DNA from: Dehalococcoidales bacterium
Lineage (GTDB): Bacteria; Chloroflexota; Dehalococcoidia; Dehalococcoidales; UBA5760
DNA: 49,555 nt
Direction: 5' to 3'
Assembly: GCA_028716225.1 (NCBI GenBank)
Contig: JAQUQE010000011.1
Location: 1 to 49,555, forward strand
How positions within the stretch are numbered: the first letter of the stretch is position 1; each line of letters opens with the position of its first letter. Below are positions 1 through 49,555 of this stretch, one piece after another. The notes under the pieces were generated by a model. It was not told the DNA's origin. It made no database searches and saw only the letters and a program-made list of their open reading frames with translations. A program made the translations under genes and the position numbers.

Positions 1-127
1 CCTTTGTGGCACTACTTCCGGGGCTTGACCTCTTGACCGCTCTGGATAATATCTACGGGGAAGATGAACTCCCCGAGGTAGAGTCCTTCGCCAACATTAC
101 CGGCTTCGTGGATGCGGTCGGCGGCAG
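1..127. repeat. Terminal direct repeat (contig overlap, circular genome)
   Basis: These 127 bases are identical to bases 49429-49555, the last 127 of the window. An exact repeat at both ends of an assembled contig, with an open reading frame continuing across it, is the usual sign of a circular or circularly permuted molecule. A true terminal redundancy of a linear genome is less likely because the repeat lies inside a gene, not at a packaging site. The real unit length is then 49,428 bp. Confidence 0.9.
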
Positions 128-167
128 CTCGGTCGATGTCCAGCTCGAATTACTGGTCAGAGGCTAG
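1..167 (+). CDS. 3' part of virion-module protein that crosses the contig junction
   Basis: This is the C-terminal part of the gene that begins at 49215. The frame enters at base 3, reads FVALLPGLDLL onward and stops at TAG 165-167. Joined across the junction, the product is 126 residues, small and hydrophobic at the N-terminus. The final 30 or so residues are acidic and beta-like. I do not recognise the family; its place directly before the next capsid-like genes suggests a minor virion protein. Confidence 0.75.
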   Translation, partial: FVALLPGLDLLTALDNIYGEDELPEVESFANITGFVDAVGGSSVDVQLELLVRG

Positions 168-169
168 GC

Positions 170-185
170 TATTTCCTGAGAAATA
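170..185 (+). promoter_or_regulatory. Palindromic element TATTTCCTGAGAAATA, copy 1
   Basis: A 6-bp inverted repeat around a CTGA centre lies 43 bases before the start at 229. It is one of five dispersed copies (170, 7419, 18274, 33127, 38498) with consensus TATTTCYTGAGAAATR. Its orientation matches the downstream gene. It could be a repressor operator or, as RNA, a small hairpin in the leader. Confidence 0.6.
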
Positions 186-228
186 AATCTGAGCGGTAAT
201 TACGCCGCTTAAAATGGAGGTAAATAGC

Positions 229-771
229 ATGGCCATTGAAACAGAGAAATATGCGGCCGTAGTGCAGACGTTAACGGCGCTTGGTATTGGAGCCCTGTTA
301 TTTAAGGGTGGAACCGCCAAGGCTTCGACAACGGGTGAATATCCTCCGGAAGTAATCCAGATCCTTCAAGCCCTGGCCACCGGGATGGGGACCACGATCG
401 AACAGCTTAACGACGTTCTAACTGCCATACGGGGGATCCCCGGAGGGGAAGCGTCCCGTTACTGGCCGGAAAATGCCGATTACGAGACAACTGTTCGAGT
501 CCAGTGTATACAGGCAAATGTGGCCTACCAAGTCCCCAGCCTGGTCGTTCCTGATGGTTTCGAGGTTCTTGTTAAAGCCTATCCAACTAATGGTCCGTTA
601 GCTCTTATTTTTGTTATTACTAATCCGGCCCCGAACCAAAGTATGGCGTATCCCCTTTTACGAAACGAAACCCGTACCATGAAGATAAAGGACACCGGCA
701 AGATATACCTGTTTACTGATACGGCAGGCTCTCAGGCTACCGTTACCGTAGAGCAAAGGAGCGGTGGCTAA
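229..771 (+). CDS. Probable virion protein with N-terminal membrane segment and C-terminal beta domain
   Basis: The product is 180 residues. I chose ATG 229 because it sits 8 bases after GGAGG; an upstream ATG at 214 lacks a site. Residues about 8-25 form a hydrophobic, glycine-containing segment (LTALGIGALLF). A helical stretch about 40-70 follows, then a beta-rich C-terminal half (PDGFEVLVKAYPTNGPLALIFVI) of the kind seen in jelly-roll or Ig-like folds. The stop overlaps the next start (TAATG), so the two are probably translated together. I do not recognise the family. A membrane-anchored capsid or spike-base role is inferred from context. Confidence 0.75.
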   Translation: MAIETEKYAAVVQTLTALGIGALLFKGGTAKASTTGEYPPEVIQILQALATGMGTTIEQLNDVLTAIRGIPGGEASRYWPENADYETTVRVQCIQANVAYQVPSLVVPDGFEVLVKAYPTNGPLALIFVITNPAPNQSMAYPLLRNETRTMKIKDTGKIYLFTDTAGSQATVTVEQRSGG

Positions 772-1778
772 TGGCTGGAGGATCGGGAAGTCCCGTAATC
801 ATAGATGAGCTTGCCCAACTGGCGATAGTCAGTCAGGTCATCAGTGCTACTCAGTTCGTGGCTAACGGTTTGGCTGGATTCGATAACGGGTCATTTGTCG
901 GATATTCCGTATGGGTCCTTTCAAAAGTCGATGGAACCACTACGGCTCCTAAAGGGGAAACACCTAAAGCGATCACCGTATTTGTCGGATCTGGCGGCTC
1001 AGGTCTTATAGGCGCTGTAACTCACGCGGCTTTCACTGTACCGCTTTCAGTCGGGGATTCGGTATTGATCCTGCATCCGGCTGTAGCTAACGCAGTAGAT
1101 TTAACTACTCTCGTAACCGGATCGTTCGATACTTTTCCCCTCTGTTTACGCGGGACCGTGACGGCGGTACCGGGAGCCAACCAGTTCACTATCCCTACGC
1201 TGGCGGGGCTGGGAGCCGGGAAGTTCATTGATCTCTCCGGAGTGAGCCCTTATTATGCTTTTGTATTCAGGGACGCAGCGGGTGGCGGAGCAGCTCCGCA
1301 AAATGAGTCACGCCCTATCACTAATTATGCTACCTTAACAGGTAATTTTTCAGCCAACGCCTTCACGGTGCCAGTGGGCATTGGTGACGAGATTCTGATT
1401 ATTCACCCATTCCTGGCCAGAATCATGAACCTTTATGGACAGCCTCCGGTAACCGGAAGTCTAGTAGCGAACTGGCAGGCGGCTGAACAGAATATAGTCA
1501 GTATAGGAACCGCGAATACCAAAAATAAAGTTCAAACTCTTTTTATCAATATGTCCACTATCGCAGGGACATTAACGATCCGAATGTACCACCCAATAGC
1601 AGGGGTAGAACGTCAGGTATACAGCCAAACCTTCACTGTGGCAGCAGACGGACCAGGGCGGTGGACAATCAATGGTACCGTTGGGATTTTCGACGTACTG
1701 AGAGTCACAGCCCAGAGTAATAATGCCGCTGACAACGGTGCTGCTATTGCCTATTCCTACATGTTGGAGTCAATGTAA
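771..1778 (+). CDS. Probable virion protein with internally duplicated beta domain
   Basis: The product is 335 residues, with no membrane segment, rich in V, T, G, N and A. Two segments resemble each other: FTVPLSVGDSVLILHP near residues 87-102 and FTVPVGIGDEILIIHP near 197-212, each preceded by similar beta-strand sequence. The C-terminal 100 residues read like a beta-sandwich (TLFINMSTIAGTLTIRMYHP). Start ATG overlaps the previous stop, and its own stop overlaps the next ATG (TAATGA), placing it in a tight virion operon. No enzymatic motif is visible. The family is not recognised. Confidence 0.75.
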   Translation: MAGGSGSPVIIDELAQLAIVSQVISATQFVANGLAGFDNGSFVGYSVWVLSKVDGTTTAPKGETPKAITVFVGSGGSGLIGAVTHAAFTVPLSVGDSVLILHPAVANAVDLTTLVTGSFDTFPLCLRGTVTAVPGANQFTIPTLAGLGAGKFIDLSGVSPYYAFVFRDAAGGGAAPQNESRPITNYATLTGNFSANAFTVPVGIGDEILIIHPFLARIMNLYGQPPVTGSLVANWQAAEQNIVSIGTANTKNKVQTLFINMSTIAGTLTIRMYHPIAGVERQVYSQTFTVAADGPGRWTINGTVGIFDVLRVTAQSNNAADNGAAIAYSYMLESM

Positions 1779-2014
1779 TGAGCCTTGAGACAAAAGGCGG
1801 CGGAGTCACCACATTATCGGCGCTTACCATCGATGCTGATAAAGACTGGGTACTCAAGGGTATTAGTAATTTGAAAGAGGTTGTAGCCGGGATGGTTACC
1901 GGCGATCTGATTCAATTTGATGGAGTTGGAATCAATATACTATCGCCTGGTCCAATAGGAACCATTTTGACCACTAATGGGATCGGAGCACTTTCTACAT
2001 GGAGCCACCCATGA
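1778..2014 (+). CDS. Short fibre-like protein, paralogue of the N-terminus of the next gene
   Basis: The product is 78 residues. Residues 1-30 (ETKGGGVTTLSALTIDADKD region) are nearly identical to the start of the gene at 2011, and similarity continues through the PGPIG motif near residue 57. It ends where the longer paralogue goes on to a large C-terminal domain. The genes overlap by ATGA. It may be a stand-alone copy of a virion-attachment module, or the remnant of a full-length fibre whose distal part was lost. Confidence 0.7.
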   Translation: MSLETKGGGVTTLSALTIDADKDWVLKGISNLKEVVAGMVTGDLIQFDGVGINILSPGPIGTILTTNGIGALSTWSHP

Positions 2015-2928
2015 GCGTAGAAACAAAAGGCGGAGGAGTAACAACCCTATCGGCACTCACGATCGATGCCGATAAAGACTGGGCAGCGAAAGGGATCACT
2101 AATCTCAAGGAACTCGCCGCAGGCATGGCAATCGGTGATTTACTGGTAAGAAATCTTACCAAGCTGGAAAGATTACAGCCGGGCCCGATCGGTTATGGTT
2201 TCACCTCAGCAGGCCCGCTCCATATTCCCTCATGGCAACCATTCCCGGTGGCGGGTGTCTACTATTACCCGGCACCTATTATGTCCAGCCACACCGAAGC
2301 TATCAAGGCAGTAGCCCAGTCAGTCACAAAAAATGCGGCACTGGCTTCCATTCTCAAAAAGGCTTATTCCGACGATCCGGCCGATCTTATCAGGCGTTTT
2401 GATGCCACATTAGCATCTGCTCATGCAGAGAATGTAATCGCCGCGGTAGACGAAAGTATTACAAAAAACGCCAGGATAAAATCTGGCTTATCTATTTTAT
2501 GTGATGGGTTTGTCGAAGAAACAGCCGCCGCGGCGCAGACCGACCATACTGCCGAGGCCAGGAGCGGAGCGGCTAATGACCTTAATCTGTGTCCGATGTC
2601 GGATACGGTTCTGGACAAGATCTATATAGGTTCAAACTATAAGTTCTGGCAGGCACAGATACAGGTGGGAACGGGCGGCGCTGGTAACTGGACTAACGTA
2701 ACATATTACTGGAATGGAGCATGGGCGGCGGTTGTAGATGAAAACGATGGGTCAAATTCTTTCCAGCATGGGGCCGGACTTAAGTTCATCAGCCATACTC
2801 CACAAGGAGACTGGGCTCTAAGTAATATTATGGGAATGAATCTGTACTGGTTGATGATTCGTACTGACAACTGGATAAATAGAGTAACCAAGCCGCTCGG
2901 CTCTCAGATCTGGGTGGCAATAGCATAG
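2011..2928 (+). CDS. Fibre- or spike-like virion protein
   Basis: The product is 305 residues from ATG 2011, which overlaps the preceding TGA. The first 60 residues match the 78-residue protein encoded just upstream, so this looks like an attachment module. Residues about 85-170 contain two similar helical repeats (SVTKNAALASILKKAYSDD and SITKNARIKSGLSILCDG). The rest is a Trp/Tyr/Asn-rich beta region (WQAQIQVGTGGAGNWTNVTYYW), typical of receptor-binding or fibre tips. It is followed after 9 bases by a gene with a GGAGG site. No family is recognised. Confidence 0.75.
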   Translation: MSVETKGGGVTTLSALTIDADKDWAAKGITNLKELAAGMAIGDLLVRNLTKLERLQPGPIGYGFTSAGPLHIPSWQPFPVAGVYYYPAPIMSSHTEAIKAVAQSVTKNAALASILKKAYSDDPADLIRRFDATLASAHAENVIAAVDESITKNARIKSGLSILCDGFVEETAAAAQTDHTAEARSGAANDLNLCPMSDTVLDKIYIGSNYKFWQAQIQVGTGGAGNWTNVTYYWNGAWAAVVDENDGSNSFQHGAGLKFISHTPQGDWALSNIMGMNLYWLMIRTDNWINRVTKPLGSQIWVAIA

Positions 2929-2937
2929 GAGGAATAA

Positions 2938-3615
2938 ATGCCAAATGCTGAACTAAATACAAAACCAACGTTAAAAACAATCAATCCTGAATATATACCT
3001 CATGTCCTAGAAGAAGGAGAGCTTGGTTGTTCAATTGAGTGGGCGGTAACAGATCCTAAGACAAAAAGGGTGAGTCAGCATGTAGTCAAAAGGTCAGAAA
3101 GTTACGTACGGCAATTTTTAGACCTTCTTTACGCCCAGATGCGTATATCTCAGCAAAGTGATAAACAGAGTATTCGTGACACCGGGAATACACTCCGAGA
3201 TGTTTTTACACTTACCGATAGCAGTGGGGGGATTACGTTCGATGTCCTGGCTGGAGCTGGAGTCGTCACTTTTGGGATCGTTGTAGGAACCGGAGTAGTC
3301 GCTCCAACAATAAATGACTATGCTCTCGGGACTCCGATTGCGCATGGAGTGGGGGCTGGTCAATTACAGTACAGTGCTATAACATTTGGCGCTCCTTCAA
3401 GCGACGCTACGACCTCTCAACTGACAATTACCAGGAATTTTGCTAATGGGAGTGGCGGAGATATTACAATTACTGAGGTTGGCCTCTATTGCCGAGCCAA
3501 CGATGGAGTAGCTGCGAGATATTTTTGTATCATCCGAGATGTCATCGGCGCTGGCATACTTGTCCCCAACGGCAGCACGCTTACTATCAACTATCGTCCC
3601 CAGGCGACCATATAG
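2938..3615 (+). CDS. Virion-associated beta protein, paralogue of the next gene
   Basis: The product is 225 residues with a GGAGG site 5 bases before ATG. The C-terminal half contains GIVVGTG, NDYALGTPIAHG and NFANGSGGDITITEVGLYC, and these motifs recur in the same order in the gene at 3629. The repeated IT(V/I)xEVG(L/I)Y core is of a kind found in phage structural proteins, but I cannot name the family with certainty. The N-terminal 80 residues are more helical and charged and may be the docking part. Confidence 0.75.
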   Translation: MPNAELNTKPTLKTINPEYIPHVLEEGELGCSIEWAVTDPKTKRVSQHVVKRSESYVRQFLDLLYAQMRISQQSDKQSIRDTGNTLRDVFTLTDSSGGITFDVLAGAGVVTFGIVVGTGVVAPTINDYALGTPIAHGVGAGQLQYSAITFGAPSSDATTSQLTITRNFANGSGGDITITEVGLYCRANDGVAARYFCIIRDVIGAGILVPNGSTLTINYRPQATI

Positions 3616-3628
3616 GAGGAGAGCCAAA

Positions 3629-4294
3629 ATGGCTAAAATTGTAACGACTGTCAAGATTACCAGATTCGACAACAGGCATCGACCTGTTGATAGTAGAGAA
3701 CAGCATTCGCGGAGTTGGTTGAGACATTTTTTTGATATCTGGTATCCGATTCTTGGTTATAACGTAAACTCGCTGGCGGGCATAACTGACTATGCTGGCG
3801 TTGCCAGAAATCTAGGTCAGCCCATCGATTCTCCAGCGAATTTAATTGTTATTGCATCTCCAGGCGGTGGAGGAAATCTAGTTCCGGCAGGTGAGGACGC
3901 TGGCAGAAGAAGATACGACTATAACCAGTATTCAACCGGACAGATAATAGGTATCGTTGTAGGTTCAAACAATACAGCCGTTACTCCGACCGATAATGCG
4001 TTGAATACCCGGATATTACACGGGGAAGGCGCAGGGACTCTACTTTATGGAGGCTGTGAGCTATATGGACTCACTTTTGCAAACCCTAACGGTTCGTTCA
4101 AAATACGCCGTTACTTTACTAACAAATCAGGCGGTAATGTGACAATCCGTGAAGTTGGGATATATTCTCCTGCTTTTATATCTACACAAGAGGTTCGCAG
4201 TTTTTGTATTTGCCGTGACGTGGTCAGTCCGGATGTGGTCGTAGCCGACACTGAGATTCTTGAAGTCGAGTACACAGTAGCGATCACGGTTTAA
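3629..4294 (+). CDS. Virion-associated beta protein, second paralogue
   Basis: The product is 221 residues; ATG 3629 follows AGGAGGAG by 7 bases. Motifs GIVVGSN, DNALNTRILHGEGAG, YFTNKSGGNVTIREVGIY and SFCICRDVV align with the preceding protein, so the pair arose by duplication. The N-terminal region differs (basic, Trp/Tyr-rich) and includes a Gly-rich loop near 75-85. Such pairs often form hetero-oligomeric spikes or fibres, but that is inference. Confidence 0.75.
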   Translation: MAKIVTTVKITRFDNRHRPVDSREQHSRSWLRHFFDIWYPILGYNVNSLAGITDYAGVARNLGQPIDSPANLIVIASPGGGGNLVPAGEDAGRRRYDYNQYSTGQIIGIVVGSNNTAVTPTDNALNTRILHGEGAGTLLYGGCELYGLTFANPNGSFKIRRYFTNKSGGNVTIREVGIYSPAFISTQEVRSFCICRDVVSPDVVVADTEILEVEYTVAITV

Positions 4295-4319
4295 GAAATT
4301 ATAAGTGGGGAGCCCTTTA

Positions 4320-4742
4320 ATGAACGATACGCAGAAAAAAGAGATGGGTTCTTTTATCGGGGGTGGAGGAGTAGGTTTCCTCGTCGGTTACTTCTGGCCC
4401 CGTAAAAAGGCCGGGGGTGGGAGCGGAATAGAATTATCCAATTTAGTGATAGACCCGCCCAATGCCCCTTATAGTGAAGCTGCCACTAATGTTACCATCA
4501 GCGTAGACGCCGTTAATAACGGGCCGGCAATTGATGTCGATATCGTGGCTCAGTTCATCCAGGTTGATCCGGATTTCGATAACCTATTCGGTAATGTATT
4601 CATGCCAACGGCTGAACATTTCGAGGCTGGGGAGTCTCGGACTATTACCTGGAATCGCCAGTTACAGAATGCTTTTGATTGCAGAATTATTATATATGTT
4701 AACCCGATAGAGGGAGTTTTTAGAAGTATTCACCCGTCTTAA
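4320..4742 (+). CDS. Membrane-anchored Ig-like protein
   Basis: The product is 140 residues. ATG 4320 follows GGGGAG. After a short charged N-terminus, residues 10-25 form a Gly-rich membrane segment (FIGGGGVGFLVGYFW) followed by basic RKK residues. The remainder is one beta-sandwich-like domain (NLVIDPPNAPYSEAATNVTI onward) resembling CARDB or Ig-like modules. The layout (N-terminal anchor plus extracellular-type beta domain) recurs in three other genes of this module. Confidence 0.75.
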   Translation: MNDTQKKEMGSFIGGGGVGFLVGYFWPRKKAGGGSGIELSNLVIDPPNAPYSEAATNVTISVDAVNNGPAIDVDIVAQFIQVDPDFDNLFGNVFMPTAEHFEAGESRTITWNRQLQNAFDCRIIIYVNPIEGVFRSIHPS

Positions 4743-4772
4743 TACAAAACTTGAGCAAAGGAGACTTCGAAA

Positions 4773-5231
4773 ATGTCAGCCTGGCAAATCTTCTTAGTTT
4801 TCGGGGTAGCAATCGCTACTATCGTTGGGGCCATTGTTGGATTCTACTGGAAAATAGTTGATAAGGTGGATGAGAAGCTAAAAGACTCGGATAAAGCCGC
4901 CCAGGAAAGAGAGAAGGAAAGAGCCAAACTTGAAGCTGAAGCGAGAAAAGACGTCTCTGATAAATTAAAAGAGGCCGAAAGATTGGCTCAGGAGAGGGAT
5001 AGAACGGCTTCTCAGGAAAGAACCGAACTGGCGAGAAAGCTAGAGGGCTATATAGCCCAACTAGCTGCCATAGCGTCGAGCCTAGAAAACTATAAGGATG
5101 TTAAAGAGTTTTGTTTTAACCGGTTTACTGAGATAGAATCTGATATCGTTTCTTTGAAAAAAGAACAGGACGCCATTAATGGACGGCTGAACGGCCATAT
5201 TGGTGGGGTGAATAGACACAGCGGCAAATAG
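4773..5231 (+). CDS. Membrane-anchored coiled-coil protein
   Basis: The product is 152 residues with an AAAGGAG site. Residues 4-28 are a hydrophobic segment (IFLVFGVAIATIVGAIVGFYW). Residues about 32-140 are a long, highly charged, Glu/Lys/Ala-rich coiled coil with heptad spacing. It ends in a short Gly/Asn/His tail. It may be a spacer or stalk of a virion spike, or a membrane-bound scaffold. No enzymatic motif is seen. Confidence 0.75.
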   Translation: MSAWQIFLVFGVAIATIVGAIVGFYWKIVDKVDEKLKDSDKAAQEREKERAKLEAEARKDVSDKLKEAERLAQERDRTASQERTELARKLEGYIAQLAAIASSLENYKDVKEFCFNRFTEIESDIVSLKKEQDAINGRLNGHIGGVNRHSGK

Positions 5232-5243
5232 AAGGATTAAGTA

Positions 5244-5525
5244 ATGGATAATACCGAAAAGGTCGTCGTCGGTATACTCGGTCTAGGCTTAGCTATCGGG
5301 GCTATTGCTGTGGCCTCCCGGCCGGCTAAAGCAGCTCCCGGTACCGGCACCCTTTCCGGAGCGGTCGGAGACGAGTCAGGAGATCCGGTCTCCGGAGTGA
5401 ATGTGACCCTGGGTGAGATGACTACCCTTACGGATCCGGACGGATTCTTTTACTTTTCAGATATTACTACGGGCAGCTATCCCATGAGTTTTATCAAAGA
5501 AGGCTATGAGGCGGTGTATCTATGA
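5244..5525 (+). CDS. Membrane anchor plus first part of Ig-like domain (5' part of a split gene)
   Basis: The product is 93 residues: a membrane segment at 7-25 (VVVGILGLGLAIGAIAVAS), then most of a carboxypeptidase-regulatory-like domain (GTLSGAVGDESGDPVSG, a DPDGFFYFSDI loop, KEGYEAVYL). The last strand, TVNIIKGANTLNVSM, is missing here but present in another frame at the start of the next ORF (5522). The related intact domain at 7460 reads GYESFMGTVTLVKGLNTL, so the two ORFs look like one gene split by a frameshift, a sequencing error or a -1 recoding event. Confidence 0.7.
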   Translation: MDNTEKVVVGILGLGLAIGAIAVASRPAKAAPGTGTLSGAVGDESGDPVSGVNVTLGEMTTLTDPDGFFYFSDITTGSYPMSFIKEGYEAVYL

Positions 5526-6961
5526 CCGTAAACATAATAAAAGGGGCTAACACTTTAAATGTTTCCATGACGCCCATTGCTGGAGTCACCCACCGCCTTA
5601 ATGTTTCCGTTCAGGGACAGGGTACGACTAACCCGGCTCCGGGCGGCTATGATATTCCGGACGGGCAGACGGTTAACTTATCTGCAACTCCGGCAGCCGG
5701 CTGGACCTTCCGTACCTGGACCTGGCCGGGGAACGATCCCGATTATTCCGGGTGGCCGGATAATCCGATATCCTGGCCGATGACCGAGCCCCTTACGCTT
5801 ATAGCTGTTTTCGACCAGACCGGCACGCCGACAGGACCGGTCGCTAATTTTAATGCCAATCCGATGTCCGGGCAGGCACCGCTTACGGTGGCTTTTACCG
5901 ACACGTCGACCGGGAATATTACCGGCTATCTATGGAACTTCGGAGACGGGAGTACTTCTACTACCCGAAATCCGAGTAACGTATTTAACACTGCAGCACA
6001 ATATTCGGTCAGTTTAACAGTAACCGGACCGGACGGATCCAATACCACCACTAAGGTTATAAACGCAACTTCGGAACCTATTCCTCCAACCGGAATGTTA
6101 GTCCCGGCCTATCTGGGAACTAGCATTCCCAGTGGTTTACCTATGAGCCGCATTACCGAGGGTATCTGGGAATATCTCCAACCGAGGACCCCATCTGATA
6201 TGACACTGGTGGAAATGAGCTCATCTCTTAGTACCGCTACAGCCTTTATTAACGCCTGTCACAATGCCGGTAAATTAGCTTCATTCTCGGTATTCCTACC
6301 CTGGGGTACCAGCGAAGGAGATTTTACTACGGCCATTACCAATGCCTCGCTACGCAGTCAGTTTGCGAACAATATAGCCGCCGTATTCAACTCATATAAT
6401 TTTGATGCGGTTAACTTGGATCTCGAATGTGATAATAAATCCAACGTAACCAGAGAGATGGTCACCGCCCTGATTAGAGAATTGTACGGGCTTGTCACCC
6501 CCATGGGCAAGACTATTTCTGCTACCGAGAATGGCAGCCCACAGAAAGTAACCATGAACACCGAAGCAGCCGACTACCTGGAATGGATCGGCCTCATGGA
6601 TTACGATGTAGCTCAACCTACCTGGTACGGGACGCTTAACGATGTGGTCACGGACCTGGCCCTCTGGGCTTCAGCCGGCTTCCCCAGGAATAAGATGGTT
6701 ACGGGTATCAACTTAGCTGCCCGGGATTCGAGCGGCAGTTGGTATAGACCGGGCTACGCCGGTATCATAAGTAACTACAATCCTCCTCCTAGTGCTAACT
6801 CTGCCGGGCCCTATTATTACGGGGGATATGATCTGACCGTACAGAAGGCCCAGTATGTGAAAAATAACGATTTCGGTGGAGTGTTCTGCTATTACACTCA
6901 GACGGACGCGTTTAGTGATTATCGTTCCCTGCTGCTGGCCCTGCAGACAGGGTTCTCGTAA
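5522..6961 (+). CDS. PKD domain and GH18-like glycosidase (3' part of split gene)
   Basis: The ORF has 479 residues and its ATG overlaps the previous stop (ATGA). Residues 1-20 complete the Ig-like domain begun in the upstream ORF. Residues 24-98 resemble an InlB-type beta repeat. Residues 105-183 are a PKD domain (NFGDGSTSTTRNPSNVF). Residues 190-479 are a GH18-like barrel with FDAVNLDLE at 294-302 in place of FDGVDIDWE. The catalytic Glu (E302) and the preceding Asp are kept, but the middle Asp is Asn. LMDYD near 355 matches the barrel's conserved M-Y/D motif. GH18 enzymes cleave beta-1,4-GlcNAc linkages, so a virion role in attacking host wall or surface glycans is plausible. Confidence 0.8.
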   Translation: MTVNIIKGANTLNVSMTPIAGVTHRLNVSVQGQGTTNPAPGGYDIPDGQTVNLSATPAAGWTFRTWTWPGNDPDYSGWPDNPISWPMTEPLTLIAVFDQTGTPTGPVANFNANPMSGQAPLTVAFTDTSTGNITGYLWNFGDGSTSTTRNPSNVFNTAAQYSVSLTVTGPDGSNTTTKVINATSEPIPPTGMLVPAYLGTSIPSGLPMSRITEGIWEYLQPRTPSDMTLVEMSSSLSTATAFINACHNAGKLASFSVFLPWGTSEGDFTTAITNASLRSQFANNIAAVFNSYNFDAVNLDLECDNKSNVTREMVTALIRELYGLVTPMGKTISATENGSPQKVTMNTEAADYLEWIGLMDYDVAQPTWYGTLNDVVTDLALWASAGFPRNKMVTGINLAARDSSGSWYRPGYAGIISNYNPPPSANSAGPYYYGGYDLTVQKAQYVKNNDFGGVFCYYTQTDAFSDYRSLLLALQTGFS

Positions 6962-6974
6962 ATTGGAGGGAGAT

Positions 6975-7412
6975 ATGGCATTCGCTAAGATATCAGGGAA
7001 AGTCTCCGATCAGTTCAACAACCCGCTGAAGGGCGTTAGTGTTAACTGTGGCTGGGGGTTAGCGAAAACGGATGAAAACGGCAAATACGGTATTTCCGGG
7101 CTTTGTTCGGGAAGACATACAGCTACGTTTACAAAAAAGGATTATGGGAGGATTCAAATGGCAGTAACAATTAACCCGGGTGCAAATATACTCAATGTAA
7201 CCATGGTCTTCGAACTCGGAACTCTAAGTGGCAAAGTGACGGATTCGGTAAGCAATGCCGGCCTTCCTGGCGTAGCAATAGCTATGACGGGACAGGGCGG
7301 GAACGCAAATACGATTACTGATAGCACCGGTAACTTTGGCATTACGGGAATAACGCCGGGATCCTACTCATTCACTTTCACCAAAACCGGCTATGTAACC
7401 GTAACCCGGTAA
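6975..7412 (+). CDS. Protein with two carboxypeptidase-regulatory-like (Ig-like) domains
   Basis: The product is 145 residues from ATG 6975 after GGAGGGAG. It has no membrane anchor. Residues 4-78 form domain 1 (ISGKVSDQFNNPLKGVSV, DENGKYGISGL, GANILNVTM). Residues 82-145 form domain 2 (GTLSGKVTDSVSNAGLPGV, DSTGNFGITGI, KTGYVTVTR). Domain 2 stops before its usual last strand, so the C-terminus may be truncated. These modules usually display or stabilise extracellular proteins; here they probably decorate the particle. Confidence 0.75.
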   Translation: MAFAKISGKVSDQFNNPLKGVSVNCGWGLAKTDENGKYGISGLCSGRHTATFTKKDYGRIQMAVTINPGANILNVTMVFELGTLSGKVTDSVSNAGLPGVAIAMTGQGGNANTITDSTGNFGITGITPGSYSFTFTKTGYVTVTR

Positions 7413-7418
7413 ACCCGT

Positions 7419-7434
7419 TATTTCCTGAGAAATA
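7419..7434 (+). promoter_or_regulatory. Palindromic element TATTTCCTGAGAAATA, copy 2
   Basis: Identical to copy 1 at 170-185. It lies in the 47-base gap between 7412 and 7460, 25 bases before the next ATG and in the same orientation as that gene. Confidence 0.6.
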
Positions 7435-7459
7435 GACCGTTGCTGAAGGAAGGTGCCTT

Positions 7460-8362
7460 ATGGACAAAAATAAAAAGACAGCCCTCATTGTGGCAGCCGG
7501 CGTTGGAGTTGCGATAGCCGCCGTAGCTCTGGCCAGCCGCAAAACCGAAGCGGGGGGGGAAGTAGATCAAGCAGCACTGGGTGGTTATGTAATAGATTCA
7601 GCTACTACAATGGGGATCAGCGGAGCGGTAGTTTCCATAGGGGGAAAATCGGGAGCGACCGGGGCCTCCGGTTATTTTAATATCACAGGGCTTACCCCTG
7701 GTGATAAGAATATCAGTGTTTCAGCCAATGGGTATGAGTCTTTTATGGGCACGGTTACATTGGTAAAAGGACTAAATACTTTAACCATACCTTTAACTCC
7801 GGGAGGGACTGGGCCCGGGACTGCAACCCTCATAGGTGTAATCACGGATGCCGATACAGGTACCCCTATAGTTGGCGCAACAATCAACGTGAGAGATCTC
7901 AGTGGTAATCTGTTAGCTGCGGCGGCTTCTCAAATGTATGGGAATTATGAACGTCCGGATCTTCCCGTCACAACGGTAACATGGGAAGTAGTAAAAGCAG
8001 GTTATGAAACAAAGAGTGGGACCAAGACCCTGTTAGATGGAGATAATACTCTTAATGTCCAGTTAACAGTTATTCAAACCGGGGAGCTGGCAACCGTAGC
8101 TGGCTGGGTTGCCTATTACGGGCAGATTGAACCGGGTGGGGGTTACTGGCTGCTGGCGGTAAGAGATGCCACGGTAACCATCAGCGGCCACACGGTTAAT
8201 ACAGGGCCAAACAGTGAGGTTTTCCGCTTCGGGAGTATCACCTTTACCCCTGGCCTTAATCCGGTCCATGTTACCGCACCGGGTTTTCAGGATTATGACG
8301 GACAGGTAAATTTGTTACCCGGGTACAATGACAACGTTGGCATCATAATGCAGCCGGCGTAG
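7460..8362 (+). CDS. Membrane-anchored protein with three Ig-like domains
   Basis: The product is 300 residues. KNKKTALIVAAGVGVAIAAVALAS at the N-terminus is a basic residue-flanked membrane segment. Three carboxypeptidase-regulatory-like repeats follow: about 38-112 (GGYVIDSATTMGISGAVVSI, GYFNITGLTPG, GLNTLTIPL), 118-200 (GVITDADTGTPIVGATI, GDNTLNVQL) and 208-300 (more divergent). The architecture matches the 44367 gene. The likely role is a virion surface or spike protein anchored in a lipid membrane. The stop is followed within 10 bases by the peptidase gene. Confidence 0.8.
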   Translation: MDKNKKTALIVAAGVGVAIAAVALASRKTEAGGEVDQAALGGYVIDSATTMGISGAVVSIGGKSGATGASGYFNITGLTPGDKNISVSANGYESFMGTVTLVKGLNTLTIPLTPGGTGPGTATLIGVITDADTGTPIVGATINVRDLSGNLLAAAASQMYGNYERPDLPVTTVTWEVVKAGYETKSGTKTLLDGDNTLNVQLTVIQTGELATVAGWVAYYGQIEPGGGYWLLAVRDATVTISGHTVNTGPNSEVFRFGSITFTPGLNPVHVTAPGFQDYDGQVNLLPGYNDNVGIIMQPA

Positions 8363-8371
8363 GAGAAAACG

Positions 8372-10201
8372 ATGCCTGATAGAAGTTACGGTTGGTTAAA
8401 GGATAAATACGACCCCAAGGCGATATATCACCGCCCAAAAGCTATAAGGCTTCTGCCATACGTAAACTTCTTGTCCTGGTGCCCCCCTGTAAGAGACCAG
8501 GGCTCGATCGGTTGTTACGACGAGTGCACAGAAGTATTAACAATGGATGGATGGAAGCCTTTTTCAAAAGCATCTTTAGAAGATAAATTAGCAACCTTGA
8601 GCCCTTCTGGCTTTCTGGAATATCAGCTACCAACCCACAAGTTTGAATCTTCCTATTCAGGGCCAATGGTTACAGTTGAAAAACCTGGCTTCAATTTCTG
8701 TGTTACTCCAAATCACAATATGCTCGTCAAACCGTGGAATGAAAGTCTAAGGAAAATAGATAATCAAACAATTCTCATCAGAGCAGATAAGCTCGGCTGG
8801 TTCTCGGCAGTACCAAGAACTGCATTGTGGAAAGGAGACGAACCCGAATACTTCATTCTCCCGAGAAAAGAGAATTCAGTGCATCCGATTGAACAATTGA
8901 GAATACCCATAAATGATTGGCTCTGGTTTCTAGGAATATATATAGCTGAAGGCTGCGTAAACCATTGTACTGATAATGGGAATTACAATATAGAGATAGC
9001 AGCCTCTAATCCTATAAAAAGAGAGAAAATAAAGATACATTTACTAAAATTACCTTGGCGTTTTACCGAACTAGAAGATAGGTTTGTGTTTCACAATCTA
9101 AGATTGTGGAAAGAACTAGAGCCACTTGGACAAGCCTTGGTCAAATACGTACCTCAATATGTAAAAGACGCAAGTTCCCCAAGTATTAAAGTCTTTTTAG
9201 ACGGTTTTTCTACGGGAGATGGATCTATTGACGGGAAAAGACTCTATACCTCTAGCAAAAAATTGGCAGACGATCTTCAGGAGCTAGTATTAAAAACAGG
9301 GAAAGTAACTAATATCCGAATCGATAAAGAAGCAGGGCGTAAAAGTACTATCCATGGGAGAGATATTATTAGTACTTCGGATAGCTACCTTTTAATTATA
9401 AAAGAAAGAAACCAGTCTGACATTGAACGTAAAAAGAACGTCAGAATAGAAGATTATTCAGGCGATGTCTACTGCTTCGAGGTACCGAATCATACGTTGT
9501 ACGTTAGAAGAAACGGCTGTCCGATGTGGTGCGGTAATTCTTGTACCGGGCATGGCATTGGTGGCGAAGCCTACACCGTCGCTAAATCCAACGGGTTTGA
9601 GGTCGAAATTTATTCGCCTACCTGGTTGTATAATGGAGCCCGGTTTTTGGAAGGGACATTAGCTCATGATTGTGGAGCGGTACCGGAAGATGTATTCAAG
9701 TGGGCGACCCTGAACGGTCTTCTTTACGAACCGTACTGGCCGTATAACCCCAATACTCTGGATAAGTCGGCCCCCAGCTCCCTCCGGATGAGCCAGGCTA
9801 TCAAATACCCCGACTTCGAAGCGGTCCGTGTCGACAATGGACTTAACGGGATTATGTCGGCCTTATCTGAGGGTCACTGCGTGGCGATCGGCGCTCCATG
9901 GCCGTATCTCTGGCAATCCGGATCTGACGAAATTCTACCCACCCCGGGGCCCGGCTCCCTGGTAGCTGGCGGGCACGAAGTTTTTATCTACGGATATGAC
10001 CAGACCAAGGCCTATTTTGACATACAGAATTCATGGGGAAAAGACTGGTCGACCGGTGGCCGGGCGAAAGTCCCCTTTGAATGGATAGAATGGTCCAAGC
10101 AGAACGGGGGGTACGATGCTCACTACATAGTCATGTTTGACCCGGGTCCGCATCCGGTACCGCCCCCGGTTAAGAAACGCTTTCTTTGCTTCTCGTGGTA
10201 A
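8372..10201 (+). CDS. Papain-like (C1) cysteine peptidase interrupted by an intein
   Basis: The ORF has 609 residues. Residues 1-47 and 390-609 form a C1A-type peptidase; residues 48-389 are an intein. The N-extein ends VRDQGSIG and the C-extein begins SCTGHGIGGEA, so splicing rebuilds the active-site Cys motif QGSIGSC. The catalytic triad is C391, H535 (AGGHEVF) and N553 (IQNSWGKDW). The spliced product is 267 residues, within the size of a compact papain domain, with no signal peptide. The gene ends a run of virion genes, so the enzyme may process virion or host-surface proteins. It would be inactive until spliced. Confidence 0.85.
   Translation: MPDRSYGWLKDKYDPKAIYHRPKAIRLLPYVNFLSWCPPVRDQGSIGCYDECTEVLTMDGWKPFSKASLEDKLATLSPSGFLEYQLPTHKFESSYSGPMVTVEKPGFNFCVTPNHNMLVKPWNESLRKIDNQTILIRADKLGWFSAVPRTALWKGDEPEYFILPRKENSVHPIEQLRIPINDWLWFLGIYIAEGCVNHCTDNGNYNIEIAASNPIKREKIKIHLLKLPWRFTELEDRFVFHNLRLWKELEPLGQALVKYVPQYVKDASSPSIKVFLDGFSTGDGSIDGKRLYTSSKKLADDLQELVLKTGKVTNIRIDKEAGRKSTIHGRDIISTSDSYLLIIKERNQSDIERKKNVRIEDYSGDVYCFEVPNHTLYVRRNGCPMWCGNSCTGHGIGGEAYTVAKSNGFEVEIYSPTWLYNGARFLEGTLAHDCGAVPEDVFKWATLNGLLYEPYWPYNPNTLDKSAPSSLRMSQAIKYPDFEAVRVDNGLNGIMSALSEGHCVAIGAPWPYLWQSGSDEILPTPGPGSLVAGGHEVFIYGYDQTKAYFDIQNSWGKDWSTGGRAKVPFEWIEWSKQNGGYDAHYIVMFDPGPHPVPPPVKKRFLCFSW
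8513..9538 (+). other. Intein with LAGLIDADG homing endonuclease
   Basis: The element has 342 residues (48-389 of the ORF). It begins CYDECTEVLTMDGW (splicing block A, Cys1) and has CVTPNHNMLV (block B with T and H). Two LAGLIDADG motifs follow, LWFLGIYIAEG near 184-194 and FLDGFSTGDG near 275-284. YSGDVYCFEVPNHTLYV (block F) and CPMWCGN then S (block G) complete it. The last residue is Asn and the +1 residue Ser; the usual penultimate His is Gly. It has inserted exactly before the catalytic Cys codon, a highly conserved site. Splicing is predicted, not shown. Confidence 0.85.
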
Positions 10202-10235
10202 TATAGGAAAATTCTTATATCAGGAGGGTTAAACA

Positions 10236-10460
10236 ATGAGCTGGGGATTTTTAAAGACAAAGTGGTTCTGGTTAAACCTCATCGCTATCATCATTCTGGT
10301 AATCCAGTATTTCGTCTCCAACGAAATGTTCCCGCAGTACGTGGCATGGGAAGGGCTAGTGTTAGTCGTTCTTAACGCCATTGCCGGCATGATTCAGTCA
10401 GGGCAAAACACAGCCCTAAAGAAACAGAATGCCAAATTACTGGCCATGACTAAGAAATAG
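10236..10460 (+). CDS. Small two-segment membrane protein (holin-like)
   Basis: The product is 74 residues after a CAGGAGG site. Two hydrophobic segments lie at about 11-27 (WLNLIAIIILVIQYFV) and 36-53 (VAWEGLVLVVLNAIAGMI), with a Lys-rich cytoplasmic-type tail. Size, topology and place after a lytic-type enzyme fit a holin, but there is no family motif to prove it. Confidence 0.7.
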   Translation: MSWGFLKTKWFWLNLIAIIILVIQYFVSNEMFPQYVAWEGLVLVVLNAIAGMIQSGQNTALKKQNAKLLAMTKK

Positions 10461-10469
10461 GACTCCTCC

Positions 10470-10661
10470 GTGGAAAATAGCGGGCACTTCTATCTCTGCG
10501 AACAGCTAAGAACTGAGGGTAGAGATACAGTGCCCGTCTTTTATGAGATTCAAACTACAGATCTGGGGACGGTTATCCAGAACGCCCAGCGGATCTCATC
10601 GGAAAGAGGTCACCGGTTCTGGGTTGAATGGCTCAGGGAATCGAAGCCCGATGCTTATTAA
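10470..10661 (+). CDS. Small hypothetical protein
   Basis: The product is 63 residues from GTG 10470. No clear Shine-Dalgarno site precedes it (GACTCCTCC), which makes it less certain. It has no membrane segment and contains a Trp/Arg-rich end (RFWVEWLRES). It overlaps the next tiny gene by 11 bases. Function unknown. Confidence 0.45.
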   Translation: MENSGHFYLCEQLRTEGRDTVPVFYEIQTTDLGTVIQNAQRISSERGHRFWVEWLRESKPDAY

Positions 10662-10746
10662 GATTTTAGTGATAGCGCTACTGGTCCTGTTTTTCATCGG
10701 GCTCCCGCTGACGTGGTGGCTTGCCGGCAGAAAAAGAAAGCACTAG
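10651..10746 (+). CDS. Tiny single-span membrane protein
   Basis: The product is 31 residues: MLIKILVIALLVLFFIGLPL followed by a Trp-containing and strongly basic tail (GRKRKH). It starts inside the end of the previous gene. The hydrophobic core and positive-inside tail are convincing despite its length. It could be a holin or spanin helper. It converges on leftward genes. Confidence 0.5.
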   Translation: MLIKILVIALLVLFFIGLPLTWWLAGRKRKH

Positions 10747-10932
10747 GCTTACGATACCATAAATAAGCACCGAAAGAATTAAACCGATTTCCCCAGAAAG
10801 GACATATTTATTCGGCTCGCTAGCCCAGGAGCCCGCCGGCCACAGGCAAATAAAACATGTAAGCACTCCCAGCGACATAGCTATCAGTAAAAATAGAGTG
10901 AACTTATGTATTAATTCCCTATTTTCATTCAA
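10678..10932 (-). CDS. Small two-segment membrane protein
   Basis: The product is 84 residues if TTG 10932 is used, which has GAGGGGG just upstream; TTG 10950 overlapping the previous stop is the alternative. Hydrophobic segments are FTLFLLIAMSLGVLTCFICLW and LSGEIGLILSVLIYGIVSLVL, with a charged C-terminal tail. It overlaps the end of the rightward gene by 69 bases in antisense. It is the last gene of the long leftward block. Confidence 0.55.
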   Translation of the reverse strand: MNENRELIHKFTLFLLIAMSLGVLTCFICLWPAGSWASEPNKYVLSGEIGLILSVLIYGIVSLVLSFSAGKPPRQREPDEKQDQ

Positions 10933-10946
10933 GTCAGAAGACCCCC

Positions 10947-11081
10947 TCAATACTTTTTATTTGGCCTTCGTTTGATCTCAATGTATTTTTTGATGAAATC
11001 TCGAGAGCCGAGGATAACAAATGAAGTAGATATCGCGATAACCAGTACCAGAATTACCCAGGCTAATATGAATTTCGTCAC
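10947..11081 (-). CDS. Tiny single-span membrane protein
   Basis: The product is 44 residues from GTG 11081, which follows GGAGGTAAAC. It reads MTKFILAWVILVLVIAI, then a polar stretch and a very basic tail (KRRPNKKY). The site and the single strong membrane segment support it. Its TGA overlaps a possible TTG start of the next gene. Function unknown. Confidence 0.65.
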   Translation of the reverse strand: MTKFILAWVILVLVIAISTSFVILGSRDFIKKYIEIKRRPNKKY

Positions 11082-11090
11082 GTTTACCTC

Positions 11091-11291
11091 CTAAATTTCC
11101 TCCAAATCTCCCGGAGCAAGTGTGAATATTTTAGGCAGTTCAAAATCTTCAATTTCCCCTTTCTGGCCAAGCCAAAGAGTGCCGTATTCGCCAGATTTTC
11201 TACCTACAAGTGTTATTTCAGTACCCGGTTCTAACCACTCTCCGAGATATATGGGTTTTTCAATTTTGACTTTATCGCCTAATTTCAGCAT
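11091..11291 (-). CDS. Small hypothetical beta-rich protein
   Basis: The product is 66 residues from ATG 11291, preceded by GGAGGG; the open frame extends upstream but would overlap the previous gene. The start MLKLGDKVKIEKPIYLGEWL and the regular beta pattern suggest a small SH3-like barrel. It is coupled to the gene at 11293, whose stop is one base before its ATG. Function unknown. Confidence 0.65.
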   Translation of the reverse strand: MLKLGDKVKIEKPIYLGEWLEPGTEITLVGRKSGEYGTLWLGQKGEIEDFELPKIFTLAPGDLEEI

Positions 11292-11292
11292 T

Positions 11293-11502
11293 CTAGTATC
11301 CCTCCAATGGGTCTCGTACTCGACCCTCTGAGATATAGTCTTCTTTGTAAAAATTACCATCTGCGTCTAACATAACTACACCACTGGTAACCTGGTAAAC
11401 CATATCAGTTTCGAGTTCGTGTTCCGTTCCTTCCCAGGTTACAAGGACTTGGCTTTTCCCAGGGTATTTTTTCAGTTCATCGATAAGTTGATCTATATTC
11501 AT
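11293..11502 (-). CDS. Small hypothetical acidic protein
   Basis: The product is 69 residues with GGAGGGCTAA before ATG. It starts MNIDQLIDELKKYPGKSQVL, a pattern seen in many small phage proteins of unknown role, followed by an acidic beta region ending RVRDPLEGY. It immediately follows the 50-residue gene (TAAATG). Confidence 0.7.
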   Translation of the reverse strand: MNIDQLIDELKKYPGKSQVLVTWEGTEHELETDMVYQVTSGVVMLDADGNFYKEDYISEGRVRDPLEGY

Positions 11503-11655
11503 TTAGCCCTCCGTTATTTTAAAAAGCTCAGCTTCCAGTTCAAGCAACCTTTTTGCTCTCATAGGATCAGCGGACATGAATTCGTCATCGCCGGTACAGA
11601 ACTGGACACACTCGACCAGGTACTCAGCGTCCTGGGGGGAAATACTTCTAAGCAT
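11503..11655 (-). CDS. Tiny hypothetical protein
   Basis: The product is 50 residues, starting MLRSISPQDAEYL and ending ELEAELFKITEG, mostly helical. A GGAGGTAAGC site precedes ATG 11655, and the stop abuts the next ATG. Two Cys residues in the middle are too far from other ligands to call a zinc site. Confidence 0.65.
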   Translation of the reverse strand: MLRSISPQDAEYLVECVQFCTGDDEFMSADPMRAKRLLELEAELFKITEG

Positions 11656-11692
11656 GCTTACCTCCGATATAATATTTTTCTTATATTGCTAC

Positions 11693-11884
11693 TTAATCAT
11701 CATCTTCGTATGGTGTCATATCTGGTAATTTTTTATCAGCAAAATCAAACGCATTTCTTACAAATGCTTCTACTTCGACATAATCAAGGAGCCATCCGAC
11801 TGTTTTAGCTAACTCAACAAGAGTAGACAGAAATTCGTCTGTCATCCGTGGTTTTAAAAGTGCTTCCCGCTCTTCATTTGTCAA
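11693..11884 (-). CDS. Small acidic helical protein
   Basis: The product is 63 residues with a Glu/Asp-rich end (MTPYEDDD) and a predicted helix over FLSTLVELAKTVGWLLDYVE. It overlaps the previous gene's end by four bases (ATGA), which supports translation. Function unknown. Confidence 0.7.
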   Translation of the reverse strand: MTNEEREALLKPRMTDEFLSTLVELAKTVGWLLDYVEVEAFVRNAFDFADKKLPDMTPYEDDD

Positions 11885-12090
11885 TTTGGGAGCTCCTCAA
11901 CCACCTGTAGCCGCCAGGACTCCTTCCAAACGAATTCCCCCTCTGGAAAGCGTCTTAGCTTCAATACTTCCTCGGGGGCCTCTTTAGTTTTTTCTTCGAC
12001 CGTAGCCTCGAATATGTCGTCGCCGTCGACGTGGATCTCCTTCAGGAGATATCGGTGACCGATCTGCAGCTCTTTAACTTCTGGCATCAT
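11881..12090 (-). CDS. Small hypothetical protein
   Basis: The product is 69 residues from ATG 12090, placed 7 bases after AAGGAG; the longer frame runs back inside the radical SAM gene. It contains ELQIGHRYLLKEI near the N-terminus and a Trp-rich C-terminal half. A 14-codon ORF at 26065-26109 repeats a similar GHRYL motif. Function unknown. Confidence 0.65.
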   Translation of the reverse strand: MMPEVKELQIGHRYLLKEIHVDGDDIFEATVEEKTKEAPEEVLKLRRFPEGEFVWKESWRLQVVEELPN

Positions 12091-12922
12091 TATCAAACTC
12101 CTTATATGGTATTTTAGAAAACCAATTCTGCCGGCACCAATATCGGGTAAATCTGGACATTTCCTTTTCGGTCCAATTACCCATGCAATTTGTATCAAAC
12201 TGGTCTTTTTTAAGTGCGTTAAGCGGCTGATATCTCATCATAAAAGGCCTAATACCCTTCTCTTTGATCTTATCCGCTCGGTATAAAGCGTCTTCAGATG
12301 TGTCATTGTAACCAAATAAGGCATAACAGTGAACCCGTCTTTTTGGGAAACCGGCTGCCAATATGCGGGCTATCGCGTCCATGATGACCGATTCATTACT
12401 GGTATCATCCCAGGCAAAGCGCAAGATCGGCAGTCTCAGTTCCTGCAACCGTTCAATGTGATGAGCATTGAGAAGTCGTGCATCTAACCCCTGGTTAAAG
12501 TCCACGCCTTTGAATACTTTCAGTCTATCGATCACGGTATCGAAGTGCTTTTGGCTGGAAGCTAGCAGATTGTTGTCACAGACTATCGGCGCGGGGATCC
12601 AATCGTTTAGTTCACGGAAATCGCCTTCAATTTTGGGTACAGCACAAAACGTACATCTTCTAATACAGCCACGGGTCGTAAAGGTCGCGTCCGGATTGTG
12701 TCTTGAAAGTGGGAGCGGGTACATATTCCCGCCTACTTCGGCAACGTCCGCTAGATAATGGGGCATTAGTTCAACAGCAGGGCCACCGGCTAGGACCCTA
12801 AAGCCGGCCTGTGTGTTCCACTGACATAGCTTGTGAGCAAGCGGTAGATGCCATGTGAAGGCAACCGAGACGTATACATTGTCTTCTTCCCGCCAATGGA
12901 TAATTGATTTATTCCAGGACAT
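12074..12922 (-). CDS. Radical SAM superfamily protein
   Basis: The product is 282 residues. GCIRRCTFC at 85-93 gives the CxxxCxxC [4Fe-4S] motif (C86, C90, C93) that cleaves S-adenosylmethionine. AGGPAVELMPHYLADV near 45-60 resembles the cobalamin-binding-like N-terminal region of B12-type radical SAM proteins. Later motifs VDFNQGLDARLLN and LPILRFAWDD fit the barrel strands. Similar genes occur in phages, but the substrate cannot be told from sequence; nucleotide or host-factor modification is possible. A GGAGG site precedes ATG. It lies between small unknown genes in the leftward operon. Confidence 0.8.
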   Translation of the reverse strand: MSWNKSIIHWREEDNVYVSVAFTWHLPLAHKLCQWNTQAGFRVLAGGPAVELMPHYLADVAEVGGNMYPLPLSRHNPDATFTTRGCIRRCTFCAVPKIEGDFRELNDWIPAPIVCDNNLLASSQKHFDTVIDRLKVFKGVDFNQGLDARLLNAHHIERLQELRLPILRFAWDDTSNESVIMDAIARILAAGFPKRRVHCYALFGYNDTSEDALYRADKIKEKGIRPFMMRYQPLNALKKDQFDTNCMGNWTEKEMSRFTRYWCRQNWFSKIPYKEFDNDARS

Positions 12923-12928
12923 TATCTT

Positions 12929-13156
12929 TTAACCTCCATCCAATACGTTTTTAGGTTTCCAGGAATCGTGGCGCCCGAATCTCCTTTCCCTCCTCTCCTT
13001 CCTGGAATCGTCGACAATAAGCGGCTCCGGATACGCTGGAGCATTAAAAGTGGAGACTGAATGTCTTCTTGTTATGCTCGCTACACTAGTAGTTGCAGTA
13101 TCCTCTCCGATAATAACAATGACATTTGAAGTTGCCGCTGTACTATTTTCCTGCAT
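12929..13156 (-). CDS. Small Thr/Ser-rich hypothetical protein
   Basis: The product is 75 residues with ATG overlapping the upstream stop. The N-terminal half is hydrophobic and Thr-rich (SNVIVIIGEDTATTSVASIT), the C-terminal half very basic (KERRERRFGRHDSWK). No family is recognised. Confidence 0.6.
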   Translation of the reverse strand: MQENSTAATSNVIVIIGEDTATTSVASITRRHSVSTFNAPAYPEPLIVDDSRKERRERRFGRHDSWKPKNVLDGG

Positions 13157-13860
13157 TAAATTCCTTCCCCCAAGTGTTTTTCAGCTTCTTTCCGCTCTTC
13201 GTTTTCAATCCGTTTCTGCTCGGCAATGGCAGCCAGTCGCTCAGTTTCCTCGTCAAATTCGGTAAGAACTAAAAAATTACGATCACCCCAGTTAATGTTG
13301 ACTGCTAAAGGTTTAAGATACTCATACCAATAGTTCTGTTTGATCTGGTCATAATGAGCTCTGTTCAACATGCGAGTGCCGAGTCCCCAGCGGTGTTTGT
13401 CGACCACTGCGACTTTACAATCGGATGGTTTACCCTCGTCAAAAGTACCTATATTATCATCCCAGTATTCAACGCGGCCTAGCTCAGCATTATCAAGGAC
13501 AACTTTTAGCCTTCCCCATCCTTGGTCTGGATTCTTCATATTTAGAGAAGCCGTTCCCCTGATATGACAATCCTCCTCAACCCATTCGCCCCGGCCATCG
13601 CTCGCGTCGTAAGTGATAACAACCCTCTTACCGTGCCAGTTCCGTGCCCATTCCCTTGATTCTTCCATGGAAAGCTGTATTCTTTGGTACCTGCTTAATC
13701 CCTCCCGGCCGCCTTTAGCTGCCGATTCCACCGCTTTAGCGTCCATCTTATAGGCACAGGGAAGGCACACCTTAGCTTTCACGGTTATTTCCCGTTCAAG
13801 AGTTCGAAAGGTTTCCTGATGGCACAGCCCGCACTCGACGCCGACTATATCTTCTGGCAT
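13156..13860 (-). CDS. Hypothetical protein with N-terminal zinc finger
   Basis: The product is 234 residues from ATG 13860 (GGAGG nine bases upstream; TTG 13866 is an alternative). Two Cys pairs, CGLCH near 10-14 and VCLPC near 32-36, form a likely zinc finger. The rest is mixed alpha/beta with YDASDGRGEWVEEDCHIRG in the middle and a long charged C-terminal helix (ETERLAAIAEQKRIENEERK). It could bind nucleic acid. No catalytic motif is seen. Confidence 0.7.
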   Translation of the reverse strand: MPEDIVGVECGLCHQETFRTLEREITVKAKVCLPCAYKMDAKAVESAAKGGREGLSRYQRIQLSMEESREWARNWHGKRVVITYDASDGRGEWVEEDCHIRGTASLNMKNPDQGWGRLKVVLDNAELGRVEYWDDNIGTFDEGKPSDCKVAVVDKHRWGLGTRMLNRAHYDQIKQNYWYEYLKPLAVNINWGDRNFLVLTEFDEETERLAAIAEQKRIENEERKEAEKHLGEGI

Positions 13861-13890
13861 TATCAACTTACCTCCGCTGCCTCCGCTGCT

Positions 13891-14841
13891 CTAAAATAGA
13901 GCTGCCTGTTTAACATCTGCCTTTTCCTTATTCTTAGACTGTTTTTCTACTTTCTTCCCTCTCATAGCCATACCCGCGCCCGAAGTCTCCAGTAAGGCTT
14001 TCTTCAGGCCGTTGTAAGTGCCAAAGCCTCCATCCTCCAGGATACGGCACATTGCGTCTATGACAAGGACCCCTTCAGGCGTGGTCATTTCAACTATGGC
14101 TGGGACATTCTCCATACAAAGGGTTGCCGGTCGCATCTCCACGACAAGCCGTACCCAATCAAAGACCAGGCTATTTCTCGGGTCCATACAAGTCTTTTTC
14201 GAATTGGCTCTGGAAAAGCCCTGGCACGGAGGAGATCCGAAAACACAGGAAAGTTCCTCTATTTTCATGCCTATGTGGTCTAAAATGAATTGGCCGGTCA
14301 CCTTTCTAACATCGCCCAAGAAAACAGCCTTAACCGGTGGTTTTTTCGGGTCAAAGTGATGATGCCAGGATCCCCACCGGCCATGTTCGAGATCGTCAAC
14401 TTCTCTCCCGAAATGCTCCCTGGCTTTTGGATCCTTCTCTCCCTTCAGGAGTTTCTTCTTTGCATTTAGCGAGCGTTTAATATGGTCGGTCCACCGCTCC
14501 TTATCTTCCGGGGATATGAATACGACTTCGGTATCCGGACCTCCAAGATTCGCTAAGTAAGTGTGGATGCAGTCCACCGCATTATCTAAGCCAGCCAGTA
14601 CATTAAAACCAGCCTGTATAAAACCGAGACTAAAACCCCCGCAACCACAAAATATGTCTACCCCAGTGGGGAGAATATCCTTTGGTTTTTCCTCGACCGC
14701 ATGGCCGGGAACAAGAAGGCCGGATGCCGTCTCCACGTAGTCACTCCATGGATCTACTTCTCGGGAGCGGAAAGTACCGGGCCCTATTCCCCTTTCAACC
14801 ATATGTCTTAAATCAGTTTCGAAGTCCAATTCTTGGGTCAT
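13891..14841 (-). CDS. DNA (cytosine-5-)-methyltransferase, C-terminally short
   Basis: The product is 316 residues. Motif I is VDIFCGCGGFSLGF at 61-74 (SAM binding), motif IV is GSPPCQGFS with catalytic C206, and motif VI is MENV at 243-246. An unusual charged insert of about 60 residues lies between motifs I and IV. The later motifs VIII (QxRxR), IX and X and an obvious target-recognition domain are not visible; the protein ends in a Lys-rich tail. It may be a divergent single-chain enzyme that protects viral DNA, or inactive. Its ATG overlaps the upstream stop (ATGA). Confidence 0.85.
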   Translation of the reverse strand: MTQELDFETDLRHMVERGIGPGTFRSREVDPWSDYVETASGLLVPGHAVEEKPKDILPTGVDIFCGCGGFSLGFIQAGFNVLAGLDNAVDCIHTYLANLGGPDTEVVFISPEDKERWTDHIKRSLNAKKKLLKGEKDPKAREHFGREVDDLEHGRWGSWHHHFDPKKPPVKAVFLGDVRKVTGQFILDHIGMKIEELSCVFGSPPCQGFSRANSKKTCMDPRNSLVFDWVRLVVEMRPATLCMENVPAIVEMTTPEGVLVIDAMCRILEDGGFGTYNGLKKALLETSGAGMAMRGKKVEKQSKNKEKADVKQAALF

Positions 14842-14957
14842 TTCAGTTCCTTAACAATCCAGAAACACATGATCTTCCAGATTTTGTATTTTCTTTCAGG
14901 CTTCGTACTGACAAATTTTCTATTAGCAATGAGATAACTTCCAATCTGTATTATCAC
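14838..14957 (-). CDS. Tiny basic hypothetical protein
   Basis: The product is 39 residues from GTG 14957, with GGAGG seven bases upstream. It overlaps the upstream stop and the downstream methyltransferase start, so it sits in a translationally coupled chain. It is rich in Lys, Ile and aromatic residues. Function unknown. Confidence 0.55.
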   Translation of the reverse strand: MIIQIGSYLIANRKFVSTKPERKYKIWKIMCFWIVKELK

Positions 14958-15301
14958 TTTTGATCCTCCGCTTCCCTTAAAAATAAACACGGCTTCGGGA
15001 TACAGCAGATCTCGCCCTGGTATCCGGCCGTCGCCCAATACTTCTGGGTATGGCAGAAAGCCGAGCCGGTGAGCTGGCAGCCGACGAACTTCTTATCGGA
15101 CGGCAGGAAGAGATCTGGTTCCTGGGCGGACGGCTTGGTTGCCGGGGTCGCCGGGGAGCGGGCCGGGGACCGATCGCCTGTCATCGCCGGGCGGGCCGGG
15201 CATGACGCCCGGTGCTCTCTTTCCCGCTCGACCGACTCCCGGTATGGTCCGGAGTAGTAAGTCGGGCACCAAGGGCATTTCCAGCTATAATCATAGGCCA
15301 T
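14954..15301 (-). CDS. Zinc-finger hypothetical protein
   Basis: The product is 115 residues from ATG 15301 after GGAGGTTTCTC. The start WKCPWCPTYYSG with a later REHRASCP forms a C2HC-like finger. A Pro/Ala/Ser-rich linker follows, then a second Cys-rich part (VGCQLTGSAFCH and ICCIPKPC). This may be a DNA- or protein-binding adaptor. Confidence 0.65.
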   Translation of the reverse strand: MAYDYSWKCPWCPTYYSGPYRESVEREREHRASCPARPAMTGDRSPARSPATPATKPSAQEPDLFLPSDKKFVGCQLTGSAFCHTQKYWATAGYQGEICCIPKPCLFLREAEDQK

Positions 15302-15590
15302 GAGAAACCTCCGGCAGCTCAGAGTTATTAGCCAACTCAAGAAGTACATCCGCGTGGCAAGGTTGAGGATGACACCAACAAACTAGGTCTTTACCTCTTA
15401 ACTCTGAAAGGTCATATACTTTAGGATTATCTTTAATGCAATGCCTAATCCATTTTCGGTAAGTTTCAATGACTTGTTCTCTAGTGCCATGTACTCCGAT
15501 TTTGTATGGATTGCCCCACTTACTCGGTCTGCCAACATAAACAGCACCTTCAGGTGTCCCACTTTTATTTTTATTAATAACCTTTGGCAT
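15291..15590 (-). CDS. DUF4326-family protein
   Basis: The product is 99 residues from ATG 15590. The signature VYVGRPSKWGNPYKIG near the N-terminus, REQVIETYRKW in the middle and GKDLVCWCHPQPCHADVL near the end match the phage-associated DUF4326 family. That family's function is unknown, though the conserved Cys/His cluster suggests metal binding. An upstream ATG at 15605 is possible but its site spacing is poor. Confidence 0.8.
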   Translation of the reverse strand: MPKVINKNKSGTPEGAVYVGRPSKWGNPYKIGVHGTREQVIETYRKWIRHCIKDNPKVYDLSELRGKDLVCWCHPQPCHADVLLELANNSELPEVSHGL

Positions 15591-15619
15591 TATTCTTTCT
15601 CCCATACCCTCCGTTTGTA

Positions 15620-15823
15620 TCATTCAGCCTCGTTTATATTCCAAAGTTGCCATGCAATGTAACCCAAAATACCAAACAATATAGCTATTGGGAACAAAAG
15701 TACCCAAGTCCAATAGTTATACACTATGCAATAAATACCTCCATATAGAGGGATGGCGCCACCGATCCAAATATCAACGGCAAATACCTTACACAGAATG
15801 GATATAATCTTGTCGTTATCCAT
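15620..15823 (-). CDS. Small membrane protein
   Basis: The product is 67 residues from ATG 15823. Two or three hydrophobic segments cover most of it (VDIWIGGAIPLYGGIYCIVY, WTWVLLFPIAILFGILGYIA). No motif suggests a function. It follows another small membrane protein by five bases, so the two may act together in the host membrane. Confidence 0.6.
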   Translation of the reverse strand: MDNDKIISILCKVFAVDIWIGGAIPLYGGIYCIVYNYWTWVLLFPIAILFGILGYIAWQLWNINEAE

Positions 15824-15828
15824 ATCAT

Positions 15829-16002
15829 TCAGCCTCGTTTCAAAGAGAAGTAGGAAAACATGGTACCAAAACCGACCGCACTGAATAGACTGGCGATCCA
15901 GGAGAGATCTGGTCTCTTCGATAAAGACATCAGTAGTCCTAGACACGAGCCTATTGCAACCCATAAAACAAATACCCAAATGAAAAGCATAATATTTTTC
16001 AC
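15829..16002 (-). CDS. Small membrane protein
   Basis: The product is 57 residues from GTG 16002, with GGGAGG six bases upstream. It has two hydrophobic segments (MLFIWVFVLWVAIGSCLGLL and WIASLFSAVGFGTMFSYF) separated by SKRPD. It is downstream of, and nearly abuts, the coiled-coil gene at 16005. Function unknown. Confidence 0.6.
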   Translation of the reverse strand: MKNIMLFIWVFVLWVAIGSCLGLLMSLSKRPDLSWIASLFSAVGFGTMFSYFSLKRG

Positions 16003-16004
16003 TA

Positions 16005-16949
16005 CTATCCTCCCCTTGGAGTTGTTATCCGGAGCCCTTCTTTCTTAAACTGCTCGACCCCCGGTATCTCGAGAGTCCCCTTGTTTTTCACAACATCTTT
16101 ACGGATCTTCACGACATCGGCAGAGTGTATCTTGTATTTTTCCGGGAGTAGATCGAAGTTAACAATCTTAAAATCCCAGTTCTCCGTCTCGCTCGCGGTA
16201 CCGGTAGCAGTCCTGACGGTCTTCTGAGGAGCTGCCGGTACCGTATTTATAACGATTGGGGTTAAGACCTCTCCGTTATTGGCCGCAGCCTCTTTACGGG
16301 CATTCTCTATGACGATCCGGTTGGCTTCCTGCAGGATGGCAGTCTGGCGTTTGACTTCGGCCCTGTAAGCGCTTACCTTTTCTCTCAGTGTTTTATCGAT
16401 CTCCTGAAGGGGCTTAATCACATCATTGAAAGCCCCGGCCACTAACTCGAGGTTCGTCTTGGTCGGGGCAGTCCACTCTTTTTGGGCAGCGGCCAGTTTC
16501 TTTAAGAGTGTAGCCACAGATCCCAGGTCTTCGGTCGCTGACTTCTCATCTTTGGGATTATCGATTACCCGGACCTTGCCCCACTCGAGGAGACGTAGCG
16601 CTTCCTTTTTCATTTCCTGGAATACATCATCCGCTTCCGGATTAACCTTTATAATTGCGGTACCAGGGACCGGAGCGATCGGGGAGGGCACGATTATCGT
16701 CCCTTCAGGAAGTTTTCCATCGATACCCTTAGTCTCGGAACGCTCAAAAGAAATCGGGACCGTTTCCAAGGGAATGGGTTCGTGATGAGTTTTTTCCACG
16801 CCTGCGCCGGCAACCCCGGCAGCGCCGCATTGTGGACAGATAAGCCCCTGATATTGGACAATAGACATTTTATCGCTGCCGTTTTCTTTTTCGTCATAAT
16901 AGTCCCAAGTTTTAGGGCATTTAGTACAATGACAAGGTAAAGATGACAT
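16005..16949 (-). CDS. Coiled-coil protein with N-terminal zinc ribbon, of recombination-gene neighbourhood type
   Basis: The product is 314 residues. The N-terminus has Cys pairs (CHCTKCP, CPQCGAAG) forming a zinc ribbon. Residues 105-215 are a long charged helix or coiled coil. The C-terminal part has NFDLLPEKYKIHSADVVKIR and a GTLEIPGVEQFKKEGLRI ending, a pattern I associate with phage proteins found near RecT/ERF recombinases. Binding to recombination partners is inferred only; the RecT-like gene lies 5 kb upstream on the same strand. Confidence 0.7.
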   Translation of the reverse strand: MSSLPCHCTKCPKTWDYYDEKENGSDKMSIVQYQGLICPQCGAAGVAGAGVEKTHHEPIPLETVPISFERSETKGIDGKLPEGTIIVPSPIAPVPGTAIIKVNPEADDVFQEMKKEALRLLEWGKVRVIDNPKDEKSATEDLGSVATLLKKLAAAQKEWTAPTKTNLELVAGAFNDVIKPLQEIDKTLREKVSAYRAEVKRQTAILQEANRIVIENARKEAAANNGEVLTPIVINTVPAAPQKTVRTATGTASETENWDFKIVNFDLLPEKYKIHSADVVKIRKDVVKNKGTLEIPGVEQFKKEGLRITTPRGG

Positions 16950-16967
16950 GTTTTATTTAACCTCCCG

Positions 16968-17222
16968 TTATTCCTTTAGTCGTCTTACATTGGTCGCGTA
17001 ATTCTCGACCGGTATATTCGTGATATCCTCGGGCAAGAAGTACAGAAAGACCAGGTGGGCGTTGTTGGCCGCATGGTACTTGAGCCTGGCATAATATAGA
17101 AAATTCTTTACCGTCTGCTCCTTGGCTCCCATCTTTTCGGCGACCTCCCGGGCGGTCAGCCCATGGGCGGTATACCAAACAACCTCATGCTGCCTGGCGC
17201 TTAAATTAAGATGCTTTGTCAT
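16968..17222 (-). CDS. LuxR/sigma4-type helix-turn-helix protein
   Basis: The product is 84 residues from ATG 17222 after GGAGGG. LSARQHEVVWYTAHGLTARE followed by VAEKMGAKEQTVKNFLYYAR is a typical GerE/LuxR helix-turn-helix, with the recognition helix around TVKNFLYYARLK. There is no receiver domain, so it is a stand-alone DNA-binding protein. It is a candidate regulator for the dispersed 16-bp palindrome. Confidence 0.8.
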   Translation of the reverse strand: MTKHLNLSARQHEVVWYTAHGLTAREVAEKMGAKEQTVKNFLYYARLKYHAANNAHLVFLYFLPEDITNIPVENYATNVRRLKE

Positions 17223-17233
17223 AAACCCTCCCT

Positions 17234-17550
17234 CTAAGGTTGATATTTGCACCATTCCTGCCACTTATCGTTGTCCCGGAGCTGCTCGCCGTCGACGCCG
17301 GGCAGGTGTTTGTAGCTGGCAAGCACATACTGGCCATGTATTCCTTTCCCATCCAGGAAGATAGTGCCGGCCTGCCCCTGTATCTGGTAGACATAGACCA
17401 GCTCATAGGTTCCGGTTTGTCCTCAACCTGGTCAAGAACGTCCGTCTCGACCGGGCCATCGAGCTGCTGTCTGATAACTGCCCGCAGATACTTGGGCGCC
17501 CGTTTGACCCGGAAGGTTCCTTTGCATGGACCGTCAATTAAGGTCAGCAT
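17234..17550 (-). CDS. Hypothetical protein with apparent -1 frameshift
   Basis: The first frame from 17550 encodes MLTLIDGPCKGTFRVKRAPK onward to about DQVEDKPE. The -1 frame then continues with TYELVYVYQIQGQAGTIFLD and GQYVLASYKHLPGVDGEQL, ending at TAG 17234-17236. The first frame, if read on, turns into low-complexity Ser/Thr/Arg sequence and runs into the next gene. The rejoined product would be about 105 residues, beta-rich. No classic slippery heptamer is visible at the junction (near 17419-17430). A sequencing error or a real mutation is as likely as recoding. Confidence 0.6.
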
Positions 17551-17552
17551 AC

Positions 17553-17966
17553 TTAGAACAGCACCTTAATTACTTCCCCGTCCGAGTCAAGAACAGTACC
17601 ATCGTCAAGTTTTATCTTTACAGTACCGTAATCACCTGATAGATAACCATATTCTTCGTCCCACTCACTAGCCTCTATAGAAACAATCGTCCGACCAACA
17701 AGACACGCCTTGACTTCCTCAATTGTACGTTCGTGAATTTCTGGCATATCTACATCTCCTCTAATGTCAGCATTATTACCCTCAATCCTCTTCTGTAAAA
17801 TTGATATTAGCTGTTTAATCTCAGATTCTTCTAGGTCGCAATATTTCATTCCAATAGTGAATTGGACACTTTTATTTCCATTCGGGCCAACAAAAGAATG
17901 AACTTGCATTCTGTCGGATTTGTCGTCAATCGTAGCAGGCATAAAATACTTTAATAGCTTTGACAT
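17553..17966 (-). CDS. Hypothetical protein
   Basis: The product is 137 residues with a GGAGATGTAG site. The first half has a helix (ESEIKQLISILQKRIEG) and the second half an acidic beta region (DYGTVKIKLDDGTVLDSDG). The C-terminal half resembles small phage proteins with a DGTVLDSDGE ending, without known function. Confidence 0.65.
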   Translation of the reverse strand: MSKLLKYFMPATIDDKSDRMQVHSFVGPNGNKSVQFTIGMKYCDLEESEIKQLISILQKRIEGNNADIRGDVDMPEIHERTIEEVKACLVGRTIVSIEASEWDEEYGYLSGDYGTVKIKLDDGTVLDSDGEVIKVLF

Positions 17967-17991
17967 CTACATCTCCTCAATAGCCCGGCCA

Positions 17992-18249
17992 TTATCCGAT
18001 TATCCTTGAAGACAGCCTCACCTTCCCCCCGATAGATTCAATGAAATTCTTTACCTTAACGGCACAATTCTCGCAAATGTGCGCTTCCCACACTTCGAGA
18101 TCGCGTTCAGAGTCCCAACCCCAACGGGCACTGAACGTGGCATACTCATAATTACGGGCTTTTACAGGTCGGCACGAATCTCCACAGCAGTCACAGAGAA
18201 TATCCTTGGTTACCATTGTTTGCACTAATTCTTCAGCTTGTAATATCAT
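17992..18249 (-). CDS. Small zinc-binding protein
   Basis: The product is 85 residues. Cys pairs CDCCGDSC near 19-26 and ICENC near 58-62 are spaced like a treble-clef zinc site, with an acidic Trp-containing loop between. ATG follows GAGGAGATGT. It is the first gene after palindromic copy 3, which points at it. Confidence 0.7.
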   Translation of the reverse strand: MILQAEELVQTMVTKDILCDCCGDSCRPVKARNYEYATFSARWGWDSERDLEVWEAHICENCAVKVKNFIESIGGKVRLSSRIIG

Positions 18250-18273
18250 TACATCTCCTCGATCGCCTGGCCG

Positions 18274-18289
18274 TATTTCTCAAGAAATA
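18274..18289 (-). promoter_or_regulatory. Palindromic element, copy 3
   Basis: On the minus strand it reads TATTTCTTGAGAAATA, ends 24 bases before the start at 18249, and is oriented with that gene. See the copies at 170, 7419, 33127 and 38498. Confidence 0.6.
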
Positions 18290-18292
18290 GCT

Positions 18293-18589
18293 TTATTTTA
18301 CTCGGGACATTCTCCATTTATGACGGTCCCAAAGGACATATCTCAGGTAATAGCAAACTATCTTCCAAACCAGTTCAGAGTGCCGGGTTGCAATATCGCC
18401 GGCCAACTCATCCAGAAACAGTTTTTTATCGTCTTCGGTAGCACAGTAGAAGGGGTTAGGGACTTTGGGTGGTTCGACATAAACAGACACCCCTTCTATG
18501 GTCTTTCCGGTATCGTTTGTAATCTTAAATTTCACATTAGTACCGGTGAATGACTCCACATTTGTAATATTGCACAGTACACAGCCCAT
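18293..18589 (-). CDS. Hypothetical protein
   Basis: The product is 98 residues from ATG 18589 (GAGGT five bases upstream). It starts MGCVLCNITNVESFTGTNVK with a beta-rich N-terminal half and a helical C-terminal half ending in basic residues. No family is recognised. Confidence 0.65.
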   Translation of the reverse strand: MGCVLCNITNVESFTGTNVKFKITNDTGKTIEGVSVYVEPPKVPNPFYCATEDDKKLFLDELAGDIATRHSELVWKIVCYYLRYVLWDRHKWRMSRVK

Positions 18590-18597
18590 ATTTAACC

Positions 18598-18984
18598 TCA
18601 CCCCAGCGTTATTTTTATTCCGTAATGGTGCTCAAAAGCCCGGCGCTTCACCTTAAAGACGGGAGTCTCTGCGCCTTTGAAATCCATAACTACCAGCTCC
18701 ATTTTCCCACTGACCAGTTCACAATACACGGCGTCGGCGACATACATATTACCCCCTGGGAGCGGAAACCGGACCTGCAGCCGGAGTCCGAAGATCTTCT
18801 TGTGCTGCTCGGCCATGATAAGACCGGCCACGCCGGCCGCTTCGTGTCCGCTCTGGAATACCATGCCCTTCGCTTCTGTTTTGACGTTATGATACTTACT
18901 GGCCGGTACCGCGGGGACAATATCCTTAAGCTGAGGATTCCGGTCAACCGTATCCTGGGATAGCCAGTAGCCGCCTACGTACAT
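18598..18984 (-). CDS. DUF1064-family nuclease (Holliday-junction-resolvase-like)
   Basis: The product is 128 residues. SKYHNVKTEAKGMVFQSGHE, LRLQVRFPL, MYVADAVYCE, VVMDFKGAETPVFKVKRRAF and HHYGIKI follow the DUF1064 pattern. The restriction-endonuclease-like core residues are E48 (GHEAA), the Asp of VADAV and the D-x-K of VMDFKG. Phage members resolve branched DNA made during replication or recombination. This fits its place near RecT-like, O-like and DnaC-like genes. Confidence 0.8.
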   Translation of the reverse strand: MYVGGYWLSQDTVDRNPQLKDIVPAVPASKYHNVKTEAKGMVFQSGHEAAGVAGLIMAEQHKKIFGLRLQVRFPLPGGNMYVADAVYCELVSGKMELVVMDFKGAETPVFKVKRRAFEHHYGIKITLG

Positions 18985-18987
18985 GAT

Positions 18988-19173
18988 TTAGTGCTCCCTT
19001 TCCCATTTCTCGATAGCGTCGGCAAGCGCCTTGCAGAACTCAGAGTATTCCCGTAATGATCCGGGGCTCCAATAGATGATCGCAGGTGGGTTAATAACAT
19101 ATCCCCACTTCCAGGATATCCAACACTTATAGCGGCCGCAGGAGACCTCGATCTCGTTTTTAAGACTGGTCAT
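18988..19173 (-). CDS. Small hypothetical protein
   Basis: The product is 61 residues, Trp-rich (CWISWKWGYV, IIYWSPGSLREYSEF), with an AAGGGG site before ATG. It lies a few bases from both neighbours in the operon. Function unknown. Confidence 0.65.
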   Translation of the reverse strand: MTSLKNEIEVSCGRYKCWISWKWGYVINPPAIIYWSPGSLREYSEFCKALADAIEKWEREH

Positions 19174-19392
19174 TTATCCCCTTAGCCTATGCATCGAAAT
19201 GTTCAGAAGATTCCCGTTTTCGTCGGCTGTAAAATCTTCGAGGATCGCCAGGAAGGGGTTGCCCGGTAATCCGCTAAGGCAGCGTTCGTATTTGACTACG
19301 CCATGGATCTCAGCCCCATCCTCTTCCAGTGAAAGGATCTTGATGCTGGGTTTTAGCCCGGATTGTATCTTTTTAAGCGCTTTTACTTTCAT
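19174..19392 (-). CDS. Small hypothetical protein
   Basis: The product is 72 residues, probably a small beta-rich fold (IKILSLEEDGAEIHGVVKYE). GAGGTG precedes ATG, and the gene overlaps the 3' end of the upstream tiny gene. Function unknown. Confidence 0.65.
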   Translation of the reverse strand: MKVKALKKIQSGLKPSIKILSLEEDGAEIHGVVKYERCLSGLPGNPFLAILEDFTADENGNLLNISMHRLRG

Positions 19393-19507
19393 TTTTCACC
19401 TCAAATAAGGAGTACGGCCAGTCACAAAGCAGCTCTTTCGCGAACCGGCAGCCCATACACCAGGTAGCGTCCGGATGGAAGAGAGGGCAGAAGAAGACTA
19501 ATGTCAT
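19373..19507 (-). CDS. Tiny Cys-containing protein
   Basis: The product is 44 residues. Its ATG overlaps the loader's TGA (ATGA). It contains CPLFHPDATWCMGCRF, a Cys/His cluster that could bind zinc. It overlaps the next gene by 20 bases. Confidence 0.55.
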   Translation of the reverse strand: MTLVFFCPLFHPDATWCMGCRFAKELLCDWPYSLFEVKNESKSA

Positions 19508-20235
19508 TTGCCTCTCCGGGTTCTATATTCAGGTCCCTCCATGGCAATTACCGTCCCTGGTACAAAACGTTTCAGACGGCTTCCGATCCGGCCTTCATCA
19601 TCACCGGGCAGCTTATCTACTGACTTATTCGTGGTAACCATTAGCGGCAGCCAGTTTTCGTAACGGTAATTGATTATGGTTATAAGCCTCTCCTGTGCCC
19701 AAGGTGTAGGATTTTGGGCGCCCAGGTCATCCATAACCAGGAGCGGGACCTCACATAGCACTTTCATCCGTCCGGCCAGATTAAGGTCTTTATTGTTCAT
19801 ACACTCCCGGAGCCAGTCCAGTAGAGAGGGCACAAATACATATTTCGCCGGGTGGCCATGTTCAATCCATTGCCGGCACACGGCGATCGCCAGGTGTGAT
19901 TTACCAAGGTCTTTAGTACCGCTCAATGTCAACCACTTAATCTTTTCGGACCCGGAAGCCAGTGCCTTTGCGGCATTTAAGGCTTGTTTAAGAGTTGGGT
20001 GATTACCCGGAATATAACTATCGAGGGTTTTGTCATCAGAGTGGCCCGGCAGTTCACAATACTGCATAAGCCACTCTTTTTTCTCGCGAGCAATCCGTTC
20101 TGCCTGGCATTCGCAGGGTACAATGTGAGAATAATCGATCTTCCCGTCTTTTAACTGGTAGACAAACCCATGGCCGCTACACTTAGGACAGATCGAGTTG
20201 CTGGGCTCCGTCAGCTCCCGCCCTTCGCTCTTCAT
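19504..20235 (-). CDS. DnaC-like replicative helicase loader (AAA+ ATPase)
   Basis: The product is 243 residues from ATG 20235 (GAGGAG eight bases upstream); a longer frame starts at 20292 inside the initiator gene. The N-terminus has a zinc ribbon (CPKCSGHG, CEC). Walker A is SGTKDLGKSHLA, Walker B LLVMDDLGAQ, sensor VTTNKS and an Arg finger RIGSRLKR. The family loads DnaB helicase at origins. It directly follows and overlaps the O-like initiator, as in lambda-type replication modules where O recognises the origin and the loader brings the helicase. Confidence 0.85.
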   Translation of the reverse strand: MKSEGRELTEPSNSICPKCSGHGFVYQLKDGKIDYSHIVPCECQAERIAREKKEWLMQYCELPGHSDDKTLDSYIPGNHPTLKQALNAAKALASGSEKIKWLTLSGTKDLGKSHLAIAVCRQWIEHGHPAKYVFVPSLLDWLRECMNNKDLNLAGRMKVLCEVPLLVMDDLGAQNPTPWAQERLITIINYRYENWLPLMVTTNKSVDKLPGDDEGRIGSRLKRFVPGTVIAMEGPEYRTRRGK

Positions 20236-21049
20236 CGGTTGTCTCCTCTCTTTCTTTGGTATTGAATCCCCTATTTTTTCTAGGTCTCCCATTATCAGCT
20301 TTCTCCTTTTGCATGATTCTCCTGGCCTTTGTCATCCAATTAAAAAGGGCTAATTTGGGTTTTTTCTGTTTCCGTCCTTCCCAGTAAAGTTGGTATTTTT
20401 CAAACTCTTCATCAAAGGATAAATCGCTAAACCGTTTTCGGAGATTTTCTTTGTACTGTGAAAAGCTGATTTTGCCGCCGTCTTCTATTGTAGATTCTAT
20501 TGTATAGTTATATCTTTCTATTGTGTTTACCTCCCTAGGTAACGATTTCGTTACCTCGTTAGGTAACGCCCCGCGCGTTTGAGGTAACGATACGCGCGTT
20601 TGAGGTAACGATTTAGCGACATGCTCTTTGAGGCTATCGTTACCTAAATGGGTAACGGTTTCAGTCGTTACCTCACTAGGTAACAAAATTCCTTGAAAGT
20701 TAGACCCCATTTTTACTTTTTTCGTTACCTCGTTAGGTAACGATTTTAACCATTGAGAATAGTCTGTTTGCACCCCGTATTCTATGTTGTATCCAGTACT
20801 GGTGGTAAATATTATCTGTCTTGTCTCTAGCCTTTTTATGGCCCGTCCAATATGGGGCCTGGCCATCTCCGTTTCTTCTTGAAACTGGCTAAAGCTGATA
20901 CGATCGGTCGCTTTTTGCCAGCCGAAGGTTTTCCGAACTATGAGCCAGAATATACGGCCTTCGTACCCTGAAAAGTTAGTCTTGACGACAGCAGCCAACA
21001 GCTCTGAAGGAACACCGGTAAACGAGTTTCCATTCTTATTTTTCTCCAT
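20183..21049 (-). CDS. Phage replication protein O-like initiator
   Basis: The product is 288 residues. The N-terminal 95 residues (VPSELLAAVVKTNFSGYEGR, RKTFGWQKATDRISFSQF, EMARPHIGRAIKRLETRQII) are a winged-helix of the phage replication O family. The middle contains repeated peptides LPNEVTK, LPSEVT, LPQTR and LPREV, which reflect DNA repeats inside the gene. The C-terminal part is helical and basic. As in lambdoid phages, the protein probably binds iterons within its own gene and recruits the loader encoded next. Confidence 0.85.
   Translation of the reverse strand: MEKNKNGNSFTGVPSELLAAVVKTNFSGYEGRIFWLIVRKTFGWQKATDRISFSQFQEETEMARPHIGRAIKRLETRQIIFTTSTGYNIEYGVQTDYSQWLKSLPNEVTKKVKMGSNFQGILLPSEVTTETVTHLGNDSLKEHVAKSLPQTRVSLPQTRGALPNEVTKSLPREVNTIERYNYTIESTIEDGGKISFSQYKENLRKRFSDLSFDEEFEKYQLYWEGRKQKKPKLALFNWMTKARRIMQKEKADNGRPRKNRGFNTKEREETTDEERRAGADGAQQLDLS
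20538..20742. repeat. Iteron cluster inside the initiator gene: candidate replication origin
   Basis: Seven GGTAAC (20538, 20562, 20583, 20604, 20651, 20679, 20736) and four CGTTACC (20549, 20638, 20666, 20723) lie within 205 bp. Pairs form palindromes; CGTTACCTCGTTAGGTAACG occurs identically at 20549-20568 and 20723-20742. The sites at 20562, 20583 and 20604 are spaced exactly 21 bp with GCGCGTTTG between them. This resembles the lambda arrangement of O-binding iterons within gene O. Origin function is inferred. Confidence 0.7.
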
Positions 21050-21118
21050 CAGGACCCTCCCTGACAGGATGGAATAATATATTTAACCAGGGCTTCGAGC
21101 GTGCCATGCGTGCCCCCT

Positions 21119-22465
21119 TTATTCTTCTTGAATTAGATCCCAGTCTGCTAACAGGTTCGCAACCTTTTGCACCTTATCATCCGGAATTTCACTGAGCTTG
21201 GTAACCGGGGTGTCGAGGACCTCGTTAATCTTTGAGAGTAGCCGCTCGACCGGCCAGATCCGCGTCTTTTTATCGGCCTTCATCTTCTTATTTAGCTTGG
21301 TAGCAAGAGAATTAATCATGCCCCGGGTGTCGGCAATCGCCTTTTTCTGGTCCTCTTCGGACATCGTTATTTCCCCGTCCGCCTGGTTGCCGAAGAGCCC
21401 TTCCTCAAGAGGGTCACCGGTATTTTGTCCCGATTTGGAGACTACCGTCTTTGCAGTCGAATCAATAACCTGTGACCCTGGGGGCTTATTACGGGTATCG
21501 GGAGCCTTTTTTACGGCGACCTCAGTTTTTTTCTTGGGCTCGACCACTTTATATTCGGCTTCGATGAGTTTTTGTGCTTCCTTAACACCGGCTGACCGCT
21601 GTATCCATTCGCTGGTCATGTCGAGCATCTTCTGGCGCCATTCCGGGAAGTTCTCACGGACCCAACGTTTGATCGCCCGGATCCGGGCCTGGTTACCTGG
21701 TAGTTTTGCGGAGACAACCCTTCTACTGTCAGCTTCTTTTTGGTCGGCTTTAGTAAACCAGCCATAAGACGGGGAATCTTCCCTGGTGCCGGACTTTCGC
21801 TTTCCCAGCGCCACCCATACCCAGGCTTCACCATCTGCACAGAGGTCTAGAGCCTGGCGCTTTGCGATCTTCTCGATATCCGCAAGAGACCGGTCTTTAA
21901 GGTGGGGAAGGGAAAGCAAATAGTCCTGCAGGGGCATGGTCCGCGGTGGTCCGTCCCATTCTTCCGGATCGGCCCGCTGAGCCCCAGAGAGGTACCCATC
22001 TTCGGTAATAACTTCGACTACGACCGCGTGGGTAGTACCCTTACCGAAAACAACGGGTACTATTTCAGGTTGCCCCATAAGTGGTTCTAACCCAAGTCGG
22101 TAGCAGTCCATAAGAAACAAGGCAGCCGAAGGGGGATCTAGCCCAATATCTGGATATTTTGCCATCAGTGAGGCCATATTCTGCTGAAAGTCTTCTGCCG
22201 TGGTACCTCTGGGCATCATGCGCTTGTTAATCTGGTCGACAATGACGCCGGCCCTGGTAGCCTCTACCCGCTGCAGTTGGGTATATGACTGGCGCTCAAT
22301 GAACCCATGATGGGTCCTATCCAGGCACCCGACCTCGATAGTCTTTTTATCCGGGTTGGTATGGATGGTTAGTTGGCCGCCGCACTGTGAACACAGATTA
22401 TCAGCGGCGACCTTTTTCATTTCCTCGTATTGTTCAGGTTTTATGGTATCCTGTGCATATTCCAC
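21119..22465 (-). CDS. RecT-like single-strand annealing protein
   Basis: The product is 448 residues from GTG 22465 (AGGAGG six bases upstream). The N-terminus has a zinc ribbon (CSQCGGQL and a later Cys/His pair). KYPDIGLDPPSAALFLMDCY then RLGLEPLMGQPEIVPV and TTHAVVVEVITEDGYLSGAQ match the RecT/Redbeta core. The C-terminal 150 residues are a low-complexity linker and a helical tail. RecT proteins anneal complementary single strands during phage recombination, normally with a 5'-3' exonuclease; the only exonuclease seen here is DnaQ-like. Its length exceeds typical RecT (about 270 residues). Confidence 0.65.
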   Translation of the reverse strand: MEYAQDTIKPEQYEEMKKVAADNLCSQCGGQLTIHTNPDKKTIEVGCLDRTHHGFIERQSYTQLQRVEATRAGVIVDQINKRMMPRGTTAEDFQQNMASLMAKYPDIGLDPPSAALFLMDCYRLGLEPLMGQPEIVPVVFGKGTTHAVVVEVITEDGYLSGAQRADPEEWDGPPRTMPLQDYLLSLPHLKDRSLADIEKIAKRQALDLCADGEAWVWVALGKRKSGTREDSPSYGWFTKADQKEADSRRVVSAKLPGNQARIRAIKRWVRENFPEWRQKMLDMTSEWIQRSAGVKEAQKLIEAEYKVVEPKKKTEVAVKKAPDTRNKPPGSQVIDSTAKTVVSKSGQNTGDPLEEGLFGNQADGEITMSEEDQKKAIADTRGMINSLATKLNKKMKADKKTRIWPVERLLSKINEVLDTPVTKLSEIPDDKVQKVANLLADWDLIQEE

Positions 22466-22503
22466 TATCCGCCTCCTCTGCGTGTAAGTGTTTTATTAAC
22501 TGT

Positions 22504-22707
22504 TTATATCTCCGTTACATCAAGCGTCAAAGGTTTCCGTGGGACGACTTTTTGCTTGGAGGCCTTAGAAATAGAGATTACGATATCCCCTTCCAAAATA
22601 TCCTTCCCGATGCGTGCTTCCAGCTCGCCGTCGTCTTTGACGTAGAAAGCGGAAAAGGGTAAATCGCTAGCCAATCCTCTCGTTTCTCTCAAAACTACGT
22701 AATCCAA
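22504..22707 (-). CDS. Small hypothetical protein
   Basis: The product is 67 residues from TTG 22707 after GGGAGGATAACAAC. It ends with a basic stretch (SKASKQKVVPRKPLTLDV). It is probably a small beta-rich protein. Function unknown. Confidence 0.6.
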   Translation of the reverse strand: MDYVVLRETRGLASDLPFSAFYVKDDGELEARIGKDILEGDIVISISKASKQKVVPRKPLTLDVTEI

Positions 22708-22712
22708 AGTTG

Positions 22713-22943
22713 TTATCCTCCCGTTTCCTTTTTACTCTCCAAATATTTCCACCGGCAGCGGATATGAATATAGTCCGGGTGCTTGAGCCACCCCAGGCCG
22801 CCACCGGCGCGAGTCACTGCACAGCAGTGCTCCCCCACTGCTATATCTCCATCCCCCATCTTACAGGGACGCGTCTTACGAGCCTTATGCGAGGTGAAAA
22901 TCCACCCCGCTTCGGCTTCAAAATTAGTCTTCTTCTCCATTCC
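22713..22943 (-). CDS. Small PARP-finger-like zinc protein
   Basis: The product is 76 residues. ARKTRPCKMGDGDIAVGEHC, then WLKHPDYIHIRC, has the spacing Cys...Cys...His...Cys and the GDGDIAVGE turn reminiscent of PARP-type zinc fingers, which bind damaged DNA ends. The first codons overlap the upstream gene by 20 bases. The match is by eye only. Confidence 0.6.
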   Translation of the reverse strand, partial: GMEKKTNFEAEAGWIFTSHKARKTRPCKMGDGDIAVGEHCCAVTRAGGGLGWLKHPDYIHIRCRWKYLESKKETGG

Positions 22944-23472
22944 CGAATCCCATATCCCCATCATCCGGGAACATTCGCCCCTGCTTTTCAAAGTCGGTCG
23001 CTGGCCGGGGCGGGCCAAGCCGCTCATTGGTATCCTGCCGGATCTCTTCGACGGTTTCCCCATCGCCAAGCATTTCGATGGCCACGTCGACGGTTCGCTC
23101 TTCCAGACCGGTCAGTACCGTATTGGAAAGGTTAGTCCATTCTTTCTCAAGAGCCCCCATTTCATTTTTCAAGTCTCTTTTGATCTCGGCCTGGTGAACT
23201 CTTTCAGCGGCTATGCGTCCGTTGATTTCGGCCAGTTTAATGGAACGGTCATGCAGCTCTTCCGGGGTTAAGATACAGGGCAGGAGTCTTTGCTGCATAC
23301 CTACGCGGTGAGCGGTACCGGGTTCCGGTCCCTGATCGGATCCGGGAGGGGGTGGCGGTAATCCTGGGTTGGTCCCGGAATCATCATCCTGGGGTTTCAG
23401 AATTGAGTTCTTAACCCTCTCGTCGAATTCTTCCCTGGTCTCTTTTTTCTTAGGTAACTTTGATTTTGCCAA
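22924..23472 (-). CDS. Hypothetical protein with Pro-rich linker and coiled coil
   Basis: The product is 182 residues. A basic N-terminus (AKSKLPKKKETREEFDERVK) is followed by a Pro/Gly-rich linker (GLPPPPPGSDQGPEPG), a coiled coil over about 75-135 (LAEINGRIAAERVHQAEIKR) and an acidic tail. It could be a nucleic-acid-associated scaffold. No family is recognised. Confidence 0.65.
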   Translation of the reverse strand: MAKSKLPKKKETREEFDERVKNSILKPQDDDSGTNPGLPPPPPGSDQGPEPGTAHRVGMQQRLLPCILTPEELHDRSIKLAEINGRIAAERVHQAEIKRDLKNEMGALEKEWTNLSNTVLTGLEERTVDVAIEMLGDGETVEEIRQDTNERLGPPRPATDFEKQGRMFPDDGDMGFGNGEED

Positions 23473-23484
23473 TGTAAAACCTCC

Positions 23485-24030
23485 TTACTTTACTCTCCGG
23501 TTAAAATAACCTCTTTTATAGAGTGCATACGCTAGTTTGGCTTCGTGTATAGCGTCGTGTCCGGCCCTGTGTTTTTCTTCAAAAGGTGTCTCCGGAAAGA
23601 ACCAGTTGTACGCTTCGCTGAATTTAGGGTATTTCCAGTCGCCGTACCTGCCCGGCAACTTGAGAATATCCTTTGTCGTCAGCATGAGGCATGGCCAGGT
23701 ATGACCCGCTCTTACTCCATGCTTATAAAGCACCTGCAGGTCGAAGCTGAGATTAAAAGCAGTGATCGGACCAAAAGAAAGATATGCCTCGATCCCCGTC
23801 TTGATATCCGTAAATTTAGGAGCTGTTCGGATAAACTCGGGATCTAAGCCGCAATGGTTCATAAACCAGCAATTAGTCCAGGTCTCCGGTCCGGGCGGGC
23901 AGATGAGAGTATCGAACAAGAGCTCAATCTTTCCGGTCTCCAGATCGAGACTTGCCATTCCGATCTCAAGAATATTTGCGAGCTGTGGCTTAACGTTATC
24001 GGTTTCGGTGTCGACTATGAATATCTTCAT
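23485..24030 (-). CDS. DnaQ-like 3'-5' exonuclease (DEDDh)
   Basis: The product is 181 residues. FIVDTETD (Exo I, D7 and E9), FNLSFDLQVL (Exo II Asp) and HRAGHDAIHEA (Exo IIIepsilon, His and Asp) give the DEDDh catalytic set. Such enzymes proofread or trim 3' ends of DNA or RNA. No polymerase gene is present, so it probably acts with the host replisome or in recombination with the RecT-like protein. Confidence 0.85.
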   Translation of the reverse strand: MKIFIVDTETDNVKPQLANILEIGMASLDLETGKIELLFDTLICPPGPETWTNCWFMNHCGLDPEFIRTAPKFTDIKTGIEAYLSFGPITAFNLSFDLQVLYKHGVRAGHTWPCLMLTTKDILKLPGRYGDWKYPKFSEAYNWFFPETPFEEKHRAGHDAIHEAKLAYALYKRGYFNRRVK

Positions 24031-24170
24031 GGTTCAAACCTCATTCCCGGCCTGCGCTTCTCAAGCGGTATCGCCCGCTGCGGCCGGAATCCGGATTTAT
24101 CCTTTTTGCCCTGGGTCCCCGGCCGGAACTTTCCCTTGCCCTTAACTTTGGCGTGATAAGAGTTTTTCAC
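24027..24170 (-). CDS. Tiny, very basic protein
   Basis: The product is 47 residues from GTG 24170, overlapping both the upstream stop (TAGTG) and the downstream exonuclease start (ATGA). It contains KGKGKFRPGTQGKKDKSGFR, strongly basic and glycine-rich, likely nucleic-acid binding. The overlaps at both ends are the main support. Confidence 0.55.
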   Translation of the reverse strand: MKNSYHAKVKGKGKFRPGTQGKKDKSGFRPQRAIPLEKRRPGMRFEP

Positions 24171-24535
24171 TAAAAGCCCTCGATTAAGCTCTTAATCTGG
24201 ACTAGCTTCTCCGCTCGTATTTGTTCCTGCTCTACAATCCATCTCATAATTTTTTGTGAGATTTCGAACAAGTCTTTATGAGTTTCGATCCGATAATCGA
24301 TAGCTTCTTTACTATGCTGTTTTATCCCTTCTACAAATAGTCCCGGCCTTTCTAAATTTTTATGTGTGTACCCGTAAAGAGAATCGGCATACCAGTTGGT
24401 GAATTTTGGCTTGCCTGTATGAGAGTCTCCCCATACCAGAATATCAACAAAGCGAATCCACCTGAACCAGTTATCATTACCGAGCTCATCCGTTGGCGTT
24501 CCGTAGCACACTAGTTTTTCAAAGTTATTTTCCAT
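24170..24535 (-). CDS. Hypothetical protein
   Basis: The product is 121 residues after AGGAGCGAA. It is aromatic-rich in the first half (NDNWFRWIRFVDILVWG) with a helical second half (LFEISQKIMRWIVEQEQIR). No motif is recognised. Confidence 0.65.
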   Translation of the reverse strand: MENNFEKLVCYGTPTDELGNDNWFRWIRFVDILVWGDSHTGKPKFTNWYADSLYGYTHKNLERPGLFVEGIKQHSKEAIDYRIETHKDLFEISQKIMRWIVEQEQIRAEKLVQIKSLIEGF

Positions 24536-24546
24536 TTCGCTCCTTA

Positions 24547-25074
24547 CTATCTTGGCGGGCCGCCGTAAGACCTCTGAATAATTCTGTATGCTTCATTCAG
24601 GCGAGCCATCATTTCGGCGTTGCCGCCTTTGTCCGGGTGGTAGCTCTGCGCTTTGGCTTTATAAACCCGGTCGACCAGATCGGGCGGGTCACCGCGGGTA
24701 ACCCCGAGGAAGTCAAAAGCATCTTCCAGATCTTCTTTATTCGCCCGCTCGCTAGTTACCTGGTCAGCTTGCACGATATCTGTGGTAAAAGTAAGGTTCT
24801 GGTACTGAATGCCCTTATTCTCGGCAATCCGGATGCGGTCGAGGAAAAGAAAAATATTACGCAGGTTGAGAGATCTGGTGGCCAGGTTGTAGGATGAAAC
24901 TGTCTGCCACTGTCTTTGGTGCAGGTACCGGACAGAGACCCCCGGCAGCCGGCGCTTTGTGGCGCCAACTATCTCTTCCTGCCAGATAATCTCATACTGG
25001 CCTTTATCGACTCCCCACCGGTAGAACATATCCCGGATGTCCTTTCGACTTCTTTCAGAATCAACTCCTGCCAT
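24547..25074 (-). CDS. J-domain (DnaJ-like) protein
   Basis: The product is 175 residues with a GGAGGG site. The C-terminal 60 residues are a J domain: DAFDFLGVTRGDPPDLVDRV, AQSYHPDKGGNAEMMARLNE. The HPD motif that stimulates Hsp70 ATPase is intact. The N-terminal 110 residues are unlike known client-binding regions. Phage J proteins redirect host DnaK, for example in replication-complex remodelling, which would fit an O/P-like replication system. Confidence 0.8.
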   Translation of the reverse strand: MAGVDSERSRKDIRDMFYRWGVDKGQYEIIWQEEIVGATKRRLPGVSVRYLHQRQWQTVSSYNLATRSLNLRNIFLFLDRIRIAENKGIQYQNLTFTTDIVQADQVTSERANKEDLEDAFDFLGVTRGDPPDLVDRVYKAKAQSYHPDKGGNAEMMARLNEAYRIIQRSYGGPPR

Positions 25075-25300
25075 TTCTTCCCTCCAACGGTATGTATAGG
25101 TCTCGAGCTGCTTTTAATGTGCCCGGTAGTTTGGTCATAGGGCCGGCGCCGCGCGCGTCCCACCAACCGATTTTGCACGTATCGCAGACGAAGAGGGTCA
25201 TTCCCGGAATGTCACCAGGTTGCTTCGGGATCCGGTGCACCCCTTTCGAAGCCTTATGAACCGGGCACCTTTTGGATTCAGGCCAATCAAAATTAACCAT
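25061..25300 (-). CDS. Small zinc-binding protein
   Basis: The product is 79 residues. RCPVH near 11-15 and FVCDTCKIGWW near 37-47 make a Cys/His zinc ribbon. The 3' end overlaps the J-protein start by 14 bases. Function unknown. Confidence 0.65.
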   Translation of the reverse strand: MVNFDWPESKRCPVHKASKGVHRIPKQPGDIPGMTLFVCDTCKIGWWDARGAGPMTKLPGTLKAARDLYIPLEGRNGRS

Positions 25301-25323
25301 CTATTAATCCTCGACGGTGTAAA

Positions 25324-25653
25324 CTACCTTGATTCTTTGGTGATTAGTCCGGCCACATATTTTCCTTTAGGAACCTTGACCACAGCGACCGCAACCGGAT
25401 CCTCACCTGGTTGGTGGGCCCGGACTTCGACCACACAATCTCTTTCGGTGTCCAGCAGTACGGGGTTAAACCGGATTTCCCCTTCGACCGGGGGCCTCCC
25501 GTTAATCATCAGCGTTTCCGGTACCGTAACCATGACGCCGGCGCCGGCGTCCTCTTTATGTTCCGGAACAATGACGACTTCGACTGCCATGCCGGAGCTG
25601 ATTAGCTTTTCGATCTGTTTAATATTTTTAGCTGTTAGTTCCAAAGATCTCAC
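25324..25653 (-). CDS. Hypothetical beta-rich protein
   Basis: The product is 109 residues from GTG 25653; TTG 25644, which has better spacing from GGGGTGA, is an alternative. A helix (LTAKNIKQIEKLIS) precedes a regular beta domain (VEVVIVPEHKEDAGAGVMVT, CVVEVRAHQPGEDPVAVAVV). It overlaps the upstream stop. No family is recognised. Confidence 0.65.
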   Translation of the reverse strand: MRSLELTAKNIKQIEKLISSGMAVEVVIVPEHKEDAGAGVMVTVPETLMINGRPPVEGEIRFNPVLLDTERDCVVEVRAHQPGEDPVAVAVVKVPKGKYVAGLITKESR

Positions 25654-25868
25654 CCCTTCCGGTCAATTAAGACCTTGTTATTTTTAATGGAAACCTTGAT
25701 CTCTCCGGCCTCGATGGAATCCAGGAGCCCGGTAGCAACCCGGATATTTTCCGCCCACCGGACCAGTATATCGATGTCACCCTGGGATACGTCGGGTTGA
25801 TTCTCCATAAGCCGGGCGATTAACATCGCTTGTTCTCTAGCTGTTAGTGGTGTGTTTGCAAGTGCCAT
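25650..25868 (-). CDS. Small helical hypothetical protein
   Basis: The product is 72 residues: LTAREQAMLIARLMENQPDV, then helices and a short beta end. GAGGAATG precedes the ATG. The upstream gene's stop lies one base before this start. Function unknown. Confidence 0.65.
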   Translation of the reverse strand: MALANTPLTAREQAMLIARLMENQPDVSQGDIDILVRWAENIRVATGLLDSIEAGEIKVSIKNNKVLIDRKG

Positions 25869-25869
25869 A

Positions 25870-26049
25870 TCATTCCTCTACGTGGTGAAAAATATTATTC
25901 AAAACCGAAAAGGCCGCTTGCAGAAGGCCGTTAGTATAGCCGGCTTGCCATGCTTCCCATTTATCATTAGGGACCGATACCCCACTGGCCTCGTCGACAA
26001 TATCCTTTGGGTACGGGTTTCCCTTTACGGTTGTTTTTCCTGCACTCAC
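25870..26049 (-). CDS. Tiny hypothetical protein
   Basis: The product is 59 residues from GTG 26049, with GGAG six bases upstream. It contains NDKWEAWQAGYTNGLLQAAF, an aromatic amphipathic helix, and ends NNIFHHVEE. It abuts the next start. Function unknown. Confidence 0.6.
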   Translation of the reverse strand: MSAGKTTVKGNPYPKDIVDEASGVSVPNDKWEAWQAGYTNGLLQAAFSVLNNIFHHVEE

Positions 26050-26106
26050 AATAATCTCCTATTTTTTATTCCCTGAACAGGTACCGGTGCCCGACCTTAA
26101 ACTCTT

Positions 26107-26262
26107 TCATATAGCGATGGCCCAATTACCCTTTTTTCTCTGTTCGTTCTCTTTCCGCTGGAGTAGATCGCCCCGGTGCTGTTGTTCCATCAGTTTTCTT
26201 TGGCTTTTGCTTAACCGATTTCTTTTTGAACGGCGCTCCTTTGCACTTTTCGAGTTTGACAT
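26107..26262 (-). CDS. Tiny, very basic protein
   Basis: The product is 51 residues, rich in Lys, Arg, Ser and Gln (SAKERRSKRNRLSKSQRKL), likely nucleic-acid binding. The start site is weak. A 14-codon ORF follows, overlapping by ATGA. Confidence 0.5.
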   Translation of the reverse strand: MSNSKSAKERRSKRNRLSKSQRKLMEQQHRGDLLQRKENEQRKKGNWAIAI

Positions 26263-26266
26263 GACT

Positions 26267-26653
26267 CTACTTACCTGCTGCCAGCTTGAGAATGTCCTGC
26301 TCGAGCTGGGTGATACGATCTTGAATTGCTTTTAGGTCTACAAGATCGGTCTCTTTAATGTCTTCCTGAATTATTCCCCTTATGGCACTGCTCAGGGTCA
26401 AGTAATAACCTATAGTTTCCCAGTGCTCTCTCCCCATAAGAGTTGTATGCCTTTTTTGGATAACTATGTTGTAAGGAATACTGGCGATCCGGTATTTCTG
26501 ACCGACAGGTATGCCCCTACGTGGCACCAGAGCCACATTCTTTGCCCTTCCTGGCGGTGTAACAACCCTTCCCCTACCAATTCCCTTACCCGACAATGTT
26601 AGGGGCTCCGTACGACGTTCTACGCTATTGGTTGAGTCTGTAGCTTCTGGCAT
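26267..26653 (-). CDS. Hypothetical protein with C-terminal coiled coil
   Basis: The product is 128 residues from ATG 26653, eight bases after AGGAG; ATG 26677 overlaps the upstream stop but lacks a site. A polar N-terminus leads to a basic beta region (RVVTPPGRAKNVALVPRRGI) and a C-terminal coiled coil (LKAIQDRITQLEQDILKL). Transcription of this gene from upstream would now have to cross the IS element. Confidence 0.65.
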   Translation of the reverse strand: MPEATDSTNSVERRTEPLTLSGKGIGRGRVVTPPGRAKNVALVPRRGIPVGQKYRIASIPYNIVIQKRHTTLMGREHWETIGYYLTLSSAIRGIIQEDIKETDLVDLKAIQDRITQLEQDILKLAAGK

Positions 26654-26837
26654 AGCATTTTCTCCTGACTTTATCATTCGGTGTTTTTACTCCGACGTTT
26701 CTTCGCTTTTAAGTAGATGGTAATGTTGTTATCACCAAACGTAGGGCGTGGAAGCCACGGGTTTTAACCCGTGAAGGAAACGCCCTTTCCTCCTTTCTGT
26801 TATTGTGAATGTCGTTGTTATATGGTATACTAACAAC

Positions 26838-27233
26838 ATGAGCAGAGAATACAAACATGACGCCCATCGAGTCCATCTCGTGCTATACCATCTGATTTGG
26901 TGCCCCAAACGCCGGAAGGCGGTGTTGACTGGCAACGTAGCAATAAGGCTGGACCAGATACTGCATGATGTAGCGGCAAGCCATAATTGGAACATTGAAC
27001 GTCTGGCTATCCAGCCTGACCATCTACACCTGTTTATCCAGGGCGATAGTATAACGCCGGCACATGAAATGGTACGGCTCTTGAAGGGACGCTCTGCACA
27101 CGACCTCCGTAAGGAATTCCCTACTCTGCTACGGTTGCCCAGCCTATGGACACGGTCATATTTCTGTGCTACTGCCGGGAATGTATCCGCCCAGGCGATT
27201 GAACGATATATCGAAGCCCAGAAGGGAACGTAA
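26838..27233 (+). CDS. tnpA: IS200/IS605 Y1 transposase TnpA
   Basis: The product is 131 residues from ATG 26838. The HUH motif is DHLHLF (H62, H64) and the catalytic Tyr is Y124 in AQAIERYIEAQ. These enzymes cut and rejoin single-stranded DNA at hairpin ends and prefer lagging-strand templates. The stop overlaps the tnpB start (TAATG), so the two are coupled. Length is normal for the family. Confidence 0.9.
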   Translation: MSREYKHDAHRVHLVLYHLIWCPKRRKAVLTGNVAIRLDQILHDVAASHNWNIERLAIQPDHLHLFIQGDSITPAHEMVRLLKGRSAHDLRKEFPTLLRLPSLWTRSYFCATAGNVSAQAIERYIEAQKGT

Positions 27234-28354
27234 TGAAGCAGACCTTGATGATAAAGCTCGCTCCAACTAAAGAGCAGCACCAAGCGTTGCTTACCACGAT
27301 GGAAACGTTCAACGTAGCCTGTACTTACGTTGCCGATGTGGCCTTTAATAACAAGATATTCGGTAAGTATCGCCTTCAGAAGTCGGTATATACAGTTCTT
27401 CGTGATGAGTTCAATCTCTCGGCACAGATGGCGATCAGGGCTATCGCCAAAGTTTCCGAGGGCTATAAAGCGGATAAGAAATCCCAGCACGTAATCAAGC
27501 CTCATTCGGCGGTTGTCTATGACCAGCGCATCCTCTCCTGGAAGGGCCGAGACATGGTTTCTATCCTTACTCTTCAAGGGAGACAGATGATCCCTGTCAG
27601 AGTCGGGGATTATCAAGAGGGTCATATGGATCGCCGTGTCAAGCAAACCGACCTGGTTCTCCAAAAAGGTGTCTTCTACCTGGCCGTGATTGTAGATATC
27701 CCTGAACCGGCCACCGATCTGGCAACCGGAAGCATGGGGGTTGATTTGGGTGTAACCAACCTGGCGGTCGATAACGACGGCCAGTTCTATTCGGGTGAAG
27801 ATGTCGATAAGGTCAGGGAAAACATCGATGCCCTGAAGGCTGATCTCCAAAGCAAGGGCACCAAGTCGGCTAAGCGGCATCTCAGGAAACTCGGTGGCCG
27901 GGAGTCCCGCTTCCGGCGTTCGGTCAATCATCGAATCAGTAAAAAACTTGTGGCTAAGGCTAAAGACACGCATCGCTGTATCAGTCTCGAAGACCTCTCC
28001 GGTATCGGCGACAGCACGGTTCGACACAGCCAGAGGCGTAGACACAAGTCGTGGGCGTTCAATCAGCTCCGTACCTTCATCGAATACAAAGCTAAGATCG
28101 CCGGGGTTATGGTACGGTTGGTCAATCCTCGGAACACTTCCCGGGAATGCCCCCAGTGCCATCATATTTCTAAATCCAATCGCCGTTCTCAATCGCTATT
28201 CCTCTGCCAGCACTGCGGCTATAGCCTCCATGCCGACGTTGTTGGCGCTATCAATATCTCTCGTAAGGCATCCGTCAACGTGCCTATCGTCTCGCCTGGC
28301 CTCAATTGGGGCTGGGCAGGGACAAGCTCGCCGGCTTTAGCCGTGAGTGGTTGA
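27233..28354 (+). CDS. tnpB: RNA-guided endonuclease TnpB
   Basis: The product is 373 residues. RuvC catalytic residues are D171 (MGVDLGVTNL), E253 (ISLEDLSG) and D335 (HADVVGAIN). A zinc finger with C306, C309, C325 and C328 lies before the last Asp. All are present, so nuclease activity is plausible. TnpB uses an RNA from the element's right end, whose 3' tail copies flanking DNA, to cut empty donor sites and so preserve the IS. The stop codon lies at the very end of the element, so the guide RNA must overlap the gene's 3' part. Confidence 0.9.
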   Translation: MKQTLMIKLAPTKEQHQALLTTMETFNVACTYVADVAFNNKIFGKYRLQKSVYTVLRDEFNLSAQMAIRAIAKVSEGYKADKKSQHVIKPHSAVVYDQRILSWKGRDMVSILTLQGRQMIPVRVGDYQEGHMDRRVKQTDLVLQKGVFYLAVIVDIPEPATDLATGSMGVDLGVTNLAVDNDGQFYSGEDVDKVRENIDALKADLQSKGTKSAKRHLRKLGGRESRFRRSVNHRISKKLVAKAKDTHRCISLEDLSGIGDSTVRHSQRRRHKSWAFNQLRTFIEYKAKIAGVMVRLVNPRNTSRECPQCHHISKSNRRSQSLFLCQHCGYSLHADVVGAINISRKASVNVPIVSPGLNWGWAGTSSPALAVSG

Positions 28355-28374
28355 CCTTCAATGAGTCGAATAAT
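28230..28374 (+). ncRNA. Predicted omega (reRNA) guide RNA of TnpB
   Basis: By analogy with the family, the guide RNA covers the 3' end of tnpB and the terminal hairpin (near 28333-28344). Its guide would begin just past the IS edge, about 28355-28374 (CCTTCAATGAGTCGAATAAT). Boundaries are inferred, not visible. The guide would match the uninterrupted surface-protein gene. Confidence 0.35.
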
Positions 28375-28590
28375 GGAGTCGTAGGGTGTGAAACCAGAGG
28401 CTTGTATAGTTAAATTAACATCGCCAGCGGGTAAGTTATTAATCATAAAATAGCCATTATTATTGGTCGATGTTGCAATCTGAGAAGTCGAAATAGAGGC
28501 ATGACTCAGAGAAGAAAGAGTTTTCTTATCTAAAACTTGACCAGTTAATGTTGCTAGATTTACTACTTTTTGAGGCATGTCTCCTCCATA

Positions 28591-28619
28591 TTGACACCGG
28601 AGGAGGGTCATGCTAAATT
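28591..28619 (+). promoter_or_regulatory. Consensus-type promoter TTGACA-N17-TAAATT
   Basis: The -35 is 28591-28596 and the -10 is 28614-28619. It points right, away from the minus-strand gene at 28578 and toward a hairpin at 28663-28687. No rightward gene follows, so the product would be an RNA of about 75 nt. Confidence 0.45.
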
Positions 28620-28662
28620 ATGAGCTAATCGTTCGCTTTTTATTTAGACCCTCGCGGCGCCT

Positions 28663-28697
28663 GGCTCCGGTTCAACCCACCGGAGCCAATTAATTTT
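28663..28697 (+). terminator. Hairpin with U-rich tail, rightward
   Basis: GGCTCCGG (28663-28670) pairs with CCGGAGCC (28680-28687) around a 9-base loop, followed by AATTAATTTT. The tail favours the plus strand. On the minus strand, where it follows the MerR-like gene, there is no U-run. Confidence 0.5.
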
Positions 28698-28893
28698 CAC
28701 CCTCTGGTTCAAGTCTTTGCTTCCTGATATTGTCTAGCTCTGTTTTGGGAATGTAGATAGTGCCCCCGATTTTAACCGCCTTGATCTTATCCTTATCGAT
28801 CCACCGGTATAGAGTGGGACGGGGTACTCCAGTTTCTTGCGAAGCCTGGTCAACGCTCAATAAATCCTCGGTATTGATCTCAATTACGCCCAT
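28690..28893 (-). CDS. Excisionase/MerR-type helix-turn-helix protein
   Basis: The product is 67 residues from ATG 28893 after GGAGG. LLSVDQASQETGVPRPTLYR, then WIDKDKIKAVKIGGTIYIPK, is the classic helix-turn-helix_17/excisionase fold. It may act as recombination directionality factor for the integrase at 37686 or as a repressor. It stands apart from the integrase by 9 kb, which favours a regulatory role. Confidence 0.8.
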   Translation of the reverse strand: MGVIEINTEDLLSVDQASQETGVPRPTLYRWIDKDKIKAVKIGGTIYIPKTELDNIRKQRLEPEGEN

Positions 28894-28960
28894 TATCACG
28901 GCCTCCTGTAGTAGACCGGACAATCTTATCACGACAAAAAAGAAAAAGTCAAGCCCTAAT

Positions 28961-29137
28961 TTACCCTCTTCTTTTCCTGCTTTCGGGACTCATCCCCAAC
29001 TTTGCCATTCTTTGGGCCTTGTCGATCAGGTAGATTGCTTCTGCCGGTGTAAGTACGAAACCTGGCGGCATGGGGGCGAAGGGATCGGCCCGCTGGACCT
29101 CCGGACGGATCTTGCTCAAGTCGATGTTGTCTGTCAC
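28961..29137 (-). CDS. Small hypothetical protein
   Basis: The product is 58 residues from GTG 29137 after GGAGG. A Pro-rich middle (RADPFAPMPPGFVLTPAEAI) leads to a helix and a basic end. Function unknown. Confidence 0.55.
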   Translation of the reverse strand: MTDNIDLSKIRPEVQRADPFAPMPPGFVLTPAEAIYLIDKAQRMAKLGMSPESRKRRG

Positions 29138-29148
29138 GAAAAGACCTC

Positions 29149-29433
29149 CTACCAAAATATCAGTTGTATTATATTAAAAGCGACCGGGAAAACAGCAATG
29201 GGGACAAAATAGAACATCCACTTGGGCCTGTTCATCCAGACCAGCATCAGCGGGATTAACCCTACTACCAGCCACTTGGTCAATATGGTGATCGCCCAGC
29301 TCCCGGACATGAGATAGACGGGGTTGAGCTCAGTCGCCCCTAACCTGGTACTAAAAAAGGTTGTAATGCTATCAGTGGCATTGAGCCCGATCCACAATCC
29401 GAGGGAGACAGCGGCGACTTTGGAATTTAGCAT
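29149..29433 (-). CDS. Membrane protein resembling DUF5658
   Basis: The product is 94 residues from ATG 29433 after GGAGGC. Three to four membrane segments are present. The signature GLNATDSITTFFSTRLGATE then LNPVYLM matches the LN..D..TT...G..E.NP pattern of DUF5658 membrane proteins, whose role is unknown. Confidence 0.65.
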   Translation of the reverse strand: MLNSKVAAVSLGLWIGLNATDSITTFFSTRLGATELNPVYLMSGSWAITILTKWLVVGLIPLMLVWMNRPKWMFYFVPIAVFPVAFNIIQLIFW

Positions 29434-29447
29434 TTTAGCCTCCAAAT

Positions 29448-29591
29448 TTACTGAAGTATTTGCTTCCAATCGTCTGATTCGCATTTGGGGCAGATATCTT
29501 TTGCGTAATAGCCATCTACGGGTAATTCCTCTAGGCTGGCTTCGTATTCATGGCTGCAATGCGTGCATAGTAATTTTACTATTGTCTGCAA
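29448..29591 (-). CDS. Tiny zinc-ribbon protein
   Basis: The product is 47 residues from TTG 29591, preceded by AAGGAGGGG. LLCTHCSHEYEASLEELP, then DICPKCESDDW, is a clean CxxC...CxxC zinc ribbon. It overlaps the 3' end of the gene above by 44 bases. Confidence 0.65.
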   Translation of the reverse strand: MQTIVKLLCTHCSHEYEASLEELPVDGYYAKDICPKCESDDWKQILQ

Positions 29592-29739
29592 GATTCCCCT
29601 CCTTTTTTCTTTTTTCTGCTATCTCATCCCACCGGGCGGCAAGGTATTGCAGAAAAGTCCTCCGGTCGACGCCCTTTTCCTGGCATATTAGGATTAGCGG
29701 CTCAAGACTCAGTTTGTTGTCGGTTTGTACTTCGCTCAA
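29548..29739 (-). CDS. Small hypothetical protein
   Basis: The product is 63 residues from TTG 29739 (AAAGGAG eight bases upstream). A helical, charged middle (GVDRRTFLQYLAARWDEIAE, then KRKKE) is seen. Its leader holds a cluster of GGTG sites (29751-29804), so it may be tightly regulated. Confidence 0.6.
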   Translation of the reverse strand: MSEVQTDNKLSLEPLILICQEKGVDRRTFLQYLAARWDEIAEKRKKEGNLADNSKITMHALQP

Positions 29740-29750
29740 ATCAAGTCTCC

Positions 29751-29804
29751 TTTGGTGTAATTTAGTTTACTTTGGTGCACTAAGGTGTAAAAAAGTCACC
29801 TAAA
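29751..29804. promoter_or_regulatory. Cluster of TTTGGTGTAA-like sites
   Basis: TTTGGTGTAA (29751), TTTGGTGCAC (29771) and TAAGGTGTAA (29781) are direct copies spaced 20 and 10 bp. An inverted copy, TTTAGGTGAC on the minus strand, is at 29804-29795. Helical-turn spacing next to a gene start suggests an operator for a multimeric repressor. Confidence 0.5.
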
Positions 29805-29810
29805 TTGGCG

Positions 29811-30074
29811 GCCCCGGACACCGGAAGGAAATGATAAGGGGTCTCAAACCAAACCTTCCGGGCCGGTGCCATGTTAAGAGGGGTAGCGCCCGCCACTTGT
29901 CGAGGGCGGACAGGCGCATCCCCTGAAGGAGAAGTCCGGGGCACAGGTATCCCCGCTTTACCCGCCGTTATACCGGTTGGTCACTTAGTCTATCACAGGC
30001 AACTAAATCCCTCTTAGCAAGGGCCGGTACTGTAGCGGCAGCCGACAGTGATCGACTGGCTCGCCTGTGCCCCG
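29811..30074. ncRNA. Candidate structured RNA, about 265 nt
   Basis: No gene fits here, yet long perfect pairings are dense: GCCCCGGAC 29811-29819 with 29934-29942; CCGGAAGG 29821-29828 with 29854-29861; a three-part hairpin 29879-29924 (AGGGG, GCGCC and CCGCC with partners); CGGGGCACAGG 29937-29947 with 30064-30074; and TACCGG near 29972 with CCGGTA near 30024. The first and fourth share bases 29937-29942 and so exclude each other. A-rich loops favour the plus strand, but the strand is not settled. I could not match it to tmRNA, RNase P or another known class. Confidence 0.6.
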
Positions 30075-30083
30075 ATTGAGTTT

Positions 30084-30425
30084 CTATGCGTCCTCGTCAA
30101 ATAGGTTGGGGAAAAACCCCAAAGCTCCCTCTCTCTCACCTGGAGATAATCCGTAATTTGCATAGCCAGCTTTTTCTAGTAAAAACTGTTTGGCTTCTTC
30201 GTCTGATATCAAATGGAAATTGGATTCCGTGCCTTGCCACATTGACCAGGAGTAAGTGTAGAAATAGAGTTTGCCCGATCTGGCCTTATGGGCGTACAGG
30301 TCGACGCCGGAAGTGTACCGGGTGCCCGTATTGGGCGGATTGTGTGGCGCATCGAATAGACAAGCGTCGGTGTCGATATTGATAGCGACCTTTTTGTTCT
30401 CGGGAGTCATTAAAATGTGTACCAT
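30084..30425 (-). CDS. Hypothetical protein
   Basis: The product is 113 residues after GGAGGG. It contains INIDTDACLFDAPHNPPNTG and aromatic-rich YFYTYSWSMWQ, then an acidic helical part. No motif is recognised. Confidence 0.65.
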   Translation of the reverse strand: MVHILMTPENKKVAINIDTDACLFDAPHNPPNTGTRYTSGVDLYAHKARSGKLYFYTYSWSMWQGTESNFHLISDEEAKQFLLEKAGYANYGLSPGEREGALGFFPNLFDEDA

Positions 30426-30479
30426 TTTAGCCCTCCGTTCCCTACCTGGCTGGACTCGCTCAGGGATTACGGGAAGGTA

Positions 30480-30508
30480 TTGACAACAATTTTGAAGTAT
30501 TATACGAT
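30480..30508 (+). promoter_or_regulatory. Consensus-type promoter TTGACA-N17-TACGAT
   Basis: The -35 is 30480-30485 and the -10 is 30503-30508. It points away from the leftward gene at 30425 and toward the hairpin at 30564-30593. A minus-strand TATAAT at about 30503-30498 overlaps it and could serve the gene at 30425. Confidence 0.5.
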
Positions 30509-30563
30509 GTGCTCACTTAATTCGATACAAATTTTTAATAAACAGTGATTGGCGCCACAAGAA

Positions 30564-30593
30564 GGCCCGGGCTATACTGCAGTAACCCGGGCC
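30564..30593. terminator. Strong GC hairpin at the end of the DUF932 gene
   Basis: GGCCCGGG 30564-30571 pairs with CCCGGGCC 30586-30593. It lies just after the leftward gene ending at 30603, with TTCTTG following on that strand, and just downstream of the rightward promoter at 30480. It may end transcription in both directions. Confidence 0.55.
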
Positions 30594-30602
30594 AAACTCG
30601 TT

Positions 30603-31598
30603 TTAGTTCTGTCTGTGGCACAGCGGGCAGGTCAGCCGATGGGTCGCTTCGTCTCCGAAGTCAGCAACCACTTTCAGGGCTTTCATGATCTGTCTGGTAT
30701 TGCCCCTCTCTATCAGATGAGAGGTCGCGTAGGTTATCAGATTTTGCATGTCCCAGGCATTCTCCGGAGGCTGTTCTATCGCTCTTGCCCTGATTGCCTC
30801 TGCAACCGACCCGGTGATTCCAGAGTCTTTGATTAAGGCTTCCAGCATTCGGGCCCGTTCCTCTGGGGGGACTTTTTCATCGACCAGCTTTTTCCAGCCG
30901 GAGACCACCTTATCGAAAGAGTTGTAAGCTCTCCTGATGGACTGCCGGAAGAATTGCCAAACGCTGTCGCCCTCGCCCCCGCCACCCGTAAATTCAGAAA
31001 GGACAGTATTCGATGTGAGTCCATTGGTACAGACTAGCCTCACGGCATACGACTGGACAAAAGGCCGGGTTATTCCCATTGGCGAGAACCTCAGCAGCAC
31101 TCCGGCTTTAACGAGATCCCCCCGCGGGATGTGAGTTCCGTCCGGGGCAATAACGGGAGCGGTTTCGGTGCCGGCTACTTCAAGCGAGACAGTCTGCTTA
31201 TCGATCATTACCCGCATGTATTCTTCTACCGGTATGGTCTTTTCCAGCAGGTCTAGTAAGTGATCGGGTTCCACTGTGCGTCGAGTCCCAAAGGGTACCA
31301 GTGAGGTGATCTTATCGTCTTTGACGACCATGGAGTATGAACCATGCCCCTGCAGGAGCTCGGATAGGGCTTTCGAAAAAGTCTCCGGACTCAGTTTTCC
31401 AGCGAGTCCCAAGGGAAGGCCAGCGAATTCCATCAGCGACCGCTTATCGGCCACGTCGATTGCCGGGGATCCCCGACCCGGTCGGAGCTGGACCATATCC
31501 GGTGTTACCAGTATCCGGGTACCGCTGGAATCTTTGACGTCCCTGATTTTGCCCTCTACCAGAGGTTCGATAGTTTTAAGTACGGTTTCTCTTTTCAT
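30603..31598 (-). CDS. DUF932-like phage/plasmid protein
   Basis: The product is 331 residues. GVLLRFSPMGITRPFVQSYA, then VRLVCTNGLTS, is the hallmark of the DUF932 / phage-plasmid LGT family, which is common on mobile elements and without firm function. The C-terminus carries a short Cys motif (CPLCHRQN). The start region has AAGGAG rather far (14 bases) upstream. Confidence 0.7.
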   Translation of the reverse strand: MKRETVLKTIEPLVEGKIRDVKDSSGTRILVTPDMVQLRPGRGSPAIDVADKRSLMEFAGLPLGLAGKLSPETFSKALSELLQGHGSYSMVVKDDKITSLVPFGTRRTVEPDHLLDLLEKTIPVEEYMRVMIDKQTVSLEVAGTETAPVIAPDGTHIPRGDLVKAGVLLRFSPMGITRPFVQSYAVRLVCTNGLTSNTVLSEFTGGGGEGDSVWQFFRQSIRRAYNSFDKVVSGWKKLVDEKVPPEERARMLEALIKDSGITGSVAEAIRARAIEQPPENAWDMQNLITYATSHLIERGNTRQIMKALKVVADFGDEATHRLTCPLCHRQN

Positions 31599-31624
31599 TT
31601 CGTTGCGACTAACTCCTTTTTACT

Positions 31625-31653
31625 TTGATTTTAATAACCATTTTGAATATAAT
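31625..31653 (+). promoter_or_regulatory. Promoter TTGATT-N17-TATAAT for the HNH gene
   Basis: The -35 is 31625-31630 and the -10 is 31648-31653. The ATG at 31660 is six bases after the -10, so the transcript would be leaderless or nearly so. No Shine-Dalgarno site is present, which agrees. Confidence 0.55.
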
Positions 31654-31659
31654 ACTGTA

Positions 31660-32433
31660 ATGCCTGCTAAAAATAGCTTAGAGGTTGTTTGCTCATATTG
31701 CGGATCTGTTTTTTCACGCCCTCCTTCTTTACTTGAAGGTAAAAAACTCCATTTCTGTAATAATAAGTGCAGATCTCTTTATCAAGATCATAAGGTTCCA
31801 ACCAGGTGTAAGGGCTGCGGCATTGTGATTTACGTTCAGCAATTCTTTTATTCTCATGGACAGTCCCATTTTTGTAGCCGTGAATGCTACGATAAACATA
31901 GGACAGAAGGGTCAAGATACATATCGTGTGATTACTGTGGAAAGATCACTTACCGGAAACCCTCTTTTGCTTTAAAACTTAAACATCATTTCTGTTCAAA
32001 ACAGTGTTGGAGAAGATGGTTACACTTTTTTAGGGTACGAAATCTAAACTTTAACTGGCGAGGTGGAAAAGCCTATTATTATGGTCCAAATTGGGAATAT
32101 CAGTCCCAATTAGCAAGGGAGAGGGACCATACTACATGTCAGCGTTGTGGGAAGAAACCAAATGGCCGCAAACTTGATGTTCACCACAAGAGGGCTTTTA
32201 GATTCTTTGGGTTGAAGAATTACATCGAAGCCAATGACTTGTCAAACTTGATTACCCTTTGTAGAGTATGCCATCCCCAATCTGAGGATGATAGACCATC
32301 CGTTACCCGCTCACGCAGCAACGTGCCCGTTCTCGAAAATACGACTCAGTTCGTCACACCACCAGCTCGGCAAATTATTGGTCAACAGTCCGAACCTCAA
32401 CCTGCTGGTATCCATAACATAGCCACTTCTTAA
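31660..32433 (+). CDS. HNH endonuclease with zinc fingers (mobile)
   Basis: The product is 257 residues. Four Cys-rich fingers (CSYCGSVF, CNNKCRSL, CKGCGIVI, CDYCGKIT and partners) precede an HNH domain: TTCQRCGKKPNGRKLDVHHK to NLITLCRVCHPQSE. It lies against the strand of its neighbours, is visibly AT-richer, has its own promoter, and its last 40 codons run antisense through the end of the ATPase gene. These features suggest a stand-alone homing endonuclease that inserted between two genes. Confidence 0.8.
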   Translation: MPAKNSLEVVCSYCGSVFSRPPSLLEGKKLHFCNNKCRSLYQDHKVPTRCKGCGIVIYVQQFFYSHGQSHFCSRECYDKHRTEGSRYISCDYCGKITYRKPSFALKLKHHFCSKQCWRRWLHFFRVRNLNFNWRGGKAYYYGPNWEYQSQLARERDHTTCQRCGKKPNGRKLDVHHKRAFRFFGLKNYIEANDLSNLITLCRVCHPQSEDDRPSVTRSRSNVPVLENTTQFVTPPARQIIGQQSEPQPAGIHNIATS

Positions 32434-33042
32434 TTTCTGCCTGTCAGTTGGGATATTGGCGAAAACCTCGATAGCTCTTCTGGTGAACATCTGCATTTCG
32501 CTCCGTTCAAACATGGCGTGAGCCTGGGTAGGCTCTTTCCATATTACTCTTTGAGCCTCCATTACTACATTTCTGTCGAGTTTCGAGGAGTGGTGAGCTA
32601 TGAAAATGATGAGCTGTTCTCTTTGACCTGATACACCAATTAGATTATCGAGTGTAACTGCTTCACCCGATTGAGTCCTTCGTGCATGAGCGGTCTGTGA
32701 GGCTTCATCGACAACTATTACCGCCTTTTTAGGTAAATCTTTGAGGGATGTGACAACAGAAATCCACGAAGGAAGCAGCCTTCGTTTAGGCTTTTCAAGT
32801 TGGAACGGTAAGAACAAACACCCGGGTAAGTCGCGTTTAGAGTGGAGGTAGTCCATTATTTCGAATGCTAACCCCGTTTTACCTTTCCTACGATCTCCCA
32901 TAATAACCACTGTGCCAGGGAAAGGTATCTCTTTCGATATTGTTGTAATTTCAGGTTTTGAAAGAATAGCCCGAGCGAATTGCTCGTCTTTATTCCTTTC
33001 CCACTTTTTAAGTCTTTCAGTCCATGAAACTGCTGGTACCAA
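32311..33042 (-). CDS. P-loop ATPase, candidate DNA-packaging ATPase (FtsK/HerA-like)
   Basis: The product is 243 residues from TTG 33042. Walker A is GDRRKGKT at 49-56 and Walker B is AVIVVDEAS with D112 and E113. IIFIAHHSSKLDRNVVMEAQ then RVIW resembles the sensor region of small FtsK/HerA/A32-type ATPases, which pack DNA in tailless icosahedral viruses. The size also fits. It is the only packaging-motor candidate in the genome. A terminase or a Zot-like ATPase is possible; there is no nuclease domain. The 3' end overlaps the HNH gene and could have been altered by that insertion. Confidence 0.65.
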   Translation of the reverse strand: MVPAVSWTERLKKWERNKDEQFARAILSKPEITTISKEIPFPGTVVIMGDRRKGKTGLAFEIMDYLHSKRDLPGCLFLPFQLEKPKRRLLPSWISVVTSLKDLPKKAVIVVDEASQTAHARRTQSGEAVTLDNLIGVSGQREQLIIFIAHHSSKLDRNVVMEAQRVIWKEPTQAHAMFERSEMQMFTRRAIEVFANIPTDRQKLRSGYVMDTSRLRFGLLTNNLPSWWCDELSRIFENGHVAA

Positions 33043-33126
33043 TAATCCTTACCCCCTTATCCTTTTTTTGCCCCTACTAAGCATATCGATTGAGGTCGAT
33101 TTATCGTTGCAACGAGTTTTTGACGC

Positions 33127-33142
33127 TATTTCTCAAGAAATG
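33127..33142 (-). promoter_or_regulatory. Palindromic element, copy 4
   Basis: On the minus strand it reads CATTTCTTGAGAAATA. It lies 84 bases upstream of the ATPase start and just after the end of the gene at 33143, oriented toward the ATPase gene. Confidence 0.55.
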
Positions 33143-33505
33143 CTAGTACCTCTTAGGTTTTAAGACGACAGTGACTTTCGTCTCTTTTGGTATCCATGCC
33201 TTGTTTTTAATGACCATCGAGGCGGTATTGTGCTTCGGCTTCTGGAAGTATCCCTTAATCTCCCCGTCCGGTCCTTTCCGGTTTATCCTCAGTATCGCCT
33301 CAACTTCCAGGTGTCCGTTGGACCGGATCAGAGTATCCGGCTGAGGCATGAGCTCGATGAGCTGCCGGAGCTGCTTGGAGCCAACCGTAATGTCTCCGAA
33401 TTCAACGGCGTCGCCCATTTTAAGGGCCTTGATGAGCGACTCGTTGAGAAAGACCCACCCGCCGTCTTTTTTCTTGCCCCACGGGCGTTGTATGGTACGC
33501 TTCAA
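33143..33505 (-). CDS. Hypothetical basic protein
   Basis: The product is 120 residues, Lys-rich, with WVFLNESLIKALKMGDAVEF near the N-terminus and a basic beta C-terminus (KETKVTVVLKPKRY). It may bind nucleic acid. No family is recognised. Confidence 0.65.
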   Translation of the reverse strand: MKRTIQRPWGKKKDGGWVFLNESLIKALKMGDAVEFGDITVGSKQLRQLIELMPQPDTLIRSNGHLEVEAILRINRKGPDGEIKGYFQKPKHNTASMVIKNKAWIPKETKVTVVLKPKRY

Positions 33506-33519
33506 ATTCCACCCCCTTT

Positions 33520-33690
33520 TTAGTTAATATGGGCCTGAACGTATTCAAAACCGTACAGCCAGTCCATTTCGTAGATATTAGAGGCGGCCAGGAAGATGTT
33601 AGGTACCAGCCGGCAGAGGTCGGGATCGACCAGGGCGTTGCCAAAATGGTCAGGATAGATGGAGTCGTTATTATCCAGTTGGTCTTCCAT
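33520..33690 (-). CDS. Small acidic hypothetical protein
   Basis: The product is 56 residues, starting MEDQLDNNDSIYPDHFGNAL and ending LYGFEYVQAHIN. GAGGGAAAATC precedes ATG 33690. It overlaps the end of the next upstream gene. Function unknown. Confidence 0.55.
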   Translation of the reverse strand: MEDQLDNNDSIYPDHFGNALVDPDLCRLVPNIFLAASNIYEMDWLYGFEYVQAHIN

Positions 33691-33820
33691 GATTTTCCCT
33701 CGCTTGCCGCTTTTCTTCCCGGTGCTGATTCCAAAGACCCTCGACGAAAGCGACCGTAAAACCGAAGGTCAAGCACACGATGATACCTGCCATTATCCAA
33801 AACCACGTTGGGATTTTCAT
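33671..33820 (-). CDS. Tiny single-span membrane protein
   Basis: The product is 49 residues: MKIPTWFWIMAGIIVCLTFG, then FTVAFVEGLW and a charged tail. GGGAG lies upstream of ATG 33820, which overlaps the zinc-ribbon gene's stop. Confidence 0.55.
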   Translation of the reverse strand: MKIPTWFWIMAGIIVCLTFGFTVAFVEGLWNQHREEKRQARENHGRPTG

Positions 33821-34056
33821 ACTGGATTCTCCCTCCTTACTTTGACATCTTTTGCTCCATCCAGAAAAGCATCAGCTTCTTCTTGGTCGTTGATATCAAG
33901 CTCTTTGTAACACTCTGGACAGGAAAATGTATTATCGGAATACTCTGTATTCTTCTCGTGGAAATTGCCCCCTTGACTATAATCTCCACTTTCTGAAGCT
34001 GTTACGTGATAATTGAGGTAATCAATCTCTTTTTTACAGCTAGGACACTTCGGCAC
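33817..34056 (-). CDS. Small zinc-ribbon protein
   Basis: The product is 79 residues from GTG 34056. CPSCKKEI at the N-terminus and CPECYKEL at 46-53 form a zinc ribbon separated by an acidic, Asn-rich loop. It overlaps both neighbours. Function unknown. Confidence 0.65.
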   Translation of the reverse strand: MPKCPSCKKEIDYLNYHVTASESGDYSQGGNFHEKNTEYSDNTFSCPECYKELDINDQEEADAFLDGAKDVKVRRENPV

Positions 34057-34294
34057 TTTGCACCCCCTTTGCGACTTTGACGATAGCCTCTCCGAATTTC
34101 AGGGCGTCTTCTCTCGATAGATGCAACTGGATTGGTTCGCTGCCGGCAGGGCGCCTACTGGATACCTCAATGAAAATCAGGTCTTCAATTACACTGGAGT
34201 CCCAAATTAGCGAATGATGTGGCGTAAACCACCCATTCCGGCCTCGCGCCTTATTGTCCTTGTTTGAGAATTGTACCTGAGCATCAAGTGACAT
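34040..34294 (-). CDS. Hypothetical protein
   Basis: The product is 84 residues from ATG 34294 after GGGGGTGATT. It has a beta-rich middle (LIFIEVSSRRPAGSEPIQLH) and a helix with LSREDALKFGEAIVKVAKGV. Function unknown. Confidence 0.65.
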   Translation of the reverse strand: MSLDAQVQFSNKDNKARGRNGWFTPHHSLIWDSSVIEDLIFIEVSSRRPAGSEPIQLHLSREDALKFGEAIVKVAKGVQSAEVS

Positions 34295-34304
34295 AATCAC
34301 CCCC

Positions 34305-34598
34305 TTAACATTCGCTTAGACAATCGCAGGTTCCGTCCCATGTGCCGTTGGCCATGAAATGAGAGTTGAACTTGCCGTCCAAGTGGCCGTTTTCTCTTTT
34401 GCAGGTTCCGAATGAATAAAATTGAGCCATTGGGAATTGACTGACGGTATAATTCCTCGCTCCGTCAACCATGTTCAAGGCATCTTTATGAACCTTGAAC
34501 GGCCCGACTAAATAGGCTACTCGCTTACCATCGATGCAATCGACGTAGTAGCAAGGCTCATCAGTCCAGTTACCAAGTTTCACGGTATCAGAAGCCAT
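34305..34598 (-). CDS. Hypothetical Cys-containing protein
   Basis: The product is 97 residues from ATG 34598 after AAGGGGGTG. It contains scattered Cys (EPCYYVDCIDG, CDCLSEC at the end) and GPFKVHKDALNMVDGARNYT. No known fold is recognised. Confidence 0.65.
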   Translation of the reverse strand: MASDTVKLGNWTDEPCYYVDCIDGKRVAYLVGPFKVHKDALNMVDGARNYTVSQFPMAQFYSFGTCKRENGHLDGKFNSHFMANGTWDGTCDCLSEC

Positions 34599-34608
34599 TT
34601 GCACCCCC

Positions 34609-34683
34609 TTACCAACTAAGTACTAACGCCAGAAACAGGATTCCGACTACTCCGAGTAGAACAACGTCCCATAGATCGAACAT
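34609..34683 (-). CDS. Tiny membrane peptide
   Basis: The product is 24 residues from ATG 34683 after GGGAGGAACT: MFDLWDVVLLGVVGILFLAL and a short end. The strong site and single hydrophobic helix support it. The 93 bases upstream hold no gene that I can see. Confidence 0.45.
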   Translation of the reverse strand: MFDLWDVVLLGVVGILFLALVLSW

Positions 34684-34776
34684 AGTTCCTCCCTTATCGT
34701 TAATCAGCCCACTACTGCCAATAAGAAGATCACGGAGCGTTTCAGGCTTCTTACGGGCAGTCGGTCGGATGACTAG

Positions 34777-34965
34777 CTATTTTTTCTTGGTCTTATCGGC
34801 AGGCTTCGAACCGCAAAGTACAGCGGTCACTTGTACCTGGTACTTCTCACCCGCTTCGCCTAGCACTTTCCCTTGCCCTCGAAATCCGGTTGAGCCGGTG
34901 CTAAACTTGGTCGGACTCATCGGGATAGTGATAGATGCTCTGTTTAAAATATCCTGTCCGGTCAT
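34777..34965 (-). CDS. Small hypothetical protein
   Basis: The product is 62 residues: a Ser/Thr/Gly-rich middle (SPTKFSTGSTGFRGQGKVLG) and a KTKKK tail. GGGGGAATC lies upstream. Function unknown. Confidence 0.6.
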   Translation of the reverse strand: MTGQDILNRASITIPMSPTKFSTGSTGFRGQGKVLGEAGEKYQVQVTAVLCGSKPADKTKKK

Positions 34966-35000
34966 TGTGTTATGATTCCCCCTTATCTTTTTTTATTCTC

Positions 35001-35348
35001 TTATCGCACGTTTCCGAGCGATAGACACGCGGCCTTGAACTTTTTAATTTGATCCCGTGTATAGCCATGCTGGTATTCGTCGATATTGATAACCCGCGAC
35101 TTTGGCACACTCTCAAGATCAAGCGATTCCCGCTTTGCGCGGTAATGTAGTTGACGATCTTCGAATTCTCCGGTCGGATACAGACCGATCAAGATTCCGT
35201 GATAGTGCAAGTAGTAACGCGGAATCTCTTTCCGTTTATCCCGCTCGCTATTCTCACCTTGAATTCGAGCGTTACACTGATTGCAGTATTGAGACTGAAG
35301 CATCGCTGGCCTAGTCTCACAGATTACGCACTTTGGCCTATTTACCAC
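35001..35348 (-). CDS. Zinc-finger hypothetical protein
   Basis: The product is 115 residues from GTG 35348. CVICETRPAMLQSQYCNQCN gives a CxxC...CxxC finger. The middle has YYLHYHGILIGLYPTGEFED and the end is helical and basic. Possibly nucleic-acid binding. Confidence 0.65.
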   Translation of the reverse strand: MVNRPKCVICETRPAMLQSQYCNQCNARIQGENSERDKRKEIPRYYLHYHGILIGLYPTGEFEDRQLHYRAKRESLDLESVPKSRVINIDEYQHGYTRDQIKKFKAACLSLGNVR

Positions 35349-35451
35349 GCTTCACCCCCTTAACTATTTTCCCCGTCTCAAGTGACGCTAGTTTTGGGCA
35401 CTTGAGGCCGCGGCATGGATAATTACATTTACGGCAGAACGATATAACCAT
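35338..35451 (-). CDS. Tiny Cys-rich protein
   Basis: The product is 37 residues from ATG 35451 after AGGGGTGAATT. FCRKCNYPCRGLKCPKL has four Cys in a tight cluster, likely a zinc knuckle. The tail is basic. It overlaps the next gene by 11 bases. Confidence 0.55.
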   Translation of the reverse strand: MVISFCRKCNYPCRGLKCPKLASLETGKIVKGVKRGK

Positions 35452-35479
35452 AATTCACCCCTTATCGGTTTTTAGACCA

Positions 35480-36240
35480 ATTCCGAGAGTTGACCGAAGT
35501 CAACCCCCGTCGATTGAGCTAAAAGCACAATCCCCCCTGTGATCTGCAGCAGGGGGTCTGTGCTGTAGTCATACTCACGGATGACAGTCGCGTGTGGTCG
35601 AGGATACAGTAAGCTCGTGTGGGACTTTTGCACACGGGACTCTCGTAATCGGTTACAGCCCAAAAGACTTGCTACCGTCTTGGCCGCCGTTCTAACAATA
35701 GCTCTCCCGTTATCCAGCGGAGCCTCTCAGGAGGGCGCAGGAAGAGAGCTAGTGCCACCGGCTGGCTGTACTGTGTTCTCTTGCTATTGGGGGAAGATAG
35801 CACAGCCGCGTTACGAGCATGGCTTACCGAACCGTTAGACCATCTGTTGGAGAATAGACTCCCGTCGATGCTCCACGGTCATAGCTCACGGCCTCTTTAA
35901 CGTCTAGACAGGACGGGAAACGTAGTGCTTACGCTTCCGGAAGCCGTTGATTTAGGCCAACGAGTCCCCGTTCATTATCCGTCAGAGTCGGCCAGGAAGT
36001 GCAGAGCCTTATCCCGAAGACCACGTTCCCACGTAGGACAGCGATACACTCGTGCTGGCGTAGATTCCTCGGTGTGCCCAGGTCCGCGTAGCTATCAGGT
36101 TGACCATGTGACCCCCGCATGGGAGAGAAAACTCCCCCGTAGCCAGCTCCAGACTTCGGAGTGGTTGCGAGCACGTGACCGGATATTAGCTTTGCCTCAC
36201 TCTAGGTATTGGCTCATTTTACTAGGCTTGAATTGTCTTA
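35480..36240. ncRNA. Candidate large structured RNA, about 700 nt
   Basis: No convincing gene lies between 35452 and 36382, and the small open frames have Arg/Ser/Pro-rich noise composition. Hairpins are dense: AGCACA plus CCCCCTG (35524-35564); CGTGTG/CACACG near 35616-35636; TAGCTCTC 35700-35707 with GAGAGCTA near 35744-35751; GCTAT/ATAGC and GGCTGT/ACAGCC near 35763-35806; TGGAG/CTCCA near 35849-35875; CCATG/CATGG near 36104-36122; GGGAG/CTCCC 36121-36136; CTCC/GGAG near 36147-36161. A minus-strand UUCG hairpin (GTTGAC, TTCG, GTCAAC) marks the left edge near 35489-35504. Size and context recall giant phage RNAs such as GOLLD or ROOL, but I see no proof of identity. Confidence 0.6.
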
Positions 36241-36249
36241 TAACTAGCA

Positions 36250-36277
36250 TATCGAATGACTGCTAATTACTGTTGCA
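36250..36277. repeat. 28-bp direct repeat, copy A
   Basis: TATCGAATGACTGCTAATTA followed by CTGTTGCA matches copy B at 36355-36382 with one mismatch. The two copies lie 105 bp apart and flank the terminator hairpin. Confidence 0.75.
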
Positions 36278-36287
36278 ATCCATTTAC

Positions 36288-36327
36288 TAACAAAAACAAG
36301 TGAGAGACTTTTTATAGTCTCTCACTT
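36288..36327 (-). terminator. Intrinsic terminator of the 36383 gene
   Basis: On the minus strand a perfect 12-bp stem (AAGTGAGAGACT/AGTCTCTCACTT) with a 6-base loop is followed by GTTTTTGTT. It lies about 55 bases after the stop of the gene ending at 36383. Confidence 0.85.
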
Positions 36328-36354
36328 GCCTTAATTAGTGCCTTATGCTTAGTC

Positions 36355-36382
36355 TATCGAATGACTGCTAATTAGTGTTGCA
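36355..36382. repeat. 28-bp direct repeat, copy B
   Basis: Partner of copy A at 36250. It lies directly after the 3' end of the 36383 gene. Possible integrase arm sites or protein-binding sites; neither is shown. Confidence 0.75.
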
Positions 36383-37060
36383 CTAGCTTAAAGTTAACTG
36401 ATAGCCGCTCTTAGCAATCCATCGCGCTAACTGTGAACGTTCAGTATTGGAAAGTGAATGACCGGTAATTGGACGCCCGCGCAGTAGAAAGCGCTTGTAT
36501 TCTTTTCGATGTTTTCCTACAATCGGCGCTTGAACAGGTTCACGGATTGCGCGGTCATGGGTTAACGATTGTCCACGCATACGCTTGATGATTAATGGTT
36601 TTATGTCGTCTGGTATCCGCGACCACAGTCTAACCGCGGTATCATCACTCTCATACTTGTTAACGAATTCAATCTCTCCCACAATTAAGTCACCTAAACT
36701 TGTTACGTCACCATCGTCGCTCTCTATCTTAGAATCTAAGTCAATGTGAGCGTGAATCTTGCTAGCTTTCCACCAGTCTAGCCAGTCACCGCGTATGACT
36801 GAATATGCCAGTTTAGGCTCATCGATACCAGACTTCAAAAGCGTAGCTGTAAAATCTTGGAAACAATCCAGTCTATCATCATAAGGCACTTTAGACGCGA
36901 ATATGTAGGCAATTCGCATTGATAGCTTCGTTTGTTCTGGTAGATTCTTTACAGCTTCGAGTGTAGATTCTACCGCGGCCGTGTAGTCACATTCTGGTAT
37001 GTTAGTGCAAAGCACTTTAGCTATACTTCGATATTCAACTTTGATTGTATCTGTATTCAT
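36383..37060 (-). CDS. Hypothetical DNA-binding protein, possibly sigma-factor-like
   Basis: The product is 225 residues after AAGGGG. VPYDDRLDCFQDFTATLL and LAYSVIRGDWLDWWKASK resemble the region-2 helices of small sigma-like proteins. LSNTERSQLARWIAKSGYQL at the C-terminus could be a helix-turn-helix. The match is weak. It has its own promoter (37208-37236) and terminator, so it is an independent transcription unit, as expected for a regulator. Confidence 0.5.
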   Translation of the reverse strand: MNTDTIKVEYRSIAKVLCTNIPECDYTAAVESTLEAVKNLPEQTKLSMRIAYIFASKVPYDDRLDCFQDFTATLLKSGIDEPKLAYSVIRGDWLDWWKASKIHAHIDLDSKIESDDGDVTSLGDLIVGEIEFVNKYESDDTAVRLWSRIPDDIKPLIIKRMRGQSLTHDRAIREPVQAPIVGKHRKEYKRFLLRGRPITGHSLSNTERSQLARWIAKSGYQLTLS

Positions 37061-37061
37061 T

Positions 37062-37345
37062 TTTTAACCCCTTATCAATTTTTTATTTTTTAGCTTCAAA
37101 TTTTAATTTTCGATTTTGAGGTTATCAGACTCTAATTTGATGTTTTTCACTCTCCATGACTTTACAATATATCCTATTGTTAACTTTGTTGGTATACGGT
37201 AATAGACATATTAATGAATCTCAAACACGATTGCAATAGGCTTGATTGATTTTTTTTGAAATTCGAAGCTAAAAAAATATTTTCGAAGCTAAAAAAAATT
37301 GAAAAATCGACGCGGCTCCACGAAGCTAATCGAGACTGGAAGCGG
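37062..37345. repeat. AT-rich intergenic region with CGAAGCTAA repeats
   Basis: No gene is visible. TTCGAAGCTAAAAAAA occurs at 37262-37277 and 37282-37297, CGAAGCTAA at 37321-37329, and an inverted TTAGCTTCAAA at 37090-37100. Long A and T runs fill the spaces. It separates the integrase operon from the 36383 gene. It could hold attachment or regulatory sites. Confidence 0.6.
37208..37236 (-). promoter_or_regulatory. Promoter TTGCAA-N17-TAATAT for the 36383 gene
   Basis: On the minus strand the -35 is 37236-37231 and the -10 is 37213-37208, with exactly 17 bases between. The gene starts 148 bases downstream. Confidence 0.5.
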
Positions 37346-37360
37346 TTAGCCCTGGCCGGG

Positions 37361-37696
37361 CTATCTGGCTAGTCTGAACAGCTTCCTGGTCGGGACCTCA
37401 TCCCTGCCTGAGAACTGAGGCTCTGGCGACTCCTCAACGTTCTCACTGATCTCGAGTATTCCCTGGCCCTGGAGTGTCCACACCTTAACCCGGAAGCTGT
37501 CCCAGGTAGCCATCCGGTAGGGGATCTTCCGGCCGGCCTGCACTGAAAGAGCCTTCATCCGGACCAGGTAGGCTTTGTGCATTTCGGTCGTACTGGCTTC
37601 CCGGTGGCTGGATAGGTATTCTACAATAAAGTCCACTACTCTCAGAGGATGATGATCGCCGCCCTTGGCTGATATAAACGGTTTTCTAATTACCAC
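37361..37696 (-). CDS. Hypothetical winged-helix-like protein next to the integrase
   Basis: The product is 111 residues from GTG 37696, which follows AAGGAG inside the end of the integrase gene and overlaps it by 11 bases. PLRVVDFIVEYLSSHREAST, TEMHKAYLVRMKAL and TWDSFRVKVWTLQGQGILEI look like a winged helix. It may assist or regulate integration. Confidence 0.65.
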   Translation of the reverse strand: MVIRKPFISAKGGDHHPLRVVDFIVEYLSSHREASTTEMHKAYLVRMKALSVQAGRKIPYRMATWDSFRVKVWTLQGQGILEISENVEESPEPQFSGRDEVPTRKLFRLAR

Positions 37697-38408
37697 TTGG
37701 TTTCTCCTTTTCGAATAGCTTGTCGTACCAGTCCTGTTGCTCCTCGAGGGCCAGTTTCCGGTACCGCATAGTAGTTCCAATATCCTTGTGGCCGAGCTGC
37801 TCCTGCAGGAGCCGAGCCCCTTCCATGGTCGGGTTTAGCTTCATAGCATGGACCGCAAAAGCATCCCGGAGCTTGTGGGGACTGATATTGTGGTACTTTT
37901 CCGTCTCCGGGTTATAGATCTTCGGCAGGCCGGCCCGGATGCCCGCCTCTACAAATATCTGCCAGGCGTGTTGCCGGCTCAGGCTGAATAGTTTATGCTT
38001 TTCTTCTACCACCTCGAGTTGGACACCTTTCATATACCCCCGGATCATCTCCAGGGTATCTTTGTCGACCGGGACGGTCCTCATTTTGGGATGGGATATC
38101 ACTTTCTGAATAACCGCCTCGACTTTGGCCGTACAGTGGGGACAAAAAGAGTCGGATTTACGGAGCCGTGTGTTGCACTGTGGGCAGGATATGGAAACCC
38201 TCGCTTTCTGGTGCCTGATCGTAATCAGGGACCGTTTAAAGTCGATGTTTTCAACGTACAAGTTGAGGGTCTCGGAAATGCGGCAACCGAGCCGCCTGGT
38301 TATCCGGATCATCAGTTGGTCCCGGAGATTCTTGGCAGCCGCCTCATGTTTGGCCGTTTGTTCCTGGTCGAGATAGGCTTGAGCCTCGATTGTTTTTTCT
38401 TCTGCCAT
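37686..38408 (-). CDS. Tyrosine recombinase (integrase) with inserted zinc ribbon
   Basis: The product is 240 residues. Catalytic residues are R43 (GCRISETL), H178 and R181 (PHKLRDAF), H207 (LGHKDI) and nucleophile Y216 (TTMRYRKL). A zinc ribbon (C75, C78, C89, C92) is inserted between the first Arg and the rest of the core, between two DNA-contacting strands. The usual N-terminal core-binding domain of about 100 residues is almost absent, so DNA clamping must differ or need a partner. It probably inserts the circle into the host chromosome; attP is not identified. Confidence 0.85.
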   Translation of the reverse strand: MAEEKTIEAQAYLDQEQTAKHEAAAKNLRDQLMIRITRRLGCRISETLNLYVENIDFKRSLITIRHQKARVSISCPQCNTRLRKSDSFCPHCTAKVEAVIQKVISHPKMRTVPVDKDTLEMIRGYMKGVQLEVVEEKHKLFSLSRQHAWQIFVEAGIRAGLPKIYNPETEKYHNISPHKLRDAFAVHAMKLNPTMEGARLLQEQLGHKDIGTTMRYRKLALEEQQDWYDKLFEKEKPSGN

Positions 38409-38497
38409 ATTCCCCTCTTTTATTTAACAATCTCTCAAATTGTCTTGCTTGTCAGTATAGCACACAGTTGAAAGTCGTGGTATCATTATGACAAAAG

Positions 38498-38513
38498 TAT
38501 TTCTTGAGAAATG
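38498..38513 (+). promoter_or_regulatory. Palindromic element, copy 5
   Basis: TATTTCTTGAGAAATG lies 11 bases before ATG 38525 and runs into the GGAGG site. A protein bound here, or the RNA hairpin itself, would directly affect translation of the thioredoxin-like gene. It lies in the divergent gap with the integrase. Confidence 0.6.
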
Positions 38514-38524
38514 GAGGGGTTATC

Positions 38525-38827
38525 ATGGCAGAAGTAACAGAGATCCCGAAAGAAAAGGAAATGATTAAGGTCTATACGGCCGGCCACTGTACCCCCTGCG
38601 AGGAGATAAAGAAGGCCCTCCAGGAAGGTAATTTCACGGTCGACGGTAAAGAGGAAACGATCGATGTCATCGATATCGAGACGGATGAGGGATTCGTTGA
38701 AGCCCAGAAAAGGGAACTTACGGCGGTACCGCAAGCCTTCCGTGGCGCCAAAGAATGCAAAATAAAGATCGACGACGAGACGAAAACCGTTCTAATCGAG
38801 TGCGAAAATGGCGAAGATAACAGCTAA
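38525..38827 (+). CDS. Thioredoxin/glutaredoxin-like protein
   Basis: The product is 100 residues from ATG 38525. IKVYTAGHCTPCEEIKKALQ gives the CxxC redox motif (C22, C25) after the first strand, and TAVPQAFRG holds the cis-Pro. The C-terminal half is acidic. Phage members reduce disulfides, for example for ribonucleotide reductase, though no such gene is here. It diverges from the integrase. Confidence 0.8.
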   Translation: MAEVTEIPKEKEMIKVYTAGHCTPCEEIKKALQEGNFTVDGKEETIDVIDIETDEGFVEAQKRELTAVPQAFRGAKECKIKIDDETKTVLIECENGEDNS

Positions 38828-39029
38828 AGTCATTGTCCGTAAAATGCCGGCATCTCACCCTTTGAGCGAGCACCAGCTCCACATCAGGGAAGTCAACGAG
38901 AAATGTGGTATTAAAAAGGGAATAACCCAGGCCGAATTCCAGGAAGCGATGAGGGAATGTATCCCCCAGGAATGGAAAAAACTCAAAGAGCAAACCCAGT
39001 CTGATGAAAATACGAATAACCCGTCCTAG
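38808..39029 (+). CDS. Small protein with CGIKKG motif
   Basis: The product is 73 residues. NEKCGIKKGITQAEFQEAMR, then ECIPQEW, matches AKTCGIKKGMSRGDLVNKMR, then TCIPDQF, in the gene at 39791. The paired Cys residues about 21 apart are shared. It overlaps the thioredoxin-like gene by 20 bases. The family is unknown to me. Confidence 0.7.
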   Translation: MAKITAKVIVRKMPASHPLSEHQLHIREVNEKCGIKKGITQAEFQEAMRECIPQEWKKLKEQTQSDENTNNPS

Positions 39030-39038
39030 GAGTCAACT

Positions 39039-39710
39039 ATGGATAATAAGCCGGCGATTTCTGTTAAGTTATGTGAATGTGGCTGTGGTTTACCTGCGCC
39101 TATTTCAAAAGAGAATAGAAAGCGTAATGGCTATATCAAAGGACAGCCTGTAAGATTTATCAAGGGGCATAGGGGTAAACTGCCAAATAGATACAGATAT
39201 CCCCCTGAATTTTGGGATGACATCGTTACTCTTTATGTTGACAAAGTATTAAGTACCACTGATATTGCCAAAATTAAGGGATGTAGTGACAATGCGGTGG
39301 CTAATTGGCTTCGCAGGAAGGGAATTGTACTGAGAGATTACAATGAGCGCTTCCAAAAAACATATAAAAATCATCCACGAAAACACGCTGATAAGGAAAC
39401 AAATAAAGAAGGCTACGTTCTAATCTACCTGCCAGATCACCCTTATTGTAATAGCCATGGGCGGGTGCTTGAACATCGCCTGGTTATGGAAAGACGATTA
39501 GGAAGGTACTTACTGCCCTCTGAACATGTTCATCATATCGATGGAATTAGAAGCCATAATGAGGATTCTAACCTAAAATTACTCTCTCCGTCTGATCATT
39601 CTGTCCAGACTCAGATCTGTAGTCAGTGCAAACTTCGAAAAGAAATCAGGTTGCTCCGCTGGCAAGTGAAAGAGTTAACAAAGTCTCTTCAGTTAAGGCT
39701 TAACAATTAA
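39039..39710 (+). CDS. HNH endonuclease (mobile)
   Basis: The product is 223 residues after AGGAGTC. CECGCGLPAP at the N-terminus is a zinc knuckle. A helix-turn-helix (LSTTDIAKIKGCSDNAVANW, then LRRKG) sits near 70-95. The HNH_3 core is EHRLVMERRLGRYLLPSEHV, HHIDGIRSHNEDSNLKLLSP. It sits between two related CGIKKG genes and is AT-richer than they are, which suggests insertion as a selfish element. Confidence 0.8.
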   Translation: MDNKPAISVKLCECGCGLPAPISKENRKRNGYIKGQPVRFIKGHRGKLPNRYRYPPEFWDDIVTLYVDKVLSTTDIAKIKGCSDNAVANWLRRKGIVLRDYNERFQKTYKNHPRKHADKETNKEGYVLIYLPDHPYCNSHGRVLEHRLVMERRLGRYLLPSEHVHHIDGIRSHNEDSNLKLLSPSDHSVQTQICSQCKLRKEIRLLRWQVKELTKSLQLRLNN

Positions 39711-39727
39711 AGCTAATTATTGAAATT

Positions 39728-39754
39728 AAAGAGGGCTCGATAAGAGCCCTCTTT
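39728..39754. terminator. Bidirectional intrinsic terminator
   Basis: A perfect 11-bp stem AAAGAGGGCTC/GAGCCCTCTTT around GATAA lies between converging genes ending at 39710 and 39791. A and T runs on both sides serve both strands. Confidence 0.85.
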
Positions 39755-39790
39755 AGGTCAATCACATCCACCCATCGGCTATGAGCTAAG

Positions 39791-40027
39791 TTAGAACTGA
39801 TCAGGAATGCAGGTCCGCATCTTATTGACCAAATCTCCCCTACTCATACCTTTCTTGATCCCGCAGGTCTTAGCCGCATCGCGCACTTTCCGTTGAGGTG
39901 CAGTGATGGGGTATTTACGCGGGAACTTGGATAGGACGAACCCCGAATGCTGTTTGGTTGTAATTCCTTCCAGCTTGTGGGGGCCCGGCCGCCTCTTGAT
40001 TACCAAGGGCATACTTTCGACTATCAT
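39791..40027 (-). CDS. Small protein with CGIKKG motif, second paralogue
   Basis: The product is 78 residues. A basic, Pro-rich N-terminus (MPLVIKRRPGPHKLEGITTK) precedes the shared CGIKKG...MRTCIP segment. TCTGGAGGACG before the ATG can pair with upstream bases (see the leader entry at 40043-40152). Confidence 0.7.
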   Translation of the reverse strand: MIVESMPLVIKRRPGPHKLEGITTKQHSGFVLSKFPRKYPITAPQRKVRDAAKTCGIKKGMSRGDLVNKMRTCIPDQF

Positions 40028-40042
40028 TGAGACGTCCTCCAG

Positions 40043-40069
40043 AAATAATAAAACCCGCTTTCGCGGGCT
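40043..40069 (-). terminator. Intrinsic-terminator-like hairpin in the leader of the 39791 gene
   Basis: On the minus strand AGCCCGC, GAAA tetraloop, GCGGGTT, then TTATTATTT. It follows the gene ending at 40114 and precedes the ATG at 40027 by about 20 bases. It lies about 55 bases downstream of the promoter at 40152-40124. Confidence 0.75.
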
Positions 40070-40113
40070 GCTGGACCTTCCTGGTCTAAGTGACCTAAGC
40101 CTCGGATCGACCC

Positions 40114-40353
40114 TTAGCTCGATATCTTATCAGCCGATGGTCGGGCTGTCAATACCTCGAGAGGATCGTCGGTGATCTCAACGTTGGTGGAGTGGACGTC
40201 TAAAATATTGTCCGTCTTACAGCGCCGGCAGCGGATTACGACGGTACCTTCAACCATGGCATAGAGAGAGAGAAAACGGCCGCAAGAAGTACAGTGGAAT
40301 TCTTTAAACTCGATATTGTCTTCCGGGGAGTATTTCGCCTTGCTTTCTGCCAT
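40114..40353 (-). CDS. Com-like zinc-ribbon protein
   Basis: The product is 79 residues. FHCTSCGRFLSLYAMVEGTV, then VIRCRRCKTDN, matches the Com family of Mu-like phages, where Com is an RNA-binding translational activator of the mom gene. No mom gene is seen here. It could regulate translation by binding leader RNAs. Confidence 0.7.
   Translation of the reverse strand: MAESKAKYSPEDNIEFKEFHCTSCGRFLSLYAMVEGTVVIRCRRCKTDNILDVHSTNVEITDDPLEVLTARPSADKISS
40124..40152 (-). promoter_or_regulatory. Promoter TTGACA-N17-TAAGAT
   Basis: On the minus strand the -35 is 40152-40147 and the -10 is 40129-40124, inside the 3' end of the Com-like gene. The leader that follows passes through the hairpin at 40069-40043 before reaching the gene at 40027. 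Confidence 0.5.
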
Positions 40354-40658
40354 TAGTCGGGTACTCCTGTTTTCACTATCTGCTGGAGGCGTTCGCTAAA
40401 TTCTCGGTAATGCTCATCCTCATCACCGGCGATGTCTTCGTAAAGCCTGGCGCTCTCATTATCCCCATGGTTTCGGGCATGGACCGCTCTTTGATGATAC
40501 CAGTTGGAGGCGGTCAGCTCCTCGCTCATACTATGCTGCAGTCCATCAGAGATCGTCGCCGGAGTATTATATGTCAGCGGTGCCCGGTGGAGTTTGTCGA
40601 CCACTTGCTGGGCTATCTGTTTGGACAGGTCGATTATTTGTTGCTGGCTGATTTCCAT
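40353..40658 (-). CDS. Small ferritin-like helical protein
   Basis: The product is 101 residues. MSEELTASNWYHQRAVHARN and SARLYEDIAGDEDEHYREFS carry the E...Y and ExxHY patterns of rubrerythrin/ferritin-like helices, but only two of four helices are present, so dimerisation would be required. Whether it binds iron is unclear. Confidence 0.6.
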   Translation of the reverse strand: MEISQQQIIDLSKQIAQQVVDKLHRAPLTYNTPATISDGLQHSMSEELTASNWYHQRAVHARNHGDNESARLYEDIAGDEDEHYREFSERLQQIVKTGVPD

Positions 40659-41263
40659 GCTTTTTCAACCTCCCGGACTGCTTCTTCTGCGGCGAGTTTT
40701 TTAGCGTCTTCGAGAGTTAAAGTTACGGCCTGGGGATCGGCCGCGGAGTCCATGATTATCTTCCTGAATTGCTTGAACTGGTTGGCCATGACCGGATATT
40801 CGCCGGCATATTTTCCGCTGGCGATCGCCTCAATGGTGAGTTTCGAATGGTTTACTTTCAACCAATCTATGATCTCCTGGTAAACCGGGTTTCCCGGATC
40901 CTGGGCGACTAATTCTTCACTGGCTGCCTCGAGATAAAGGCCGTGTTTATGGTCCAAACAATCACAGGGTTTGCCGGCGATCTTCATGCCGGAGGTCAAA
41001 TCCAGCTCTGCTTTATACAGTTCTTTGGCCAGGCGGCGTTTTAAGGCGACGGTTGTTTCATCAGATGTCGGGAGAGCTGGTTTTATTATTTGAGGCTGAA
41101 CAGCCGCAGTAACGGAGGGTGGACCTATAAGAGATCCGGTTTCAGTGGTGGTTTCAGTCAGTTCCGTTTTTCTGGAAGTCGACCGAGAGACAAGGAATTT
41201 AAGGCCCTGGGATACTAGCTTTCCACCTTCACGAAGAAAAAGACCTTTAAGCGTAGCGTCCAT
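40634..41263 (-). CDS. Hypothetical protein, expressed from a leaderless promoter
   Basis: The product is 209 residues. An N-terminal helix (LFLREGGKLVSQGLKFLVSR) precedes a Ser/Thr/Pro linker. A compact helical domain follows with AKELYKAELDLTSGMKIAGK, then PCDCLDHKHG (a Cys/His cluster), and a C-terminal helix rich in Lys and Ala. The promoter at 41298-41270 has its -10 seven bases from the ATG, and no ribosome site is seen. Confidence 0.65.
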   Translation of the reverse strand: MDATLKGLFLREGGKLVSQGLKFLVSRSTSRKTELTETTTETGSLIGPPSVTAAVQPQIIKPALPTSDETTVALKRRLAKELYKAELDLTSGMKIAGKPCDCLDHKHGLYLEAASEELVAQDPGNPVYQEIIDWLKVNHSKLTIEAIASGKYAGEYPVMANQFKQFRKIIMDSAADPQAVTLTLEDAKKLAAEEAVREVEKAWKSASNK

Positions 41264-41269
41264 GCCCCA

Positions 41270-41298
41270 AGTTTAGAACCACAATAATGGATTGTCAA
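41270..41298 (-). promoter_or_regulatory. Promoter TTGACA-N17-TAAACT, leftward
   Basis: On the minus strand the -35 is 41298-41293 and the -10 is 41275-41270. The predicted start is at or next to the A of ATG 41263. Confidence 0.6.
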
Positions 41299-41318
41299 TA
41301 TACCCAAACTAAAAAGTA

Positions 41319-41347
41319 TTGACAGCCCCGGATATAGGGCTTACACT
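41319..41347 (+). promoter_or_regulatory. Promoter TTGACA-N17-TACACT, rightward
   Basis: The -35 is 41319-41324 and the -10 is 41342-41347. It is back to back with the leftward promoter, the -35 elements being only 20 bp apart, and it starts the rightward virion block. Confidence 0.65.
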
Positions 41348-41355
41348 AACAGGTA

Positions 41356-41410
41356 CCGTTGCGTAAAACTAGTACGCCGTTGCGCTAAAAGGGCTCTAAG
41401 CCGTTGCGTA
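41356..41410 (+). repeat. Three CCGTTGCG repeats in the 41432 leader
   Basis: CCGTTGCGTAA 41356-41366, CCGTTGCGCTA 41377-41387 and CCGTTGCGTAG 41401-41411 lie 21 and 24 bp apart between the promoter and the ATG. They probably bind a regulator of the late block, perhaps the gene's own product. Confidence 0.65.
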
Positions 41411-41431
41411 GGCTCAAAAACGGAGTTAAGA

Positions 41432-42040
41432 ATGGCGAAATTCGGACCATCCCCCCACAGAGATGAAGCTCTTAAATTCTTGAGAGAGGGTATCCAGGAA
41501 GGGAAGGACGTTAAAGAACTGAAAGAAGAGAGTGTCCGGAGATTCGGGATAGCTTTAAGAACCGCCGATAACTACGTCAAGGAAATCAATAGCCCTAAAC
41601 CGCCAAAGCTGACCACGGTAGAAAAAACAAAAATCGGACTTAACACGGTTAATACCACCCCTCAATCTCCACCGGTCAATCCAACTGTCGAGCCAGACAA
41701 AACAGCAGAAAATACCCAGGTACCTCAAGCCCCCTCCGGACAGACCAAGCCAATTCCTCAGACAAAGCAGACGGTCCTCGATGTCGTTGGCCCGACACTG
41801 GTAAATTTTCGATTTTATAATGACCCCGTTCAGATAAATTTAGCTTATCTTGAGGGAGCATACGGCGATTACAAGAAAATTATCCGTTTGGATCCATCAA
41901 TCGAAGACACATTTGAGGAAGCGGTTGTTGGCGCCATGAGATATGTTCTGACCTCTCTTCGTAAGAGAGCCGCCCGAGAATTCGTTCTAATTATGGAGGA
42001 AGATGATAATGCCAACGTTAGCGGACCGACTGCAGGATGA
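41432..42040 (+). CDS. Hypothetical protein with N-terminal helix-turn-helix-like region
   Basis: The product is 202 residues. HRDEALKFLREGIQEGKDVK, then ELKEESVRRFGIALRTADNY, looks like a helix-turn-helix. A Thr/Pro/Gln-rich linker (about 65-115) follows, then a globular end (QINLAYLEGAYGDYKKIIRL). It opens the rightward block behind the repeats at 41356-41410. It could be a late regulator or a small-terminase-like DNA-recognition protein. Confidence 0.65.
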   Translation: MAKFGPSPHRDEALKFLREGIQEGKDVKELKEESVRRFGIALRTADNYVKEINSPKPPKLTTVEKTKIGLNTVNTTPQSPPVNPTVEPDKTAENTQVPQAPSGQTKPIPQTKQTVLDVVGPTLVNFRFYNDPVQINLAYLEGAYGDYKKIIRLDPSIEDTFEEAVVGAMRYVLTSLRKRAAREFVLIMEEDDNANVSGPTAG

Positions 42041-42962
42041 TGAAAGTACCCCAGTAAAGGGAGAACGTAAACCCGCCTCTATTTCTTCTCTTGAAAGAGA
42101 AATGGCATTAGACGATGATGCCCTGGCCACTGATTTAAGACGGACCCGGGCGGAAGAGCTTATTGCTATTCGTAGAAAGCGGATTGAGCAACTCACTGGA
42201 AATTCAGGTCAGGGAGCTGAGGTATCAGCCAGGCGAGAGACAAACGTGGAACAATCACTTGTCGATGTTGCCCAGGGGCTTCTTGATAAAGGCATGGAAC
42301 CGAACACCGTGGGTCGGATGGTAGATTATCTGATCGGAAGCCGTCAGCCAGTCGGAGCTTACGGATTTCCGGGAGCACCTGCCCCTGCAGGACAGCAAAT
42401 TACACTCACTGATATGCTTAATTTTGCCGATCGGTTGAATAAACAACCCCAGACGGATCCGGCGATCGCATCTCTCCTGGATAAACTAACCACTGAGATT
42501 ACTGAAATAAAAGCGAAGGTAGCAGGTGGATTTAAACCTACCGGAGCTATCATGGTCCAGCAGGCGGACGGTACCTTCCTGAAGGTTGCAGACAGCGATC
42601 AGACCGTCGTTATACCTCGGGCCACTCCTCCACCTACTGGAATATCTCTCGAGGAGAAAAGACTAGATATCCAGCATGAGGAATTTAAGGCAAAGTTGGA
42701 CGCAGACAAAGAGCGAAGCACTGCTATTGTAAATACCCTGGCTGCAATACCCGAGAAAATTGGAGAAGGGCTGGCGGCATTAGCTGAGGCCCGTTCAAAT
42801 ACCCCGGCAGCAAGAACAGTGAATAAACCTGGCCAGAACCCTCAAAATCTACCGGTCTGGAGGTGCACTACGGAAGGCTGTGGGACGGATATACCGGTAC
42901 CGCCTGGCGCCCAGAAGATAGTCTGTCCGAAGTGCAAGACTGAATATAAGGGATCGGAATAG
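42009..42962 (+). CDS. Hypothetical scaffold-like protein with C-terminal zinc ribbon
   Basis: The product is 317 residues from ATG 42009 after GGAGGAAG; it overlaps the previous gene by 32 bases. Charged N-terminal helices, a Pro/Ala/Gly linker and coiled-coil stretches (KRLDIQHEEFKAKLDADKER) lead to a zinc ribbon (WRCTTEGCGTD, IVCPKCKTEY). It may be a scaffold or DNA-binding virion protein. No family is recognised. Confidence 0.65.
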   Translation: MPTLADRLQDDESTPVKGERKPASISSLEREMALDDDALATDLRRTRAEELIAIRRKRIEQLTGNSGQGAEVSARRETNVEQSLVDVAQGLLDKGMEPNTVGRMVDYLIGSRQPVGAYGFPGAPAPAGQQITLTDMLNFADRLNKQPQTDPAIASLLDKLTTEITEIKAKVAGGFKPTGAIMVQQADGTFLKVADSDQTVVIPRATPPPTGISLEEKRLDIQHEEFKAKLDADKERSTAIVNTLAAIPEKIGEGLAALAEARSNTPAARTVNKPGQNPQNLPVWRCTTEGCGTDIPVPPGAQKIVCPKCKTEYKGSE

Positions 42963-42964
42963 CC

Positions 42965-43360
42965 ATGAAAGTAGACGATATCCCGGAATGGTTAATTAGA
43001 GCTGCCGGCGCCCTGGGTGGCGATAAGATTGCTTTTGGTTTCCTTTTCCGGAAGCTCAGAGACGAGAAAGTAGACGCCGAAGCCGTCCGGATTCAGATAC
43101 AAAACAATATGGCCTTATTTGTATCTAATGACGTAGAGTGGGCTAAATGGCAAGATCTCTTCGCCCGGGCCGGCCTGGGTAAGTTTATTACTAAAGAGCG
43201 CTTCGAACAGGAATTCGAAAAACACATGCCTGATGTCTGTCAGTGTGTCCGGGATGAGCCAGGGGGCATTAAGTGGTTCGAAAATCAGATATTAGATCTT
43301 AGAATCAAGCTAGGCGTGCAAATAGACCCGTCACATTTCAGACCTATTGACAAACCATAA
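42965..43360 (+). CDS. Hypothetical helical protein
   Basis: The product is 131 residues with KVDDIPEWLIRAAGALGGDK at the start and WQDLFARAGLGKFITKERFE later. It lies 2 bases after the previous stop. Its last codons contain the -35 of the next promoter (TTGACA 43347-43352). Confidence 0.65.
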   Translation: MKVDDIPEWLIRAAGALGGDKIAFGFLFRKLRDEKVDAEAVRIQIQNNMALFVSNDVEWAKWQDLFARAGLGKFITKERFEQEFEKHMPDVCQCVRDEPGGIKWFENQILDLRIKLGVQIDPSHFRPIDKP

Positions 43361-43375
43361 TTTCAGTCTTAACAT
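43347..43375 (+). promoter_or_regulatory. Promoter TTGACA-N17-TAACAT
   Basis: The -35 is 43347-43352 and the -10 is 43370-43375. The start would be near 43382, immediately before a terminator-like hairpin. Confidence 0.55.
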
Positions 43376-43382
43376 TGTCTTG

Positions 43383-43429
43383 AGGCGGACGACCCAATTT
43401 TGACGAAAGGCGCGTCCGCTTTCCTTTTT
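43383..43429 (+). terminator. Terminator-like hairpin in the leader of the HExxH gene
   Basis: GCGGACG 43385-43391 pairs with CGTCCGC 43413-43419 and is followed by TTTCCTTTTT. The loop holds ACCCAAT (43392-43398), which is complementary to ATTGGGT at 43434-43440 beyond the hairpin. A further hairpin, CCTCTC/GAGAGG near 43449-43464, covers the ribosome site of the GTG at 43468. The arrangement suggests attenuation. Confidence 0.65.
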
Positions 43430-43467
43430 GCAGATTGGGTACGTCCCTCTCGCTAGAGAGGTGCCCC

Positions 43468-44370
43468 GTGGATTACGAGACGATTGATCGGTTCATGAAA
43501 GAAACCGGTCTGGCCGAAGAGCCCGCTTTCGACGACCTTAACTTTCTAATTGAGCCGATTAATTCTACGATGAACGGGAGAACCATTCTTGGCCTATACT
43601 ACAAGAATTCCGCTCGTGATAATGTCGGCGCCCTTCCCGCCCACACTATTCACCTTCCGGAAGATTCAGACTATCAGACTCTAATCCACGAGCTCGGTCA
43701 CCGCCATGGCGACTACTACCATCAGAACTTGAGCGAAGAATATGCTGAACGGTACCGCTATGACAATCAATATTTACTGCCGGCCGTAGCCCGGGTGTCT
43801 GAAGCCCCGGTCGCTGCGACCTTAGTTCCCGCGAATGCCCACCTGGTCTATGACCACACCTATGAGGAGGCTGGCAGTTATTCCGGAAACACGGAGCAGT
43901 GTACCACTAAAGTAACCGTCAACTTACCGGATCAGCTCTTCTCGAGCACCTGGCTAGTCGGCAGCATAGCCAATACGGTTAAGCAGCAGATCTCCGATCA
44001 GGGCGGGATGGCTCTCACCGTGAAGATCTACGAAGACATTGGTCCTACCTGGGTGACCGATTACTATGTCGTCATAACAGCGGCCCCAGCTCCGGTCCCT
44101 CGAGGGGCAGTCGGCTTTCCTTTCCCCTGGGTTATAGTTATTCCTCTTATCCTGGTCATCCTGGTAATAGTAACTTTTACCTGGCTGATAATCGAAATTA
44201 AGGATGTTACATTTGGTTCGCCGGCAGGGCTCTTTGTTTCCGGACTCGGTATAGCCCTCATTGGAGGCGGCGCCCTTTTACTCCTCATTGCCATTTCCAG
44301 GGCTTTTAAGGGAGGAAAGGAGATAGCTTCCAGCGCTAGCCAAAAATTCAAACAGGTTAAAGCGACATGA
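43468..44370 (+). CDS. Membrane-anchored HExxH metallopeptidase-like protein
   Basis: The product is 300 residues from GTG 43468. TLIHELGHRHGDYY at 71-84 contains HELGH (zinc ligands H74 and H78, catalytic E75); a Glu in SEEYAERY may be the third ligand. A beta domain lies near 105-205. Two strong membrane segments follow (VIVIPLILVILVIVTFTWLI; LFVSGLGIALIGGGALLLLI) with a Lys-rich tail. As part of the virion block it may mature membrane or spike proteins, or breach the host envelope. The stop overlaps the next ATG. Confidence 0.75.
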   Translation: MDYETIDRFMKETGLAEEPAFDDLNFLIEPINSTMNGRTILGLYYKNSARDNVGALPAHTIHLPEDSDYQTLIHELGHRHGDYYHQNLSEEYAERYRYDNQYLLPAVARVSEAPVAATLVPANAHLVYDHTYEEAGSYSGNTEQCTTKVTVNLPDQLFSSTWLVGSIANTVKQQISDQGGMALTVKIYEDIGPTWVTDYYVVITAAPAPVPRGAVGFPFPWVIVIPLILVILVIVTFTWLIIEIKDVTFGSPAGLFVSGLGIALIGGGALLLLIAISRAFKGGKEIASSASQKFKQVKAT

Positions 44371-45830
44371 GCAAGCAAGAAGAAGATCAGGGAGTAACCG
44401 CGGTCGCAGTAATTGGAGGCCTAACCGTACTGGGGGTCGGCATTTACTTTATAGCCAAAAAGATCAAGGAAGACGCAGGGGGAAACGGCGGCGGGGGCGA
44501 CACGGCGACTCTGACCGGAAAGATAAAGAATAGTTTTACCAACCAGGGGATACTCGGGGCAAAGGTAACAGTCGGAGCTCGAATAACTTATACCAACAAC
44601 CAGGGTAATTACAGTATTTCAGACCTCGATCCGGGAACCTATGATGTGACGGTAAGCGCCACAAACTATGACCAGCGGTTGCTCTCGAAAGAAATTGTGG
44701 CCGGGGCCAATACCTTAGATATCGGGCTTATCGCCCGGGTTACCCTGCAGGGGATCGTTACGGACTCGGTAACAAACGGAGCGATCGCAAATGCTCTCGT
44801 GACTATCGGGAGTAATCAACTCTACACAAATGGCTCTGGCGGATACTCGATTGTCCTTCCGGAAGGGAATTATTCGGTCTCAGCATCAAAGACCGGTTAT
44901 GTTCCCCAGACTCAACAGATACAGGTAATCCTTCCCCTGGCAATACTCAGCTTCTCACTTGTCCAGGAGTTTTCCAATACTGGAGTCATTCAGGGTACCG
45001 TTAAGGATTCTTCTAATTCAAACGGGATCTCTGGCGCCGTCCTTACTTTTACCGGGCCCGACGCCATTCCCCACCAGGTAACATCCGGAGCCGGAGGCGG
45101 TTACTCTATCGAGCTCCCTTCCAACTCGATACCGGGGATAACCTACTCAATATCCGGAGTGAAAAGCGGATATCAAAACTATTCCGGATCGGTAACCTTA
45201 AGGACCGGGACCTACACCCCTAAAGACATTCTGATGACGCCGGTCACTGTCTATTACGGAGCTGCTCACGGTTATGCCCTGGATAAAAATACCGGCTTCG
45301 GTATTTACAATGCCAGGGTAGTATTGATTCAGAATGCCGCAGAGCGCTATACCTCGTACACGGACGCCGAAGGCTTCTATGACATCGAGAATGTGGCCAC
45401 AGGGACTTACGAGATCTGGTGTATCGCCAACGGTTATACCCAGCAGCAGGCCAGCATTATGATTAATGCCAACCAGGTGACTAATTACAATTTCCAGATG
45501 CCGCCTGTCGGTACCGCTATCGGATTCCACATGGAAGTCGAGTTCGACCCGAGCAACTATCCAACTGCTTATAAGTGGTACTGTGAAGTAGCTGGGATGG
45601 TCGCGGCTTACCTGCCGGTGGATGTGAGTAACCCATCAAGTATCTGGCACGGTCCCTGGGACTTGACTACCCGGCCGTGGCCATCGAATCTAACCCTGGA
45701 ACTTTACAGTCAGAATGGCACGTTGTTATACAGGCGTACTTCAAGCGTGACTATGCAGAACGGTCATGCTTACTCGATATATGCGGATCTCTACATGGTT
45801 AATCCGCTGGTTGATCTGGGTCCGTTCTAA
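44367..45830 (+). CDS. Large membrane-anchored protein with four Ig-like domains
   Basis: The product is 487 residues. An N-terminal membrane segment (VTAVAVIGGLTVLGVGIYFI) and a Gly-rich hinge precede carboxypeptidase-regulatory-like domains at about 47-120, 125-198, 205-290 and 298-380 (for example TLTGKIKNSFTNQGILGAKV, GNYSISDLDPG). A distinct Trp/Tyr-rich C-terminal domain (390-487) follows that may bind a receptor. It is the largest surface-protein candidate. It is coupled to the peptidase gene upstream (ATGA). Confidence 0.8.
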   Translation: MSKQEEDQGVTAVAVIGGLTVLGVGIYFIAKKIKEDAGGNGGGGDTATLTGKIKNSFTNQGILGAKVTVGARITYTNNQGNYSISDLDPGTYDVTVSATNYDQRLLSKEIVAGANTLDIGLIARVTLQGIVTDSVTNGAIANALVTIGSNQLYTNGSGGYSIVLPEGNYSVSASKTGYVPQTQQIQVILPLAILSFSLVQEFSNTGVIQGTVKDSSNSNGISGAVLTFTGPDAIPHQVTSGAGGGYSIELPSNSIPGITYSISGVKSGYQNYSGSVTLRTGTYTPKDILMTPVTVYYGAAHGYALDKNTGFGIYNARVVLIQNAAERYTSYTDAEGFYDIENVATGTYEIWCIANGYTQQQASIMINANQVTNYNFQMPPVGTAIGFHMEVEFDPSNYPTAYKWYCEVAGMVAAYLPVDVSNPSSIWHGPWDLTTRPWPSNLTLELYSQNGTLLYRRTSSVTMQNGHAYSIYADLYMVNPLVDLGPF

Positions 45831-45877
45831 CCGATAAAACCCGGGTCAGGAGGTGCTTATAGAGGAATAAAAGGGTA

Positions 45878-45906
45878 TTGACATCGGTCAATTCATGAAA
45901 TACTCT
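45878..45906 (+). promoter_or_regulatory. Promoter TTGACA-N17-TACTCT
   Basis: The -35 is 45878-45883 and the -10 is 45901-45906. The start would be near 45913, six bases before a terminator-like hairpin. Confidence 0.6.
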
Positions 45907-45918
45907 TATGTTATTCAA

Positions 45919-45974
45919 AGCCGGCGAGGGTTTGTTGATAAAATAGGTCTGTCTCGCCGGCTTTCCTTTTTATC
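45919..45974 (+). terminator. Terminator-like hairpin in the leader of the capsid block
   Basis: AGCCGGCGAG 45919-45928 pairs with CTCGCCGGCT 45953-45962, followed by TTCCTTTTTATC. AGGGTTT at 45927-45933 (stem edge and loop) is complementary to AAACCCT at 45996-46002. The tail is like that of the 43383 hairpin. It either ends the upstream operon or attenuates the one that follows. Confidence 0.8.
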
Positions 45975-46019
45975 ACGGACCCCCGCCGAAGTAGAAAACC
46001 CTAAAAGGAGGAAACCCAA

Positions 46020-46430
46020 GTGCCTAATTGGACAAAAGTTGTAACAAACGTTGGAATCGGGGGGGCCGCTGGCGTTGCAGATAATCTGGCTCAGTCTTAT
46101 GACGAGAAGAGAGCAATGGAATACGCGGCAGCCAACCCGGGGAAAGCCCTATCTATGTGGAAGCAGTTTGGGACTTACCTCAACTTCTTAGCCCCCGCTG
46201 CAGGCGTCGCGGCCATCGCCTTCATGCGTATGAGCGATGAAAACCAGATGCGGATCGCCCTGGTTGGTGGCCAGCTCGCAGGCCGGAAAGCCGCCCATCG
46301 ATGGTGGAAGGTAACCGGCGCTCCGGTATCACCGGCCCCGTACACCCGGTTCAATCGGGTGGTTTCACATTCTGCCCCGGCCCCGAGAACATACGAACCT
46401 GAGTTCGATGCTGCCGGAACCAAGTTCTAA
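46020..46430 (+). CDS. Probable membrane-associated virion protein
   Basis: The product is 136 residues from GTG 46020 after GGAGG. Hydrophobic, Gly/Ala-rich stretches (TNVGIGGAAGVADNL; FLAPAAGVAAIAFM; IALVGGQLAGRKAAHRWW) suggest membrane-associated helices, followed by a Pro-rich basic tail. It lies directly before the main capsid candidate. Confidence 0.7.
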   Translation: MPNWTKVVTNVGIGGAAGVADNLAQSYDEKRAMEYAAANPGKALSMWKQFGTYLNFLAPAAGVAAIAFMRMSDENQMRIALVGGQLAGRKAAHRWWKVTGAPVSPAPYTRFNRVVSHSAPAPRTYEPEFDAAGTKF

Positions 46431-46473
46431 GTAACAAAATATTTTAGAAGGACCTTGAAGGAGGTATACACTG

Positions 46474-47133
46474 ATGGGTTCAAGAAATTATCTACTCAAC
46501 GTAAACGACCTTTCCGTAACCGACCGGGGTGACTTAAAACTCTCCGCCCTGGCTGCCGGTCTCGAGCGCTGTGCTATCAAGGGAATCGGTGACTGTAATT
46601 CCGATATCCCCGGACTGCAAGCGATACCTGATGCCAATAAAATCCAGAGGGTTCAACTGATAAAAGGTTGGATCAAACAAGGGAATTGGCCTCAGTCTAT
46701 TACCCAGCGCGAGCTAACCCCGAACCTTAACGGCGACCTGGTTGCCGCGACGGCTCTGGATAGCTGGCTAACCGCAGCCCTGGCCGCTGTCGGTACCTTC
46801 TACACCTGTTTCCAGGCCATCGTTTCCCCGCAGCTCGCCCAGGACAAACTCATGGTTCTCTACGGCGCCTCGGTTGATTCCGTAGCCGTACCCATGCCCG
46901 TGTCCCGGATGGTTATCCGGCGCGGCGGGGCTGCCGGCAATATCATCGCCCAGTACGATATGGAAGAGCAGATGATCCGGCAGGATGTCGACTTCTTCTT
47001 CAGCGAGCCCCAGGTGATCGATCCCCAGCAAGCCTTCGCTATCCAGGTACGTGCCCGGGTCGCGACGGCAGCCGCCGAGATCGTCCACGTCCATAATTTC
47101 CTGTTTGAGCAGAGTGGTCTAATCGTAACCTAA
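46474..47133 (+). CDS. Capsid protein candidate
   Basis: The product is 219 residues after a strong AAGGAGGTATA site. After an N-terminal helical arm the sequence is beta-rich: DKLMVLYGASVDSVAVPMPV, NIIAQYDMEEQMI, DVDFFFSEPQVIDPQQAFAI. These alternate like jelly-roll strands. Size and position fit a single-jelly-roll capsid subunit, perhaps paired with the 48539 product, but there is no sequence proof. A perfect hairpin follows the gene. Confidence 0.6.
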   Translation: MGSRNYLLNVNDLSVTDRGDLKLSALAAGLERCAIKGIGDCNSDIPGLQAIPDANKIQRVQLIKGWIKQGNWPQSITQRELTPNLNGDLVAATALDSWLTAALAAVGTFYTCFQAIVSPQLAQDKLMVLYGASVDSVAVPMPVSRMVIRRGGAAGNIIAQYDMEEQMIRQDVDFFFSEPQVIDPQQAFAIQVRARVATAAAEIVHVHNFLFEQSGLIVT

Positions 47134-47171
47134 AAAGGTCGAAATCTAAGTTCCCCTAACTAGGCAAGTAG

Positions 47172-47200
47172 AATCGGCAGGGGGAAAACCCCTGCCGATT
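47172..47200. other. Perfect 12-bp hairpin between virion genes
   Basis: AATCGGCAGGGG (47172-47183), loop GAAAA, CCCCTGCCGATT (47189-47200). No U-run follows, so it is more likely an RNA-stability or processing element between two highly expressed genes than a terminator. Confidence 0.65.
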
Positions 47201-47220
47201 ATCGAAAGGAGAAAAAGACA

Positions 47221-47646
47221 ATGAGTCTTAGGAACGTAATTAATGCAATCTACAAGGCCAGAGTTGATTCTGGAAATATTAACTATCTCACCGGTTTAAC
47301 CGGTGTCCCCGCCTCCGGTGCTCCGGGTGCTTATGCCAAGTTACTGGCCAATGCTACGGCGACCGTAGCCTGGTGGCTGTGTGCTTTGGGCTACGGCAAT
47401 CCCGATGCTGCCGGCGCCGTCGTCTTCGACTACGATATCGCCCGCTTTGAGGATGGGGTTGGTGATCTTAACCTGGCTGCCGTCCGGATCCATGTTGACG
47501 GGGCCTCCACCGACATTTCCGGTCAGATCAACTTCCCGTTCCCGCGGAGATCTCCTGCGGCCCAGGGCGCTGCGGCACAACAGACCACGGCTTCCGGTAA
47601 GACGCTGGACGTGTCCATCCTGTACGCTACTGGTGTAGGGACCTAA
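47221..47646 (+). CDS. Probable virion protein
   Basis: The product is 141 residues after AAAGGAG. NYLTGLTGVPASGAPGAYAK and an alternating hydrophobic C-terminal half (AVVFDYDIARFEDGVGDLNL) suggest a small beta-rich structural protein, perhaps a minor capsid or turret subunit. No family is recognised. Confidence 0.65.
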   Translation: MSLRNVINAIYKARVDSGNINYLTGLTGVPASGAPGAYAKLLANATATVAWWLCALGYGNPDAAGAVVFDYDIARFEDGVGDLNLAAVRIHVDGASTDISGQINFPFPRRSPAAQGAAAQQTTASGKTLDVSILYATGVGT

Positions 47647-47648
47647 TA

Positions 47649-48440
47649 ATGAATAAACCTTTTGAAGAGCTACTTAAACGGTTAAGCGCACTCGAGAGCA
47701 TTCACGGTCTCTTCGATACGGCGGAGAAGGAAGTAGTCGAGCATATCGGCCTCCCGATCTGCATGGAAAACTGTGGAAAATGCTGTGAGAACAACGTCGT
47801 AATGGCCTGGGGAATTGAGGTCGAGGACATCGCCACCTACCTTATCAGCGACGACAAACTTCTTAACAAGGTTATGGACCGCTGCGAGGCATGGATGAAA
47901 GAATCGACAGGACCGGTGTTCACGGTCAAGCAGCTCCTCAGAGACCAGACCCGTTTGATGAAAAGGGCTCGCGAAATATTTACCGGACGTTGCCCTCTCA
48001 TGGAAGGGACTAGATGCCTGATACACCCGGTTCGACCGGTTGCTTGTCGGTCCTTCGGTGTAACCACCTACCCTCGTGGTTGCAAAAGACCCCCGGGATT
48101 CGGTGAAACTATCGACCGCCGAGCTTATAACCAGGGCATGGCTATTCCCATTATGGAAGCGGTTAACGCCTTCCTGGTCGATTGCTCCGATAAACCCTAT
48201 GATACCTCAGTCGGATTTTTGCCCATGATGCTCATGTCCCGACTGAGGGCAAGGGAATTCGCCGGACTGGTCGACTCCGGAAAGGTAGATCCGGTCAAGC
48301 TGGTTAAAAACCAGGTACACTCGCTCGCCGCCCTGGTCGAAAGCCAGTTCAACACCTTTGAGATGGCGGGAGACAAGGCGCTTCAGAAGGTTGAAGAAAA
48401 AGCTATTAAAACAGGACCCTTAACCTTTGTAATTAAATAA
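47649..48440 (+). CDS. YkgJ-type Cys-cluster protein
   Basis: The product is 263 residues. MENCGKCCENNVVM, then CPLMEGTRCLIHPVRPVACR, is the CxxCC...C...C...C signature of the YkgJ/UPF0153 family, thought to bind zinc or an iron-sulfur cluster. The C-terminal half is helical. Its presence amid virion genes is unusual; it may modify a structural protein or be a non-virion passenger. It lies 2 bases after the previous stop. Confidence 0.75.
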   Translation: MNKPFEELLKRLSALESIHGLFDTAEKEVVEHIGLPICMENCGKCCENNVVMAWGIEVEDIATYLISDDKLLNKVMDRCEAWMKESTGPVFTVKQLLRDQTRLMKRAREIFTGRCPLMEGTRCLIHPVRPVACRSFGVTTYPRGCKRPPGFGETIDRRAYNQGMAIPIMEAVNAFLVDCSDKPYDTSVGFLPMMLMSRLRAREFAGLVDSGKVDPVKLVKNQVHSLAALVESQFNTFEMAGDKALQKVEEKAIKTGPLTFVIK

Positions 48441-48448
48441 GCTAAGAA

Positions 48449-48477
48449 GGGAGGGGAAAATAAGCCCCTCCCTTTTT
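48449..48477 (+). terminator. Intrinsic terminator after the YkgJ-type gene
   Basis: GGGAGGGG 48449-48456 and CCCCTCCC 48465-48472 form a stem, followed by TTTTT. A second small hairpin, AGGTTT/AAACCT, is at 48489-48503. Confidence 0.85.
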
Positions 48478-48538
48478 CCACAACTGAATAGGTTTAAAAA
48501 ACCTCTTAGAATAGCGATAGAGAAAAAGGAGAGGAAAA

Positions 48539-49180
48539 ATGCCAGATCTACACATTTTCAAGGCGGCTATAGGGATGTGCGATCCCGTAGCACTTCAGGA
48601 CCAGCTCGTTGCAATTCACTATGTCGAGTCTATCTACTACAAGCGTGTCACCTTCTTGGAAGGAATCCCCGATTTTCAGTGTCTAAACATTGGCGCCGTA
48701 CTGGCAACTAACCAGTCCGGACGGACCAATGTAGCCAACCTCGAGATGGCCGACAATGAATTCGGTCTCTTCCGGTGGTATCCGATCGATGATTTCCAGT
48801 GTCAGCTCTTTCACCCGGCAGGAATCGCCAAAGGCCAGCTCCGTAACGTGCAGGCGCCATACGACATGAATATCCTGGCTAATGATCCCAACCTCGTCTC
48901 GACCGAGATAGCGGTCTGGGAAAATAACCGGCCGGCCATGATTGCGGTTAACGCCAATGCCGTTCCTTTAGCCATGGCACGGATCCGGGCGATTGGCTAC
49001 CGTTTCCACACCAAGGAACCGGTCCCGCTGACCAGATCTGAAAAAGCCCTTGTCGATAGTCTCAAGGTAGAGATTACGAACGCTAAATGGACGGATACGG
49101 ATTATCTCAAACATGCCATGAGCGAGAGACGGATCCCGGTAACCGATATCTGGGCAAGCGGCCGCGGTATTGGCGACTAA
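48539..49180 (+). CDS. Capsid or major virion protein candidate
   Basis: The product is 213 residues after AAAGGAGAGG. It is beta-rich with aromatic strands (QLVAIHYVESIYYKRVTFLE; NEFGLFRWYPIDDFQCQLFH) and a helical C-terminus ending in WASGRGIGD. It follows a terminator, so it has its own promoter or depends on read-through. Jelly-roll identity is inferred from size, composition and context. Confidence 0.6.
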   Translation: MPDLHIFKAAIGMCDPVALQDQLVAIHYVESIYYKRVTFLEGIPDFQCLNIGAVLATNQSGRTNVANLEMADNEFGLFRWYPIDDFQCQLFHPAGIAKGQLRNVQAPYDMNILANDPNLVSTEIAVWENNRPAMIAVNANAVPLAMARIRAIGYRFHTKEPVPLTRSEKALVDSLKVEITNAKWTDTDYLKHAMSERRIPVTDIWASGRGIGD

Positions 49181-49214
49181 CGTTTAAAAGGTGATTTTCT
49201 GAAGGAGGAAAGAC

Positions 49215-49555
49215 ATGGTAACAAATGCGAAAGAGATCGGGACCAGGGTAACCAGTCCCATTGTTAATATAGCGGCAGCCGGCGTCGCAAACGCCGCCAT
49301 ACTTTTCACACTGCCGGCGCTGGCCGGTGTCCTGGTGGGGGCCAAAAGCGCCGTCATCAAGAAGGTGCTGGTGGACGATAACGGGACCGGTGGAACGCAG
49401 ATACACATCGGTAATGGAGTTGGGGGTGCCTTTGTGGCACTACTTCCGGGGCTTGACCTCTTGACCGCTCTGGATAATATCTACGGGGAAGATGAACTCC
49501 CCGAGGTAGAGTCCTTCGCCAACATTACCGGCTTCGTGGATGCGGTCGGCGGCAG
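49215..49555 (+). CDS. 5' part of the gene crossing the contig junction
   Basis: ATG 49215 follows GAAGGAGG. It encodes VTNAKEIGTRVTSPIVNIAA, then an Ala/Val-rich stretch (AAILFTLPALAGVLVGAKSA) and a beta region. It runs off the window and resumes at base 3; the whole product is 126 residues. Probably a minor virion protein. Confidence 0.75.
   Translation, partial: MVTNAKEIGTRVTSPIVNIAAAGVANAAILFTLPALAGVLVGAKSAVIKKVLVDDNGTGGTQIHIGNGVGGAFVALLPGLDLLTALDNIYGEDELPEVESFANITGFVDAVGG
49429..49555. repeat. Terminal direct repeat, right copy
   Basis: Exact copy of bases 1-127. It should be counted once when the circle is closed. Confidence 0.9.

Follow-up and report, generated by a model that had tools for sequence, protein, structure and literature searches.

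The window, that is the whole stretch of 49,555 nt of DNA that was analysed, encodes on its minus strand a large structured RNA, about 775 nt long, that is real and had not been catalogued before. Since its shape is kept in six related elements and no catalogued family was matched, it is probably a new class among the giant phage-type RNAs; what these elements have retained is the shape of the molecule and not its sequence. The RNA and its recognisable parts are:

35467..36240, minus strand: large structured RNA of about 775 nt, with homologs at the same place in five other elements; both ends are predicted
35944..35971, minus strand: conserved GGGGACU segment and hairpin with loop GCCUAAAU (six copies compared)
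35612..35819, minus strand: conserved core domain, model R1 (211 positions, 66 pairs), scoring 171 bits in the window
35525..35563, minus strand: GCACA-CCCCC hairpin; model R2, from three other loci, matches the window and locus L029
35467..35524, minus strand: 3'-terminal two-step hairpin with a UUCG loop, just before the ribosome-binding site, a candidate processing site

The 5' end was placed by a promoter-like motif and the 3' end by the terminal hairpin beside the ribosome-binding site. A first-pass annotation had described this region as densely structured, non-coding and without credible genes, and had named several hairpins, all of which are present in the sequence, including the UUCG hairpin at its edge (35489-35504, minus strand). 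Between 35,470 and 36,240 only short overlapping ORFs of 43-113 aa occur, on both strands, and the longest stop-free frames vary between homologs of the RNA.

Homologs were sought through the neighbouring genes as well as through the RNA. The sig-like protein encoded beside the RNA (36,383-37,060), searched against 301 genomes of the phylum, led to L008 in another genome and to L009 in the same bin, and two collinear matches to the RNA were found downstream of the sig-like protein of L008. Here compensatory changes were visible by eye, the window having TAGCTCTC/GAGAGCTA and L008 having ATACGTTC/GGGACGTAT. The aligned AAA ATPase, scanned against 84,980 species genomes, gave L011 (CAISEW010000029.1, the contig of L008), L012 (JAUWQP010000014.1) and L013 (JAUWQY010000003.1), under the names of uncultured Chloroflexi, Chloroflexota and Dehalococcoidia, and the RNA is present at the same place in L012 and L013. 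The L029 copy was added by a search within the class, and the covariance model detected a sixth (L009/L047) in C13, a contig from the same bin as the window. The six copies (the window, its sister and probably circular contig C13, and four in proviral contigs) all belong to one class, Dehalococcoidia, and in all six elements the RNA lies between the sig-like gene and a small zinc-ribbon gene.

Among 393 genomes of the class, strong matches to the covariance model occurred only in G000 (two), G249, G400 and G622; weak matches in G284 and G705 (16 and 22 bits) were left out of the copy count. A sample of 400 genomes from across the phylum, searched with stricter filters that may lose weak copies, added none. 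In phage DNA the sole hit of a direct search, 37 bp long, covered the region of the terminator-like hairpin and did not touch the RNA itself; plasmids gave none. No copy was found in IMG/VR when searched by neighbour proteins and RNA patterns, two pattern hits being protein-coding-like DNA without similarity to the RNA. Short DNA matches across the phylum (L004-L006) have neither collinear similarity nor a model match and were taken as chance.

The covariation in these copies is decisive for a real structured RNA. Model R1, built for the 211-nt core from L011, L012, L013 and the window, recovered both held-out copies where they should lie, L029 with 115 bits (E 1.4e-31) and L047 with 101 bits (E 1.4e-27). 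Model R2, built from three copies, detected two that were outside it, the window with 38 bits (E 3.5e-8) and L029 with 31 bits (E 2.8e-6); these E-values, like those of the other covariance models, come from a shortened calibration. In the six-copy core alignment standard pairs fill 95.9% of cells at the 66 pairs, and both sides have changed in 38 of them, against a shuffle mean of 15.9 (sd 2.9), a number reached by 0 of 500 shuffles; the covariation score is 0.62 versus 0.29 when shuffled, and slid controls give 5-12 pairs changed on both sides. More weight falls on the held-out scores and the slid controls, since the alignment had been fitted to the structure. The compensatory changes fall in multiple helices, among them the 8-bp stem of the first-pass annotation (TAGCTCTC at 35699-35706, GAGAGCTA at 35744-35751). 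At full length, three sequences gave 232 predicted pairs, 27 of them with both sides changed. A long-range pairing GGGAC/GUCCC, seen in four copies, is not claimed, as it barely varies and is missing in L029. In the 5' part conservation lies mainly in the GGGGACU segment and the following hairpin, the GCCUAAAU loop being the same or nearly the same in six copies while its stem varies; the 5' third is far less conserved and beyond L011-L013 only loosely alignable. Folding energy on its own is moderately unusual (z -3.76 for the minus strand and -1.55 for the plus strand, 20 shuffles each) and favours the minus strand.

The window and C13 each carry identical ends of 127 bp (1-127 and 49429-49555 in the window), as expected of circular assemblies, so that the window is probably a whole circular element of ~49.4 kb and C13 one of ~45.4 kb; they have many further genes in common. 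The host of these contigs is uncertain because the bin measures 2.64 Mb versus 0.8-1.3 Mb for genomes of the same genus. Among the proteins of the window are an integrase, a DnaC-like loader, a phage replication protein O, a RecT (weak match) and a match to a Holliday-junction resolvase; none could be confidently recognised as a capsid, terminase or tail protein. Circularity, the integrase and the phage replication and recombination genes suggest a phage- or virus-like element, in agreement with the phage-type setting proposed earlier. Other elements have the block of integrase, sig-like gene, RNA, zinc-ribbon gene and AAA gene in common with the window; integration would agree with the tRNAs and recombinase genes that adjoin some of them and with the presence of uvrA on one contig. 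The nearby genes conserved in relatives (30,603 to 38,408) all run leftward, on the minus strand, and include at their upstream end:

37686..38408, minus strand: tyrosine integrase with a zinc ribbon, from sequence matches

Some other genes of these elements deserve mention. Two genes conserved in C13 and without family match (46474-47133 and 48539-49180, plus strand) are candidates for virion proteins. An IS200/IS605-type TnpB gene lies at 27233-28354 (plus strand), with a probable TnpA gene adjoining it at 26805-27233 (plus strand), and a papain-type cysteine protease gene at 8372-10201 (plus strand) is apparently interrupted by a LAGLIDADG intein. The protein encoded at 5522-6961 (plus strand), with PKD and glycosyl hydrolase 18 domains, is an unusual cargo for a virus-like element. 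In proviral relatives, homologs of the sliding clamp (DNA polymerase III beta) are found between the RNA and the AAA gene (L010, 14712-15848, plus strand; L029, 3063-4250, minus strand).

Upstream of the RNA, and at one place further along the operon, the following features were observed:

36383..37060, minus strand: 'sig' neighbour of 225 aa, sigma-factor-like by eye only, with homologs beside the RNA in six of six elements
36351..36382, minus strand: second promoter-like site, before the terminator-like hairpin (motif scan)
36291..36328, minus strand: terminator-like hairpin with a 13-bp stem and a U-rich tail, between the sig-like gene and the RNA (read directly)
36246..36277, minus strand: ECF-type promoter-like site TGCAACA-n16-CGATATGCT, directly upstream of the RNA (motif scan)
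33080..33111, minus strand: third promoter-like site, upstream of the AAA ATPase gene (motif scan)

The pattern TGCAAC-n17-CGATANRCT, which was written after the sites had been seen, occurs at three sites in the window, all on the minus strand, against 0.05 expected, and near-identical variants precede the RNA, the AAA gene and other genes in the sister elements. The promoter of ECF41 sigma factors is TGTCACA-n16-CGTC (PMC3426412); the motif of the window resembles it in the -35 element (TGCAACA is close to TGTCACA) and in the 16-bp spacing, but has CGAT/CGGAT instead of CGTC as its -10 element. It may be the sig-like protein that reads this motif. That protein gave no Pfam match, no PDB profile match and no ECF assignment by profile search, and its AlphaFold model (mean pLDDT 44) is unusable. 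The region had been placed between two leftward transcription units, which holds on its upstream side, where the terminator-like hairpin stands and where L011, L012, L013 and C13 have a hairpin at the same place; a consensus scan did not report the hairpin at 36,291-36,328. On the other side the claim fails, there being no boundary and no terminator between the RNA and the ribosome-binding site and genes downstream of it, which are:

35338..35451, minus strand: small cysteine-rich ORF of 37 aa, first cistron after the RNA (from sequence)
35001..35348, minus strand: 'zn' neighbour of 115 aa, of CxxC...CxxC zinc-ribbon type, with homologs downstream of the RNA in six of six elements
34777..34965, minus strand: 62-aa protein conserved in the operon (homologs)
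34698..34778, minus strand: hairpin after the 62-aa gene, a weak match to model R3 (E 0.11)
32311..33042, minus strand: AAA ATPase of the operon, without counterpart in the C13 element
30603..31598, minus strand: conserved operon protein, PHROG 1362 of unknown function (PHROG match, homologs)

The structure of the zinc-ribbon protein was predicted with a pLDDT of 82.5, and a PDB search with this model returned no match at E<=0.001. In all six copies the RNA ends in a long two-step hairpin shortly before a G-rich ribosome-binding site, and similar hairpins stand between later genes of the operon (L012 6667-6729; L013 6907-6969; L011 6175-6237, 6791-6851 and 8344-8404; L047 5966-6027 and 7220-7283). 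These intergenic hairpins are two-step with an asymmetric internal loop and are candidate sites of mRNA processing or protein binding. Model R3 finds the two sites of L047, which are outside its training set, with E 5e-6 and 1e-4, and at the site after the 62-aa gene it gives E 1e-4 or better in L011, L012, L013 and L047; it does not itself prove the strand, as palindromic hairpins also score on the opposite one. Because the type of hairpin that ends the RNA recurs between later genes, a processing signal is suggested, and from its placement the terminal hairpin may have a processing role. The RNase III sites of the T7 early mRNA are likewise long two-step hairpins with an asymmetric internal loop that stand between genes of one operon. 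The resemblance lies in the build, the loop and the intergenic placement, cleavage being putative here, whereas in our elements a large structured RNA has one such hairpin as its predicted 3' end.

On these grounds we consider it reasonably probable that this is a new family of ~775-nt RNAs of Chloroflexota virus-like elements, transcribed with an operon, released at a hairpin and acting in trans, with the zinc-ribbon protein as candidate partner. Leftward transcription would start at the ECF-type promoter, possibly served by the sig-like protein, and the RNA would be the first segment of a transcript that continues through the zinc-ribbon gene into the operon behind it. Its 3'-terminal hairpin, one of the intergenic series, would then be cut or bound, releasing an RNA that, in the replicative phase of the element, may serve in trans as a scaffold or as an RNA-protein particle, the zinc-ribbon protein being its likeliest partner. 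The fuller version, of a giant phage-type trans RNA, perhaps a particle with its zinc-ribbon neighbour, made from an ECF-type promoter that the element itself encodes and freed from the operon transcript by processing hairpins dedicated to this task, is more tentative and, in our estimate, falls a little short of an even chance.

The strongest alternative, although the less probable reading, is that the RNA remains part of the zinc-ribbon operon's mRNA as a giant cis-acting 5' leader, controlling transcription or translation in the manner of a riboswitch or by binding an element-encoded protein. The uninterrupted passage from the RNA into the downstream genes, the position of the 3' hairpin relative to the G-rich ribosome-binding site and the presence of the zinc-ribbon gene downstream, the last two in all six copies, are what such a leader would predict. 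However, the RNA is far longer than known leaders of this type, neither the window nor C13 has the conserved gene as first cistron behind the RNA (a different small gene takes that place), the AAA gene and further genes of the operon carry their own promoter-like sites, and hairpins like the terminal one stand before other genes where no large RNA is present. Of the two readings, a free RNA seems to us about twice as probable.

No match to the RNA was obtained in the window with 4227 Rfam families at gathering thresholds, nor did four copies match GOLLD, ROOL, OLE or group I/II introns at E<=10; weak hits to miRNA, snoRNA, sRNA and a few cis-regulatory families lie far below gathering scores. 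As no Rfam family fits even at E<=10, the RNA is not recognisable as any of those four kinds, and the earlier suggestion of a possible new class gains support from this result together with the covariation and the shared position in six elements. A highly divergent GOLLD, ROOL or OLE, which comparable size, ornate folding and phage-type setting (PMC12286853) might suggest, is improbable in view of that search and of a window without tRNA. It is still less probable that we are dealing with a mobile ribozyme, for instance a group I or group II intron: a large structured RNA in a mobile element would suit that reading, as would the HNH and intein-type homing genes in other parts of the window, but no intron model matches, no reverse transcriptase or homing endonuclease lies inside the RNA, and in six of six elements it stands between the same two genes and interrupts none. 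Chance structure, for which only the moderate folding energy of the window could speak, is refuted by the six-copy core covariation, and a chance structure or unrecognised protein gene is hardly credible given the held-out model detection and the lack of a shared open frame across homologs.

The likeness to GOLLD and ROOL put forward in the first-pass annotation is one of size and context alone. GOLLD RNAs, many of them longer than 800 nt, occur in phages and prophages and have a conserved 3' part and a less conserved 5' part (PMC12286853). The Chloroflexota RNA is similar in size class, in phage-type setting and in the contrast between its two parts; unlike GOLLD, it matches no GOLLD model, sits 5' of an operon without a terminator of its own and has so far been found only in elements of Dehalococcoidia. 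Moreover, GOLLD often lies near or contains tRNA genes, which is not so here, there being no tRNA in the window, the C13 pieces or L012, and those of other loci lying at a distance of ~5 kb or more. GOLLD is further characterised by its assembly into a homo-oligomeric RNA cage. ROOL is a large ornate RNA of phages and prophages without known partner (PMC12286853), and our RNA, equally large, ornate and phage-type in setting, differs from it in the lack of a model match and of a tRNA island and in having conserved protein neighbours. With OLE it has in common that a large ornate RNA adjoins conserved small protein genes. OLE RNA has a protein partnership; in the present case the partner proteins are only candidates, no model match is found, and the RNA belongs to virus-type elements and not, as OLE does, to chromosomes. 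Only a handful of giant ornate RNAs of phages are known, and the roles of GOLLD and ROOL are still an open question. To these RNAs as described, the Chloroflexota RNA adds neighbouring proteins that are conserved, as well as a probable promoter and a probable processing signal, which offer concrete handles in the form of a candidate partner protein and a predicted regulator.
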